A stretch of DNA of 50,406 nt from Ignavibacteria bacterium GWC2_36_12 (GCA_001802795.1 MGZZ01000125.1:1-50406); one strand, 5' to 3'; shown: positions 1-50,406, counted from the stretch's first letter. The notes: generated by a model from the letters alone, not told the origin. A program made the numbers and translations.

Positions 1-855
1 GATTATGTATGGGCTGGTGCAAATGAAGGTCTCTTCATTTATAATAAAAAAAGAAACAGGTGGACAATAAAAAAGTTTTCCCTGGGTGGAGAGTTTGGAA
101 ATTGGATAAGATCGTTATGCTACGATCAAAGCCGGAATATTTTATGGATAGGGAGATTTAGAAATCTGACCCAATTAAATGTAAGTAGGCAAAAGTATAA
201 AGACTTTGATCTGACTCAGAACAACGATCCTAAAACAAATACTTTCAAATCAATAAAACTTGACGGGGACAGTCTTGTATGGTTTGGTACAGAATCGGGT
301 GTTCATATATATAGAAAGAATAAAAAAATTGGAGAAGAAGCCTGGCAATTTATTAATAATAAAAAGGGCTTTAAACAGGAAGGGGATGCTGTTTCTATAA
401 GTGATTTTGCTTTTGAAGGAGACAATGTTTGGTTTGGAACGGACGAATTTATTACTCCAAAACAACCGCAGTTTAACATCGGGGGTCTTTACAGATATAA
501 CAGGAAATTTATCTGGGATAAACTCTCGAGAGGAAACGGTCTACCCGCAAACGGTATTTATTGCATAGAAAGGACAGGCAACTATATTTGGGCGGGAGTC
601 TACTCTTTTGAAAAAAAAGAAAAAGAGGAATATGGCAAAGGTCTTGTTTTGATCGATCGTATAACCGGCAAAGTAATCCCCATTGATCTCAACTTGCTTG
701 AAACCAAATCGTCAACAATAAATACTCTTTACTTTGATGAAAAAGATTTGTGGATCGGAACTGACAGGGGCTTGTGGAAACTTAACATTGTAAATCCTCT
801 TGCCGCATGGACACTGAAGAAGGAAGTTAAAAAAAGCGGAACTACCAAGAAATAA
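1..855 (+). CDS. two-component-regulator-type beta-propeller protein, 5' end outside window
   Basis: Frame 1 is open from the first base to the TAA at 853-855, giving the last 284 residues of a larger protein whose start lies upstream. Propeller blade signatures recur: VWFGTESGVHIY, VWFGTDEF, IWAGVYSF and LWIGTDRGLWKL. These match the WxGTxxGL pattern of Reg_prop (two-component regulator propeller) repeats, which in Bacteroidota form periplasmic sensor propellers of hybrid histidine kinases or stand alone. No kinase, transmembrane or response-regulator domain follows, and the C-terminus is a short Lys-rich tail, so this copy ends in the propeller. Its ligand cannot be inferred. It precedes the heptose genes by 70 bp on the same strand. 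Confidence 0.75.
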   Translation, partial: DYVWAGANEGLFIYNKKRNRWTIKKFSLGGEFGNWIRSLCYDQSRNILWIGRFRNLTQLNVSRQKYKDFDLTQNNDPKTNTFKSIKLDGDSLVWFGTESGVHIYRKNKKIGEEAWQFINNKKGFKQEGDAVSISDFAFEGDNVWFGTDEFITPKQPQFNIGGLYRYNRKFIWDKLSRGNGLPANGIYCIERTGNYIWAGVYSFEKKEKEEYGKGLVLIDRITGKVIPIDLNLLETKSSTINTLYFDEKDLWIGTDRGLWKLNIVNPLAAWTLKKEVKKSGTTKK

Positions 856-925
856 CTCTGGTTGATTAACTCTTTATCCCCACTTAATTTATAGTTATTT
901 TTATTATCCAAATTAACTTATATGA

Positions 926-1924
926 ATGATGTTAAAGTTAACTAAACAAAAGTTAGATAAACTCAGGAATAATTTTGGGGGACAGAAGATCGCAGTTATT
1001 GGCGATATGATGCTCGATTGCTATTTCCGGGGCGATGTAAAAAGAGTTTCTCCCGAAGCACCGGTTCCTGTTGTTGAAGTGGAAAATGAATTTTTCCGCT
1101 TTGGCGGTGCTGCAAATGTCGCTTTGAATATTCTGAAACTTGGTGGAGTTCCAATTCCAATTGGAGTAATAGGAAATGATAATGACGGAAGAATTTTTAC
1201 GTCGTTACTAAATGAAGCTGATATGATATTTGATGGAATTATTGAAGATACTTCGCGTCCTACTACAGCCAAAACAAGAGTGATTGCAGGTAACCAGCAT
1301 GTTGTTAGAATAGATAAAGAAAGTAAAGAGAATATTTCACATGAAACGGAAAAGAAACTTCTTGAATATCTATCTTCGAATATTCATCATCTGCAAGGAA
1401 TAATTTTACAGGATTATAATAAGGGGGTTCTAACCAGGACTTTCATTAAAAACATTATTGAGCTGGCAAGTAAGAAAAATGTGCTTGTCACTGTAGATCC
1501 GAAGTTCAATAACTTTTTTGAATACAAGAATGTAACCGTGTTCAAGCCAAATAAGAAAGAAGCCGAGGATATTCTTGGAATGAAAATAAAAAGTAATGAA
1601 CATATTACAAAAGCTGGAAGAACAATTCTTGAAAGATCGAATGCTTTGAATGTTCTGTTAACGCTTGGCGCAGAAGGTATTGCAGTGTTTGAGAAAGACA
1701 AAACCGAAAAACGTATGGAGACAAAAGCGAGAAAAGTTGCTGATGTATCGGGAGCGGGGGATACGGTTATTTCCACTCTTACAATGGCGCTTGCAGCAGG
1801 AGGGGACATTATTGAAGCTTCCTACCTTGCCAATTATGCTGCCGGTATTGTTTGTGAAGAAGTGGGAATAGTCCCTATTGAAATTGAAAAACTTTTTGAT
1901 GCAGTTGAGAAAGACAACAAATGA
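926..1924 (+). CDS. rfaE1: D-glycero-beta-D-manno-heptose-7-phosphate kinase (RfaE1, PfkB family)
   Basis: 332 residues. The protein phosphorylates heptose 7-phosphate at C1 in the ADP-heptose pathway for LPS core synthesis. The N-terminal AVIGDMMLDCYFRGDVKRVS, followed by a conserved SPEAPVPVVEVE-type stretch, is characteristic of the kinase domain of HldE. The PfkB C-terminal signature DVSGAGDTVISTLTMALAAG, containing the catalytic Asp of GAGD, is intact. Length equals the kinase half of the fused E. coli HldE, so this is the split arrangement. The first ATG of an ATGATG pair is used; the second is equally possible and no strong ribosome binding site decides. The stop overlaps the start of rfaE2 by four bases (ATGA), indicating translational coupling. 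Confidence 0.92.
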   Translation: MMLKLTKQKLDKLRNNFGGQKIAVIGDMMLDCYFRGDVKRVSPEAPVPVVEVENEFFRFGGAANVALNILKLGGVPIPIGVIGNDNDGRIFTSLLNEADMIFDGIIEDTSRPTTAKTRVIAGNQHVVRIDKESKENISHETEKKLLEYLSSNIHHLQGIILQDYNKGVLTRTFIKNIIELASKKNVLVTVDPKFNNFFEYKNVTVFKPNKKEAEDILGMKIKSNEHITKAGRTILERSNALNVLLTLGAEGIAVFEKDKTEKRMETKARKVADVSGAGDTVISTLTMALAAGGDIIEASYLANYAAGIVCEEVGIVPIEIEKLFDAVEKDNK

Positions 1925-2400
1925 ATAATATCCTTTCAAAAGCTTCTATGAAATTTCTAAGGGAGAAATTTAAGGAAGAAAAGAAAAAGGTTGTGTTTAC
2001 CAACGGCGTTTTTGATATAATACATTCCGGGCATATTGACTACCTTGTAAAAGCAAAAGCTTTAGGAGATATTTTAATAGTCGGATTGAACAGCGATTCT
2101 TCAGTTAGAAGAATAAAAGGAGAAAAGCGCCCTATAGTTAGTCAAACGGACAGAGCTTTTGTCCTGTCTAATCTCAAACCGGTAGATTATGTTGTTCTTT
2201 TTGAAGAAGATACTCCGTTGGAAATTATTAAAGCACTTGTACCTGATGTTCTTGTTAAAGGAGCCGACTGGTCTTTGGATAAGATAATTGGCAGCGATGT
2301 TGTATTAAACAAGGGTGGCGAAGTTAAAAATATATCTTTTGTCAATGATCAATCAACATCCGGTATAATCGATCTTATATTATCGAGATATTCAGATTAA
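1921..2400 (+). CDS. rfaE2: heptose-1-phosphate adenylyltransferase (RfaE2, nucleotidyltransferase fold)
   Basis: 159 residues. The protein transfers AMP to heptose 1-phosphate to make ADP-heptose. The cytidylyltransferase-like fold is shown by VVFTNGVFDIIHSGHIDYL with its HxGH motif (HSGH), and by VGLNSDSSVRRIKG with GEKRPI following. VLVKGADW is typical of RfaE2. It is the second half of what is a single fused HldE protein in enterobacteria. It begins within the rfaE1 stop codon, so the kinase and adenylyltransferase are probably made in equal amounts. The phosphatase GmhB and isomerase GmhA are not in this window. Confidence 0.92.
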   Translation: MNNILSKASMKFLREKFKEEKKKVVFTNGVFDIIHSGHIDYLVKAKALGDILIVGLNSDSSVRRIKGEKRPIVSQTDRAFVLSNLKPVDYVVLFEEDTPLEIIKALVPDVLVKGADWSLDKIIGSDVVLNKGGEVKNISFVNDQSTSGIIDLILSRYSD

Positions 2401-2472
2401 ATTCCTTTCATTGCTTTTTCATTTAAAGGAAATGAACAATTAATCTTTAACCCAGGGCGTATAAATCTAATA

Positions 2473-5400
2473 TTGGATAACGAAGCGCAAAATAAGACGG
2501 CAAACGGAAAAAAGAAAAGAACACTTCTGCAAAGAATTGTAAATGCTTTTCTTTATACATGCATTGGGTTCCTTGTTCTTTTATTAATTTTTTTAGGAAT
2601 CAGCCAGACCCATACATTCAGGGAATTTTTACGTGAGAAAATAATTGAGGAAGCAAACAGTTCACTTAACGGGAAAATATATATAGAAGAAATAGAAGGA
2701 ACTATTTTTACTTCTTTGATTCTTCGCAACACCGTGGTTAATATGGAGAGAGACACAATTCTTAAAGCTGAAACAATCAGTGTTTTAACCAGTCCGTTGC
2801 AACTGCTTCTTAAAAAGATTTATGTGAGAGACTTTGAGATTGATAATGCAACGGTCAATTTATCAACTGATAGTTCCGGTACTTTGAATCTTGTAAAATT
2901 ATTTCCTGCCACAGAACCCGATACAAGTACTTCGGAGTTCCCTTTTAAAATTCATATTGCTAATCTGCAGTTAAGCAACATAAATTTTTCTTACCGGAAT
3001 TTTGCAGAAAATGAAGTCCCGAAAGAATATGCGGGAATCAATTATAATGATATTGAGATCAGGAACCTGAATCTTGAGTTAGCTGCAGATTTGGATATAA
3101 GCGATAATAGTTATGAACTTACCCTTTTTCATTTGTCCTTTTTGCCAAACATAGCGGGGTTTAATTTAAGAAATCTTAAAGGTGAATTTGTACTTAATGA
3201 AAAAAATATTTTAGTCCGTAATTTTGAAGTGCAAACCGACAGATCGGACTTTAATGTTGGTATTGTTATAAATGATTTCAATGTTTTTGATACTCTATCT
3301 ACTGATTTTAGCAAAACTCAGTTAACTGTTCTTGCAAATTCCAGGTCATTTTCATTTAAGGATCTCAGGGTTTTCCTGCCATCTGTAAGCATGCTTGACG
3401 GAAACTTTACGTTTGATCTTAACGTTTCAGGTTCACCAAGTGAATTAGAACTGAATCATATCCAGGTACTGCTACAGAATTCCAATATAGAAGGAACCGG
3501 AAGCTTAAAGAATTTAGACAAGCCAGGATCTTTGTTTATTTCAGCCGATCTGGATAAATCTTATATAGAACAAAAAGATATTCAAAAATTATTTCCTTCA
3601 ATTGAAATGCCTTCATATCCTGAACTGGGTATTATAAGATTTGATACATTGAGATATGAAGGCAGCCCGCTTAAGTTTAAAACGAATCTGGGTATTGCAA
3701 CAGACAAAGGTTCTTTCGGTGGTTTAATTAATCTTGATCTTGAAAAAGAACTGATGGAGTATGAAACCACTTTTTTAGTTAGTAAACTTGACTTAAAACC
3801 TTTTGCAGATATATCCTCATCAATCAACTTATCCGGGAAGATTAAAGGCAAAGGCACTTCGCCTGCAAACTTTGACGGCTCAATTAATCTTACTGCCGAC
3901 GGCTCAAAACTGAATGGTAATGAAATTGACTCACTTAGACTTTCAGCCAACGCCATTAATAAGAACATCTCATATAACTTTTATTTAGTTTCTCATAATA
4001 CAAAAGCCGGGCTGAGCGGCATTCTTGATTTTACAAATGAAGAAAATCCGTTTTATAGAATTGCCGGTGACATAAAAAATCTTGATGTTGCAGAATTTTC
4101 AGAAGATTCACTGGTTCATACCGATCTTAATTTTACATTCGACGGGGAAGGAGAAAGTTTTGATCAGGATAAAATGAATTTGTTCATGAGTATGAAACTC
4201 TTCGATTCGAAATTAGCCGAAGTATATATTGATAGTGTAAGAGCGATTGTCGATTTGCAGGGAGCTACGGTCGAAGAGAGGATAATTAATATTATATCCG
4301 ATATTGCCGATGTAACAATGACGGGGAATTTCAAAGTTACAGAAGCTATTGATCTTTTAACCAGTGAAGCAGGAATTCTTTCTGAGGTATATAACGATAA
4401 GTTGCAAAAACTCTTTCCAACGGCGTTCCGGGGAGAAGAAATTGTTCACAACGAAAAGACAGGTGTAAAGGAACCTTTGTTTAGCCAGGTAGGTTCCCCG
4501 ATGAACATTAATTATGCAATAGAATTGAAAGACTTTAATATTATTTCGGCGTTTATCGGTGATTATCATCTCGAAATTGATGCTGAAATGGGAGGAAAAA
4601 TTATCAACGATGAAAATAGTATTCATTTTAGCTTTAATACTGATCTGAATTATATAAAGTTATGGAATGATGAAAGTGCCTTCTTCGTGACTAAAATGGG
4701 TCTTGATTTGGATGTACTGAACGATTTCAATGTGTTTTCAACTTCTGATGTAGAAGTAGACTTAGATGTATCGGCAGAACGTATTTTTTCAGGCAGCGAT
4801 ATATATGATTTTCATTTCGATATGAAAATGCAGGAAGATAAAGCCGAAATTAATTTCGGGGCAGAACAGAAACCAATATCTGTTAATGTTAATGCTGGTA
4901 TAGATATAAGCCGTGATGTACTTGATGTTTCGATTGACTCGTTAAGATTTAGCGATGATCAATTTTTAATTGTAAACAAGGAGCCATTAAGTTTTACATA
5001 TACAGAAAACAGGATCGATATAAAGACATTTGATTTGGTTCATAACGATGCTCATTTAAAAGCAAACGGATTTTTATCGCGTACCGGGAATCAGAAACTG
5101 AATGTAACATTGTCAGGCTTAAAAGGACAGGATTTAAGTGTTAATCTTTTTCATCTGAGACCCGAAAACAGTATGGATGCAAATGTTAATCTAAATCTCG
5201 ATGTTTCAGGAAATATGGTTGAGCCGGTAATTAATATGGATATGTCTGTGGATAGTGTTAAGTATGGCGGCAGAACTTTTGGAGTGCTAAAAAGCAAAGT
5301 TAATTATAAAAATAAAAATCTTGATCTGGATATAGCATTTGTAGATTCGCTATTAAATCCTACAAGCCCTGCCCTTAAAATTACAGGCTATGTTCCGGTT

Positions 5401-6960
5401 GATCTTTCTATAGAGGCGTCATCAGATAATTACATTGGAACCAGACCGATGGATATTCGTCTTAAGTCCGATGGTTTTAACCTGGGAGCTTTTGGAGATA
5501 TACTTCCTGCTGTTAACAGGTTAAGAGGTAATTTTACTTCCGACCTGAGATTAACAGGTACACCGTCATCGTTAAAAACAGAAGGGTATTTAAAAATTAA
5601 GGATGCAGCTTTTTTCCTCGAGGCAAATAATCTTGAATATAATGCCTCGGCAGGGGTAAGAATAGAGGGAAACCAGTTAACTATAGATAGCCTTATGATT
5701 GCAAACGTAGAGGGTACAATAAATGGCGGCAAACTGACTGGCAGAGGAGTTGCTTTGCTCGATAATTTCACGTTTATATCTTCAAAGTTTTCTTTTAACG
5801 GTGATTTAAAAGTGCTGGACGAGGCATCGAAATCGGCAAGCCCGTCTTTTTACGGCAGCCTTGTTATTGGAACTAACGGTACTTTGGAATTTGATGAGGG
5901 AAGAATATTCTTAAAAGCTCCCGTTACTATTAAAAATGCTAATCTTACTTTTCCACAAACTCAATCGGCATATAGTGGTTCTGAAAATTATGTATATCGT
6001 TTTGTTGAGGATACTGTAACCATTCTTAATGAAGAAATGGATTATGAAAGGCTTATTAATATATATCACAAACAGGGCGGTGAAAATGATAATTCTTCTT
6101 CTAAGAAAAATATTTTTGATTACGACTTAAGAATCACGATTGAAGATGAAGCCATTGTTGTATTTGTGTTGTCTAAAGAATTTAATCAAAACCTTAAAGC
6201 TGTATTAGACGGTAGTATACGGTTGGAAAAGTATGGGAATAAAACCGAGGCTCAGGGTAAGTTGAGCTTGTTGGAAGGATCTACTCTTGAATTTTTGAAG
6301 ACCCTGGAAGCAGAGGGATCGATAAGATTTGAAAGCGAAATAGCCAATCCGTACCTCGATATTGTAGCTACATACAGAGATTATTATTATCCGGCAGATG
6401 AGACCGATGCAGAAAAAGAAGTGGAGGTGGCTGTTAAAATTGAAATACAAGGACCTTTGAAAGAACTCGACAAAAGATTAATTAGTGAGGGAAATAATAT
6501 TAAAGTTTATTATGGATCCGAAAATATTGCTAAGAACAACCCGTCTCCTCAATATGATGCATCGGATGCCGCAATGTTTATTTTACTTGGTAAATTTAAT
6601 GATGATGCCAGACAGCAGGATAGGTATGCAATTGCCTCTACCGCCACAGGGTTAGCAGGTTCTTTAGTTGGTGGATTCTTGAACAGGCAGTTTGGCGATG
6701 TAATAAAAAGTGTTGAACTGCGCCAGGTCGGTTCGGCTACTAAAATAAGTTTGATTGGCAGAGCAGGTAACTTCCGTTATGAAATCGGTACTTCGACCGA
6801 TGTTTACCAGGATTTGAGTCGTGCAAATATAAAAATAGAATATCCCGTTTCCCGGCAACTTTTATTAAGGCTTGAAAGGAAAGAAGCTATTAATACCGAA
6901 ACAACTTATACAAGTGAAATGATAAATGAATTAGGGCTTAAATATAGATTTGAATTCTGA
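2473..6960 (+). CDS. tamB: TamB-like translocation/assembly module protein (AsmA-like, DUF490)
   Basis: 1,495 residues, a normal size for Bacteroidota TamB. One N-terminal membrane anchor (about residues 28-45, FLYTCIGFLVLLLIFLG) follows a basic cytoplasmic stretch. The rest is a long run of short beta-strands and N/D/S-rich turns, as expected for the periplasm-spanning beta-groove that shuttles lipid or assists outer-membrane protein assembly. The C-terminal ~300 residues (from about 1180, including KGKLSLLEGSTLEFLKTLEA-like strands, DAAMFILLGKFND and GLKYRFEF at the end) are the DUF490 domain. The best start is a TTG at 2473; the frame is open back to the rfaE2 stop with no ATG. It ends one base into rnr. 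A barrel protein encoded 2.1 kb downstream could be a partner. Confidence 0.85.
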   Translation: MDNEAQNKTANGKKKRTLLQRIVNAFLYTCIGFLVLLLIFLGISQTHTFREFLREKIIEEANSSLNGKIYIEEIEGTIFTSLILRNTVVNMERDTILKAETISVLTSPLQLLLKKIYVRDFEIDNATVNLSTDSSGTLNLVKLFPATEPDTSTSEFPFKIHIANLQLSNINFSYRNFAENEVPKEYAGINYNDIEIRNLNLELAADLDISDNSYELTLFHLSFLPNIAGFNLRNLKGEFVLNEKNILVRNFEVQTDRSDFNVGIVINDFNVFDTLSTDFSKTQLTVLANSRSFSFKDLRVFLPSVSMLDGNFTFDLNVSGSPSELELNHIQVLLQNSNIEGTGSLKNLDKPGSLFISADLDKSYIEQKDIQKLFPSIEMPSYPELGIIRFDTLRYEGSPLKFKTNLGIATDKGSFGGLINLDLEKELMEYETTFLVSKLDLKPFADISSSINLSGKIKGKGTSPANFDGSINLTADGSKLNGNEIDSLRLSANAINKNISYNFYLVSHNTKAGLSGILDFTNEENPFYRIAGDIKNLDVAEFSEDSLVHTDLNFTFDGEGESFDQDKMNLFMSMKLFDSKLAEVYIDSVRAIVDLQGATVEERIINIISDIADVTMTGNFKVTEAIDLLTSEAGILSEVYNDKLQKLFPTAFRGEEIVHNEKTGVKEPLFSQVGSPMNINYAIELKDFNIISAFIGDYHLEIDAEMGGKIINDENSIHFSFNTDLNYIKLWNDESAFFVTKMGLDLDVLNDFNVFSTSDVEVDLDVSAERIFSGSDIYDFHFDMKMQEDKAEINFGAEQKPISVNVNAGIDISRDVLDVSIDSLRFSDDQFLIVNKEPLSFTYTENRIDIKTFDLVHNDAHLKANGFLSRTGNQKLNVTLSGLKGQDLSVNLFHLRPENSMDANVNLNLDVSGNMVEPVINMDMSVDSVKYGGRTFGVLKSKVNYKNKNLDLDIAFVDSLLNPTSPALKITGYVPVDLSIEASSDNYIGTRPMDIRLKSDGFNLGAFGDILPAVNRLRGNFTSDLRLTGTPSSLKTEGYLKIKDAAFFLEANNLEYNASAGVRIEGNQLTIDSLMIANVEGTINGGKLTGRGVALLDNFTFISSKFSFNGDLKVLDEASKSASPSFYGSLVIGTNGTLEFDEGRIFLKAPVTIKNANLTFPQTQSAYSGSENYVYRFVEDTVTILNEEMDYERLINIYHKQGGENDNSSSKKNIFDYDLRITIEDEAIVVFVLSKEFNQNLKAVLDGSIRLEKYGNKTEAQGKLSLLEGSTLEFLKTLEAEGSIRFESEIANPYLDIVATYRDYYYPADETDAEKEVEVAVKIEIQGPLKELDKRLISEGNNIKVYYGSENIAKNNPSPQYDASDAAMFILLGKFNDDARQQDRYAIASTATGLAGSLVGGFLNRQFGDVIKSVELRQVGSATKISLIGRAGNFRYEIGTSTDVYQDLSRANIKIEYPVSRQLLLRLERKEAINTETTYTSEMINELGLKYRFEF

Positions 6961-9056
6961 TGAAGAAGAAGATTATTGCATTTTTTAAAAAGAACCCCGG
7001 CAAATCTTTTAAAAATAAAGATATAGCCAATAGACTAAAGATTATTTCCGAACATGAGTATTCTGCATTAAAATCCGCCCTGCACAAACTTTACGAAGAA
7101 AATTTTTTAGCAAAAAACGGTAAGCGCTTTAAACTCAACACTATTCCAGCGGACAATAGGATAACGGGTAAACTTGAGATTAACCAGGGAGGATATGGTT
7201 TTGTAATTCCGGGCAGTAAAGAGATAGGTGACATTTTTATTGCCGCTCGCAATCTAAGTACTGCTTTCAGCGGAGATACTGTTGAAGTTGCACTTTTTGC
7301 CAAACAAAAAAGAAAAAATTTTGAAGGACAAATTATTAAGGTTATAAAAAGAAAAAGAGAAGAGATTGTTGGAACCCTTAAGAAATCCAATTCATTTTAT
7401 TTTGTAAAACCGGATGATCCCGGGATTCATCGCGATATTTATATTGATATTTCGCATCTAAAGGGTGCAAAAAAAGGAGATAAAGTAATTGTATCCAATT
7501 TATTCTGGAATACATCTATGCTGAACCCCGAAGCCGAGATTATAGAAGTAATCGGTGAATCAGGATTAGAAGAGACAGAAGCTATAGCAATAGCACGTGA
7601 ATTCAATTTACCATATAAATTTCCGGATAAGGTAATTGCCGAGGCTGATAAGATAGAAAGTGAAATATCACCCGATGAGATAAATAGAAGAGTCGATTTT
7701 AGACATGAAAATGTTTTTACAATTGATCCGGAAGATGCTAAAGATTTCGACGATGCGTTATCGGTTAAAGAACTAGAGAACGGGAATTATTTAATAGGCA
7801 TTCATATAGCTGATGTCAGTCATTATGTTAAAAACAATACTCAGTTGGATAAGAATGCTTTGAAGAGAGGGAACAGTGTTTATTTTGTGGGACAGGTTAT
7901 TCCAATGCTTCCGGAAAAGCTTTCTAACAACCTCTGTTCGCTTGTTCTGGCAAAGGACAGGCTGACATACTCGGTTATTGTTGAATTGACACAACGAGGT
8001 AAGATAGTTAAATACGATATAAAGAAGTCTGTGATAAATAGTAAAAGAAGATTTACGTACGATGAAGTACAGGAGATAATTGAAACTAAAAAAGGTGACT
8101 TTGCAAAAGAAATAATTTGTTTAAATAATATTGCAAGGGTGCTAAGGAAGAAAAGATTTAGAGAGGGAGGAATTGAATTTTTTACGCCCGAAATTAAGTT
8201 CAGGCTGGATGACGAAGGGAAACCGACAGAAATTTTTAAAAAGGAAATAAAAGAAAGTAATATGCTGGTTGAAGAATTTATGCTTTTTGCAAATAAAACA
8301 GTTGCCCATCATATAGGTTCCCCCGAAAAAACTGCACGTCCTTTTATTTATAGGATTCACGATTTACCAGACAAAGAGAAAATTTATGAATTTGCAAGGT
8401 TTTTGAAATCATTAGGTTATACTTTTGACCCAAATTCTGCGTCGCAAACATTACAGTTTATGAACCTCATGGAACAAATAAAAAATACCGAAGAAGAGGC
8501 ATTAATAAATGAGCTCGCAATCAGGTCAATGGCTAAAGCTATCTATTCTGTGAACAATATTGGACATTACGGGTTAGGGTTTAAATATTATACTCATTTT
8601 ACATCTCCCATAAGAAGGTATTCTGATTTAATTGTTCACAGGCTTCTTTATAATTATATAGAGGGAAACGGAGCCGCAAATTACCCGTTGGTAAAGCTGG
8701 AAGAAATTAGTGAACACATTTCCCAGTGTGAAAGAAACGCTATAGAAGCCGAAAGATTATCTGTAAAACTAAAGCAGATAGATTATCTTAAAGAACATCT
8801 CGGTGAGGAATTTAATGCGATAATTAGTGGTATTGCACATTTTGGAATTTTTGTTAAAATAACAGACAATTTAGCAGAAGGGTTGGTAAGATTGAGAGAT
8901 TTGGAGGGCGATTTTTACGTTTACGATGAAAAAAAATATGCATTAATTGGTAGAGTTTCTAAAAAACAATTTAGATTAGGTGATAAAGTTAAGGTAAAGC
9001 TTGTTCGTGTTGACACTGACAAAACAGAATTAGATTTTATAATTTCTAACGAGTGA
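6960..9056 (+). CDS. rnr: ribonuclease R (RNase II/RNB family 3'-5' exoribonuclease)
   Basis: 698 residues. Processive 3'-5' exoribonuclease for structured RNA decay and quality control. Domain order is classical: N-terminal winged helix (about 1-65), cold-shock domains (about 70-210), RNB catalytic domain (about 240-570) with the four-Asp metal site in IDPEDAKDFDDAL (about residues 254-266) and HFTSPIRRYSDLIVHRLL, then a C-terminal S1 domain (about 610-695, GEEFNAIISGIAHFGIFVKI). Its ATG shares a base with the TGA of tamB (TGATG), so translation is likely coupled. It overlaps the upstream-most possible GTG start of the next gene. Confidence 0.95.
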   Translation: MKKKIIAFFKKNPGKSFKNKDIANRLKIISEHEYSALKSALHKLYEENFLAKNGKRFKLNTIPADNRITGKLEINQGGYGFVIPGSKEIGDIFIAARNLSTAFSGDTVEVALFAKQKRKNFEGQIIKVIKRKREEIVGTLKKSNSFYFVKPDDPGIHRDIYIDISHLKGAKKGDKVIVSNLFWNTSMLNPEAEIIEVIGESGLEETEAIAIAREFNLPYKFPDKVIAEADKIESEISPDEINRRVDFRHENVFTIDPEDAKDFDDALSVKELENGNYLIGIHIADVSHYVKNNTQLDKNALKRGNSVYFVGQVIPMLPEKLSNNLCSLVLAKDRLTYSVIVELTQRGKIVKYDIKKSVINSKRRFTYDEVQEIIETKKGDFAKEIICLNNIARVLRKKRFREGGIEFFTPEIKFRLDDEGKPTEIFKKEIKESNMLVEEFMLFANKTVAHHIGSPEKTARPFIYRIHDLPDKEKIYEFARFLKSLGYTFDPNSASQTLQFMNLMEQIKNTEEEALINELAIRSMAKAIYSVNNIGHYGLGFKYYTHFTSPIRRYSDLIVHRLLYNYIEGNGAANYPLVKLEEISEHISQCERNAIEAERLSVKLKQIDYLKEHLGEEFNAIISGIAHFGIFVKITDNLAEGLVRLRDLEGDFYVYDEKKYALIGRVSKKQFRLGDKVKVKLVRVDTDKTELDFIISNE

Positions 9057-9064
9057 GGTATTAC

Positions 9065-12000
9065 ATGCAAAAAATAATAACATATTTTCTAATTCTGTTC
9101 AGCATTAGTATTATTAATATCTATGCTCAGTTCGGTAAAAATAAAGTTCAGTATAAGTCTTTTACATGGTACTACATTCAAACCGGGCATTTTGATATAT
9201 ACTTTTCTGAAAAAGGTTCTACGCTCGCAGAGTTTACGGGGTATGCTGCTGAAAACGCACTTGAATCAATTCAGAATAATTTTAAATATAAAATAAATAA
9301 CCGGATTACAATAATTGTATATAATTCCCAAAATGATTTTCAGGAAACAAACGTTACGGATGAATATCTTGATGAAGGTATACAGGGGTTTACTGAATTA
9401 TTTAAAAACAGGGTAGTAATTCAGTTTAACGGTTCATTCAAACTATTGAGGCATCTTGTACATCACGAACTGGTTCACGCGGTAATAAACGATATGTTTT
9501 ATGGCGGATCGATCCAGAATATAATTTCAAATAACATTACACTTAGTTTACCGTTGTGGTTTAATGAGGGAATGGCAGAATACCAGGCTTTAGGCTGGGA
9601 CGTAGATACGGATATGTATATTCGTGATGCTGTTATTAGCGAACATCTTCCCGATATTCAGGAACTTTACGGCTATTTTGCTTACAGAGGCGGTCAGTCG
9701 GTCTTTTACTATATAGCTTCAAAGTACGGTGACGGAAAGATAGGTGAACTCTTGAATAAAATCAGGAGTACGGGAAATGTCGAGCAGGGAATAAAAGCTT
9801 CGATTGGAATATCAATTAAAGAATTAAATGAAAGATGGAAAAAAGATATAAGGAAACGATATTGGCCCGATATCGCTATCAGAAAAGATCCCGATGAATT
9901 TGCAAAACGGTTAACTGATAACCGTGAGGACGGCGGATTCTATAATACAAGCCCTGCTATATCTCCCCAGGGAGACAAAATTGCTTTTATTTCTAACAGG
10001 GATTATTACTTTGATGTTTTTTTAATGGATGCTATCGATGGAAAAATTATTAAAAAACTTGTTGAAGGCAACAGGACTCCGGATTTTGAGGAGCTGAATA
10101 TACTTACCCCGGGACTAAGCTGGTCTCCGGACGGACAAAAAATAATTTTGTCTGCCAAAAGCAGCGGGTACGATGTGGTTTACATTATTGATGTAGAAAC
10201 TGAAGATACAGAAACATTGCCGATAAGGCTTGCCGAAGGTATCAAAAGTGTTACCTGGTCGCCGGTTGGAACCAGTATTGCTTTTATCGGACAAACTGAG
10301 AGACAATCAGATGTGTACATTTACAATTTAGAAACCAAAGAATTGTTAAACCTCACAAATGATATTTTTTCCGATGATGACCCTGCATGGACACCGGATG
10401 GTAAGACACTTTATTTTGTTTCGGACAGGGGTAGTTACTTTTCAGAAGAAACTCTTCCCGATACTTTTAAGATTTACAAGCATGACTATAGCCAAAAAGA
10501 TATTTATTCAATCAATACAGAGAACTTGGATATTCATAGAATTACGGATTTACCAGAAAGTGATGAAAGGTTTCCGGTTGTGAATCCCAACGGGAAGGAA
10601 ATCCTTTTTATTTCTGATGTAAATGGTATAAATAATATTTACAAAATGGATCTTCAGTCGGGCGATAGTGAAGATAATGATGTAGTTCCAATTACTAATT
10701 CATTGAACGGTCTATACCAATTGTCTCTTTCAAAAGATGGGAAGAAATTAACCTTTTCATCTTTATACCAGTCAGCCTTTAATATCTTTTTATTGAATAA
10801 TCCGTTTGAAATTAATCTTGAAGCAGATAGCCTTGAACCGACATTATATATAAGTAAACTTCTTAATGGTGATGATAAAAAAGAAATACCCGAAAATGAT
10901 AAAAGTGAGTTTTTACAAAGTGAAGAAAAGGAATCCACAAGAACCTATGAGGTGTATACCGGTAAATATGTAGATTCGACAAAGATATATGGTGATTCAG
11001 TACAGATAGATTTTGATAATTATGTTTTTGGTAATTTAGATACACGAAGAGACACTACAGAGAAAGAAAATCCAAATTTTAATTTAACTGATAATCTGGA
11101 CAGGCAAGGCGATTATAAAGTTAACAAGTATAAAATTACTTTTTCGCCCGATCTTGTTTATGCTAATGCCGGATACAGTTCTTTATACGGCTTACTCGGG
11201 ACAACTGTAATTTCATTTAGCGATGTACTCGGTAACCACAGGATAATAGGTATAACGAGTCTTCAAATAGACCTTAAAAACAGCGATTATGGAGTTGCAT
11301 ATTATTATCTGCCTGATAGAATAAATTACGGGATAGAGCTCTTTCATACTGCACGCTTTGTATACCTTACAAGAGGTTTTTATACCGATCTTCATCGTTT
11401 CAGAAATTTTGGAGCAGTCGGCTCATTAAGCTACCCGCTTAATCGTTTTTACAGACTCGAGGTCGGGCTAAGCTGGCTTAACTTATCCAGCGAGAATCTT
11501 GATGACCCAACCGCGGAATCCGAGCATGTTTCGTATGTAATTCCGGCTGCAAGTTTTATTCATGATAATGTCCTTTGGGGATATACTGCACCTGTGGAAG
11601 GAACACGTTATAGGTTTGATGTATTTGGAAATCCCGGGTTCTCGAAAAAACGTTTAAGTTTTTATTCTCTGCTCGGCGATTATAGAACATATTTCAGATT
11701 TGGTACGGACTATTCATTTGCATATAGATTATCAGGTGGATATTCTGGCGGTTCAAACCCACAGAGATTCTTTATTGGTGGAGTTGAAAACTGGATAAAC
11801 AGATCTTTTTCTACTACTGATATTCCACTTGAATCAGCATCTGATTTTGCTTTTTTGACTGCTGCATTACCTTTGCGCGGCTATAATTATGCAGAACAAA
11901 TTGGAACTAAATACGCACTGATGAACCTTGAGTTAAGATTCCCGTTAATAAAATATCTGCTTACCGGCGCTTTGCCGATTTTGTTTAGCAACGTTCTCGG

Positions 12001-12229
12001 AGTTGCCTATATTGACATGGGTACTGCCTGGGACAACAGCAAGCAATTAAGATTTTTTGAGAGGAATGAGGAGAATAAAGTTGTTGCCCGCGATTTATTA
12101 ATGGGCACCGGCATGGGGGCAAGGATATTCTTTCTCTACTTCTTGTTGAAGTTTGACGTTGCGTGGGCATATAATGTTGAGGGATTCTCAGTTCCGAAAT
12201 ACTATATCTCACTCGGGGCAGATTTCTGA
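9065..12229 (+). CDS. HExxH peptidase-like, TolB-type propeller and outer-membrane barrel fusion protein
   Basis: 1,054 residues from the ATG at 9065, preferred because a GAGGTA precedes it and it begins a clear signal peptide (MQKIITYFLILFSISIINIYAQ); a GTG at 9053 would add four residues and overlap rnr. After the signal comes a gluzincin/peptidase-MA-like domain with HELVH (residues 134-138) and a downstream NEGMAEY whose Glu168 is the expected third zinc ligand. Next is a PD40/TolB-like propeller (about 285-560) with SPDGQKIILSA- and TPDGKTLYFVSD-type blades, an acidic linker, and a C-terminal Omp85/BamA-type barrel (about 680-1054) ending in SLGADF. It is probably anchored in the outer membrane. 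Whether the peptidase is active is unknown. Confidence 0.75.
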   Translation: MQKIITYFLILFSISIINIYAQFGKNKVQYKSFTWYYIQTGHFDIYFSEKGSTLAEFTGYAAENALESIQNNFKYKINNRITIIVYNSQNDFQETNVTDEYLDEGIQGFTELFKNRVVIQFNGSFKLLRHLVHHELVHAVINDMFYGGSIQNIISNNITLSLPLWFNEGMAEYQALGWDVDTDMYIRDAVISEHLPDIQELYGYFAYRGGQSVFYYIASKYGDGKIGELLNKIRSTGNVEQGIKASIGISIKELNERWKKDIRKRYWPDIAIRKDPDEFAKRLTDNREDGGFYNTSPAISPQGDKIAFISNRDYYFDVFLMDAIDGKIIKKLVEGNRTPDFEELNILTPGLSWSPDGQKIILSAKSSGYDVVYIIDVETEDTETLPIRLAEGIKSVTWSPVGTSIAFIGQTERQSDVYIYNLETKELLNLTNDIFSDDDPAWTPDGKTLYFVSDRGSYFSEETLPDTFKIYKHDYSQKDIYSINTENLDIHRITDLPESDERFPVVNPNGKEILFISDVNGINNIYKMDLQSGDSEDNDVVPITNSLNGLYQLSLSKDGKKLTFSSLYQSAFNIFLLNNPFEINLEADSLEPTLYISKLLNGDDKKEIPENDKSEFLQSEEKESTRTYEVYTGKYVDSTKIYGDSVQIDFDNYVFGNLDTRRDTTEKENPNFNLTDNLDRQGDYKVNKYKITFSPDLVYANAGYSSLYGLLGTTVISFSDVLGNHRIIGITSLQIDLKNSDYGVAYYYLPDRINYGIELFHTARFVYLTRGFYTDLHRFRNFGAVGSLSYPLNRFYRLEVGLSWLNLSSENLDDPTAESEHVSYVIPAASFIHDNVLWGYTAPVEGTRYRFDVFGNPGFSKKRLSFYSLLGDYRTYFRFGTDYSFAYRLSGGYSGGSNPQRFFIGGVENWINRSFSTTDIPLESASDFAFLTAALPLRGYNYAEQIGTKYALMNLELRFPLIKYLLTGALPILFSNVLGVAYIDMGTAWDNSKQLRFFERNEENKVVARDLLMGTGMGARIFFLYFLLKFDVAWAYNVEGFSVPKYYISLGADF

Positions 12230-12247
12230 GAATTGTTTTAAAAATGT

Positions 12248-12275
12248 ACCCGTTCTGAAATATGAACGGGTTTAA
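12248..12275. terminator. intrinsic terminator between convergent genes
   Basis: ACCCGTTC (12248-12255) and GAACGGGT (12264-12271) form a perfect 8-bp stem with an 8-nt loop. It is flanked by TTTTAAAA on the left and TTTAAAATT on the right, so it could serve both the barrel gene ending at 12229 and the FmdB gene ending at 12302. The T tract is short, so efficiency is uncertain. Confidence 0.6.
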
Positions 12276-12301
12276 AATTACCAGGTAAATTATTTATAAT
12301 T

Positions 12302-12586
12302 CTATTTCTTTGTAGTGCTGTCAGTCGAATCGGAACCTTTTGCCTCTTTTTTAGTCTCTCCTTTGGTATCTTCTTTCTTTTTTTTAGATGGTGAGTTACT
12401 GGAATTATTTTTATAGTCTGTTTGATAGAAGCCGCTTCCTTTAAAAATAGGGCCTGAACCGGAACCAATTAATCTTTTTACAGGACCGTTACATTTTGGG
12501 CATTCCTTTACCGGTTCTGAGCTCATTGTTTGAAAAACTTCGAAAATATGGTTGCATTCTAAACACTTATACTCATACGTTGGCAT
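12302..12586 (-). CDS. FmdB-family zinc-ribbon protein
   Basis: 94 residues. The start MPTYEYKCLECNHIFEVFQ and the second pair CPKC (KECPKCNGPVKRLIG) are the conserved FmdB/CxxC_CXXC_SSSS zinc ribbon, followed by the usual GSGFYQTDY motif. The C-terminal third is a low-complexity Ser/Lys/Thr/Asp tail. These small proteins are annotated as putative regulators from FmdB of Methylophilus, but the molecular role of most members is unknown. A GGAG lies eight bases before the ATG, one of the clearer ribosome binding sites here. It is a single-gene unit facing the upstream envelope operon. Confidence 0.85.
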   Translation of the reverse strand: MPTYEYKCLECNHIFEVFQTMSSEPVKECPKCNGPVKRLIGSGSGPIFKGSGFYQTDYKNNSSNSPSKKKKEDTKGETKKEAKGSDSTDSTTKK

Positions 12587-12691
12587 AATAATACTCCTTT
12601 TGGTGTGGCGAAAACTTAATGAAAAATTAGATATATTTCTATAAATAGTTTTTACTCTGATATGCAGAATTATCGGAACCCGGTTAAAAAA

Positions 12692-13375
12692 ATGATTGCT
12701 AAGATTTTATCTCGTCAAATAATTTATCTTCTATCCTTTGCATTTTTTATTTCATTATGTGGTTGCCTGAACTATACTCAGGAAGTTCATTTATACCCCG
12801 ATGGTTCGGGTACAATGAAAATCAACTATTGGATGAATTTACCTGAAAACAGAGATACTTCAACAATAAATAAAATAGGTATTTTTAATGCAGAGCTGAT
12901 AAGAGATGAATTTTCATCCCAACATACCACTATAAATAATATCACCGTTTACATTGATTCGGTTGACAGCACCACCCACTCTTTAATTGATCTGTATTTT
13001 ACAAATATTGATTCACTTAACCAGATGAGGATATTTGAGGATTTTCAGTTTTCTCTGAAAGACGGTGCATCAGGTCAAAAGATTTTTACTCAGTATATTC
13101 CCCCCATAGCAACCGGGTTTGGAATAGATGGCAGCGAATATAAAGTATCGTATATCTATAAATTCTCCGGCAATATTATTACCCATAATGCTCTCGAGGA
13201 GGATGGACAAACTTTAACCTGGGATTACACACTTGCGGAAATCGGGAGCGGAAAAACTATCTCGGTAACCTTTATCCCTTTTAAATTAAAAGAAACGCCG
13301 TATTGGATATATATTCTTTCTGGACTGGTTCTTTTAATAGTTATAATCTTCTTGTTCAGGAAGAAAAAAGATTAG
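12692..13375 (+). CDS. predicted lipoprotein with C-terminal membrane anchor
   Basis: 227 residues from ATG 12692; an in-frame ATG at 12662 would add ten. The later start gives a normal lipoprotein signal, MIAKILSRQIIYLLSFAFFI, with a lipobox-like SLCGC placing the lipidated Cys at residue 25. The exported part begins YTQEVHLYPDGSGTMKINYW, resembling the start of LppM-type and other actinobacterial or Bacteroidota domains of unknown function. A single transmembrane helix near the C-terminus (about 200-222, IYILSGLVLLIVIIFLF) is followed by RKKKD, a cytoplasmic stop-transfer. A protein with both a lipid anchor and a C-terminal helix would be tethered to the inner membrane facing the periplasm. 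No specific function can be assigned. Confidence 0.6.
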   Translation: MIAKILSRQIIYLLSFAFFISLCGCLNYTQEVHLYPDGSGTMKINYWMNLPENRDTSTINKIGIFNAELIRDEFSSQHTTINNITVYIDSVDSTTHSLIDLYFTNIDSLNQMRIFEDFQFSLKDGASGQKIFTQYIPPIATGFGIDGSEYKVSYIYKFSGNIITHNALEEDGQTLTWDYTLAEIGSGKTISVTFIPFKLKETPYWIYILSGLVLLIVIIFLFRKKKD

Positions 13376-13425
13376 TTTTTTAGCGGAACAGAAAGAAAAG
13401 CTATCTTACAAGTACACATAATTTG

Positions 13426-13456
13426 TTGACTTACCATACTGATTTAATTATATTTA
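13426..13456 (+). promoter_or_regulatory. candidate promoter for prs-rplY-pth
   Basis: TTGACT (13426-13431) and TATATT (13449-13454) are separated by 17 bases, a good sigma-70 layout. The downstream element read as TATATTTA also fits the Bacteroidota TAnnTTTG-type -7 box. It ends 40 bp before the prs ATG. Confidence 0.45.
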
Positions 13457-13496
13457 ACGTCTATTTTTTAAGAAAAGTGGGCTACAATTATTTTAT

Positions 13497-14444
13497 ATGG
13501 CTACAGGCGGTTATAAGATTTTTTCAGGAAGTTCCAACAGAGCATTAGCTGAGAAAATTGCCGCTAATCTGGGCGAGCCTTTAGGATTGGTTGAGTTAAA
13601 AAGATTTAGTGACGGTGAGATTTGGGTAAAATATCTTGAGAATATCCGCGGTCTGGATGTCTTTATTATCCAATCTACAATTCCTCCGTCTGATAATATT
13701 CTTGAGCTCTTAATAATGATTGATGCCGCCAAAAGATCATCGGCAAAGCGAATTACTGCGGTAATCCCGTATTTTGGTTATTCGCGGCAGGATAGGAAAG
13801 ACCAACCCAGAGTTTCCATTACTGCTAAACTGGTGGCTAACCTGATTACGGTTGCTGGTGCCGATAGGGTGATTACAATGGATTTGCATGCTGCCCAGAT
13901 TCAAGGATTCTTTGACATACCCTTTGACCACTTATATAGCTCAAGTTTATTCTCAGGGTTATTTAGGGATGTAAATAAAAATCTTGTGGTTGTATCTCCC
14001 GATATCGGAGGTATTAAGTTAGCAAGGTCGTACGCAAAGAGGTTACATTGTGGGCTTGTTGTAATTGATAAAAGAAGACCGAAACAAAATCTTGCTGAGG
14101 TAGTTCACATTATTGGAAATGTTGAAAACAAAGATGTTCTTTTGGTTGATGATCTTGTTGATACAGCAGGTACTTTAGTTAGTGCAATTGAAGCTTTGAA
14201 AAAAAATGGCGCAAAAAATATATATAGTTCAATCACTCATCCGTTGTTATCGGGACCGGCGCTGGACCGCATTAATAAATCGGAAATAACAAAGTTGTAT
14301 GTATCGGATACTATTCCTTTTAAAGCTGGTGTTAAAACGGATAAGATTTCTGTAATAACAGCATCTGAAATTTTCGCCGAAGCGATAAAAAGAACTCATT
14401 TTAATGAGTCAATCAGTTCATTATTCGATATTGATAAAGGATAA
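13497..14444 (+). CDS. prs: ribose-phosphate pyrophosphokinase (PRPP synthetase, class I)
   Basis: 315 residues, the normal class I length. It makes PRPP from ribose 5-phosphate and ATP for nucleotide, His and Trp synthesis. Diagnostic motifs are the SSNRALAEKIA start, FSDGEIWV, the PYFGYSRQDRK catalytic flexible loop, TMDLHAAQIQGFFDIP, and the ribose-phosphate loop VLLVDDLVDTAGT. It starts a unit with rplY 21 bp downstream and pth directly after, a common bacterial cluster order (prs-rplY-pth). Confidence 0.95.
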   Translation: MATGGYKIFSGSSNRALAEKIAANLGEPLGLVELKRFSDGEIWVKYLENIRGLDVFIIQSTIPPSDNILELLIMIDAAKRSSAKRITAVIPYFGYSRQDRKDQPRVSITAKLVANLITVAGADRVITMDLHAAQIQGFFDIPFDHLYSSSLFSGLFRDVNKNLVVVSPDIGGIKLARSYAKRLHCGLVVIDKRRPKQNLAEVVHIIGNVENKDVLLVDDLVDTAGTLVSAIEALKKNGAKNIYSSITHPLLSGPALDRINKSEITKLYVSDTIPFKAGVKTDKISVITASEIFAEAIKRTHFNESISSLFDIDKG

Positions 14445-14465
14445 CAGAGTTTATTTGGAGATAAA

Positions 14466-15110
14466 ATGGAAAAAGTAGTTTTAGAAGCAAACACAAGAAA
14501 AATCGGTTCAAAGTCCGAGACAAAAAATCAAAGAAAGAACGGAAGAATTCCCGGTGTGTTTTACCTTAAGGGTAAAAAACCAATTTCTATCGATGTTTCG
14601 GATAGAGCGATTAAGCCATTAGTTTTTACGGGTGAAACTCATCTCATCGGACTGAAAGTTGATAATAACCAGGAATTTGATTGCATCATAAAAGATGTTC
14701 AGTTTGATCCTGTTACTGATCAGATTGTACATTTCGATTTATTAGGTTTGGTTTCAGGGGAAACATTTGCCATAGAGGTTCCGCTTGTGTTTAATGGCAG
14801 TGCTGTCGGTGTAAAAGATGGGGGAATTTTACAGCAGCATCTTCATAAACTTGAAATTGAATGTTTACCTAAAGACATACCGCAACACCTCGAAATTGAC
14901 GTGACCGAGTTGAAGATTGGAGACTCCATTCATATTAGTGATTTGAATTTTGAGAATCTTACAATTCTCAATCAAAAAACTACTGTAGTTGTTTCTGTAA
15001 ATCATCCCAAAATTGAGAAAGAGCCTACTCCTGAAGAGGCTGTGGTTGAGCCTGCCGAACCTGAAGTTATTGGCAAAGGTAAGGGAGAAGAAGAAACAGA
15101 AGAAGAATAG
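14466..15110 (+). CDS. rplY: 50S ribosomal protein L25 (long, CTC-type)
   Basis: 214 residues, the two-domain CTC form that binds 5S rRNA. The N-terminal domain shows KNGRIPGVFYLKG and DVQFDPVTDQIVHFDLL; the C-terminal TL5 domain has GVKDGGILQQHLHKLEIECL and ends in a long acidic tail (EEETEEE). A TTTGGAG precedes the ATG by six bases. The pth start lies immediately after the stop codon. Confidence 0.94.
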   Translation: MEKVVLEANTRKIGSKSETKNQRKNGRIPGVFYLKGKKPISIDVSDRAIKPLVFTGETHLIGLKVDNNQEFDCIIKDVQFDPVTDQIVHFDLLGLVSGETFAIEVPLVFNGSAVGVKDGGILQQHLHKLEIECLPKDIPQHLEIDVTELKIGDSIHISDLNFENLTILNQKTTVVVSVNHPKIEKEPTPEEAVVEPAEPEVIGKGKGEEETEEE

Positions 15111-15111
15111 G

Positions 15112-15708
15112 GTGCGAATTTTATTGGGTATAGGAAATCCCGAAAGACGGTATAATTTTAACCGTCATAATATTGGTTTTATGTTGTTAGACTATTTTGC
15201 TCAGTCACATTCTGTTGTTTTTAAACCTTCAAAATTTAATTACTACTCTGCAAAAGGAAAACTTTCCGGAAATTCTTTCTTACTTGTAAAACCCACGACT
15301 TATGTTAACAACAGCGGGTTAGCTGCCTTACATGTAGTTCAAAAATATGAAACCGAGGTCAAAGATTTCCTGGTAATTGCCGATGATGTGAATCTTCAGT
15401 TTGCTGATCTTAGAATTAGAAAGTCTGGTGGAGACGGCGGACATAACGGCATTAATTCTATTATTTTTCATTTACAAACGGATCAGTTTCCCAGGCTAAG
15501 GTTAGGTATCGGAAGCAATTTTGTTGATGGTGAAATGGCTGATTATGTCCTGGCTGATTTTAGTGAAGAAGAAAAAAAAGTTTTGCCGGGAACATTTAAA
15601 ACAGGAACTGCTCTCCTGGAAGAATATATTGCAGGCGGTATCGATAAAATGCTGGATGCCAATAGCCGGCTGTTAAAAAAAGAAAATGATACTAACAGCT
15701 TCAATTAA
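15112..15708 (+). CDS. pth: peptidyl-tRNA hydrolase
   Basis: 198 residues from the GTG at 15112. The frame is open further upstream within rplY, but that extension has no family similarity, and the GTG directly precedes the conserved RILLGIGNPERRY. The enzyme releases peptides from prematurely dropped peptidyl-tRNA. Catalytic His is in NRHNIGFMLLDYF; PTTYVNNSG and the GGDGGHNGI motif (with VIADDVNLQFADLRIRKSG before it) are intact. The start is one base after the rplY stop, so translation is probably coupled. Confidence 0.93.
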   Translation: MRILLGIGNPERRYNFNRHNIGFMLLDYFAQSHSVVFKPSKFNYYSAKGKLSGNSFLLVKPTTYVNNSGLAALHVVQKYETEVKDFLVIADDVNLQFADLRIRKSGGDGGHNGINSIIFHLQTDQFPRLRLGIGSNFVDGEMADYVLADFSEEEKKVLPGTFKTGTALLEEYIAGGIDKMLDANSRLLKKENDTNSFN

Positions 15709-15793
15709 ATAAGGCTGGAGATTTTTCAAAAAAACTTAAAAATTATTTATTACTACTTAATTACTAAACATAGAATAAACATCTGGAACAACA

Positions 15794-18178
15794 ATGAGAA
15801 ACAAAATATTATCTGTAATACTGGTTATATTTAATCCAATCTATATTTTTGCGGGGGAAGCAAATTTAAAAATACCGACTCTTAATGATAACCAGCAATC
15901 AATCTTAATTGCAGGATTATTTGTCTGCCTGTTAGGATTGGTTTTTGGAATTTATCAATACTTAAAGGTTAAAAAACTAAAAGCTCATCAATCGATGCTT
16001 GATATTGCTCAAGTTATTTTTGAAACCTGCAAAACGTACCTGCTGCAGCAGGGCAAATTATTAATTGTGCTTTTTCTTTTTATAGCTACATGTGTTGCGT
16101 TTTATTTTGGATATTTAATGGAAAATGAAATAAGCGGCGTTCTTCTGATTTTATCCTGGACGGTGATTGGTATCCTCGGTTCCTACGGCGTTGCCTGGTT
16201 TGGAATAAGAATGAACACATTAGCAAATTCAAGAATGGCTTTTGCTTCTCTGGAAAGAAAACCGATAAAACTTTTAAACATTCCTCTAGATGCAGGAATG
16301 AGCATAGGTGTAATGCTAATCTGTGTAGAATTAATAATGATGTTGATAATTCTTCTTTTTATACCAAGAATGTATGCCGGAGCTTGTTTTATTGGTTTTG
16401 CAATTGGTGAATCGCTTGGTGCAAGTGCATTAAGAATTGCCGGCGGAATTTTTACAAAGATTGCCGATATTGGTTCTGATCTTATGAAGATCGTTTTTAA
16501 AATAAAGGAAGATGATCCTCGTAACCCCGGTGTAATTGCAGATTGTACGGGTGATAATGCAGGAGATAGTGTCGGTCCTACGGCGGATGGTTTTGAAACT
16601 TACGGCGTTACGGGGGTTGCTTTAATCAGCTTAATCGTTCTTGCAGTTGCAGATGTTACATATCAGACAGAACTGCTTACATGGATTTTTGCAATGCGTA
16701 TTATGATGATTATTACTTCAATTTTATCCTTTGGAATAAACAGGACTATTACGCAGATACGTTTCTCTAAAAAAGATGATATTGATTTTGAAGTTCCTCT
16801 CACATCTTTAGTATGGATTACTTCAATAGTTTCTATTATAGTTACTTTTGTTGTAAGTGCTTTATTGATAGGGCATCTTCCGAATAACCTCTGGATTATT
16901 CTATCGACTGTAATAAGCTGCGGTACCTTAGGAGCTGCTTTAATACCCGAATTCACTAAAATTTTTACCAGTACCAAGTCAAAACATGTTGATGAAATCG
17001 TCTCATCGTCTAAAGCTGGCGGCGCTTCATTAAATATTCTTTCTGGTCTTGTTGCGGGTAATTTCAGTGCATTTTGGATGGGGCTTGTGTTTGTTCTTTT
17101 GATGTTTATTGCATATATAACAAGCGCAGATGCTCTTGCCGGCTTTATGATTTACCCGTCAATTTTTGCTTTCGGACTCGTAGCTTTTGGATTTTTAGGA
17201 ATGGGTCCTGTTACAATTGCCGTAGATAGTTATGGACCGGTAACAGACAATGCACAGTCAATTTATGAACTTTCTTTAATTGAAGAAATAAAAGATGTTG
17301 ACAAACAGATTGAAAAAGATTTCGGTTTTAAACCGGATTTTGAAAAAGCGAAATATTACCTCGAGGCAAATGACGGAGCCGGTAATACATTTAAAGCAAC
17401 AGCCAAACCTGTATTAATAGGTACTGCTGTAGTCGGTGCAACTGCTATGATCTTTTCATTAATTCTTTTATTGAAACAAACATTAGGAATTGATCCTGCT
17501 AATATTCTTAGCTTGCTAAATCCTTATACAATGTTGGGATTTATGTGTGGCGGGGCAGTAATTTATTGGTTTACAGGTGCATCAATTCAGGCAGTTACAA
17601 CCGGTGCATACAGAGCTGTTGAGTATATTAAGAAAAATATTCAGTTAGATGAAACTGCGAGCAAGAGTGCATCAATAGAAAAATCAAAAGAGGTTGTCAG
17701 GATATGTACCCAGTATGCACAAAAAGGGATGTTCAATATTTTTATTGCAATATTTTCTTTTGCTCTTGCATTTGCATTGTTTTCCGCACCGGTCAGTTCC
17801 CCCGAGCCGGTTTCATTCTTTATCAGCTTTTTAATTTCTATAGCAGTCTTTGGGCTTTTCCAGGCAGTTTTTATGGCTAATGCCGGGGGAGCCTGGGATA
17901 ATGCTAAAAAGGTAGTGGAAGTTGAGTATAAGGAGAAAGGAACGGAGCTTCACGCAGCTACGGTCGTAGGAGATACAGTTGGCGATCCGTATAAGGATAC
18001 TTCTTCAGTTGCTCTTAACCCGATAATTAAGTTTACTACTTTATTCGGACTGCTTGCTATGGAAATTTCAATTTCTGAAGCATTCCGTGCCAGCGCTCCT
18101 TATGTTGGAGGAGTAGTTTTTCTTATAGGGCTTTTCTTTGCCTGGCGTTCTTTCTATAAAATGAGGGCAAGAGAATAG
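15794..18178 (+). CDS. hppA: membrane-bound proton-pumping pyrophosphatase, apparently divergent branch
   Basis: 794 residues with about 16 membrane helices. It couples pyrophosphate hydrolysis to ion export. Substrate-site motifs are present: EDDPRNPGVIADCTGDNAGD (from about residue 238), GPVTDNAQSIYE, and C-terminal GGAWDNAKK with VVGDTVGDPYKDTS. Several positions depart from canonical enzymes: DIGSDLMK replaces DVGADLVGK and GPTADGFETYG replaces GMAADLFETY. The cation-determining motif is GNTFKA with Lys534 where K+-dependent enzymes have Ala, pointing to a K+-independent H+ pump. These features resemble the divergent Na+-regulated H+-PPase group that includes Chlorobium limicola; that placement is inferred. 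It stands alone between pth and the ribosomal operon. Confidence 0.88.
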   Translation: MRNKILSVILVIFNPIYIFAGEANLKIPTLNDNQQSILIAGLFVCLLGLVFGIYQYLKVKKLKAHQSMLDIAQVIFETCKTYLLQQGKLLIVLFLFIATCVAFYFGYLMENEISGVLLILSWTVIGILGSYGVAWFGIRMNTLANSRMAFASLERKPIKLLNIPLDAGMSIGVMLICVELIMMLIILLFIPRMYAGACFIGFAIGESLGASALRIAGGIFTKIADIGSDLMKIVFKIKEDDPRNPGVIADCTGDNAGDSVGPTADGFETYGVTGVALISLIVLAVADVTYQTELLTWIFAMRIMMIITSILSFGINRTITQIRFSKKDDIDFEVPLTSLVWITSIVSIIVTFVVSALLIGHLPNNLWIILSTVISCGTLGAALIPEFTKIFTSTKSKHVDEIVSSSKAGGASLNILSGLVAGNFSAFWMGLVFVLLMFIAYITSADALAGFMIYPSIFAFGLVAFGFLGMGPVTIAVDSYGPVTDNAQSIYELSLIEEIKDVDKQIEKDFGFKPDFEKAKYYLEANDGAGNTFKATAKPVLIGTAVVGATAMIFSLILLLKQTLGIDPANILSLLNPYTMLGFMCGGAVIYWFTGASIQAVTTGAYRAVEYIKKNIQLDETASKSASIEKSKEVVRICTQYAQKGMFNIFIAIFSFALAFALFSAPVSSPEPVSFFISFLISIAVFGLFQAVFMANAGGAWDNAKKVVEVEYKEKGTELHAATVVGDTVGDPYKDTSSVALNPIIKFTTLFGLLAMEISISEAFRASAPYVGGVVFLIGLFFAWRSFYKMRARE

Positions 18179-18213
18179 GTTTTATAAAAAATTTTGTTGA
18201 AATTAATGGCAGT

Positions 18214-18242
18214 AAGGGCACTTGTTATTGCCCCTTTAATTA
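18214..18242 (+). terminator. probable terminator after hppA
   Basis: GGGCA (18216-18220) pairs with TGCCC (18229-18233) around an 8-nt loop, and the flanking AA/TT can extend the stem. CTTTAATTAAAT follows. It lies 38 bp past the hppA stop and upstream of rpsF. The T tract is weak. Confidence 0.45.
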
Positions 18243-18274
18243 AATAAATTGAGTGCCGTTTTTAATTATAATAA

Positions 18275-18316
18275 TTCCTGCTTTCAGAATGACTGAAGGC
18301 CATAGACCATAGGAAG
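18275..18316 (+). promoter_or_regulatory. possible S6/S18 autoregulatory leader of rpsF operon
   Basis: TTCCT (18275-18279) pairs with AGGAA (18311-18315), which contains the Shine-Dalgarno of rpsF. It encloses an inner hairpin, CTTTCAG (18281-18287) with CTGAAGG (18293-18299). A helix hiding the ribosome binding site directly before rpsF is where the known S6:S18-binding leader sits. The CCG trinucleotide diagnostic of that leader is not clearly positioned here, so the assignment is tentative. Confidence 0.3.
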
Positions 18317-18322
18317 GTTAGA

Positions 18323-18736
18323 ATGAAAAATAATGTATATGAAAGTGCTGTTTTAATAAATGCAGCACTCGATGATGAACAAATAGAAGCAATAATTGCT
18401 CGCATTAAAGAAACAATAGTTGGTAACGGTGGAGAAATAAGCGAAATGGAAAACTGGGGGAGGAAAAGGCTGGCTTATATGGTTAAGAAGAGTAAGATTG
18501 GTTACTATGTGATTTTCAGATTTAACGCCCCTTCAAATATTATTACCAAGCTTGAAAGATTTTACTCACTTGACGAATATATTCTCAGGTTTCTTACTAT
18601 CCGTTTAGACAAAGATGCAATTGAACAATTGGGAAAAAACAGGGCTCAGCCCGTAAGTGATGTTTCTGAGGGATTTGGCTCTTTAAAGGTTGATGATTTA
18701 AAATCTAAAGAGGTAAATGAACTGGATAATAATTAA
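18323..18736 (+). CDS. rpsF: 30S ribosomal protein S6
   Basis: 137 residues. Conserved features are YESAVLINAALDDEQIEAII, the ENWGRKRLAYMVKKSKIGYY stretch and FRFNAPSN, with YILRFLTIRLD closing the fold. It binds 16S rRNA with S18, encoded two genes later. The C-terminal extension is short and acidic. AGGAAGG lies five bases before the ATG. It opens the classical rpsF-ssb-rpsR-rplI operon. Confidence 0.95.
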   Translation: MKNNVYESAVLINAALDDEQIEAIIARIKETIVGNGGEISEMENWGRKRLAYMVKKSKIGYYVIFRFNAPSNIITKLERFYSLDEYILRFLTIRLDKDAIEQLGKNRAQPVSDVSEGFGSLKVDDLKSKEVNELDNN

Positions 18737-18766
18737 TAATATTTAGATTCATGATGGAGGTATATC

Positions 18767-19237
18767 ATGGCAGATCTGAAAATGCCCGAAATAAACTATG
18801 TGATTGTTGCAGGTAATCTTACTAAAGATCCTATTTTTCGCCAGACAACAAACAGTACACCGGTTGTAAACTTTTCTATTGCTTCTAACAGAAAGTATAA
18901 AGATAGTTCAAACCAGTGGCAGGAAGACGTGTGTTACGTTGGCATTGTCGCCTGGAATAAGCTTGCGGAAAGCTGCCGTGATAGACTTAAGAAAGGCTCT
19001 GCTGTTCTTGTTGATGGTGAACTCCAAAGCCGGAGCTGGAAATCCGATGATGGGCATAACAGAAGCATTGTAGAAATAAAAGCCAGGAGAATTCAGTTTC
19101 TTAACAAGAGAGAAAGGCAACCTGAAGGAGAAAACGGGGCTGCTCATGAGGATTTTATTGCCGAAGAAGATAGCGATTATACAGAGGATTCTTTTGACAA
19201 ATTTCTTTCAAATGAAGAATCCGATTTGATTAAATAA
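18767..19237 (+). CDS. ssb: single-stranded DNA-binding protein
   Basis: 156 residues. An OB-fold occupies about residues 8-112: [47 protein letters not shown] and [20 protein letters not shown]. It coats single-stranded DNA in replication and repair. The C-terminal tail is strongly acidic ([20 protein letters not shown]) but ends in DLIK rather than the canonical DDDIPF-type tip that recruits partner proteins. GGAGG precedes the ATG. Location between rpsF and rpsR is the standard one, marking it as the housekeeping copy. Confidence 0.93.
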
Positions 19238-19248
19238 ATGGTGAGTTA

Positions 19249-19479
19249 ATGAAAAAAGAAGTTAAAGTAAAAAAGTATTGCAGATTTACACGCGACAATA
19301 TTAAATATATTGACTACAAAGATGTAAAATTGCTGCAAAGATATACTACAGAGCAAGGAAAGATAATTCCTAAAAGAATTACAGGTACGAGTGCCAAATA
19401 TCAAAGGCAGCTTGCTCTTGCTATTAAACGTGCACGTCATATGGCTTTATTGCCTTATGTTTCCGATACTGTAAGATAG
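19249..19479 (+). CDS. rpsR: 30S ribosomal protein S18
   Basis: 76 residues. [20 protein letters not shown], the [20 protein letters not shown] core and [13 protein letters not shown] are diagnostic. It forms the platform heterodimer with S6. The single Cys in KKYCRF is the usual lone residue of the non-zinc-ribbon form. It starts 11 bp after ssb. Confidence 0.96.
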
Positions 19480-19499
19480 ATTCTGAATGAGGAGATAAA

Positions 19500-19943
19500 A
19501 TGAAGGTTATACTGAGACAGGATTATGAGTCCCTTGGAAAAATAGGAGAAGTAGTGGAAGTTAAAGACGGTTTTGCCAGGAACTTTCTCTTACCACGTAA
19601 AATTGCTTACTCTGCACTTAAAGGGAATTTAGCCTCGCTCGAGGAAGAGAAGAAGAACTTCGCCAAAAAAGCAGAGCACGAACGGGAAGCTGCTGAAAAT
19701 TTGTCTACAGAATTGGAAAAAGTCTCAGTTACAATTCCGGTTCAGGTAGGGGAAGAGGATAAAATTTTTGGTACGGTTACTACCCAGATGATAGCTGAAG
19801 CTTTGAAGGAAAAAGGTTTCGATATTGATAAAAGAAGAATTGAAATCTCTGAAGCTATTAAATCTTTAGGGATTTACGAAGTGAATGTTAAGCTTTATTC
19901 AAATGTGGATGCTAAAATAAAGGTGTGGGTAGTTAGAGAATAA
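19500..19943 (+). CDS. rplI: 50S ribosomal protein L9
   Basis: 147 residues. The N-terminal RNA-binding domain reads MKVILRQDYESLGKIGEVVE with KDGFARNFLLPRKIA; a long connecting helix rich in Glu and Lys follows (about 40-75), and the C-terminal domain contains KIFGTVTTQMIAEALKEKGF and DKRRIEI. It is the last gene of the operon, with a strong terminator 18 bp downstream. GAGGAG lies six bases before the ATG. Confidence 0.96.
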   Translation: MKVILRQDYESLGKIGEVVEVKDGFARNFLLPRKIAYSALKGNLASLEEEKKNFAKKAEHEREAAENLSTELEKVSVTIPVQVGEEDKIFGTVTTQMIAEALKEKGFDIDKRRIEISEAIKSLGIYEVNVKLYSNVDAKIKVWVVRE

Positions 19944-19960
19944 ATTTTTTGATCTGTAAT

Positions 19961-19990
19961 AAAAAAGGAAAGCAACCGCTTTCCTTTTTT
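19961..19990. terminator. strong bidirectional intrinsic terminator
   Basis: AAAAAAGGAAAGC (19961-19973) and GCTTTCCTTTTTT (19978-19990) form a perfect 13-bp stem with a 4-nt AACC loop. A run of T on one strand and A on the other lets it terminate both rplI (+) and rpmB (-), which converge here. Confidence 0.92.
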
Positions 19991-20011
19991 AGTTTTAAAT
20001 ATAAAAGATTT

Positions 20012-20251
20012 TTAACGGACTTTAATCTGCTTTTCTCTGATCATTTTGGCTAATTGAGCAGTCCCGTTTTTTGAAATGCCTTTAATTGCGCGTGCAGATA
20101 GTTTTATAGTAACAAACCTGTTCAGCTCCTGCACCCAGATTCTTTTCTTTTGAAGGTTTGGTAGAAATCTTCTTTTTACCCGGTTATGTGCGTGAGATAC
20201 GTGATTGCCCGACATAGGGCTTTTACCTGTTATTTGGCACTTTCTTGCCAT
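20012..20251 (-). CDS. rpmB: 50S ribosomal protein L28
   Basis: 79 residues. [34 protein letters not shown] and the [14 protein letters not shown] segment are the L28 signature. Only one Cys is present, so this is the form without a zinc site. The ATG follows AGGAGAT on the minus strand. It is transcribed alone toward the shared terminator with rplI. Confidence 0.95.
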
Positions 20252-20386
20252 TTTATAAATCTCCTGATTCTTTTACCAACAGAAATTTTGAGCCGTTAAT
20301 ATAACAAATTCATGATAAAAAAGCGGCATCTTTTGAGACTTAATAATCAATAAAAAAGACTATTAAAAAACCTTGCGGCAATTTAG

Positions 20387-20416
20387 TTGACAATGTGAAA
20401 AACCTTTTTAACTTTC
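20387..20416 (+). promoter_or_regulatory. candidate promoter for the YciO-like gene
   Basis: TTGACA (20387-20392) is followed after 16 bases by TAACTTTC (20409-20416), one mismatch from the Bacteroidota TAnnTTTG -7 box. It lies about 87 bp upstream of the preferred start at 20503. The assignment rests on motif spacing alone. Confidence 0.35.
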
Positions 20417-20502
20417 ATTTAAAATTGCAATGATTTTTTATTATGCATCAGGCTTTCCCTTCATTTTTAGACTACACAAACATAAGATTGAAAGGAACTA
20501 AT

Positions 20503-21114
20503 ATGGAATACTACGAGCTTCATCCGGAAAATCCACAACTCCGCTTTATAAATAAGGCTGTTAACATTTTGAGAAATGGCGGAGTTATTATTTACCCGAC
20601 AGACACGGTATACGGAATAGGCTGCGATATTTTTAATAAAGAAGCACTCGAAAGAATTTTTGCCATTAAGAATGATGCTGGTTCAAAGCTGTTCAGTTTC
20701 ATTTGTTCCGATTTAAAAGATATAGCTAAGTATGCTAAAGTTTCAGATTATGCTTACAGGATGATGAAGCACCTGTTGCCGGGACCTTATACCTTTATCC
20801 TGCCGGCAGCAAAACAGGTTCCTAAAAAATTGTGGAGTAAAAGAAAGACTGTGGGCATAAGAGTTCCTAATCACCCCATCTCGTTAAGTATAGTTAAAGA
20901 ATTGGGACACCCGATAATAAGTACAAGCGCAACAAACAGGAAAGGGGAAGTTGTATACGATCCTTTCGAGATCAAAAATATTTTTAATTCACAGGTCGAT
21001 TTGATGCTTGCATCTGGCAACCTGATGGGAGCCCCATCGAGCGTAATAGATTTAAGCGATGATGAGCCGGAAGTGGTTAGAGAAGGTGCCGGCGACGTTA
21101 GCTTATTCGTTTAA
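20503..21114 (+). CDS. YciO/YrdC/Sua5-family protein (L-threonylcarbamoyladenylate synthase-like)
   Basis: 203 residues from the ATG at 20503, which has AAAGGA seven bases upstream. A further ATG at 20443 gives a 20-residue extension without family similarity. The sequence follows E. coli YciO closely in order and spacing: YELHPENPQLRFINKAV, GGVIIYPTDTVYGIGC, LLPGPYTFILPA, KRKTVGIRVPNHPI and SSVIDLSDDEPEVVREGAGD. TsaC/Sua5 relatives make threonylcarbamoyl-AMP for the t6A modification of tRNA, whereas the role of YciO is less certain. If no other TsaC exists in the genome, this copy would have to supply t6A. Confidence 0.85.
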   Translation: MEYYELHPENPQLRFINKAVNILRNGGVIIYPTDTVYGIGCDIFNKEALERIFAIKNDAGSKLFSFICSDLKDIAKYAKVSDYAYRMMKHLLPGPYTFILPAAKQVPKKLWSKRKTVGIRVPNHPISLSIVKELGHPIISTSATNRKGEVVYDPFEIKNIFNSQVDLMLASGNLMGAPSSVIDLSDDEPEVVREGAGDVSLFV

Positions 21115-21118
21115 AAGA

Positions 21119-21895
21119 TTATTTTGTTTTTCTTTTTATATGAATAGCTGAAGCCTGCGCTGCAGGAGTTATAATTATTTCGTCTATGTTAATATGCTGT
21201 GGACGTGTTGCGCAATAAAGCACCGCATCGGCAATATCTCCGGCAGTAAGAGGTTTTATTCCTTCGTAAATTTTTTCTGCCCGTTCTTTATTTCCTCTGA
21301 ATCTTACAATGCTGAAATCCGTTTTAACCATTCCGGGATCGACCGTACTTATCTTTATATCTTTTTCGTATAAATCTAATCTCATAGCTCTTGTTATAGC
21401 ATTAACTGCAAACTTGGAAGCGTTATAAACGTTTCCTTTTGGATAAACCGAGTGTCCTGCAATAGAGCCGATATTAATTATATGTCCTTTTTTTCTTTTA
21501 ACCATTAAAGGAAGAATCTCTCTTGAAACGTAAAGCAACCCTTTCACATTCGTATCCATCATTTCATCCCAGTCTTCTATGTTTCCTTCATCGATATCGC
21601 TGAAGCCTCTTGCGAGCCCGGCATTGTTGATAAGTATATCTATTTTCTTCCATTCTTTTGGAAGAGAAGTCACAACACTTTTTACTTCTTCTTTATCTCT
21701 TACATCGAGCTGAGCATCGTAAATTTTGATTTTATATTTCTTTGAAAGAGAATGCGAAAGTTTTGTTAAAACAGAAATTCTTCTCGCTGTTAGAATGAGA
21801 TTTGCACCTTCATTAGCAAAAGCTTCTGCACAGGCTTTGCCGATTCCTGAAGTAGCGCCTGTTATGAAAACAATTTTATTTGATAATCTGCCCAT
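21119..21895 (-). CDS. ydfG: short-chain dehydrogenase/reductase, YdfG-like
   Basis: 258 residues. Classical SDR with the nucleotide-binding TGATSGIG, the NNAGLARG motif, catalytic Ser in INIGSIAG and YNASK (Tyr and Lys). The PAEW-like KEWKKIDILINNAGLARG and the EDWDEMMDTNVKGLLY stretch match E. coli YdfG, an NADP-dependent 3-hydroxy acid/serine dehydrogenase, better than other SDRs. An Arg pair after the second strand (TARR) suits NADP. The stop lies five bases past the stop of the convergent YciO-like gene. The exact substrate cannot be read from sequence. Confidence 0.82.
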   Translation of the reverse strand: MGRLSNKIVFITGATSGIGKACAEAFANEGANLILTARRISVLTKLSHSLSKKYKIKIYDAQLDVRDKEEVKSVVTSLPKEWKKIDILINNAGLARGFSDIDEGNIEDWDEMMDTNVKGLLYVSREILPLMVKRKKGHIINIGSIAGHSVYPKGNVYNASKFAVNAITRAMRLDLYEKDIKISTVDPGMVKTDFSIVRFRGNKERAEKIYEGIKPLTAGDIADAVLYCATRPQHINIDEIIITPAAQASAIHIKRKTK

Positions 21896-21980
21896 AATTT
21901 TTGCTTAATTATTCTTGTAATAATATTTACTTAGTTAAAGATAAAAATTTTAAAGGACTGATGTGAAGTCAGGGAGTCTG

Positions 21981-23027
21981 CTAATTAAAAACCCCGGGGA
22001 TTTTAGTACCGCATTTGCTGCATTTGTCTTTCTTCATTTTGTAAGAATTTACCGAATGCCAGTTTCTTTCAATAAGCCTGTATCCGCAATTAGGGCAATA
22101 AGTAGTTTGACCTTCAATGTTATAAACATTTCCCACATAACAGAATTTTATTCCTTCATCTAAAGCAATTTTTCTTGCAGTGGTCAGAGTGTTTTCAGGA
22201 GTGCGTTCTTTATCCAGCATCCTGAAATCCGGATGGAATGCAGTGAAGTGAAGTGGAACTGAATCCCCAAGATTTTTAAGAATCCATTCGCATTCCTGTT
22301 TTATTTCTTCAGAGCTATCATTCTCATCCGGGATTAATAGCGTTGTTATTTCGAACCAGACATTTGTTTCATTCTTTAGCCAGACCAACGTATCGAGAAC
22401 ATCATTCAGGTGAGAAAATGTGAGCTTGTAATAAAATCTCTCCGTAAAACCTTTGAGGTCTACATTCGCAGCATCAATATATTTATAGATATCCTTTCTT
22501 GCTTCTTTATCAATATAGCCTGCAGTAACCATTACATTTTTTATTCCCTCTTCCTTAGCTATACGGGATATATCAATTACATACTCGCCAAAAATTGTAG
22601 GGTCATTGTATGTATATGCAATTGAAGGAGTCCTATATTTCTTTGCAAGCTTAACAACATCTTCCGGTGAAGCGACGATAGAGTTTTCATCGTCAAGCTT
22701 AGCTTTGCTTATGGACCAGTTCTGGCAGAACTTGCAGCCGAGGTTGCAACCTGCAGTTCCAAAGCTTAATACAGATGTGCCCGGCAAAAAATGGCTTAAT
22801 GGTTTCTTCTCGATGGGATCGACTGCAAAACCTGTTGGTCTACCGTAACCGATAGTAACGAGCTTACCATTATGGTTCTGCCTTATATAACAGAAGCCCG
22901 GCTGTCCTTCACCAATTTTACAGTAGCGTGGGCACAGAGTACACAGGATTTTATTATTTTCAGCCGGTTCCCACCACTTAGCGAGCTTGCCTGCTGTTAG
23001 GTCAGGTTTCATATCATTAGTAATCAT
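21981..23027 (-). CDS. amrS: AmmeMemoRadiSam-system radical SAM enzyme
   Basis: 348 residues from the ATG at 23027; a start at 23012 is also possible. An upstream in-frame ATG (23096) lies in repeat DNA and is rejected. The N-terminal part has CTLCPRYC and GQPGFCYIRQN; the radical SAM cluster is CNLGCKFCQNWS (Cx3Cx2C); DPIEKKPLSHFLPG precedes it. A C-terminal CPNC/CSKC zinc ribbon (about residues 310-345) is present. The family is the radical-SAM member of the three-gene AMMECR1/Memo/rSAM set, whose substrate is not settled. Its first ~15 codons lie inside a direct repeat also found 1.4 kb upstream, so the promoter region has been rearranged. Confidence 0.88.
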   Translation of the reverse strand: MITNDMKPDLTAGKLAKWWEPAENNKILCTLCPRYCKIGEGQPGFCYIRQNHNGKLVTIGYGRPTGFAVDPIEKKPLSHFLPGTSVLSFGTAGCNLGCKFCQNWSISKAKLDDENSIVASPEDVVKLAKKYRTPSIAYTYNDPTIFGEYVIDISRIAKEEGIKNVMVTAGYIDKEARKDIYKYIDAANVDLKGFTERFYYKLTFSHLNDVLDTLVWLKNETNVWFEITTLLIPDENDSSEEIKQECEWILKNLGDSVPLHFTAFHPDFRMLDKERTPENTLTTARKIALDEGIKFCYVGNVYNIEGQTTYCPNCGYRLIERNWHSVNSYKMKKDKCSKCGTKIPGVFN

Positions 23028-23072
23028 AAATTCTTTCACAGATTCCGGATGCAGGATACCAGATGCCGGATA
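22985..23072. repeat. 88-bp direct repeat, copy 1 (amrS 5' end)
   Basis: Identical to 24460-24547 except for one base (T at 22995, C at 24470). It covers the first codons and proposed ribosome binding region of amrS and ends after four 7-bp units (CCGGATG, CAGGATA, CCAGATG, CCGGATA). The 1,387 bp between the copies hold a livM fragment and the nucleotidyltransferase/HEPN pair. Confidence 0.9.
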
Positions 23073-23092
23073 CAGGATGTTGACGCTGGATA
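23045..23092. repeat. 7-bp tandem repeat array
   Basis: Five consecutive heptamers, CCGGATG, CAGGATA, CCAGATG, CCGGATA and CAGGATG (23045-23079), are followed by a 6-base degenerate unit and CTGGATA (23086-23092). Further degenerate copies (AATCCAG, CAGCGTCCGG) reach about 23145, where the livM fragment begins. Copy 2 of the long repeat holds only the first four units. Confidence 0.75.
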
Positions 23093-23142
23093 TCAAGGAT
23101 CAAGCATTCGGAATCCAGTACCCGGAAAAACCAGCGTCCGGA

Positions 23143-23367
23143 ACAAACTGCTCCAATTATTGCAGCACCAATCATCGCAAGAATTAAATTAAGAAGGAAA
23201 GGTGAATCAAGTCTTAATGCTATTAGTGCAGCAACATAAGCCCTCACGCCATAGAAAACTGCGTGTGCAACTGAAAGAATTCCCGTATAGCCAACTAATA
23301 GATTTAGTGAAAGAGAAAGAATGGCATAGATGCAGATAAGAATTATTATGTGAAGAATATATTCCAA
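23143..23367 (-). pseudogene. livM fragment (branched-chain amino acid ABC permease, N-terminus only)
   Basis: The first ~74 codons, starting at a TTG after GAGGT, read as the N-terminus of a LivM-type permease: two helices (IIILICIYAILSLSLNLLVG, NLILAMIGAAIIGAV) with the GYTGILSVAHAVFYG motif. Similarity stops at about 23145, and the frame runs on into 7-bp repeat DNA and the amrS repeat. Roughly three quarters of the protein is missing. Gly in the usual FYGVGAY is Arg here (FYGVRAY). No other liv gene is nearby, so it is a stranded fragment. Confidence 0.75.
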
Positions 23368-23370
23368 TAA

Positions 23371-23781
23371 TTACCTCATCAAAATTTCTATAGCCCATTT
23401 TCTGAACCTCTCTAATCTCTTCCACATTTCTTTAGTTTGAGAAGTAGAATACAATTCACCTAAGTAAGATACTTTTGTTTTTTCCTCAATTAACCTTCTG
23501 AGCTGGTTTATTGCTTTGGATTTTTCTTCACCTTCGGCAACGGAATTTTCTAATAAGTTTACAGCTTCCTCATGATCCTCACCAATGCTTTTAACTCCTG
23601 CCAGCTTTATACACAAAGAATCTGTATAAGCTATTGCAGAGTGAACAATAAGAACACCGGCAGCCGTCCAGTATTCCAATTCCATTGAATCTTTAGCTGC
23701 CTCATAAAAATGTTCCGCTACATTTTCATATTCTTTATAACGATTACGAGGTACAGACTTCCTACCCCTTCTTTTAGCCAT
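23371..23781 (-). CDS. HEPN-like protein paired with nucleotidyltransferase
   Basis: 136 residues, mostly helical, with a basic N-terminus (MAKRRGRKSVPRNRYKEYEN). VLIVHSAIAYTDSLCIKLAG and KAINQLRRLIEEKTKVSYLG resemble the helical core of HEPN partners of minimal nucleotidyltransferases. The usual catalytic Rx4-6H motif is not visible in the expected last helices, so if it is HEPN it is a degenerate or non-catalytic member. It overlaps the nucleotidyltransferase by 8 bp on the same strand, an arrangement typical of MNT-HEPN toxin-antitoxin pairs, and ends four bases before the livM fragment. Confidence 0.65.
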   Translation of the reverse strand: MAKRRGRKSVPRNRYKEYENVAEHFYEAAKDSMELEYWTAAGVLIVHSAIAYTDSLCIKLAGVKSIGEDHEEAVNLLENSVAEGEEKSKAINQLRRLIEEKTKVSYLGELYSTSQTKEMWKRLERFRKWAIEILMR

Positions 23782-24385
23782 TTAATAAGCCTTTAGGACT
23801 TTTCCCGGTAATTAATATTCCTTCATTAGCTATACTTCTTATCAATTTAGATTTGCTTTTTCTAATGAATTCAGATTTTAGAAAAAACACCGGAGCTAAT
23901 TTAATTCCAAATCTCTTATACAACATCTGTGATTTTTTATTTAGTAGATCACCGACATTAAGTCTTTCTATCGGATGATTGACAATGCAACAAATATCTA
24001 AATCCGAATTAATGTTTTCTTCTCTTCTTGCGGCACTTCCAAATATTACGGCACTATAAACTTGTTTTTTAAGTATTGATGCAAGTGTATTTATTATTTC
24101 ATTTGGGAAGCTGCTTTCAATTCCAAATACTTTAAGGATAGCCTCCTGTACCAAAAAATGCTCGCGGTTTAGACTAAATATATGATCTCTGCCCCCTATC
24201 TGTCTGTTTACAATACCAAGTCCTTCTAATAATGTTAATGCTTTCAAAGCTGAATTTGGGTGCATACTTGCAGCCCGTGCAACCTCATTCCCTGTAAATC
24301 CGGTATTGGTATCTAACAATGCACGGATGACAGCAACATTAGACCATGTTCTGAACACTTCATCAAAAGCTCTATATATAATCAT
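23774..24385 (-). CDS. winged-helix/minimal nucleotidyltransferase (MNT-type antitoxin or regulator)
   Basis: 203 residues with two domains. About 1-85 is a winged helix: FTGNEVARAASMHPNSALKA is the recognition region and HIFSLNREHFLV the wing. About 105-190 is a Pol-beta-type nucleotidyltransferase with VIFGSAARREENINSDLDI, the GSx10DxD active-site motif in full. In characterised pairs such as MntA/HepT the enzyme AMPylates the HEPN toxin. Here the DNA-binding domain suggests it also represses its own promoter, and two palindromes lie just upstream of its start codon. Gene order (nucleotidyltransferase first, overlapping HEPN) supports a two-gene operon. Confidence 0.75.
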   Translation of the reverse strand: MIIYRAFDEVFRTWSNVAVIRALLDTNTGFTGNEVARAASMHPNSALKALTLLEGLGIVNRQIGGRDHIFSLNREHFLVQEAILKVFGIESSFPNEIINTLASILKKQVYSAVIFGSAARREENINSDLDICCIVNHPIERLNVGDLLNKKSQMLYKRFGIKLAPVFFLKSEFIRKSKSKLIRSIANEGILITGKSPKGLLNG

Positions 24386-24397
24386 AACCTTATTTTA

Positions 24398-24431
24398 TAT
24401 ACTTTTGTGTATAAATATATACTTTAGTATA
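24398..24431. promoter_or_regulatory. tandem palindromic operator upstream of the nucleotidyltransferase
   Basis: Two inverted repeats, TATAC-N6-GTATA (24398-24413) and TATAC-TTTA-GTATA (24418-24431), start exactly 20 bp apart, about two helical turns. They lie 12-46 bp upstream of the start codon at 24385. The position and spacing suit a dimeric winged-helix autoregulator, presumably the protein encoded just downstream. Confidence 0.5.
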
Positions 24432-24459
24432 TAAACTCTCAAACAGTCTTGCCGAACTT

Positions 24460-24547
24460 GCTTGCCTGCCGTTAGGTCAGGTTTCATATCATTAGTAATC
24501 ATAAATTCTTTCACAGATTCCGGATGCAGGATACCAGATGCCGGATA
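24460..24547. repeat. 88-bp direct repeat, copy 2
   Basis: Duplicate of 22985-23072 with 87 of 88 bases identical. It retains the amrS start codons and first ~14 codons on the minus strand but leads into unrelated sequence, so it is not a gene. It ends at a heptamer boundary (CCGGATA). Confidence 0.9.
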
Positions 24548-24648
24548 TTGAACAAATCTACTTTCTTATTCTGAAAGATTAAAGGCAGTCTAATGCCTGC
24601 TGAACTAGAAGTTTATCAATTCAAAGCAGAGCAGTGATTCGATCAGGT

Positions 24649-24890
24649 TTATTTGAATGGAATTTCTAAATCTTTACAGATTTTCTTTGCAAGCAAATCA
24701 TTAATTTCATTATGGCGGGGTATTGTGGAGACTTTATGACCTATTAGCTTCTAAAACAAGTTGAATAGCTTCTTTTAGATTTTCTCTGACTTCTTCAATT
24801 GTATCTCCCTGTGTATTCGCCCCGGGAAGTTCCTCAACAAAGCCGATATATCCTTCTTTAACTTCCTGTATTAAAGCTGTAAAAGACATT
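24649..24890 (-). pseudogene. decayed hicB/hicA toxin-antitoxin remnant
   Basis: On the minus strand, ATG 24890 opens MSFTALIQEVKEGYIGF, a HicB-type start. An extra T in a TTTT run (about 24838-24842) then gives a stop. In the shifted frame the HicB-like sequence continues VEELPGANTQGDTIEEVREN and LKEAIQLVLEANR. Directly after this, one more frame shift away, GHKVSTIPRHNEINDLLAKK ending ICKDLEIPFK (stop 24649) matches the C-terminal end of a HicA-type toxin. So a frameshifted antitoxin is joined to a toxin tail with the toxin N-terminus deleted. An assembly error could explain the single T but not the fusion. Confidence 0.65.
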
Positions 24891-25121
24891 TTTTAACTCC
24901 GGTTATCATTATAAGTTATAATAAATGTAAAGATAATGTAAGTATATTTCAATAGGATAAAGTTTCTTATAAAAAAAATATTAAGGAGCTTAGGCTGCAG
25001 TCGTTGAAAAAAATGAGGGATGAAACTATAAAAACTCCTTCTCCTTTCCTTTTTCCCGGTTTCACTTTTCGTCAATTCTCGTTAAGTTGCAAATGTAAAT
25101 GGAAACACTCCTTGAATATTT
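24891..25121. other. AT-rich intergenic segment before the restriction gene
   Basis: The whole gap 24386-25121 is otherwise free of intact genes: operator, repeat copy 2, an unassigned stretch 24548-24648, the hicB/hicA remnant, then this segment. It holds A/T-rich DNA, a pyrimidine run (about 25038-25061, CTCCTTCTCC and TTTCC) and no clear terminator or RNA structure. The promoter of the restriction gene should lie here but no convincing box was found. Confidence 0.4.
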
Positions 25122-28100
25122 ATGATTGAATTACTACCCGTTCCTATTAAAAAGTCTATCAATAAAGCTTATCTTAAAATTAAGCCGGTAAGAGAAGATT
25201 TTCAAAATTTCAGGAAAGAGCTGCAAAAACTCCTTTCACTTATAAATGAAGAAGAATCTGAAGAGCACAATAAAAAGCATATAATTTCATTTTTTGAAAA
25301 CACTTTTTATACGGATAGATATGTTAATACAAAAGGAAGAACTGACCTTGCAATCCATTTAGATAAAACAGGCGGAAGTTTTGTTGGTGTAATTATAGAG
25401 ACTAAAAGTCCTGTTAATAAATCCGATATGATCTCGGAAGATAATCTCAATTGTAAATCAATGCACGAGGTTATTCTTTATTACTTAAGAGAAAGAATTG
25501 AACATAAGAACGATGAAATAAAAAATATTATAATTACAAATGCTTATAAATGGTTTATCTTCAAAGCTGACCAGTTTGAAAAGCATTTTTATAAAAGTGC
25601 TCTTAAAGATGAATATGAAAAGTGGCGGGATGATAAAAAAGTAAGCAGTCTTAATGAGCATTTTTATAATGATATTGTTAAAAAGTTTCTGGATGAAACC
25701 GATGCCGAAATTGAAGCAGTATATTTTGATTTAAGAGATTTCTGGGAATCCACCCCTTCGGGGGAAAAATATTTTAATAATGAGAATGAAAAGGAACTCA
25801 TTTCTCTCTTCAAAAAATTCTCTCCGCCTGAACTTCTTAAAGAACCTTTTGCAAATGACAGCAATACTTTAAACAAACAATTTTATTCCGAACTGCTTCA
25901 TATTATCGGGCTGGAAGAATATAAAGAGAAGAGCAAAAAGAAGATTACAAGAAAGAGAGAAAACAGGGATAATGGTTCGCTGATTGAGAATACGATAAGA
26001 ATACTTGAAACCAAGGATGTATTAAAGAATTTTGATGATAAATCTGTTTATGGTGAAAATGAAGAGGAGCAATTATACAATATTGCACTTGAGCTTAATA
26101 TCATCTGGATAAACAGGATTTTATTCCTCAAGCTGCTTGAAGGGCAGCTTGTTAATTATCATGATGGAGATGAAAACTATAAGTTTTTAGAGCCGAATAT
26201 AATTAACCAGTATGATGATCTTTTTGAGCTTTTCCATCAAGTGCTTGCTGTAAAAATTGAGGAAAGGAACTCCGGTTTAAGCGGCAGGTTCAGCAAAATA
26301 CCTTATCTAAACAGCTCATTGTTTGAGCTGAGCGAGATTGAAAAGAAAACTATTGATATTGCGAGCCTTAAAAACAAAGTTAATCTCTTCTTCTATAAGA
26401 ACACTATTTTCGGCAAGGACGTTCAATCTAAAGGTTTCCCTCCTGCACTCGAATATCTTCTTTTATTTCTTAATGCTTTCGATTTTGCTTCCGAGGGGAG
26501 CGATGAGATTCTCGAAGAGCGAAAGACAATTATAAATGCTTCTGTACTCGGACTTATTTTTGAAAAGATAAACGGTTATAAGGAAGGCTCTTTCTACACT
26601 CCAGGATTCATAACTATGTATATGGCTCGTGAAACTTTAAGACGTGCTATTGTTCTGAAGTTTAATGAAGTAAAAAATAAGGCATACAAAGATTATGATG
26701 AACTGAAAAGAAATATAGATACGTCTTCTGATGGAAGAGAGGAAGCGAATAAAATTATTAACTCTCTTAAGATTTGCGATCCTGCAGTTGGTTCCGGGCA
26801 TTTTCTTGTTTCCTGCCTTAATGAAATAATTGCAATTAAAGCTGACCTCAGAGTCCTGAATTACAGGGATGGAAGACAGGTTCAGAATTACAGCTTAGAA
26901 ATTGAAAACGATGAATTGATAATAACCAATGAAGAAACAGTTGAATTGTTAGATTATCATTTAAATCCTTCGGGCAAACAAGTAACGGCTTTACAGGATC
27001 TGCAGGAAGCTTTATTCCACGAGAAGGAAACTATTATTGAAAACTGTCTCTTCGGTGTTGATATAAATCCTAACTCTGTCAACATCTGCCGTTTGAGGTT
27101 GTGGATCGAGCTTCTTAAAAATGCTTACTATACCAAAGAGAGCAATTATACCGAGCTTGAAACTCTGCCGAACATTGATATTAATATTAAGCAGGGAAAT
27201 TCTTTGATAAGCAGGTTTGATGTTAAGCAGGATATGTTCACTTCTGCTGATAAAAGTGTACTTGATGTTTACAAGCTTAATGTTGCGCTCTATAAAGATG
27301 AGCAGGATAAAAATAAAAGACGTGAACTGAAAGATTCCATTGAAAGGACGAAGGAAAGATTTAGGGGAATAGCTCTTGATCCTTTATATAAAGAAAGAGA
27401 GCAGATGGAAAAGCTTACAGAACAATTGCACAAGCTGAACATTGATAATCCTCTTTTTAAGCATGAAGATACTGCTGAGAAAGAAGCTGAAGTTGAAAAG
27501 AAAAGAAATAACCTGATAGCAAAAATAGAAAAGCTCTCAAAGGAAATTGAAGATAAAGCAGAAGAATATAGCTCAATCTATTCAAACTCTTTTGAGTGGC
27601 GATTTGAATTTCCTGAAGTGCTTGATGAGGAAGGAAATTATAAAGGATTTGATGTGGTGATTGGGAATCCGCCATACATCAGACAAGAAGAAATAAAATA
27701 CTTGAGCAATTATTTCAAAGAAAAATATATTTCTTTTTCTGGAAAAGCTGACATATATGTTTACTTCTATGAATTAGGAATTACACTACTTAAAACTTAT
27801 GGTGCGTTAACTTTTATTTCTTCCAACAAATTTCTTGAAACTAATTATGGAAAAGCATTATCAAGACATTTAGCAGAATCTTTGAGAATAATTAATATAA
27901 GAGATTTTAAAGACCTGGAAGTTTTTGAGGGTGTATCTGCATATCCTTTAATATTTGAAGGTACAATTTCGGATGAAAAGGAATATCAGTTTCATTATGC
28001 TAATATTAAAGATATTACACCATTGAAATCTGATCCATTTCATGATATTGATATAGTTAATGTTAATATAAAATCTTTTATTAAGAATGATTATAAAGTA

Positions 28101-28886
28101 ACTAATGACTCCGTAAATAGGTTATTAAATAAAATAAATAAAAATTCTCAACAACTTGAAAAAATATATGCTCTACCAGTGGTTGGAGTTAAGACTGGTT
28201 ACAATGATGGTTATCTTAATTCAGATATTGAGTCCGAATTAAGTAAGCCTTACGTATTTGGAAGAGATGTAAAGAAGTATGAACCGGTGATAGCAAAAAA
28301 TAATATCATATTTCCATATGATGATAAATATTGTTTGGTAGAATTAGAGAAGTATCCAAAAGCGAATTCATATCTTCAGCAGATAAAAGAAAATTTGTCT
28401 AATAGGGCAATAATTAAAGAAGGATTAACAAATCATACTAAGCTATGGTATGAATATCAACAAATAAACAAAACAATTAATATCAAAGAGCAGCATATTA
28501 TTTATCCAAATGTTTCTTTAGGCAACAATTTTTCGTTAGTAGATCATGCTGTTGTTGATATGACCTGTTTTCTGATTAAGACTGATAGTAAATTCTTGTT
28601 AGGACTTCTAAACTCAAAACTTGTTGAGTACTTAATGAAATTGTATGCTGTTGGAAGACGTGGTGGTTATTTAGAATATAAAGTTCAATACATTAAAAAA
28701 ATACCCATTAAGGTTTTTAATAAAGAAGAGAATATACTTTTTGAAGAACTCGTTAATAATATACTCAAAGAGAAATCTAAAAGTTCAAGTACAGATACCA
28801 CAGTCTTAGAAAAACAAATAGATGAAATGGTTTATAAGCTTTATGGATTGACGGAAGAGGAGATAAGGGTGGTGGAGGAGAATTAA
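25122..28886 (+). CDS. type IIG restriction-modification enzyme (Eco57I/class I methylase type)
   Basis: 1,254 residues in one intact frame. The N-terminus is a PD-(D/E)xK nuclease: GRTDLAIHL with Asp75 and VIIETKSP with Glu93-Thr-Lys95. A helical connector follows. The N6-adenine methylase core has motif I DPAVGSGHF (from Asp553) and motif IV NPPY (849-852). The last ~300 residues form the target-recognition domain, with TaqI-like features (YVFGRDVKKYEPV, LLGLLNSKLVEYLMKLYAVG). One polypeptide therefore cuts and methylates, with specificity set by its own C-terminus. It heads a co-directional cluster with three HEPN-motif genes, 48 bp before the first. A BREX PglX-type methylase is less likely because the nuclease motif is present and other brx genes are absent. 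Confidence 0.85.
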   Translation: MIELLPVPIKKSINKAYLKIKPVREDFQNFRKELQKLLSLINEEESEEHNKKHIISFFENTFYTDRYVNTKGRTDLAIHLDKTGGSFVGVIIETKSPVNKSDMISEDNLNCKSMHEVILYYLRERIEHKNDEIKNIIITNAYKWFIFKADQFEKHFYKSALKDEYEKWRDDKKVSSLNEHFYNDIVKKFLDETDAEIEAVYFDLRDFWESTPSGEKYFNNENEKELISLFKKFSPPELLKEPFANDSNTLNKQFYSELLHIIGLEEYKEKSKKKITRKRENRDNGSLIENTIRILETKDVLKNFDDKSVYGENEEEQLYNIALELNIIWINRILFLKLLEGQLVNYHDGDENYKFLEPNIINQYDDLFELFHQVLAVKIEERNSGLSGRFSKIPYLNSSLFELSEIEKKTIDIASLKNKVNLFFYKNTIFGKDVQSKGFPPALEYLLLFLNAFDFASEGSDEILEERKTIINASVLGLIFEKINGYKEGSFYTPGFITMYMARETLRRAIVLKFNEVKNKAYKDYDELKRNIDTSSDGREEANKIINSLKICDPAVGSGHFLVSCLNEIIAIKADLRVLNYRDGRQVQNYSLEIENDELIITNEETVELLDYHLNPSGKQVTALQDLQEALFHEKETIIENCLFGVDINPNSVNICRLRLWIELLKNAYYTKESNYTELETLPNIDINIKQGNSLISRFDVKQDMFTSADKSVLDVYKLNVALYKDEQDKNKRRELKDSIERTKERFRGIALDPLYKEREQMEKLTEQLHKLNIDNPLFKHEDTAEKEAEVEKKRNNLIAKIEKLSKEIEDKAEEYSSIYSNSFEWRFEFPEVLDEEGNYKGFDVVIGNPPYIRQEEIKYLSNYFKEKYISFSGKADIYVYFYELGITLLKTYGALTFISSNKFLETNYGKALSRHLAESLRIINIRDFKDLEVFEGVSAYPLIFEGTISDEKEYQFHYANIKDITPLKSDPFHDIDIVNVNIKSFIKNDYKVTNDSVNRLLNKINKNSQQLEKIYALPVVGVKTGYNDGYLNSDIESELSKPYVFGRDVKKYEPVIAKNNIIFPYDDKYCLVELEKYPKANSYLQQIKENLSNRAIIKEGLTNHTKLWYEYQQINKTINIKEQHIIYPNVSLGNNFSLVDHAVVDMTCFLIKTDSKFLLGLLNSKLVEYLMKLYAVGRRGGYLEYKVQYIKKIPIKVFNKEENILFEELVNNILKEKSKSSSTDTTVLEKQIDEMVYKLYGLTEEEIRVVEEN

Positions 28887-28934
28887 TATTAGATATGTGA
28901 TCAAAATATTAAATGACTATATAGGTAGAAAATT

Positions 28935-29429
28935 ATGAGTGATGAATTACCTCTGCTGTTTTTAGGTGGATTAATTGGTGCTGGTTTAGCTGCGCCCAAG
29001 CCATCTGAAACTGTAGCAATAAAAGATTATAATCGAATATTTGAATTCATAGATAAAAGAAAAAGAGGATTAGGTGATTTTACAATAGAACCTTTTTTAT
29101 TATATGATAAAAAAGTTTTTAATGTATTAAACGAAGCTTTTCAAATGTATTTAAATGGTTCTAATAAAGGAAGTTCTTTCTTATGTATTGCTATATTGGA
29201 ATCAAAATTAAGAGAAAAATATGGGATGAAAAATTTTGAAGAAATGATCCTTAAAGCCAAAGAAGATAAATTAATCTCATCAAGTCAATTTCATTTCTTA
29301 AATGGTTTAAGAATTGACAGAAATTTTATAGTACATAATATATTTGAAGAATTTTCAGAAGAAGATGCCCAAATTACTTTTAGATTAGTTATCCGCTTCT
29401 TGAACAATCTATATAAATGGAATGAATAG
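28935..29429 (+). CDS. HEPN-motif protein 1, putative ribonuclease
   Basis: 164 residues. The N-terminus (LLFLGGLIGAGLAAPKP) is small and hydrophobic and could be a membrane-associated helix. The remainder is helical. FLNGLRIDRNFIVHNIFEEF holds R129-N-F-I-V-H134, the Rx4H active-site motif of HEPN ribonucleases, followed by a long helix ending LVIRFLNNLYKW, as in HEPN/DUF4145-like folds. It follows the restriction gene by 48 bp and its TAG shares a base with the GTG of the next gene, so the two are probably translated together. Cleavage target and exact family are unknown. Confidence 0.65.
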   Translation: MSDELPLLFLGGLIGAGLAAPKPSETVAIKDYNRIFEFIDKRKRGLGDFTIEPFLLYDKKVFNVLNEAFQMYLNGSNKGSSFLCIAILESKLREKYGMKNFEEMILKAKEDKLISSSQFHFLNGLRIDRNFIVHNIFEEFSEEDAQITFRLVIRFLNNLYKWNE

Positions 29430-30592
29430 TGAAGGATAAAATAGACAATCAAACAATAAGATTACTAATAAGAACCAAACTATTACTCCATCATGCCATT
29501 GAACATGCATTAAAAAAAACCGAAATAGATTATTTAATTTCTTTCCAAGGTTTAGACACAGTAATAGAAAATTTATTAAGACAAATAATTAGTTATTTAG
29601 ATTTTGAGAATAAAATTAAAGGGGATTTAGATCGCTTAGATTTAGCAAATTTGGCAAGTCAGCTGAATAATTTATTAATATCCGAATTTAACCTAAAACT
29701 ACCTTACTTATCAGATATTAAATTACTTAGAAAAACTCGTAATTTGATTCAGCATGGTTTAGTGAATCCTGGCATTGAGTTAGAACGTTTTGTAAAGATT
29801 ACAAAAAAATGTTTTAGTTACTGCATAGTGAATATATTTAAATTGTCTGATATTGATCTGGATGATTATTTACTTATTAATAATGTAATCGTAAAAAACC
29901 ATTTAAAAAAATCAAAAGATTTTTATTTAAATAAAAAATATTTTGCTTCAGTTGTTGCATCAAGAGATGCATTTGAGAACACTTGGTATGAAATAATAAA
30001 ATCATCTGAAATAAATCATTCATCACTTTCTGCTATAATTGAAGCAAAAAAAGATACAAAGTTTTATTCTGAGTTCTTTGCAAGGATAAAAAATGAACTA
30101 ATACTCACAAAACTGAACATTGATTCAAAAGCCAATGAATTATTTGAAGATTATTTAAACCATATTCCACATCAATATAGGGCAGATAAAATGAGTATTC
30201 AAACAGTAATGCAAAGGGAATGGAATGAGAATGATGCATTATTTTGTTATGAATTTGCCTTCGACTTCATTTTGAAATATCAAAACGCTATTAATGAACC
30301 ACTGTACAGAATAACACAAACCTTTAAAAACTCTTCTAATTATAAATACGGGAATATTGAAATTTCTAAAGGATCGGAAGGGCATTTATCTTACTTATAT
30401 TCTGATGAACTTAAAGCACATGAGATGTTATTACTTTATGTAAACAATTCTCTTAAGCATAGGTTAGAAAAATTGATACCTGGGAAAAAATACTTGCTTG
30501 TTAGTGAAGGTTATCTTGAAAAAAGATTAGAATCATTAATTAAGTATTCAACGATTCTGCATAATATATCATTTGAACTAGGTAACAAATAA
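29429..30592 (+). CDS. HEPN-motif protein 2, putative ribonuclease or partner
   Basis: 387 residues starting at a GTG inside the previous stop (TAGTG). The N-terminal ~130 residues are helical and contain LLRKTRNLIQHGLVNP, giving R104-N-L-I-Q-H109, another Rx4H HEPN motif. The larger C-terminal part (about 150-387) has no family I recognise and no transmembrane segment; it includes NKKYFASVVASRDAFENTWY, which could be a second degenerate helical bundle. Codons are strongly A/T-biased compared with the flanking housekeeping genes. The one-base overlap with the HEPN 1 gene suggests a complex of the two. Confidence 0.6.
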   Translation: MKDKIDNQTIRLLIRTKLLLHHAIEHALKKTEIDYLISFQGLDTVIENLLRQIISYLDFENKIKGDLDRLDLANLASQLNNLLISEFNLKLPYLSDIKLLRKTRNLIQHGLVNPGIELERFVKITKKCFSYCIVNIFKLSDIDLDDYLLINNVIVKNHLKKSKDFYLNKKYFASVVASRDAFENTWYEIIKSSEINHSSLSAIIEAKKDTKFYSEFFARIKNELILTKLNIDSKANELFEDYLNHIPHQYRADKMSIQTVMQREWNENDALFCYEFAFDFILKYQNAINEPLYRITQTFKNSSNYKYGNIEISKGSEGHLSYLYSDELKAHEMLLLYVNNSLKHRLEKLIPGKKYLLVSEGYLEKRLESLIKYSTILHNISFELGNK

Positions 30593-30611
30593 TCCTCCAC
30601 GTTGGCAGACT

Positions 30612-30878
30612 ATGTTGTGGTTTGAATATGTCCCTTTTTCATGGTATAGAACAGATTATATAAACGGGAAAATAATTAAGCAATCAGTCAATATTAATAC
30701 AGTAAGTTTGAAAAATTTTAAGCAAAATTTTAACTGGATTGTTTCAGATGATAAAGCAATAAAAATATTAAATCTTCGCAAAGCTTTGGGCAAAATAAAA
30801 GATATTGACGACTTGAAACAGATTAAAGGCTTAACAAATAATGAAATTGAATGGATAGCAAGGTTTACTCATACATAA
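30612..30878 (+). CDS. small hypothetical protein in the HEPN cluster
   Basis: 88 residues, 19 bp after the HEPN 2 gene on the same strand. The N-terminus is aromatic (MLWFEYVPFSWYRTDYINGK). The C-terminus, LRKALGKIKDIDDLKQIKGL followed by TNNEIEWIARF, looks like one or two short helices that might form a helix-hairpin-helix. No HEPN motif, no signal peptide and no recognised family. No ribosome binding site is obvious, so it could be spurious, but spacing and strand fit an operon member. Confidence 0.45.
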   Translation: MLWFEYVPFSWYRTDYINGKIIKQSVNINTVSLKNFKQNFNWIVSDDKAIKILNLRKALGKIKDIDDLKQIKGLTNNEIEWIARFTHT

Positions 30879-30933
30879 TACCTGAATAATACATATTGAA
30901 GATAGATAAAAAATTTAAGTGAATAAGTAATAG

Positions 30934-32568
30934 ATGAATTTAAACGAATACGGAGAAAGATATTTACAAGAAAAGGATTTTTTAACATTATGTGAGGATT
31001 GTGAAATAAAAATTTTGAATTCGTCAATTGATTCAAAAGTTCTAACTGAATTTGAGAAATTAAAAGCATTATTACCCGATTTTATAATTAAAAAATCAAA
31101 AAGATTCGAAGAATTCTGTTATAGAAATAACTATGATCATAACTTTAATTTAGTTTTTCCCAAAAAATACCTAAACCTAAAAGAAAACATAGAAGCGTAT
31201 TTATATTGGCATTATAACAATCAGATTTTCCATCCTTTCGATAAAAAGAAAATCTCATCTTTTATAAGGATACCTAGTCGTCATAGATATAATCAGGGGA
31301 AGTTCAAAATTAACTATGAGGGCGAAACTGTAACCTTGGAAAGAAATCTTGGATTTTATTCATATTGGAAAATATATCCACTTTTTGAAATGTTGGACTC
31401 ATGCAAACTAAACTATCATATAAATATTTTTAATGAAAAAACATTTAGACAATTTATGAAGTTTCATTTACCATATAAGAGAATTCATAGATGGAGCTTG
31501 CCTGACAATCCAAAGTTTATAATTGATGAATACGAAAAATGGTTTAAGTATTTTGACTTTTTATCGTTTTATGTTCAGGCTATCAGAAATATTCATACTA
31601 CTTATAATCCCAGTCCTAGAAGTATATATACTCTGCATAATATGGAGCAAGAAAAATATAAATTATTTATGAAAGAGCGTGAAAGAAAGATTACCCAAAC
31701 AACTTTAATAAAATATAAAATCGAAGAGAGTGAAGTTTTTAATTTCTTGAGGTTCTTAATTCAAAAATTCTTTGAATTCGAAAAGCTATCAAAGGAAAAA
31801 TTATGTACCTGTATTCGCAATGATATAGAATATTTAATTATGTTTATTCGAGTTAGTTATGGTTATGATTTGGAATGCGTATATAAGAGGATTGGAAGAG
31901 TACGATCAATTATTTATTTACATCCTTTAGAATATATTGTAGAAGGTAAATCAGCTTTAGCACGAGAACATCTATTCAGAGCAATTAAAGAAGAAGTTCA
32001 AAGATGCTTTAAAGAAATTGATGTCCCTGTAGAAGAACAATCAGTAAATCGCTTTATTCAATTCTGCAAGCGAAATTATTTATCAACTATTTATTCTGCA
32101 ATTTACGATGTTAGTTGGGGCAAATATGAATACAATAACATTATAAATAATCTCACAATACTTGCAATGAATTATGAAAGATTTATTAAGACTATTTATA
32201 AAACAGACATGAATAAAGAAACAGAAACTCTTCTTCCTTCATTAAGAAAATATTTTAACTTACCAAAGTTATTGCATTATATTTTATCAGGAAAGAAATG
32301 GCCGGAAATGACCAAAGCAAATAATTTAGATTTGGCTTCAAGAATTAAATCGATTAATATATATATAAGGATGATACCTAAAGAATATCAAGAAATAGCT
32401 ACTACAATATTTTATATTGGTGTAATTAGAAATTATATCGCACATTATGGTGATACAATATCTTTTAGAGAATTAGCGCCTGAAGATTGTTTTAATAAAA
32501 TAATGGGGGCTTTTTGGTTTACTTGGATTTATGCTGAGAAAAACTATTTGAAAGAAGAAAATTATTAA
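30934..32568 (+). CDS. large protein with C-terminal HEPN motif, otherwise unrecognised
   Basis: 544 residues, soluble, rich in Lys, Tyr, Ile and aromatic residues. The first ~450 residues match no family I know; notable stretches are YWHYNNQIFHPFDKKK, IRIPSRHRYNQGKF and RHRYNQ-like basic patches that could contact nucleic acid. Near the C-terminus TIFYIGVIRNYIAHYGDT contains R499-N-Y-I-A-H504, the Rx4H motif, followed by a last helix (IMGAFWFTWIYAEKNYL). This makes it the third HEPN-type gene in the row. Its final codons run into a DUF2188 fragment in another frame, so the cluster boundary lies here and the original C-terminus may have been longer or shorter. Confidence 0.6.
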   Translation: MNLNEYGERYLQEKDFLTLCEDCEIKILNSSIDSKVLTEFEKLKALLPDFIIKKSKRFEEFCYRNNYDHNFNLVFPKKYLNLKENIEAYLYWHYNNQIFHPFDKKKISSFIRIPSRHRYNQGKFKINYEGETVTLERNLGFYSYWKIYPLFEMLDSCKLNYHINIFNEKTFRQFMKFHLPYKRIHRWSLPDNPKFIIDEYEKWFKYFDFLSFYVQAIRNIHTTYNPSPRSIYTLHNMEQEKYKLFMKERERKITQTTLIKYKIEESEVFNFLRFLIQKFFEFEKLSKEKLCTCIRNDIEYLIMFIRVSYGYDLECVYKRIGRVRSIIYLHPLEYIVEGKSALAREHLFRAIKEEVQRCFKEIDVPVEEQSVNRFIQFCKRNYLSTIYSAIYDVSWGKYEYNNIINNLTILAMNYERFIKTIYKTDMNKETETLLPSLRKYFNLPKLLHYILSGKKWPEMTKANNLDLASRIKSINIYIRMIPKEYQEIATTIFYIGVIRNYIAHYGDTISFRELAPEDCFNKIMGAFWFTWIYAEKNYLKEENY

Positions 32569-32677
32569 AAACCTGGGCGGGCGTGAGCTAACTACTAAAG
32601 GACTTGATGGTAAAATAAGAAGTAAGGATACATTTGCATCCAAAGACCCAAATCCACCAAAAGATAAAGAACATTAA
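32552..32677 (+). pseudogene. DUF2188 C-terminal fragment
   Basis: This frame, opened only by a stop at 32549-32551, reads KKKIIKNLGGRELTTKGLDG then KIRSKDTFASKDPNPPKDKEH-like residues to a TAA at 32675-32677. GxDGKIRxKD followed by DPNPPKDK is the conserved end of DUF2188 proteins. Their N-terminal half is absent and no start codon is available. The fragment overlaps the last 17 bp of the HEPN gene in another frame. The rest of 32569-32959 holds the pyk fragment and no other gene. Confidence 0.65.
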
Positions 32678-32778
32678 ATTGTTGGGATTGAGGAATTTCT
32701 TAAAACAGGTGGTAACTAGTATTTAATTATTCTTTGCATTTTTGCCCATTGCCAGATGAAGACTGCTTATGGTTTTTG

Positions 32779-32868
32779 TTAAATCACTTCAAACCTTAGC
32801 CAGTTAACACGGCCTTTTACCGAATAAGGAGCTCCGGCTGTAAAAATTAAAATATAACCTTCTTTCAT
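32779..32868 (-). pseudogene. diverged duplicate of the pyruvate kinase 3' end
   Basis: On the minus strand these 30 codons read MKEGYILIFTAGAPYSVKGR then VNWLRFEVI and a stop. The resident pyk ends VKEGDMVIFTAGAPYSEKSR then ANWLRFEVI, at 33470. DNA is also similar base by base, with clear divergence. Weak similarity continues a few codons further (KIML). It lies in the same orientation as pyk, about 690 bp from its stop, with the RelE-type pair between. It is a relic, not an independent gene. Confidence 0.75.
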
Positions 32869-32959
32869 TAGCATAATCTTCAACAATTATTTCGTTTATA
32901 GTATTTTTGAGTTTATTTCTTTAAGTTTTGAGAAAATAAAAATCTAAGCGGTAAATAAT

Positions 32960-33139
32960 ATGAAAAAAGAAAAAGTTATTGAAGTAGCGGAAGAATTGCC
33001 GCAGGAATTTGAGCTGGAAGAATTAATAGAAAAACTGATCTTTATTGAGAAAGTAGAAAAAGGATTAAAGCAATTGGATGAGAAAAAGACTTTGCCCCAT
33101 GAAGAAGCAAAGAAAAAAATTGAAGAATGGCAAAAGTAA
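32960..33139 (+). CDS. antitoxin of RelE/ParE-type module
   Basis: 59 residues, acidic and helical: MKKEKVIEVAEELPQEFELE, then EELIEKLIFIEKVEKGLKQL and LPHEEAKKKIEEWQK. The LPxEFxLEELIEKL and GKTLPHEEVKKKIEEW-type ending recur in small antitoxins of Bacteroidota next to ParE/RelE toxins. Its 3' end overlaps the toxin start by 13 bp, which argues for coupled translation with the antitoxin made first. No separate DNA-binding fold can be recognised. Confidence 0.7.
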   Translation: MKKEKVIEVAEELPQEFELEELIEKLIFIEKVEKGLKQLDEKKTLPHEEAKKKIEEWQK

Positions 33140-33411
33140 TCTGGACTGAGTTAGCCTTAGATGATCTTAAAAACATTTATGAATATATTTCTAAAGACTC
33201 AAAATATTATGCAGCTAAACAAATTGAAAAAATTATTAATAGAATTGAGCAGATAGAAAATTTTCCAAAATCAGGACGAATCATACCTGAATTTGAAAAT
33301 AAATTAATAAGAGAACTAATTGAAGGTAATTACAGAATTGTTTATAGAATTGAATCTGATAACCTTATAGGAATTGTACGTGTTCATCACTCAGCAAAAC
33401 TTATAAAATAA
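33127..33411 (+). CDS. RelE/ParE-family toxin
   Basis: 94 residues. KVIWTELALDDLKNIYEYIS, the FPKSGRIIPEFENKLIREL core, NYRIVYRIE and the VRVHHSAKLI end follow the RelE/ParE fold; Arg residues in SGR and YRI are at positions typical of the family. RelE members cleave mRNA at the ribosome while ParE members poison gyrase; sequence alone does not separate them here. It starts inside the upstream antitoxin gene and ends 58 bp before the convergent pyk stop, at the right edge of the accessory region. Confidence 0.85.
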   Translation: MAKVIWTELALDDLKNIYEYISKDSKYYAAKQIEKIINRIEQIENFPKSGRIIPEFENKLIRELIEGNYRIVYRIESDNLIGIVRVHHSAKLIK

Positions 33412-33469
33412 TAGTTTTTTAATTAATTAATTTTTTTTTCTTGCATAAGTCAACTCTTACTACAGCTTT

Positions 33470-34909
33470 CTAAATCACCTCAAACCGTAGCCAGTTGGCG
33501 CGGCTTTTCTCGGAGTAGGGAGCTCCGGCAGTAAAGATAACCATATCGCCTTCTTTAACCTGCCCGTTTTCTAAAATTAATTTTTTGGCTTTGTCAACGG
33601 CTATCTTTTCTTTATCAATATCTTCCATGTAGATTGATGTAACGCCCCACCTTAAACAAAGCCGGTTCATAATTTCAAAGTTGTTGGAGAGAGCTATTAT
33701 CTTTGCTTCGGGTCTGAACTTGGAAAGATTTTTTGCCGTTCTTCCTTTATAAGTAAACGTAACGATTGCTTCTGCTTTAACCTGCCTGCTGATGCTCGAA
33801 ATAGCACGTCCCACGGAATCGAAAAGATTTTCTTCAATACTCTCTGGTATTTTTAATTCCGTTTCCTGCACAGGACGAAGATGAAATTCCGTATTCTTAA
33901 GAATGTCATTCATTATCTGGACAGACCTGAGAGGAAATTTACCAACGGAAGTTTCACCGCTCAGCATAACCACATCAGTTCCGTCCCATACGGCATTAGC
34001 CACATCGGACGCTTCGGCACGCGTCGGGATAGGATTGTGTATCATGCTTTCCAGCATTTGTGTAGCAGTTATAACAAGCTTGCCTATCGCATTGCATTTT
34101 TTAATTATCATTTTTTGTATTACGGGAACTTCCTGCGGAAGAAGCTCAACACCGAGATCGCCTCTTGCAACCATTATTCCGTCAGCCGCCTCAAGGATTT
34201 CATCGAAGTTTTCGACAGCTTCTTTCTTTTCAATTTTTGCAATTATAGGTTTAATATTGTTTTTGCTCTTAAGCCATTCTCTGAGGATAATAATATCATT
34301 TGCACTTCTTACAAATGAAAGAGCTATAAAATCAGCTCTTTTACTAAGAGCAAATTCGAGATCCCTGTAATCTTTCTCTGTTACAGCTTGTGCAGAGATT
34401 TTCATCCCGGGAAGGTTCATTCCTTTCTTCGGCTTTAAAATATCTCCATTCTCTATTTCACAAATAACGGAATCTTTTTTCTTTCCTGTAATCCTTAATC
34501 TTATTAAACCATCGTCAATTAAAATTGCGTCACCTATAGCCGCATCTTCAACAAGGCGTTTGTACGAAGTGGAGATTCTCGCTTTCGTTCCTTTTATATT
34601 TTCAGTAGTGATTTCAATTTTTTCACCGGTTATTAATTCGATTTCCAGTTCGGCAAGTTCACCAATCCTTATTTTTGGTCCCTGCAGGTCAATCAATACT
34701 GCGAGAGGGGTTTTCTCTTCTACGCAGGCGTTATAAATGTTTTGAAAAACTTTTTCATAAAAATCGTAATCGCCGTGGGAAAAATTTAATCTTACACCAT
34801 CCATACCGGCAAGAATAAGTTTCTCGATGTCTTCCGTTGTATATGTGCTGGGTCCTAAAGTGCAAAGTATTTTAGTTTTTGAAAATACTTCGGTAAGTCT
34901 TGTGCTCAT
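33470..34909 (-). CDS. pyk: pyruvate kinase
   Basis: 479 residues. The last step of glycolysis: phosphoenolpyruvate plus ADP to pyruvate plus ATP. Motifs in order: KTKILCTLGPST, MDGVRLNFSHGD, IDLQGPKIRIGEL, IAKIEKKEAVENFDEI (catalytic Lys), MVARGDLGVELLPQEVP and VVMLSGETSVGKFP. The C-terminal allosteric domain ends FTAGAPYSEKSRANWLRFEV. Its ATG overlaps the stop of the Lon-like protease gene by four bases, so it is the second gene of a coupled pair. A diverged copy of its 3' end lies about 690 bp beyond its stop. Confidence 0.96.
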   Translation of the reverse strand: MSTRLTEVFSKTKILCTLGPSTYTTEDIEKLILAGMDGVRLNFSHGDYDFYEKVFQNIYNACVEEKTPLAVLIDLQGPKIRIGELAELEIELITGEKIEITTENIKGTKARISTSYKRLVEDAAIGDAILIDDGLIRLRITGKKKDSVICEIENGDILKPKKGMNLPGMKISAQAVTEKDYRDLEFALSKRADFIALSFVRSANDIIILREWLKSKNNIKPIIAKIEKKEAVENFDEILEAADGIMVARGDLGVELLPQEVPVIQKMIIKKCNAIGKLVITATQMLESMIHNPIPTRAEASDVANAVWDGTDVVMLSGETSVGKFPLRSVQIMNDILKNTEFHLRPVQETELKIPESIEENLFDSVGRAISSISRQVKAEAIVTFTYKGRTAKNLSKFRPEAKIIALSNNFEIMNRLCLRWGVTSIYMEDIDKEKIAVDKAKKLILENGQVKEGDMVIFTAGAPYSEKSRANWLRFEVI

Positions 34910-37404
34910 CTCTTTTTCTTTTTAGAAATATTCTTGCTGCTGTTTGCGCGTACGGCTCTCGATTTTGCGTAAAGTTCTTTGATTTTCTTTTCAACAAGAT
35001 GAAAAACGGAATTTGGCTCATAGCCTTTTTTAGTTTTCTGTCCCGCCTTTACTCCTGTTAAGATTTCGATGCCTTCCTCAACTCTTTTAATTTCATAGAT
35101 GTGAAATTTCCCTTCTCTAACCGACTGAATTACGTCCTCCCTCAGCATCAATTCTTTAACGTTGAGAGTTGGTATTATCACACCCTGTTTGCCTGTAAGA
35201 CCCCTCGATTTACAGACATCATAGAAGCCTTCGATCTTCTCATTTACTCCGCCGATGGGCTGTACATCTCCTTTTTGATTTAAAGAACCTGTAACAGCAA
35301 TTGATTGTTTAATTGGCAAACCTGCCAAGGTTGAAAGTAAAGCAAATATCTCTGCACAGGAAGCACTATCGCCGTCAACAGTTCCGTAAGATTGTTCAAA
35401 CACAAGGTTGGCATTAAATGAAAGAGGAATATCCTGCCCGAAAGTTTCTCTGAAATAACCTGAAATAATTAACACTCCTTTGGTATAATGTTTACCGCTC
35501 ATTCCGGCTTCACGTTCAACGTTTATAATACTTCCGCTTCCCAAAGAAACAGTTGCGGTAATTCTTGTGGGGCGTCCGAATGAATAATAATCTGCGCCAT
35601 AAACAGCCAGCCCGTTTATCTGTCCTATTCTTTCACCCTCGGTATCGATAAGTAAAGTATTCTCTTCAATCATATCTGAAATTTTCGATTCGAGCATGCC
35701 GTGTCTGTCTTTAGCATAGATGAATGCCTTTTCGACATGTGCAGCGGAAACAACTTTAAAACCATCGTCATCTGCCCAGAAGCTTGCTTCCCTTGCTAAA
35801 TCGGCAACCCAGGAAAACCGGGTTGTGAGCTTGTTTTTTTGTCCTGCATACCTTGCACTTAATTCAAGAATATAAGCTATAGCCGATCTGTCAAACTCAT
35901 GCAGGGTCTCTTCTTTTATCAGCTTCTTTATTACTCTTGCGTAATCGTGAACAACTTTATCATTTCTTTTAATTTCAAAGTCAAAGTCGGCTTTAACCTT
36001 GAACATTTTTTTAAAATCATATTCATGCTCGGAAAGTAAAGAGTATATGTAACCGCTCCCGATGAGAATTATCTTTGTATCAATATCGATTGGTTCCGGT
36101 TTAAGTGTTGTTGATGCAAGCGGGAAGTAAGATGGGGGATCCTGTATCTCGAGTTTATTATATGTAAGCACACGTTTAAGAATTTTCCATACACCCGGTT
36201 CTTCAAACAGGTGGTACACATTTAGCACTAAGTAACCGCCATTAGCGCCTAAAAGGGAACCAGCTTTTATTTTTGTAAAGTCGCTGTACCAGCCGCCTCT
36301 GCCGTCATTAACTTTTTCAATAGTTCCCAAAACATTTATGTAAGAGGGGGATGTCTCAATAATTACCGGGCACTCGCTGGTTTCACTGTTATCCAGTATA
36401 ATATTGACTTCATACTCTTTAAAATAATCGATTATAAATCCATCGGATGCAGCTTCACCTTCGGGTTTTATTCCTTTGAATATCCCGATATTCTCCAGGA
36501 TACTTTCTTCTACAAGTGTAAGATATTCCGATACCTTTTCGTAAGTATAATTTTCTTTAAGATTCTCCACTACTCCTTTTACAACGGATTCGGCAACACT
36601 TCTTTCCAGGCTTGCAAGTTTTTGTTGAAAATCCTGGCTGATCTTAAGTCCTTTTTTAAATAATAGCTGAAGTTCTTCCTGGTACTCGTTATATTTTTTT
36701 AAGGTTTCATGAGCCTGTTCTTTTGTCAGTTTCCCTTTTTGTACCTGTTCTTCAAGCTGGTAGACGGGAACAGGCTGATTATCGATCGTTGGTATTATAT
36801 CTGGTCTGGCAACCTGTCCGATTTTAACTTGTCCCAGGGAAAAATTATCCTTTTTAATTTTCTCCTCAAAAGCATTCATAAGTTTTTGTTCATTATCATT
36901 GTACTCACTTATGATCCTTTTCTTTTTCTCTACATAGGACTCGCTTTCAAAAGTCTGAGGGATTCTTTGTTTAAGAATATTTATAGCCGATGCCAGGTCT
37001 GCTTTAAATGATTTTGCTTTTCCTTTTGGAAAGGTAAGCAGGATTGGTCTGTCCGGATCTTTAAAATTATTAACATAAGCGTAATCCTTTAAAGGCGGGC
37101 ATTCCGATGATATTGTTTCCAGGATTTTTTTTACTGTTGTGGCTTTACCTGTTCCTGACAACCCTGCAATATATATGTTGTAGCCAGGCTTTCTCAGGTC
37201 AACACCGATCTTTAAAGCCTTTAATGCGCGTTCCTGTCCAAGTATTCCTTCAATAGGTTTTAAATCTTCGGTAGAATCGAATTGAAATAATTCAGGGTTA
37301 CACCGCCATCTTAAATCTTCAGGTTTAAGCCTGCCTGCCGGTTTATCAACCTTTGGTTGGTAGGCAGGTTCAAGAGATGATTTTATTTTTTTATGGGGAG
37401 CCAT
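34906..37404 (-). CDS. Lon-like ATP-dependent protease (LonC/YcbZ-type AAA protease)
   Basis: 832 residues. The N-terminus PEDLRWRCNPELFQFDSTED with LKPIEGILGQERALKALKIG begins the AAA domain of this family, with Walker A GLSGTGKAT (81-89). A long helical insertion (about 140-300) follows. The C-terminal Lon protease domain has the Ser-Lys dyad at S680 in DGDSAS and K723 in GGVNEKIEGF. Unlike classic Lon there is no large N-terminal LAN domain, matching YcbZ/LonH relatives. Residues about 13-25 (AYQPKVDKPAGR) are encoded by a palindromic repeat that has inserted in frame. Pyk translation is coupled to its stop. Confidence 0.85.
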   Translation of the reverse strand: MAPHKKIKSSLEPAYQPKVDKPAGRLKPEDLRWRCNPELFQFDSTEDLKPIEGILGQERALKALKIGVDLRKPGYNIYIAGLSGTGKATTVKKILETISSECPPLKDYAYVNNFKDPDRPILLTFPKGKAKSFKADLASAINILKQRIPQTFESESYVEKKKRIISEYNDNEQKLMNAFEEKIKKDNFSLGQVKIGQVARPDIIPTIDNQPVPVYQLEEQVQKGKLTKEQAHETLKKYNEYQEELQLLFKKGLKISQDFQQKLASLERSVAESVVKGVVENLKENYTYEKVSEYLTLVEESILENIGIFKGIKPEGEAASDGFIIDYFKEYEVNIILDNSETSECPVIIETSPSYINVLGTIEKVNDGRGGWYSDFTKIKAGSLLGANGGYLVLNVYHLFEEPGVWKILKRVLTYNKLEIQDPPSYFPLASTTLKPEPIDIDTKIILIGSGYIYSLLSEHEYDFKKMFKVKADFDFEIKRNDKVVHDYARVIKKLIKEETLHEFDRSAIAYILELSARYAGQKNKLTTRFSWVADLAREASFWADDDGFKVVSAAHVEKAFIYAKDRHGMLESKISDMIEENTLLIDTEGERIGQINGLAVYGADYYSFGRPTRITATVSLGSGSIINVEREAGMSGKHYTKGVLIISGYFRETFGQDIPLSFNANLVFEQSYGTVDGDSASCAEIFALLSTLAGLPIKQSIAVTGSLNQKGDVQPIGGVNEKIEGFYDVCKSRGLTGKQGVIIPTLNVKELMLREDVIQSVREGKFHIYEIKRVEEGIEILTGVKAGQKTKKGYEPNSVFHLVEKKIKELYAKSRAVRANSSKNISKKKKR
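37330..37368. repeat. palindromic repeat inserted in the Lon-like gene
   Basis: CCTGCCT (37330-37336) and AGGCAGG (37362-37368) enclose a nested AACC-TTT-GGTT hairpin (37348-37358). It lies in frame near the N-terminus, in a stretch without conserved residues. The outer arms match the family copy at 48609-48631. Confidence 0.65.
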
Positions 37405-37643
37405 TACTATCCTCTCAAAAAAATTTAACTATAAAAACCGCACAAAATCTAACCATATTACATCCGAATATCAAAAGTCTTGTTTTAAATCATGAATTTC
37501 TGAACATATTGTTTTATCTTTAACTTTTAGAAGAGAATTGAAATACATGTCAAAACCCCGAAGGGTATTTAAATGGTGTAATAAAATATTGCTGGCTTTT
37601 GATAATTTGTTGCTTTATAATTTCGTATAAAATCGGAGGAAAT

Positions 37644-38177
37644 ATGAAGAAAAATCTCTGTGCTTATTTATGTTTATTATTTATCGTTTTTACTGTTTTT
37701 ACCTCTTATGCACAGGAGAATAAAATAAGGATTAGTCCTAAAGCTTCTGTTATGCAGGTTGTCGGTTTTACGGAAGTAAAAATTGATTACTGCAGACCCG
37801 GCGTAAAAGGAAGAACAATATGGGGCGAACTTGTTCCTTACAATAAAGTCTGGCGTGCAGGTGCAAATGAAGCTACAATCATAAGCTTTAGTACCGATGT
37901 TACTATCGAAGGGAAAAAACTTGCTGCGGGTAAATACAGTTTTTTTGCAATTCCTGATAAAAGTAACTGGACATTAATATTTAATAAAGTTGCAGACCAG
38001 TGGGGTGCTTTTGAGTATAATGAAGCTGAGGATGCGCTAAGAATTAATGTAAAACCGCAAAGTAACGGTTTACAGGAGTGGTTGGCTTATTCTATTACAA
38101 AGATTGATGATAAATCTGCAGTTGTTAATTTTGAATGGGAAAAACTAAAGGTGCCTTTCAAAGTTGAAGTGAAGTAA
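37644..38177 (+). CDS. DUF2911 exported protein
   Basis: 177 residues from the ATG at 37644, six bases after a strong GGAGGA; an ATG at 37599 is rejected because the signal peptide starts at MKKNLCAYLCLLFIVFTVFT and is cut after SYAQ. The mature part shows the DUF2911 hallmarks SPKASVMQVVGFTEVKIDYC with RPGVKGRTIWGELVPY next, KVWRAGANEATIISFSTDV, and LAAGKYSFFAIP. Such proteins are frequent in Bacteroidota and Ignavibacteria, secreted or periplasmic, with no known function. It is a single-gene unit ending in a terminator. Confidence 0.85.
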   Translation: MKKNLCAYLCLLFIVFTVFTSYAQENKIRISPKASVMQVVGFTEVKIDYCRPGVKGRTIWGELVPYNKVWRAGANEATIISFSTDVTIEGKKLAAGKYSFFAIPDKSNWTLIFNKVADQWGAFEYNEAEDALRINVKPQSNGLQEWLAYSITKIDDKSAVVNFEWEKLKVPFKVEVK

Positions 38178-38185
38178 GTAAGTTT

Positions 38186-38256
38186 AAGTTCAAGAGCAAG
38201 TTCAAGTACGATAACAGTTTTTTCTTGAACTTACACTTGCACTTGAACTTTTTTTT
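38186..38256 (+). terminator. large hairpin terminator built from AAGTTC repeats
   Basis: AAGTTCAAG occurs at 38186-38194 and 38198-38206; CTTGAACTT occurs at 38224-38232 and 38242-38250. The two copies pair to form a long two-part stem, followed by eight T (38249-38256). The 5' arm consists of 6-bp units (AAGTTT, AAGTTC, AAGAGC, AAGTTC). It separates the DUF2911 gene from the convergent mutase gene. Confidence 0.75.
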
Positions 38257-39601
38257 AACCTCTTATAATTTTCAACAATTCTTCTGTTTTCTCATTCATT
38301 AATTTTATATCACCTTTACTTTCAACATTGAGCCTGATTATGGGTTCAGTGTTTGACATTCTTACATTGAATCTCCATCTCTCATATTCAACGCTAAGTC
38401 CGTCTATTCTATCATGCTTACCGTCAGAATATTTAGCAGCTATTTCTTCAATCTTTTTTGCGGGATCTGCAATTTGCGAGTTTATTTCTCCTGAACATGG
38501 GTAGTTTGCAATCATTTCTTCCACAAGATCGGAAAGCGCACGTTGTTCTTCAGACATTAATTGCAATATGAGCAGGAACGGAATCATACCGCTGTCGGAA
38601 TAAGCATTATCTCTGAAGTAATGATGAGCAGACATTTCACCACCGTAAATTGAATCAACTTCTCTCATCTTTTGTTTTATAAAAGCATGTCCGCTTTGAG
38701 AAACTACAGGAATGCCTCCCGCCTTTTCAACAAGGTCAATTGTGTTCCATATTAAGCGGGGATCGTGAACTATTTTTTCGCCGGGATTCTTTTTAAGAAT
38801 TGATTTTGCAAGTAACCCGATAATATAATATCCTTCGATAAAATTTCCTTTTTCATCAAAAAAGAAACACCTGTCAAAATCCCCGTCCCAGGCAACTCCC
38901 AGATTAGCATTGTTTTGCAAGACCGCATCTATTGTCGGCTTTCTGTTCTCAGGAAGTAAAGGATTAGGAACACCGTTGGGAAAATCAGAGTTCGGCTCAT
39001 TAAATATTTTTATCATTTTAATCGGAAGTTGGGATTCAATAGCATCGAGGGTTAGTCCTGCACACCCGTTACCTGCATTAACTACGACCTTAAAAGGATT
39101 TATTTTCTCAGGGTCATAAAACTTTTTCAGGTTGTTTAAAAATCCATTCATTACATTAAAATGCTTTGTATCTCCGGGGTCATGACTTAATGGAGAAAGA
39201 TTATCAGACAGGATCATTTTCTCTACTTCTTTTAATCCCGAATCATATCCAATCGGAAGAGATCCTTTTCTTACAAATTTCATCCCGTTATATTCGGGAG
39301 GATTATGGCTTGCAGTAATCATTATTCCTCCATCCGCATCAAGGGCAGGGGTAGCATAATAAACCATTTCAGTACCGCAAAGCCCTAAATCTATTACATC
39401 CACGCCATTATCGTTCAAAGCTCTTTTCAATGCCTCAAAAAGAGCATCCGATGATCGCCGTACATCTCTTCCTATTACAATTTTTTCGGCATCTATATAT
39501 TTTGCATAAGCCAGCCCTATTTTGTAAGCTAATTCCGCATCGAGTTCGGAAGGTACTTTACCCCGTATATCGTAAGCTTTGAAGCAGTTAATTCTATCCA
39601 T
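38255..39601 (-). CDS. manB: phosphomannomutase/phosphoglucomutase
   Basis: 448 residues, alpha-D-phosphohexomutase family. Catalytic Ser98 is in ITASHNPPEYNGMK; the metal loop is GVAWDGDFDRCFFFDEKGN; the sugar loop is GEMSAHHYFRD and the phosphate loop RMSNTEPIIRLNVES. The N-terminal FKAYDIRGKVPSELD fits the ManB/CpsG group that makes mannose 1-phosphate for GDP-mannose and surface polysaccharides, though many members also act on glucose phosphates. It ends within the DUF2911 terminator. Confidence 0.9.
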   Translation of the reverse strand: MDRINCFKAYDIRGKVPSELDAELAYKIGLAYAKYIDAEKIVIGRDVRRSSDALFEALKRALNDNGVDVIDLGLCGTEMVYYATPALDADGGIMITASHNPPEYNGMKFVRKGSLPIGYDSGLKEVEKMILSDNLSPLSHDPGDTKHFNVMNGFLNNLKKFYDPEKINPFKVVVNAGNGCAGLTLDAIESQLPIKMIKIFNEPNSDFPNGVPNPLLPENRKPTIDAVLQNNANLGVAWDGDFDRCFFFDEKGNFIEGYYIIGLLAKSILKKNPGEKIVHDPRLIWNTIDLVEKAGGIPVVSQSGHAFIKQKMREVDSIYGGEMSAHHYFRDNAYSDSGMIPFLLILQLMSEEQRALSDLVEEMIANYPCSGEINSQIADPAKKIEEIAAKYSDGKHDRIDGLSVEYERWRFNVRMSNTEPIIRLNVESKGDIKLMNEKTEELLKIIRG

Positions 39602-39785
39602 TCGTTAATATGACTCCTTTTCATATAAAATTGAAAAATAAATCACTGAATAATAAATGAATCCTTTTAGCATTTTATAAAGAGTAAATTTTACGGGTCA
39701 ATTTATAAAAATTATTTGACGATTCAATTAAAAGAATATTTTTTAGAGAGTAATTTTTCAATAGACTTTTTAGAAACAAGTATTT

Positions 39786-40130
39786 ATGTTTGGCGTATTC
39801 AAAATCTTGAGGGAGAGAGATATCGAGACTAAGGATACTGTTAAATGGCACTTCGCTAAATGCAACAACTCGAGATGTAATGCCATTTTTTTGGTTGATC
39901 CCAGTGAGACACCTGGAGAACTTGGATTTATTTGTCCGGAATGTTCAAAGAAAACAACTAACTCTCATGTTGTACAATGTTCAAGCTGTAAAACAGTGTT
40001 GAACTTTGTAAGGGCAGCGCCCAGTGAAGAGAAAGTTGTTTTTAATGTGCCCAAGTGTTCGCATTGCGTTGGAACAATTGAAGACGAATGGGAAATTGAA
40101 CCATTATATCAGCCGGATTCCTATATCTGA
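39786..40130 (+). CDS. zinc-ribbon protein of unknown function
   Basis: 114 residues with eight cysteines in four pairs: CNNSRC, CPEC, CSSC and CSHC. This suggests two zinc sites, possibly a double zinc ribbon, with an intervening VQCSSCKTVLNFVRA. No catalytic domain, signal peptide or membrane helix. The start is an ATG at 39786 after an A/T-rich leader without a good ribosome binding site. It could be a small nucleic-acid- or protein-binding adaptor; no known family is recognised. A terminator follows immediately. Confidence 0.6.
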   Translation: MFGVFKILRERDIETKDTVKWHFAKCNNSRCNAIFLVDPSETPGELGFICPECSKKTTNSHVVQCSSCKTVLNFVRAAPSEEKVVFNVPKCSHCVGTIEDEWEIEPLYQPDSYI

Positions 40131-40131
40131 T

Positions 40132-40157
40132 AACTGATTTTTTTGTTCAGTTTTTTT
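40132..40157 (+). terminator. intrinsic terminator after the zinc-ribbon gene
   Basis: AACTGA (40132-40137) and TCAGTT (40147-40152) form a 6-bp stem with a 9-nt loop, followed by a run of T to 40157. It begins two bases after the gene. Confidence 0.6.
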
Positions 40158-40283
40158 ATTTGTTTTCTGCCAATTGAAACTATCTTTCAAGAGGATAGTG
40201 ATATAATATATTACTTCCGAAAGTTTTTTTCATACTCTTGACTTTTTGGTCACTGTCTCTAATAGATAGGTAAAAGCCGAGTC

Positions 40284-40826
40284 CTAAAAAACATATTGCC
40301 CCTGAAAATGTATGGAAAAGTATTGAATAGAATAATTCATAAAGGTCATTCCGTATTCTGTTCCTATTCCGATTTTGAAACCGTTATATTCTTCTTTTCT
40401 CAGATCGACCCCTCCCAATAATGAAAAGATAACTCCAAAGTCCCAGTTATTTCTGTCAATGTAAATCCTGTCATTAAGCAGTAAGCCTCCCAATCCCTGT
40501 TCCATAAAAATATTGGTGGTAAAATAGTAAGTATAAACTCCTTTAAGAGATAACCCTTTAATAAAAGGATAGTATTGATTCCTGCTTTCGGGTATAAGAG
40601 AATTGAAATCTGTTGCAAAGATAAAGCTTAATCTTGCGGAAAGGTAATCTTCAGGATTAAGGTATGCATCAACAAATACCGAAGAAGTAAATGCAGTTTG
40701 TCCGGGGGAGTTTGCCGAAATAATTCCCCCGCCTGTATAAACACCGGTACTAATCTCCATTTGTGAATAAGAATAGGAGTTAAATATTATAAGCACAAAG
40801 AAAACGAGGTATATTTTTTTAATCAT
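40284..40826 (-). CDS. small outer-membrane beta-barrel protein
   Basis: 180 residues. A signal peptide (MIKKIYLVFFVLIIFNSYSY, cut after SQ) is followed by alternating hydrophobic strands such as YLSARLSFIFATDF, GLSLKGVYTYYFTT, WDFGVIFSLLGGVDLR and FSIHFQGQYVF, whose terminal Phe is the usual recognition residue for the Bam machinery. The pattern fits an eight-stranded OmpA/OmpX-like barrel without extra domains. No specific function. It is divergent from gldC. Confidence 0.65.
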   Translation of the reverse strand: MIKKIYLVFFVLIIFNSYSYSQMEISTGVYTGGGIISANSPGQTAFTSSVFVDAYLNPEDYLSARLSFIFATDFNSLIPESRNQYYPFIKGLSLKGVYTYYFTTNIFMEQGLGGLLLNDRIYIDRNNWDFGVIFSLLGGVDLRKEEYNGFKIGIGTEYGMTFMNYSIQYFSIHFQGQYVF

Positions 40827-40934
40827 AAAATGAATGTTTAATCTAAACTATTCTTATGAAAAAATATATTCAATTAAATATGCTTTATAATGTTTTGTTA
40901 TTTTAACAGCAGAGATAAATAAAGTGAGTAAAAA

Positions 40935-41279
40935 ATGTCTAAAATTTCTGAAATAAAATTAACCTTTGAATTGGACGATAACAGGGTTCCGGAAAAAATT
41001 GAATGGGAAGCCACCGACGCCGGGTTTAACGGGAAAAAAGAAGCCAAGTCGGTAATGCTTTCTCTATGGGATAAAAAAGAAAATGTAACTCTCGGGATAG
41101 ATTTATGGACAAAAGAAATGTTAGTCGACGACATGAATGTTCACTTTCACCAGGTACTATTGAAGTTTGCCGATACATACAGGAGGTCAACTAAGAATAG
41201 TGAAGTAGCGGATATGATCGAAAATTTTAGTGCGGGATTTGCAAAGAAATTAGAACTTGACAATAAGTTAAAAGGCTGA
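40935..41279 (+). CDS. gldC: GldC-like protein
   Basis: 114 residues. The sequence SEIKLTFELDDNRVPEKIEW then DAGFNGKKEAKSVMLSLWD, and VTLGIDLWTKEMLVDDMNVH with a C-terminal EVADMIENFSAGFAKK, matches GldC, a small cytoplasmic protein first linked to gliding motility in Flavobacterium. It is widespread in non-gliding Bacteroidota and Ignavibacteria, so it does not by itself show that this organism glides. No other gld gene is in the window. It is encoded 108 bp before cydA. Confidence 0.85.
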   Translation: MSKISEIKLTFELDDNRVPEKIEWEATDAGFNGKKEAKSVMLSLWDKKENVTLGIDLWTKEMLVDDMNVHFHQVLLKFADTYRRSTKNSEVADMIENFSAGFAKKLELDNKLKG

Positions 41280-41387
41280 GTGTACGGATAATAGTCCGGA
41301 AAATTTATTATTAACTTTCTTTTATAACGGGAAAAAATTTTCTAACTTTGTTCCAATAATACATCATTTATATCAGGGGTTTTTAAT

Positions 41388-42758
41388 ATGGATACTGAGA
41401 TTCTTGCAAGGATTCAATTCGCTTTTACAGTAGCCTTCCATTACATATACCCGCCATTAAGTATCGGATTGGGAATCCTTCTTGTGATGATGGAGGGTAT
41501 GTATATTAAAACAAAAAATCCTCTTTATGAGCAGATGACAAAATTCTGGGTTAAAGTTTTTGCTCTAACTTTTGCAATTGGGGTTGCAACAGGCATTGTG
41601 ATGGAGTTTGAGTTTGGTACTAACTGGGCAACGTATTCCCGGTTCGTTGGTGATGTTTTTGGAAGCGCATTAGCTGCAGAGGGAATTTTCGCTTTCTTCC
41701 TTGAATCAGGATTTCTTGCTCTTCTTGTTTTTGGCTGGGATAAAGTAAAACCGCGTACACATTTTATTTCAACGATAATAGTTTCACTTGGTTCAATGTT
41801 CAGCGCAGTTTGGATTGTAGTAGCTAATAGCTGGCAACAGACACCGGCAGGCTACCATATTGTGAGAGAAGGTTTGAGTGCCCGTGCCGAGATAACAGAT
41901 TTTTGGGCAATGGTTTTTAATCCTTCTTCTGTTGATAGATTATTGCATGTCCTTTCCGGTGCATGGCTTGCTGGTGCTTTCCTTGTAATAAGTGTTAGTG
42001 CTTTTTATATACTTAAAAACCGGCACCTCGATTTTGCAAAGTCTTCATTAAGAATTGCTATGCTTCTTGCACTTTTTGCATCATTGTTTCAATTGTTTAC
42101 AGGTCATCAAAGTGCAATAGGAGTGAATGAAAATCAGCCGGCAAAGTTAGCTGCAATGGAAGCACACTTCGATTCTTCTGCTGTTGGGGATCTTCACTTA
42201 TTCGGCTGGGTCGATGAAAAAAATAAAGAGGTTAAACTCGGAGTTTCTATTCCCGGTTTACTAAGCTATCTTGTTTATGGAGATGCTGCAAAACCGATTG
42301 CCGGTTTGAATTCTTTTCCCAAAAATGAAACACCACCAGTTAATATCGTTTTTCAGTCTTATCATATTATGGTGGCTATAGGATTTTTCTTAATAGGCAT
42401 CTCTGTTCTCGGTGTGTTTCTCTGGTGGAGAAGTAAGCTTTTCAATCACAGGTGGCTTCTCCGGGTTTTTGTATTTTCCGTTTTGGGTCCTCAAATAGCA
42501 AATCAGCTTGGCTGGATAACTGCTGAAGTTGGAAGGCAACCATGGATTGTTTATGGTTTGCTCAAAACTTCCGATGCTTTGTCTAAAGTTGTAACTGCCG
42601 GGCAAATCATGTTCTCTCTTATTCTGTTTGCGGTTATTTACCTTTTCCTTTTTATTCTTTTTATCTATTTGTTGAATGAAAAAATTAAGCATGGGCCTGA
42701 AGAACCGGAGACAATTGTATCTGAATATGAAAAACAAAAATTTATTTTTGAGAAATAA
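41388..42758 (+). CDS. cydA: cytochrome bd ubiquinol oxidase subunit I
   Basis: 456 residues, shorter than E. coli CydA (522), consistent with a short Q-loop. Heme ligand candidates are His18 in [10 protein letters not shown] and His187 in [10 protein letters not shown]; Glu98 and Glu106 in [13 protein letters not shown] are the proton-channel/heme residues. GRQPW near the end ([12 protein letters not shown]) is invariant. Nine helices are visible. The enzyme reduces oxygen at low concentrations and helps withstand inhibitors. TAACTTTG at 41343-41350 fits a Bacteroidota -7 box, but no matching -33 box is clear. Gene cydB follows 22 bp on. Confidence 0.95.
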
Positions 42759-42780
42759 AACCTTTAACCGGAGTTTATAA

Positions 42781-43809
42781 ATGGAATTCACTTTCGACCT
42801 TAACACAATTTGGTTTATTCTTATAGGCATTCTCTTAGCAGGTTATGCTATTCTCGATGGTTTTGATCTTGGTGTCGGCGCACTCCATCTTCTTTTTAAG
42901 AAAGATGAAGAAAGAAGAATAGCGATAAATGCAATTGGTCCTGTTTGGGATGGAAATGAAGTATGGCTTGTTACAGGAGGCGGAGCTTTATTTGCAGCTT
43001 TCCCCGATGTTTATGCGACAGTTTTCTCAGGATTCTATACGGCTTTTATGCTTCTTCTTTTTGTTTTGATTTTCAGAGCTGTTGCTTTAGAATTCCGAAG
43101 CAAGCAGGAAGCAAAGTGGTGGCGACAAATGTGGGATGTTCTGTTTAGTGTTGCAAGTATTGTTATTGCTTTGCTTATGGGAGTTGCACTCGGTAATATC
43201 GTAACCGGTGTTCCCGTTGGGGCTGACAAGGAATTTGCCGGGAGCTTTTTAGGTTTAATTACTCCTTACACTGTTTTGGTTGGAATAACAACAGTAGCTC
43301 TTTTTATGATGCATGGCTCAATTTATCTTGTTATGAAAACCGAAGGTGAAATTCAGCAGAAAGCAAGAGGATGGGTTAACAATACTATTATCTTTTTTGT
43401 TATCTGCTTTGTTTCTACAACAATGGCTACATTAGTTTACTTTCCTCATATGACACAGCATTTTAAAGACACACCGTTTCTCTTTATTCTTGCTTTACTC
43501 AACATGCTTGCAATAGCCAACATTCCAAGGGAAATTCATCATAAAAAAGAATTTAAAGCATTCCTTTCATCCTGCGCATCTATAGCTGCATTACTGGCTT
43601 TATTTGCAGCGGGAATTTTTCCCAACATAGTTATCTCAACAATCAATCCTGATTACAGTCTTACTATTTACAATGCTGCTTCATCCCAAAAAACATTGAG
43701 TACAATGCTAACAATTGCAATAATAGGCATGCCTTTCGTTATCGGATACACAATCACAATCTATTGGATTTTCAGGGGGAAAGTTAAGCTGGATAAGATG
43801 AGTTATTAA
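42781..43809 (+). CDS. cydB: cytochrome bd ubiquinol oxidase subunit II
   Basis: 342 residues with eight membrane helices. ILLAGYAILDGFDLGVGALH, GPVWDGNEVWLVTGGGALFA and FPDVYATVFSGFY are the CydB signature, with FRAVALEFRSKQE in the next loop. It completes the bd oxidase with CydA. No cydX-type small subunit was seen after it; the stop is six bases from that of a convergent lipoprotein gene. Confidence 0.95.
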   Translation: MEFTFDLNTIWFILIGILLAGYAILDGFDLGVGALHLLFKKDEERRIAINAIGPVWDGNEVWLVTGGGALFAAFPDVYATVFSGFYTAFMLLLFVLIFRAVALEFRSKQEAKWWRQMWDVLFSVASIVIALLMGVALGNIVTGVPVGADKEFAGSFLGLITPYTVLVGITTVALFMMHGSIYLVMKTEGEIQQKARGWVNNTIIFFVICFVSTTMATLVYFPHMTQHFKDTPFLFILALLNMLAIANIPREIHHKKEFKAFLSSCASIAALLALFAAGIFPNIVISTINPDYSLTIYNAASSQKTLSTMLTIAIIGMPFVIGYTITIYWIFRGKVKLDKMSY

Positions 43810-43815
43810 AGGTAA

Positions 43816-44367
43816 TCACTTAATGTTTTCAGCTATTTTTAGAGCTACAATTTTTGATTTTTCAATAGCAGCATACTGATCCCTTAAACCCAATAATGTT
43901 ATAATAAAATAGTAGTCTTCATCGAAGAATACATGCAATTGATTTCCACCCCAGAATGCAACGTCTCCGACCCCATCCACATTATAAGTTTCTATACCGG
44001 ATTGTTTGAATGAATTGTGTACACTCCGCATAGTTGAATACGCATCACTATTAAATGGAGAAAAACGAATGTAAATACTCAAATAGATTTTCGAACCTTC
44101 TGTATCTGATTCGAACGAACATTCTGAAAAAGAAATATTGTTTATTCCGCCTTCCTGGCTTCTTCCTTCTTTCGGTTCTTTCATTTTAGTATTAAAGATT
44201 TTTTCGATATCGCTTTTATCAAGTATAGAGCATGCATCAATTGCTTTGGCTGGTTCTTTAATAATTTTACTTTCTTTTTCAGGTACTTTTTCTTTCTCTG
44301 TTTCATCGCATGAAAAAAGTAGGGTTAATACAGAAGTGAGAAGAAGTAAAAGAAGGGATCTTTTCAT
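43816..44367 (-). CDS. predicted lipoprotein
   Basis: 183 residues. The signal MKRSLLLLLLTSVLTLLFSC has lipobox LLFSC with the lipidated Cys at residue 20, followed by a flexible charged linker (EKEKVPEKESKIIKEPAK). The globular part begins DACSILDKSDIEKIFNTKMK, which resembles the opening of DUF3558-like exported domains with a conserved Cys pair (C46, and the later SECSFES). No function can be given. It is alone on its strand, converging with cydB. Confidence 0.65.
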   Translation of the reverse strand: MKRSLLLLLLTSVLTLLFSCDETEKEKVPEKESKIIKEPAKAIDACSILDKSDIEKIFNTKMKEPKEGRSQEGGINNISFSECSFESDTEGSKIYLSIYIRFSPFNSDAYSTMRSVHNSFKQSGIETYNVDGVGDVAFWGGNQLHVFFDEDYYFIITLLGLRDQYAAIEKSKIVALKIAENIK

Positions 44368-44445
44368 ATTAACTGATAAAAAATTATTTTAAGAAAAAAG
44401 TTATTGGATCTAATAAAATAATTAAACCTTTGACCGATGATCTAT

Positions 44446-45573
44446 TTAATTTTTATAAGTTATCCTGTAAATAACGCCGCCGAAATCATCGGAAACAAGT
44501 AATGAACCATCGGGCATTACAAGAACATCAACAGGTCTTCCTGAAACGGAATCTCCTTTCAACCAGCCTTCCGCAAAAGGTTCATAGCTTACAACTTCAT
44601 TTCCATTTAGTTTTACAGACATTACGCGGTAGCCTATTTTCTGGCTTCTGTTCCAGCTTCCATGCTGTGCAATAAAAATCCTGTTTTTATATTCTTCAGG
44701 AAACATATTGCCTGTATAAAATCTCATTCCAAGTGCGGCAACATGAGGACCGAGCTTCTGAACAGGTTTTACATACTTGGTTAAATCTACTCCTTCACCA
44801 AATTCCGGGTCGGGTATATCTCCCTGATGGACAAATGGATAACCGAAGTGTAGCCCTTTTTCGGGTGCATGGTTTAATTCATCAGAAGGGATATCATCAC
44901 CGAGCATATCTCTTCCGTTATCTGTAAACCATAATTCATTTGTTTCCGGGTGCCAGTCAAAACCGACAGAGTTTCTTATTCCGTGAACAAAAACTTCAAG
45001 ATCGCTTCCATCGGCATTCATTCTCATAATTGAAGCATATCTTTTATCATCATCTCTTAAACAGATATTGCAAGGGGCACCGACAGGTACGTATAGTTTA
45101 CCGTCCGGTCCAAAAGCAATAAACTTCCAGCCATGATGTGCATCGCCCGGGAAATGATCATTGATTAAAACAGGTTCAGGCAGGTTTTGGAGATTTTTTT
45201 CAATATTATCGTAGCGCCATACTTTGCTTATCTCCGCAACATATAGGCTTCCATCCCTGAAGGTAACTCCGTTGGGACTTTTGAGTCCGCTCGCAATAGT
45301 AATTACATTATCTGCCTTATCGTCTTTATTTGTATCAAGTACGGCATAAACTTTACTGTCTCTTGTACCGACAAATAAAACTCCATCAGGGCTCAGTGTC
45401 ATTGACCTGGCTCCGGGAACGTTATCCGCAAAAATTTCTATTTTAAATCCGGGAGGAAGTTTTACCCCCGACTGTCTCTCAGAGTGAGTATCTGAGTTGC
45501 AGAAAAATGTGAAAGACAAAAGCAGTATAGAGGAAAAGAATATTCTTCTTCTTCCAATCTTTTTTATAAACAT
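44446..45573 (-). CDS. PQQ-dependent sugar dehydrogenase-like lipoprotein
   Basis: 375 residues from the ATG at 45573; an upstream start (45636) would overlap pspC and bury the signal. The signal MFIKKIGRRRIFFSSILLLS leads to FTFFCNS, probably lipidated. The mature part is a six-bladed propeller of the L-sorbosone/glucose dehydrogenase type: LPPGFKIEIFADNVPGARSM, GLKSPNGVTFRDGSLYVAE, GDAHHGWKFIAFGPDGKLYV, GIRNSVGFDWHPETNELWFT and SWNRSQKIGYRV. His and Arg in these positions match the cofactor pocket. It would oxidise a sugar in the periplasm if PQQ is available; no pqq genes are nearby. Confidence 0.8.
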   Translation of the reverse strand: MFIKKIGRRRIFFSSILLLSFTFFCNSDTHSERQSGVKLPPGFKIEIFADNVPGARSMTLSPDGVLFVGTRDSKVYAVLDTNKDDKADNVITIASGLKSPNGVTFRDGSLYVAEISKVWRYDNIEKNLQNLPEPVLINDHFPGDAHHGWKFIAFGPDGKLYVPVGAPCNICLRDDDKRYASIMRMNADGSDLEVFVHGIRNSVGFDWHPETNELWFTDNGRDMLGDDIPSDELNHAPEKGLHFGYPFVHQGDIPDPEFGEGVDLTKYVKPVQKLGPHVAALGMRFYTGNMFPEEYKNRIFIAQHGSWNRSQKIGYRVMSVKLNGNEVVSYEPFAEGWLKGDSVSGRPVDVLVMPDGSLLVSDDFGGVIYRITYKN

Positions 45574-45613
45574 ATCCGCTCCGGTTTGAATGAATAAAAA
45601 ATATAAATTGTAT

Positions 45614-45796
45614 TTAATCCGGTGGAGGTATAACAATCCACAGAATTATATACACTAATATCCCCGGGAAAGCAGCACTAAGAACAGAGAGTAGTACGTA
45701 ACCTATTCTTACAATTGTTGGATCCCACCCCAGCCATTCTGCAATACCACCGCAAACACCTGCAATCATCGAGTTTCTTGATCTTTTCAGCGGCAT
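45614..45796 (-). CDS. PspC-domain membrane protein
   Basis: 60 residues, one PspC domain: LKRSRNSMIAGVCGGIAEWL then GWDPTIVRIGYVLLSVLSAA and GILVYIILWIVIPPPD. One hairpin of two hydrophobic segments is expected in the inner membrane. In enterobacteria PspC takes part in the phage shock response, but stand-alone PspC proteins of Bacteroidota have unknown roles. It is upstream of and co-directional with the sugar dehydrogenase gene, with a gap of 40 bp. Confidence 0.9.
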   Translation of the reverse strand: MPLKRSRNSMIAGVCGGIAEWLGWDPTIVRIGYVLLSVLSAAFPGILVYIILWIVIPPPD

Positions 45797-45922
45797 AGAT
45801 ATATAATGATAGTAATTTAAATTCTATTAATAATAATATAAGAAAAAGCGAAAAAAATGTTTGGTCAATAACAGCTGATTAAAAAGTAAATTATTAAATC
45901 AAGTTAAAAAGATTCTATTTCT

Positions 45923-46840
45923 TTATAACGAATTCTTAGCAATCAGTAGAGCACCAATAACCGGCGGTTGTTCCGGTTCTTTAATTACCACATCATCGAA
46001 CCTTTCTTTAATTTTTTTTCGCAGCACCTGAGAAAAGTAATTGTCATTTGTAATTATACTGCCTGCGAAAGAAACTTCCAGAACTTTAAGTCTTAATTTT
46101 TCTTTCATTGCAAGTATGTAAAAAATGAGTTCATCGGTTTCTTCATCTACTATTTTTCTACATACTTCATCATCTTTTTTTGCTGCATAAATAACATACT
46201 GAGCAACGGATGCTATATTAAAATTATTTTTATACACCGCATTAATTAGTCCTTCGCTGCTGTTTATTCCAAAATGATTTGCAACAAGCTTGGAAAGCAT
46301 AGTGATCTTTCCTATGCCGTCATAAAATTTTGAAATCCCTGCTAATCCTTTTTTCCCGATACTGTATCCGCTTCCTTCATCGCCAATAAATCTTCCAAAA
46401 CCGCCGACTCTATGAATATTCCCTTCGGAATCTTTTCCCCAAATAATTGACCCGGTACCTGAAATAAGAATGCTTCCGGGTTTTCCGGAAAAAGCTCCTT
46501 CGAAAGCGATTCTCGCATCACTTACCACTTTAAAATTTTTTATTATAGAGTTATTATTCTCAGCAAATTTTAAAAAATGGTTTTCTAATTTTTCTGCATC
46601 TTCTATTCTGCCTGCCCCTGCTGTTCCTATTACGATGCAAGCCAAATCATTAAAAGTGCAACTAAGATTTTTAATACATTCTTTTAGAAGATCAAGAATA
46701 GTTTCAGAAACTCTATCCAATCCAAAAACCAGGAAATTTGAAGGACCACCGGAAGTTTCATAAACAGGATGTCCTTCAAGGTCTGCAGCTATGCATTTTG
46801 TTTTTGTGCCTCCACCGTCAATGCCGATAAGATACTTCAT
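45923..46840 (-). CDS. BadF/BadG/BcrA/BcrD-type ATPase, N-acetylglucosamine kinase-like
   Basis: 305 residues. The ASKHA fold is shown by the phosphate-1 motif LIGIDGGGTKTKCIAADLEG, the GTAGAGR region, ILISGTGSIIWG (phosphate-2) and GGFGRFIGDEGSGYSIGKKG with the catalytic Asp of DEGSG. Single-domain members of this length phosphorylate N-acetylglucosamine or similar amino sugars, probably for cell-wall or polysaccharide recycling. The Fe-S activators of the same superfamily carry a cluster-binding Cys pair that is absent here. It is a monocistronic unit. Confidence 0.83.
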   Translation of the reverse strand: MKYLIGIDGGGTKTKCIAADLEGHPVYETSGGPSNFLVFGLDRVSETILDLLKECIKNLSCTFNDLACIVIGTAGAGRIEDAEKLENHFLKFAENNNSIIKNFKVVSDARIAFEGAFSGKPGSILISGTGSIIWGKDSEGNIHRVGGFGRFIGDEGSGYSIGKKGLAGISKFYDGIGKITMLSKLVANHFGINSSEGLINAVYKNNFNIASVAQYVIYAAKKDDEVCRKIVDEETDELIFYILAMKEKLRLKVLEVSFAGSIITNDNYFSQVLRKKIKERFDDVVIKEPEQPPVIGALLIAKNSL

Positions 46841-47017
46841 TTCTAAAATGATTTTAATAGTTACTCCAAAATAGGAAATTTTTGTAAGATAATGGGAAAT
46901 AAGGGTCTGATAATGAGTAATGTGATGATGTGATAATTTGTGATGAGGTTACTCATAGATTTTCATATTATTTTCGGAATTAATTAGTTATTTTAGAATC
47001 AAATCAACTTGTAAGCT

Positions 47018-48508
47018 ATGAATACATTAGAGAAATATTTCCAGCCATTCAGGGAAAATACAATAGGTTATAATCAAACTTTTGTTTCTCCTTATGGAAA
47101 AAAGCGAATAGTCTATGCCGATTGGATTGCAAGCGGAAGATTATATACACCGATTGAAAAAGCCATACTTGAAAAGTTCGGACCTTTTGTAGGTAACACA
47201 CATTCAGAATCGAGTGTTACAGGAACTACAATGACTAATGCATATCATCACGCCCATGAAGTAATTAAGAAACACTGTAATGCAGGTCCCGATGATGTGA
47301 TTATTACTGCAGGTTCCGGGATGACAGCACTGGTTAATAAATTCCAGCGAATACTCGGATTAAAAATTCCCGAACAGCTTAAAGATTATTTTAATCTCCC
47401 TGAAGAATTAAAACCGGTCGTTTTTGTAACTCACATGGAACATCATTCCAATCATACTTCCTGGCTTGAAACAATTGCAGATGTAATTTTAATTTCTCCC
47501 GATAAAGATGGTTTGGTAGATATTGACGATCTTGAAGGTCAGCTTCAAAAATTTAAAAAGAGAAAATTAAAAATCGGTGCCTTTACTGCTTGTTCAAATG
47601 TTACCGGAATTTCAACACCGATTCATGAATTGGCTAAATTGATTCATGAGAATAACGGTTTCTGTTTCGTAGATTATGCATGTTCAGCCCCTTATTTTAA
47701 AATTGATATGCGCCCCGATGACCCTCTTGAAAAGCCGGATGCGGTTTTATTTTCTCCTCATAAGTTTCTCGGTGGACCAGGAACGCCGGGAGTTTTAATT
47801 TTTGATTCGAAGCTTTATCATAACCGCGTACCGGATAATCCCGGAGGCGGAACAGTTGATTGGACAAATCCCTGGGGCTTACACAAATTTATAAATAATA
47901 TCGAAGCAAGAGAGGATGGTGGAACTCCTGCGTTTCTGCAGACAATTAAAGCCGCTTTGTGTATTCAGCTTAAGGACCAGATGGGGACTGATAATATGAA
48001 GGGGAGAGAAAACGAACTTGTTAAAATAGGATTTGAGGGACTTAGGAAAATAGATGGATTACATTTGCTTGCAGATAATATTGAAGAACGTCTCGGGGCT
48101 TTTTCCTTTTATGTAGATAATATTCATTACAATCTTATAGTTAAATTATTAAATGATCGTTTTGGAATTCAGGCAAGAGGAGGATGCAGTTGTGCCGGAA
48201 CTTATGGGCATTACCTTCTTCATGTAGAGCATGACAGATCAAAATACATAACGGATAAAATTAACCAGGGAGATTTTTCTGAAAAGCCGGGGTGGGTAAG
48301 AATATCGGTTCACCCGACAACAACTAATGACGATCTTTACTTTATGATTGATGCAATAAAAGATATTGTAAAAAACATTTCAGCTTATGAAAAAGATTAC
48401 AGCTATTCTTCCTCTAAAAATGAATTCTTTAATATAAAAGCAAATGGCAAAGAGAAGGAAGAAGTTAATAACTGGTTTGAAATTCCTGTAAACTCAACTA
48501 AAACTTAA
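47018..48508 (+). CDS. class V aminotransferase, cysteine desulfurase-like
   Basis: 496 residues. PLP Lys is in FSPHKFLGGPGTPG; THMEHHSNHTSW and AFTACSNVTGISTPI (holding the cofactor) are typical of the class. The active-loop RGGCSCAGTYGHYLL has Cys at the place used by group II NifS/SufS enzymes, so a cysteine desulfurase or selenocysteine lyase activity is possible, but isopenicillin-epimerase-like members share this layout. No suf or isc genes are next to it. Its 3' end overlaps the convergent aldehyde dehydrogenase by 11 bp. The 177-bp upstream gap holds short TGATGATG-type repeats (about 46909-46950). Confidence 0.8.
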   Translation: MNTLEKYFQPFRENTIGYNQTFVSPYGKKRIVYADWIASGRLYTPIEKAILEKFGPFVGNTHSESSVTGTTMTNAYHHAHEVIKKHCNAGPDDVIITAGSGMTALVNKFQRILGLKIPEQLKDYFNLPEELKPVVFVTHMEHHSNHTSWLETIADVILISPDKDGLVDIDDLEGQLQKFKKRKLKIGAFTACSNVTGISTPIHELAKLIHENNGFCFVDYACSAPYFKIDMRPDDPLEKPDAVLFSPHKFLGGPGTPGVLIFDSKLYHNRVPDNPGGGTVDWTNPWGLHKFINNIEAREDGGTPAFLQTIKAALCIQLKDQMGTDNMKGRENELVKIGFEGLRKIDGLHLLADNIEERLGAFSFYVDNIHYNLIVKLLNDRFGIQARGGCSCAGTYGHYLLHVEHDRSKYITDKINQGDFSEKPGWVRISVHPTTTNDDLYFMIDAIKDIVKNISAYEKDYSYSSSKNEFFNIKANGKEKEEVNNWFEIPVNSTKT

Positions 48509-50114
48509 ACTCTCTGATAATCTTGTCCACATCTTCCTTATTTGTCCCTGCCCCGTAAACTTCTTTTTTAGCCACAACATTTTTTTGTTGCTGCTCTTTG
48601 TACGGAAAACCTGCCTGCCGGACAGGCAGGTAAGAATCTTTAATCGGTCTGTTGCCCGCACGTGCTTTTAATCTTTCTTCAATCTCTTTCATAAAACTGC
48701 TTTGAGTAGTAGATGTATGAGAAAGCTCAGGAGTTGAGAATGACGAAACACTTTCTCCTTTGTTAACAGGGTTTGTTTCAAAGGCAAGACTTTTAATATT
48801 CATCAGGTGTTTTGCAGAAACATTATCGGAAATAATTGAACCGCCCCAGGTTCCGGGACCTAAAGTCATTGAAGGAGTTAATGCAGTTGTGTATCCTACA
48901 GCTCCGACTGATGCAACAGTATTTACAAGAATTCTGAATGCAGGTTTTTCAAGTGCAAATTTCATTATTATCGGCTGATCGTTTGAATGAATTACCATTG
49001 TATGTCCAATCCCGCCGAATCTTAAAAGATCAATACATTTATGGCATCCTTCGAGCCATCCATCAACTGTATAGAATGCAAGAACAGGGGAAAGTTTTTC
49101 GATTGATAATGGTTCACTCTTCCCGACTTCAACACACTCTGCAATAAGTACCTGGGTACTCTCAGGGACACTGAATCCGGCGTACCGTGCAATAAATGCA
49201 GCGGGTTTACCAACTACTTCAGGATTAATTCTGAAATTATTTTGAATTGCTTTAGCTAACTTTTGCTTCTCTTCATTGTTAACAAAATAGCAGCCGATTG
49301 CTTTTGCTTCTTCAATAACTTTTTCTCTTAAAGAACTATCTACAATCATTGCCTGCTCAGATGAGCATAAAGTTCCGTTATCGAAAGTAGTTCCGTAAAC
49401 AATATCTGCAACTGCCTTTTTATAATTTGCCGTTCTTTCAATAAAAGCAGGAACATTTCCAGAGCCAACACCATAAGCCGGTTTGCCGGCACTGTAAGCT
49501 GCTTTTACCATAGGAGAGCTTCCGGTGGCAAGAATAATGTCGACATTCCTGTCGTGCATCAATGCTTCAGTTCCTTCAATTGTTGGAGTAGTCATACATT
49601 GAATTAATCCTTTGGGTGCGCCTTCATTTTCTGCCGCATCGGATAAAACTCTCAAAGCCTCTGCTGTACAATTTGCTGCTTTTGGATGTGGGCTGACGAC
49701 AATTCCATTTCTACACTTTAGTGAGATCAATGCTTTATACATTGCCGTGGATGTTGGATTTGTTGAAGGCACTAATGCACAAACAACTCCCATAGGGACT
49801 GCAATTTTTAATACTTTTCCATTTTGTTCACTTCCAACAACGCCAACAGTTTTAAGATCTTTAATTGATTCATAAACATTTTTAGTTCCGAACTGGTTTT
49901 TAATTACTTTATCCTGCCATTTACCAAAACCGGTTTCTTCGTGAGCCATCTTAGCCAATCGTTCAGATTCGGCATAGCCGGCTTCAGCCATAGCTTTAAT
50001 AATTTTATCAACCTGTCCTTGTGTAAAGAACTGGAATTCCTGCTGCGCTTCTTTTGCTTTGCGGGCTAAGTCGCGCGCTTCCTGAACTGATTGAAGGTCT
50101 TTATCAAGGTTCAT
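48498..50114 (-). CDS. acylating (CoA-dependent) aldehyde dehydrogenase, EutE/PduP-like
   Basis: 538 residues. It would oxidise an aldehyde to the acyl-CoA. VPSTNPTSTAMYKALISLK, ILATGSSPMVKAAYSAGKPA, GVGSGNVPAFIE and the catalytic Cys250 in FDNGTLCSSEQA belong to the acetylating group; RILVNTVASVGAVG and LGPGTWGGSIISDNV follow. After the catalytic body (about 455) there is a low-complexity linker and a C-terminal amphipathic helix, TNKEDVDKIIREFKF, reminiscent of encapsulation peptides of microcompartment enzymes. Residues about 495-502 (LPVRQAG) in this linker come from an inserted palindromic repeat. No shell-protein gene is in the window. Confidence 0.85.
   Translation of the reverse strand: MNLDKDLQSVQEARDLARKAKEAQQEFQFFTQGQVDKIIKAMAEAGYAESERLAKMAHEETGFGKWQDKVIKNQFGTKNVYESIKDLKTVGVVGSEQNGKVLKIAVPMGVVCALVPSTNPTSTAMYKALISLKCRNGIVVSPHPKAANCTAEALRVLSDAAENEGAPKGLIQCMTTPTIEGTEALMHDRNVDIILATGSSPMVKAAYSAGKPAYGVGSGNVPAFIERTANYKKAVADIVYGTTFDNGTLCSSEQAMIVDSSLREKVIEEAKAIGCYFVNNEEKQKLAKAIQNNFRINPEVVGKPAAFIARYAGFSVPESTQVLIAECVEVGKSEPLSIEKLSPVLAFYTVDGWLEGCHKCIDLLRFGGIGHTMVIHSNDQPIIMKFALEKPAFRILVNTVASVGAVGYTTALTPSMTLGPGTWGGSIISDNVSAKHLMNIKSLAFETNPVNKGESVSSFSTPELSHTSTTQSSFMKEIEERLKARAGNRPIKDSYLPVRQAGFPYKEQQQKNVVAKKEVYGAGTNKEDVDKIIREFKF
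48609..48631. repeat. palindromic repeat inserted in the aldehyde dehydrogenase gene
   Basis: ACCTGCCTG (48609-48617) and CAGGCAGGT (48623-48631) form a perfect 9-bp inverted repeat around CCGGA. On the minus strand it reads in frame as YLPVRQAGF. A related variant with TTAGGTCAGG lies at 24462-24484 and at 22987-23009 in the amrS start. Confidence 0.8.
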
Positions 50115-50158
50115 AACATCTCCTGAGAAGATTTGATATGTAATATATTTATTGGAAC

Positions 50159-50186
50159 GTAGAATGTAAAATGCAGAGTGCAGATT
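50159..50186. repeat. degenerate 7-bp tandem repeat
   Basis: Four heptamers in a row, GTAGAAT, GTAAAAT, GCAGAGT and GCAGATT, fill part of the gap between the LytTR gene and the aldehyde dehydrogenase start. No conserved coding or hairpin function is visible. Confidence 0.55.
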
Positions 50187-50213
50187 TTTGATTGAGGGTT
50201 TGTTAAAAAACTG

Positions 50214-50406
50214 CTAAAGTATTCCCCTTAATTTCTGTAATCCCGTTTTACTTACAGGAAGTTTAGTCTCATCTTTCATAATGACCCTGTAAGAGTCCTT
50301 CTCGTAAAGCTCCATTTGTTTGATTGAGCTTACATTTATTATTGACGACCGGTGAATTCTTATAAAGTTATTAGGATCCAGATGGTCTTCAAAAAATTTC
50401 ATCGTT
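50214..50406 (-). CDS. LytTR-type response regulator, C-terminal part
   Basis: The last 63 residues of a protein whose start lies beyond the window; the frame is open to base 50406. DPNNFIRIHRSSIINVSSIK and LYEKDSYRVIMKDETKLPVS then KTGLQKLRGIL form the C-terminal half of a LytTR DNA-binding domain, with the RIHRSxIIN helix that reads DNA. Such proteins usually carry an N-terminal receiver domain and pair with a LytS/YehU-type histidine kinase, which would be outside the window. Confidence 0.85.
   Translation of the reverse strand, partial: TMKFFEDHLDPNNFIRIHRSSIINVSSIKQMELYEKDSYRVIMKDETKLPVSKTGLQKLRGIL

Follow-up and report, generated by a model that had tools for sequence, protein, structure and literature searches.

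Can a restriction-modification (RM) enzyme that consists of a single protein chain carry a second line of defence in the genes behind it? Back-up RNases are known best from the neighbourhood of type I RM systems, PrrC-PrrI among them. The question was raised by a locus in Ignavibacteria bacterium GWC2_36_12, within a stretch of 50,406 nucleotides that was analysed as a whole and is referred to here as the window. A first-pass annotation had described a type IIG RM gene in the window followed directly by three consecutive genes for HEPN-type proteins, here named P1, P2 and P3, each with an exact R-N-x3-H string. The features of the locus were as follows.

25122..28886, + strand: type IIG RM gene, 1254 aa.
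28807..28886, + strand: 3' end of the RM gene, encoding VYKLYGLTEEEIRVVEEN, repeated after accessory genes in related loci.
28935..29429, + strand: P1, 164 aa, predicted DUF4145-type HEPN protein with R129-N-FIV-H134.
29429..30592, + strand: P2, 387 aa, candidate HEPN protein with R104-N-LIQ-H109, without a family or usable homologue.
30612..30878, + strand: HHH gene (HHH_3 / ComEA-like), 88 aa, helix-hairpin-helix.
30934..32568, + strand: P3, 544 aa, undescribed type-IIG-associated family, candidate HEPN RNase.
32552..32677, + strand: apparent relic of another gene's 3' end, GGRELTTKGLDGKIRSKDT..., directly after P3, recognised by its reading frame.

The RM gene in the window is an intact type IIG gene, with nuclease, methylase and specificity domain in a single chain. 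Its reading frame was open across 1254 aa and gave a full-length match to PADLOC REase_MTase_IIG (1.8e-247). In Pfam, the N-terminal part matched DUF7149 (9e-81) and DUF7814 (4.9e-80), followed by the Eco57I methylase (7.1e-37) and the TaqI_C specificity domain (4.5e-8). The PD-(D/E)xK-like residues D75 and E93xK95 were retained, methylase motif I (DPAVGSGHF) began at residue 553, and NPPY began at residue 849.

The residues, coordinates and strand that had been reported for the RNxxxH strings were exact for all three predicted proteins, and the one-base overlap between P1 and P2 was confirmed. The three genes did lie on the same strand behind an intact RM gene, but the 88-aa HHH gene at 30612-30878 between P2 and P3 had been overlooked; the gene order was RM-P1-P2-HHH-P3, so that P3 was the fourth gene after the RM gene. 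The HHH protein matched Pfam PF12836 (2e-7) and TIGR00426 (1.2e-6, below the cut-off of that model). The relic after P3 gave no Pfam match with its 41 aa and was DUF2188-like by eye. A promoter and terminator scan of the locus yielded promoter matches no better than those in shuffled sequence. Two other toxin-type features bordered the RM island. On the opposite strand, a HEPN/MNT pair (23371-24385, -) adjoined it; the HEPN-like gene of this pair lacked Rx4-6H and matched Pfam HEPN below the cut-off (0.0029), and the nucleotidyltransferase overlapped it, possessed an N-terminal HTH-like part and matched PADLOC PDC-M05A (6.4e-15). At the right edge lay a ParE/RelE-type toxin gene (33127-33411, +; PF05016, 2.9e-19), preceded immediately by a small frame that may encode an antitoxin.

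The RNxxxH strings were RNFIVH in P1 (R129-H134), RNLIQH in P2 (R104-H109) and RNYIAH in P3 (R499-H504). In related loci, 292 predicted proteins with a total of 126,922 residues contained RNxxxH 12 times. At this background of one per approximately 10,600 residues, the chance of the trio was near 3e-5 (0.015 x 0.036 x 0.050 = 2.8e-5 at the lengths of the three proteins). Roughly every second protein contained the looser R-x4-6-H, which was uninformative alone. P3 also contained a second RNxxxH, RNNYDH at residues 64-69, which was not conserved; a single string is therefore weak evidence, and it was the conservation of residues 499-504 that counted.

P1 matched Pfam PF13643 (DUF4145) at 4.8e-5, above the gathering cut-off, over residues 67-151, a region spanning RNFIVH, and matched PADLOC AbiV weakly (2.1e-4). 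Judged by its HEPN-clan profile together with Rx4-6H, P1 belongs to the HEPN superfamily. DUF4145 is a HEPN-clan family in which about 80% of members retain the motif, and it occurs in R-M operons (PMC3710099). P2 had no HEPN or other useful family match in Pfam, PADLOC, NCBIfam or PHROGs, and genome searches found no close relative; the sole match, a weak one in the genome G140, had housekeeping surroundings and looked spurious. In the best explanation P2 is probably a further HEPN protein, with a presumed HEPN fold and RNase activity. Searches with Pfam, PADLOC and NCBIfam found no P-loop domain and no recognisable sensor or ATPase in P1-P3, and no nucleotidyltransferase gene lay beside them, so the three genes differed from HEPN-MNT toxin-antitoxin pairs. 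IMG/VR and plasmid searches returned no matches to P1, P2 or P3, and phage records returned none to P1 or P3; at E<=0.01, P1 had no homologue in phage or plasmid records.

A search by single sequence or profile that covered approximately 1,000 different genomes from the phylum found P3 in four loci only: the window, L003 (genome G148), L010 (G393) and L016 (G650). In all four, a type IIG RM gene preceded P3 on the same strand. In L003 the two genes overlapped by 4 bases, with the P3 start within the RM stop region; in L010 they were separated by 2 bases; and in L016 they again overlapped by 4 bases. A further contig search returned one P3 relative, which was already among the four loci, and weak matches in G560 and G074 had housekeeping surroundings and appeared spurious. 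The homologue in L016 (6414-8100) was frameshifted into frames of 409 and 172 aa, which points either to an error of assembly or to loss of the gene's function.

The P3 protein of the window was 25-28% identical to its relatives in the three other genomes. Those of G148 and G650 were approximately 80% identical, while other pairs shared 25-37% over their full length. Because G148 and G650 were so similar, the four loci represented about three independent pairings of P3 with an RM gene. The RM partners in L003, L010 and L016 belonged to another type IIG subfamily, composed of HSDR_N, Eco57I and TaqI_C. Since the partners spanned both the DUF7149/DUF7814 and the HSDR_N subfamilies, the association of P3 with type IIG genes outlives a change of the RM enzyme. 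A type IIG RM gene with P3 forms the conserved unit. P3 and its relatives matched no family in the Pfam, PADLOC, NCBIfam or PHROG models, and, as far as searched, neither the family nor its pairing with type IIG enzymes seems to have been described before.

The co-occurrence expected of the HEPN genes and the restriction gene thus held for P3, in four of four loci and abutting or overlapping in three, but did not extend to its neighbours. P1 and P2 were absent as companions from the other P3 loci, P2 had no reliable homologue at all, and the order RM-P1-P2-HHH-P3 was seen nowhere besides the window among the loci examined. Three HEPN genes as one unit thus found no support; P1, P2 and the HHH gene look like further cargo acquired in the lineage of the window.

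Across the C-termini of the four proteins, 15 positions in 149 columns were invariant, including R499, N500, A503 and H504; were invariance random, all four motif residues would be invariant with a probability of about 1e-4. A conserved A-x-WF-x-W-x-YA followed the RN..AH. The invariance of R499, N500, A503 and H504 is the best evidence for RNYIAH as a putative active site. Structure models added little. The P3 model was helical but had a mean pLDDT of 40, having been built on a two-sequence alignment, and that of P2 residues 1-154 was helical but with a pLDDT of 49; both were too poor for a claim of fold, and a Foldseek search with the low-confidence fragment of P2 returned nothing at E<=0.001. 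The low-confidence P3 model had the motif closing a helix, the position that it takes in HEPN proteins. The helical context ascribed to the strings was thus predicted, but with low confidence only. An all-against-all hhalign comparison of P1, P2, the P3 C-terminus and 266 neighbouring proteins gave no link among the three, and none from any of them to ApeA or DUF3644. The HEPN identity originally assigned to all three proteins was upheld by profile for P1 and favoured for P3 by a motif conserved in remote relatives, while P2 and P3 had no HEPN profile match.

We surveyed the slot behind the RM gene in 13 other loci of the class whose DUF7149-type RM gene was intact and whose sequence beyond it could be read. 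In L040, an ApeA gene (HEPN_Apea; 7122-8558, -) followed the RM gene after a gap of 10 bases. In L039 (5213-8594), an AAA_13/PrrC-like protein (PDC-S06) and then a DUF3644 HEPN protein (PDC-S19) came after the RM gene, a predicted PrrC-like set-up that involves a type IIG enzyme. The slot was occupied by SIR2-HerA in L038, by the Qat ATPase QatA in L042, by an OLD/AriA-like ATPase in L050, and by proteins of no known function in L037 and L046; the remaining loci had ordinary genes, or no accessory gene, in the slot. The protein in L046 (7888-8805, 305 aa) matched phrog_37995 (function unknown) at 1.2e-52. By family model, a HEPN type was present in the slot at three loci: the window, L039 and L040. 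The varied contents of the slot therefore indicated that type IIG genes here often carry a downstream second defence gene. The association did not run the other way: of 20 further HSDR_N-type RM loci, only one had a HEPN-like gene behind the RM gene (L081, in genome G649 of the genus of the window), encoding 317 aa with RNKIIH and a weak HEPN_Swt1 match below the cut-off (0.036). In the order, the majority of type IIG RM genes had no HEPN gene behind them. The first-pass interpretation was borne out in part: the general pairing of type IIG with HEPN recurs in the class with ApeA and DUF3644. The idea of HEPN proteins as a second layer at RM loci dates from 2013 (PMC3710099).

Our preferred reading, toward which we lean if only slightly, is that a second defence layer is attached to a type IIG RM locus, with the downstream HEPN-type proteins acting as back-up toxins. 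The single-chain RM enzyme would first cut unmodified phage DNA. Should phage anti-restriction proteins block the enzyme, or should DNA cutting be overwhelmed, the back-up toxins would then cleave cellular or phage RNA via the R-N-x3-H site, and growth would stop before phage multiplication. Similar to PrrC-PrrI, the RM enzyme would restrain the HEPN-type protein, which would be released once the enzyme was blocked or overrun. The model takes its pattern from PrrC-PrrI and from what has been proposed in general for HEPN proteins linked to RM genes (PMC3710099). Within it, a HEPN fold and RNase activity for P2 and P3 are inferred, and so are the restraining role of the RM enzyme, the trigger and the protection from phage. 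The recurrence of P3 with type IIG RM genes suggests a built-in second antiviral line, and P3 is the likeliest of the parts to be functionally coupled to the RM enzyme.

The main rival to such coupling is a serious one, which we consider possible though on the doubtful side: the RM 3' end may be a hotspot that gathers unrelated defence and toxin genes, with P1-P3 as independent abortive-infection genes that share the site by chance and lie outside the control of the RM enzyme. A hotspot fits as well as coupling because the slot also takes SIR2-HerA, Qat and OLD/AriA-like genes, in addition to ApeA and the PrrC-like protein with DUF3644, and because most of the type IIG genes in the order are without HEPN. 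The G+C content of P1-P3 (0.27), lower than that of the RM gene (0.32) and of the flanks (0.36-0.37), points the same way, as do copies of the RM 3' end of 37-94 bp and more behind accessory genes in L003, L010, L081 and L100. However, P3 was seen behind type IIG RM genes only, with a start-stop overlap or a 2-base gap in three loci, and it kept this position with two RM subfamilies, whereas a random passenger would be expected elsewhere too.

The copies of the RM 3' end deserve separate consideration. The repeated part of the type IIG 3' end encodes VYxLYGLTEEEIKIVEG, and copies recognisable at the DNA level lay behind accessory genes. They were found after the P3 homologue and at two more places in G393 (L010 4542-8648, -), at 37-94 bp and 85-97% identity; behind both P3 and a DUF559 gene in G148 (L003 11159-14173); after the HEPN-like gene in G649 (L081 3018 and 4658); and behind accessory genes in L091 (3164 and 3532). 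In G496 (L100 2941-6125), five copies occurred in 3.2 kb, with small toxin-antitoxin-type genes between them. In the window the RM 3' end was a single copy. As a control, the repeat pattern read backwards had no match in ten genomes, and assembly duplication was ruled out, as the copies had diverged. The repeats look like either a cassette array or the scars of repeated RM replacement; because their left boundaries vary and some carry palindromic repeat insertions, replacement of the RM gene by homologous recombination fits them as well as cassettes do. We regard as unlikely the fuller reading that the type IIG 3' end is a recombination site collecting back-up defence cassettes, each trailed by a copy of the RM end (40-90 bp, up to five), with P3 as a new RNase toxin family at that site, placed immediately after the RM gene and translationally coupled to it.

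Quite improbable is the reading that P2, P3 or both are something other than HEPN RNases, with coincidental or structural strings and with P3 as an additional RM subunit (serving, for example, specificity, assembly or resistance to anti-restriction), to which the want of family or fold evidence for P2 and P3, the second RNxxxH of P3 and the abutting or overlapping of P3 and the RM gene in three genomes, like a subunit gene, would all conform, but against which stand the invariance of the C-terminal motif amid a poorly conserved region, at a helix end predicted with low confidence, the absence of P3 from most HSDR_N-type IIG RM loci examined, and the fact that type IIG enzymes need no partner.

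If the preferred reading of an attached second layer is true, layered immunity would extend to the simplest, one-protein RM enzymes, with a dedicated RNase-like family following type IIG enzymes across genera and two RM subfamilies. The RM gene and P3 form small two-gene pairs that are easily cloned and tested, and the region just beyond the 3' end of type IIG genes is a place to seek new defence genes.

Anantharaman et al. (2013) linked at least 16 HEPN clades to R-M and proposed a second-layer role for them; coupling is established for PrrC-PrrI and has been proposed for many clades, and the terms IIG and Eco57I are absent from that study (PMC3710099). Our search of the literature found no description of type IIG-HEPN pairs. 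As in PrrC-PrrI, the window locus links the gene of a candidate RNase toxin to an RM gene, with a proposed release on RM inhibition; in contrast, the PrrC-PrrI anticodon nuclease accompanies a type Ic RM system, whereas the window has a type IIG enzyme, candidate HEPN genes in a row and a coupling that is presumed. PrrC and RloC fuse an ABC/AAA_13 ATPase to the HEPN domain, whereas P1-P3 have no ATPase; one was seen in the related locus L039. HEPN endoRNases have also been proposed as last-resort effectors beside BREX and DUF499 systems (PMC12839542), which likewise place a HEPN back-up beside a methylase-based system, while the window has a self-contained type IIG enzyme and no BREX genes. 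In the HEPN-R-M neighbourhoods of DUF4145, ApeA, AbiU2, AbiJ, EC042_2821 and others, solo HEPN genes lie in or beside RM operons, as here. The 2013 neighbourhoods list DUF4145, the family of P1, whereas P3 falls outside all of the family models searched; similarity to DUF4145 and AbiV was confined to P1, above the cut-off for the former and weak for the latter. ApeA in L040 and DUF3644 with the PrrC-like AAA_13 protein in L039 occupied the same slot behind the same RM family, with HEPN families that differ from P1-P3.
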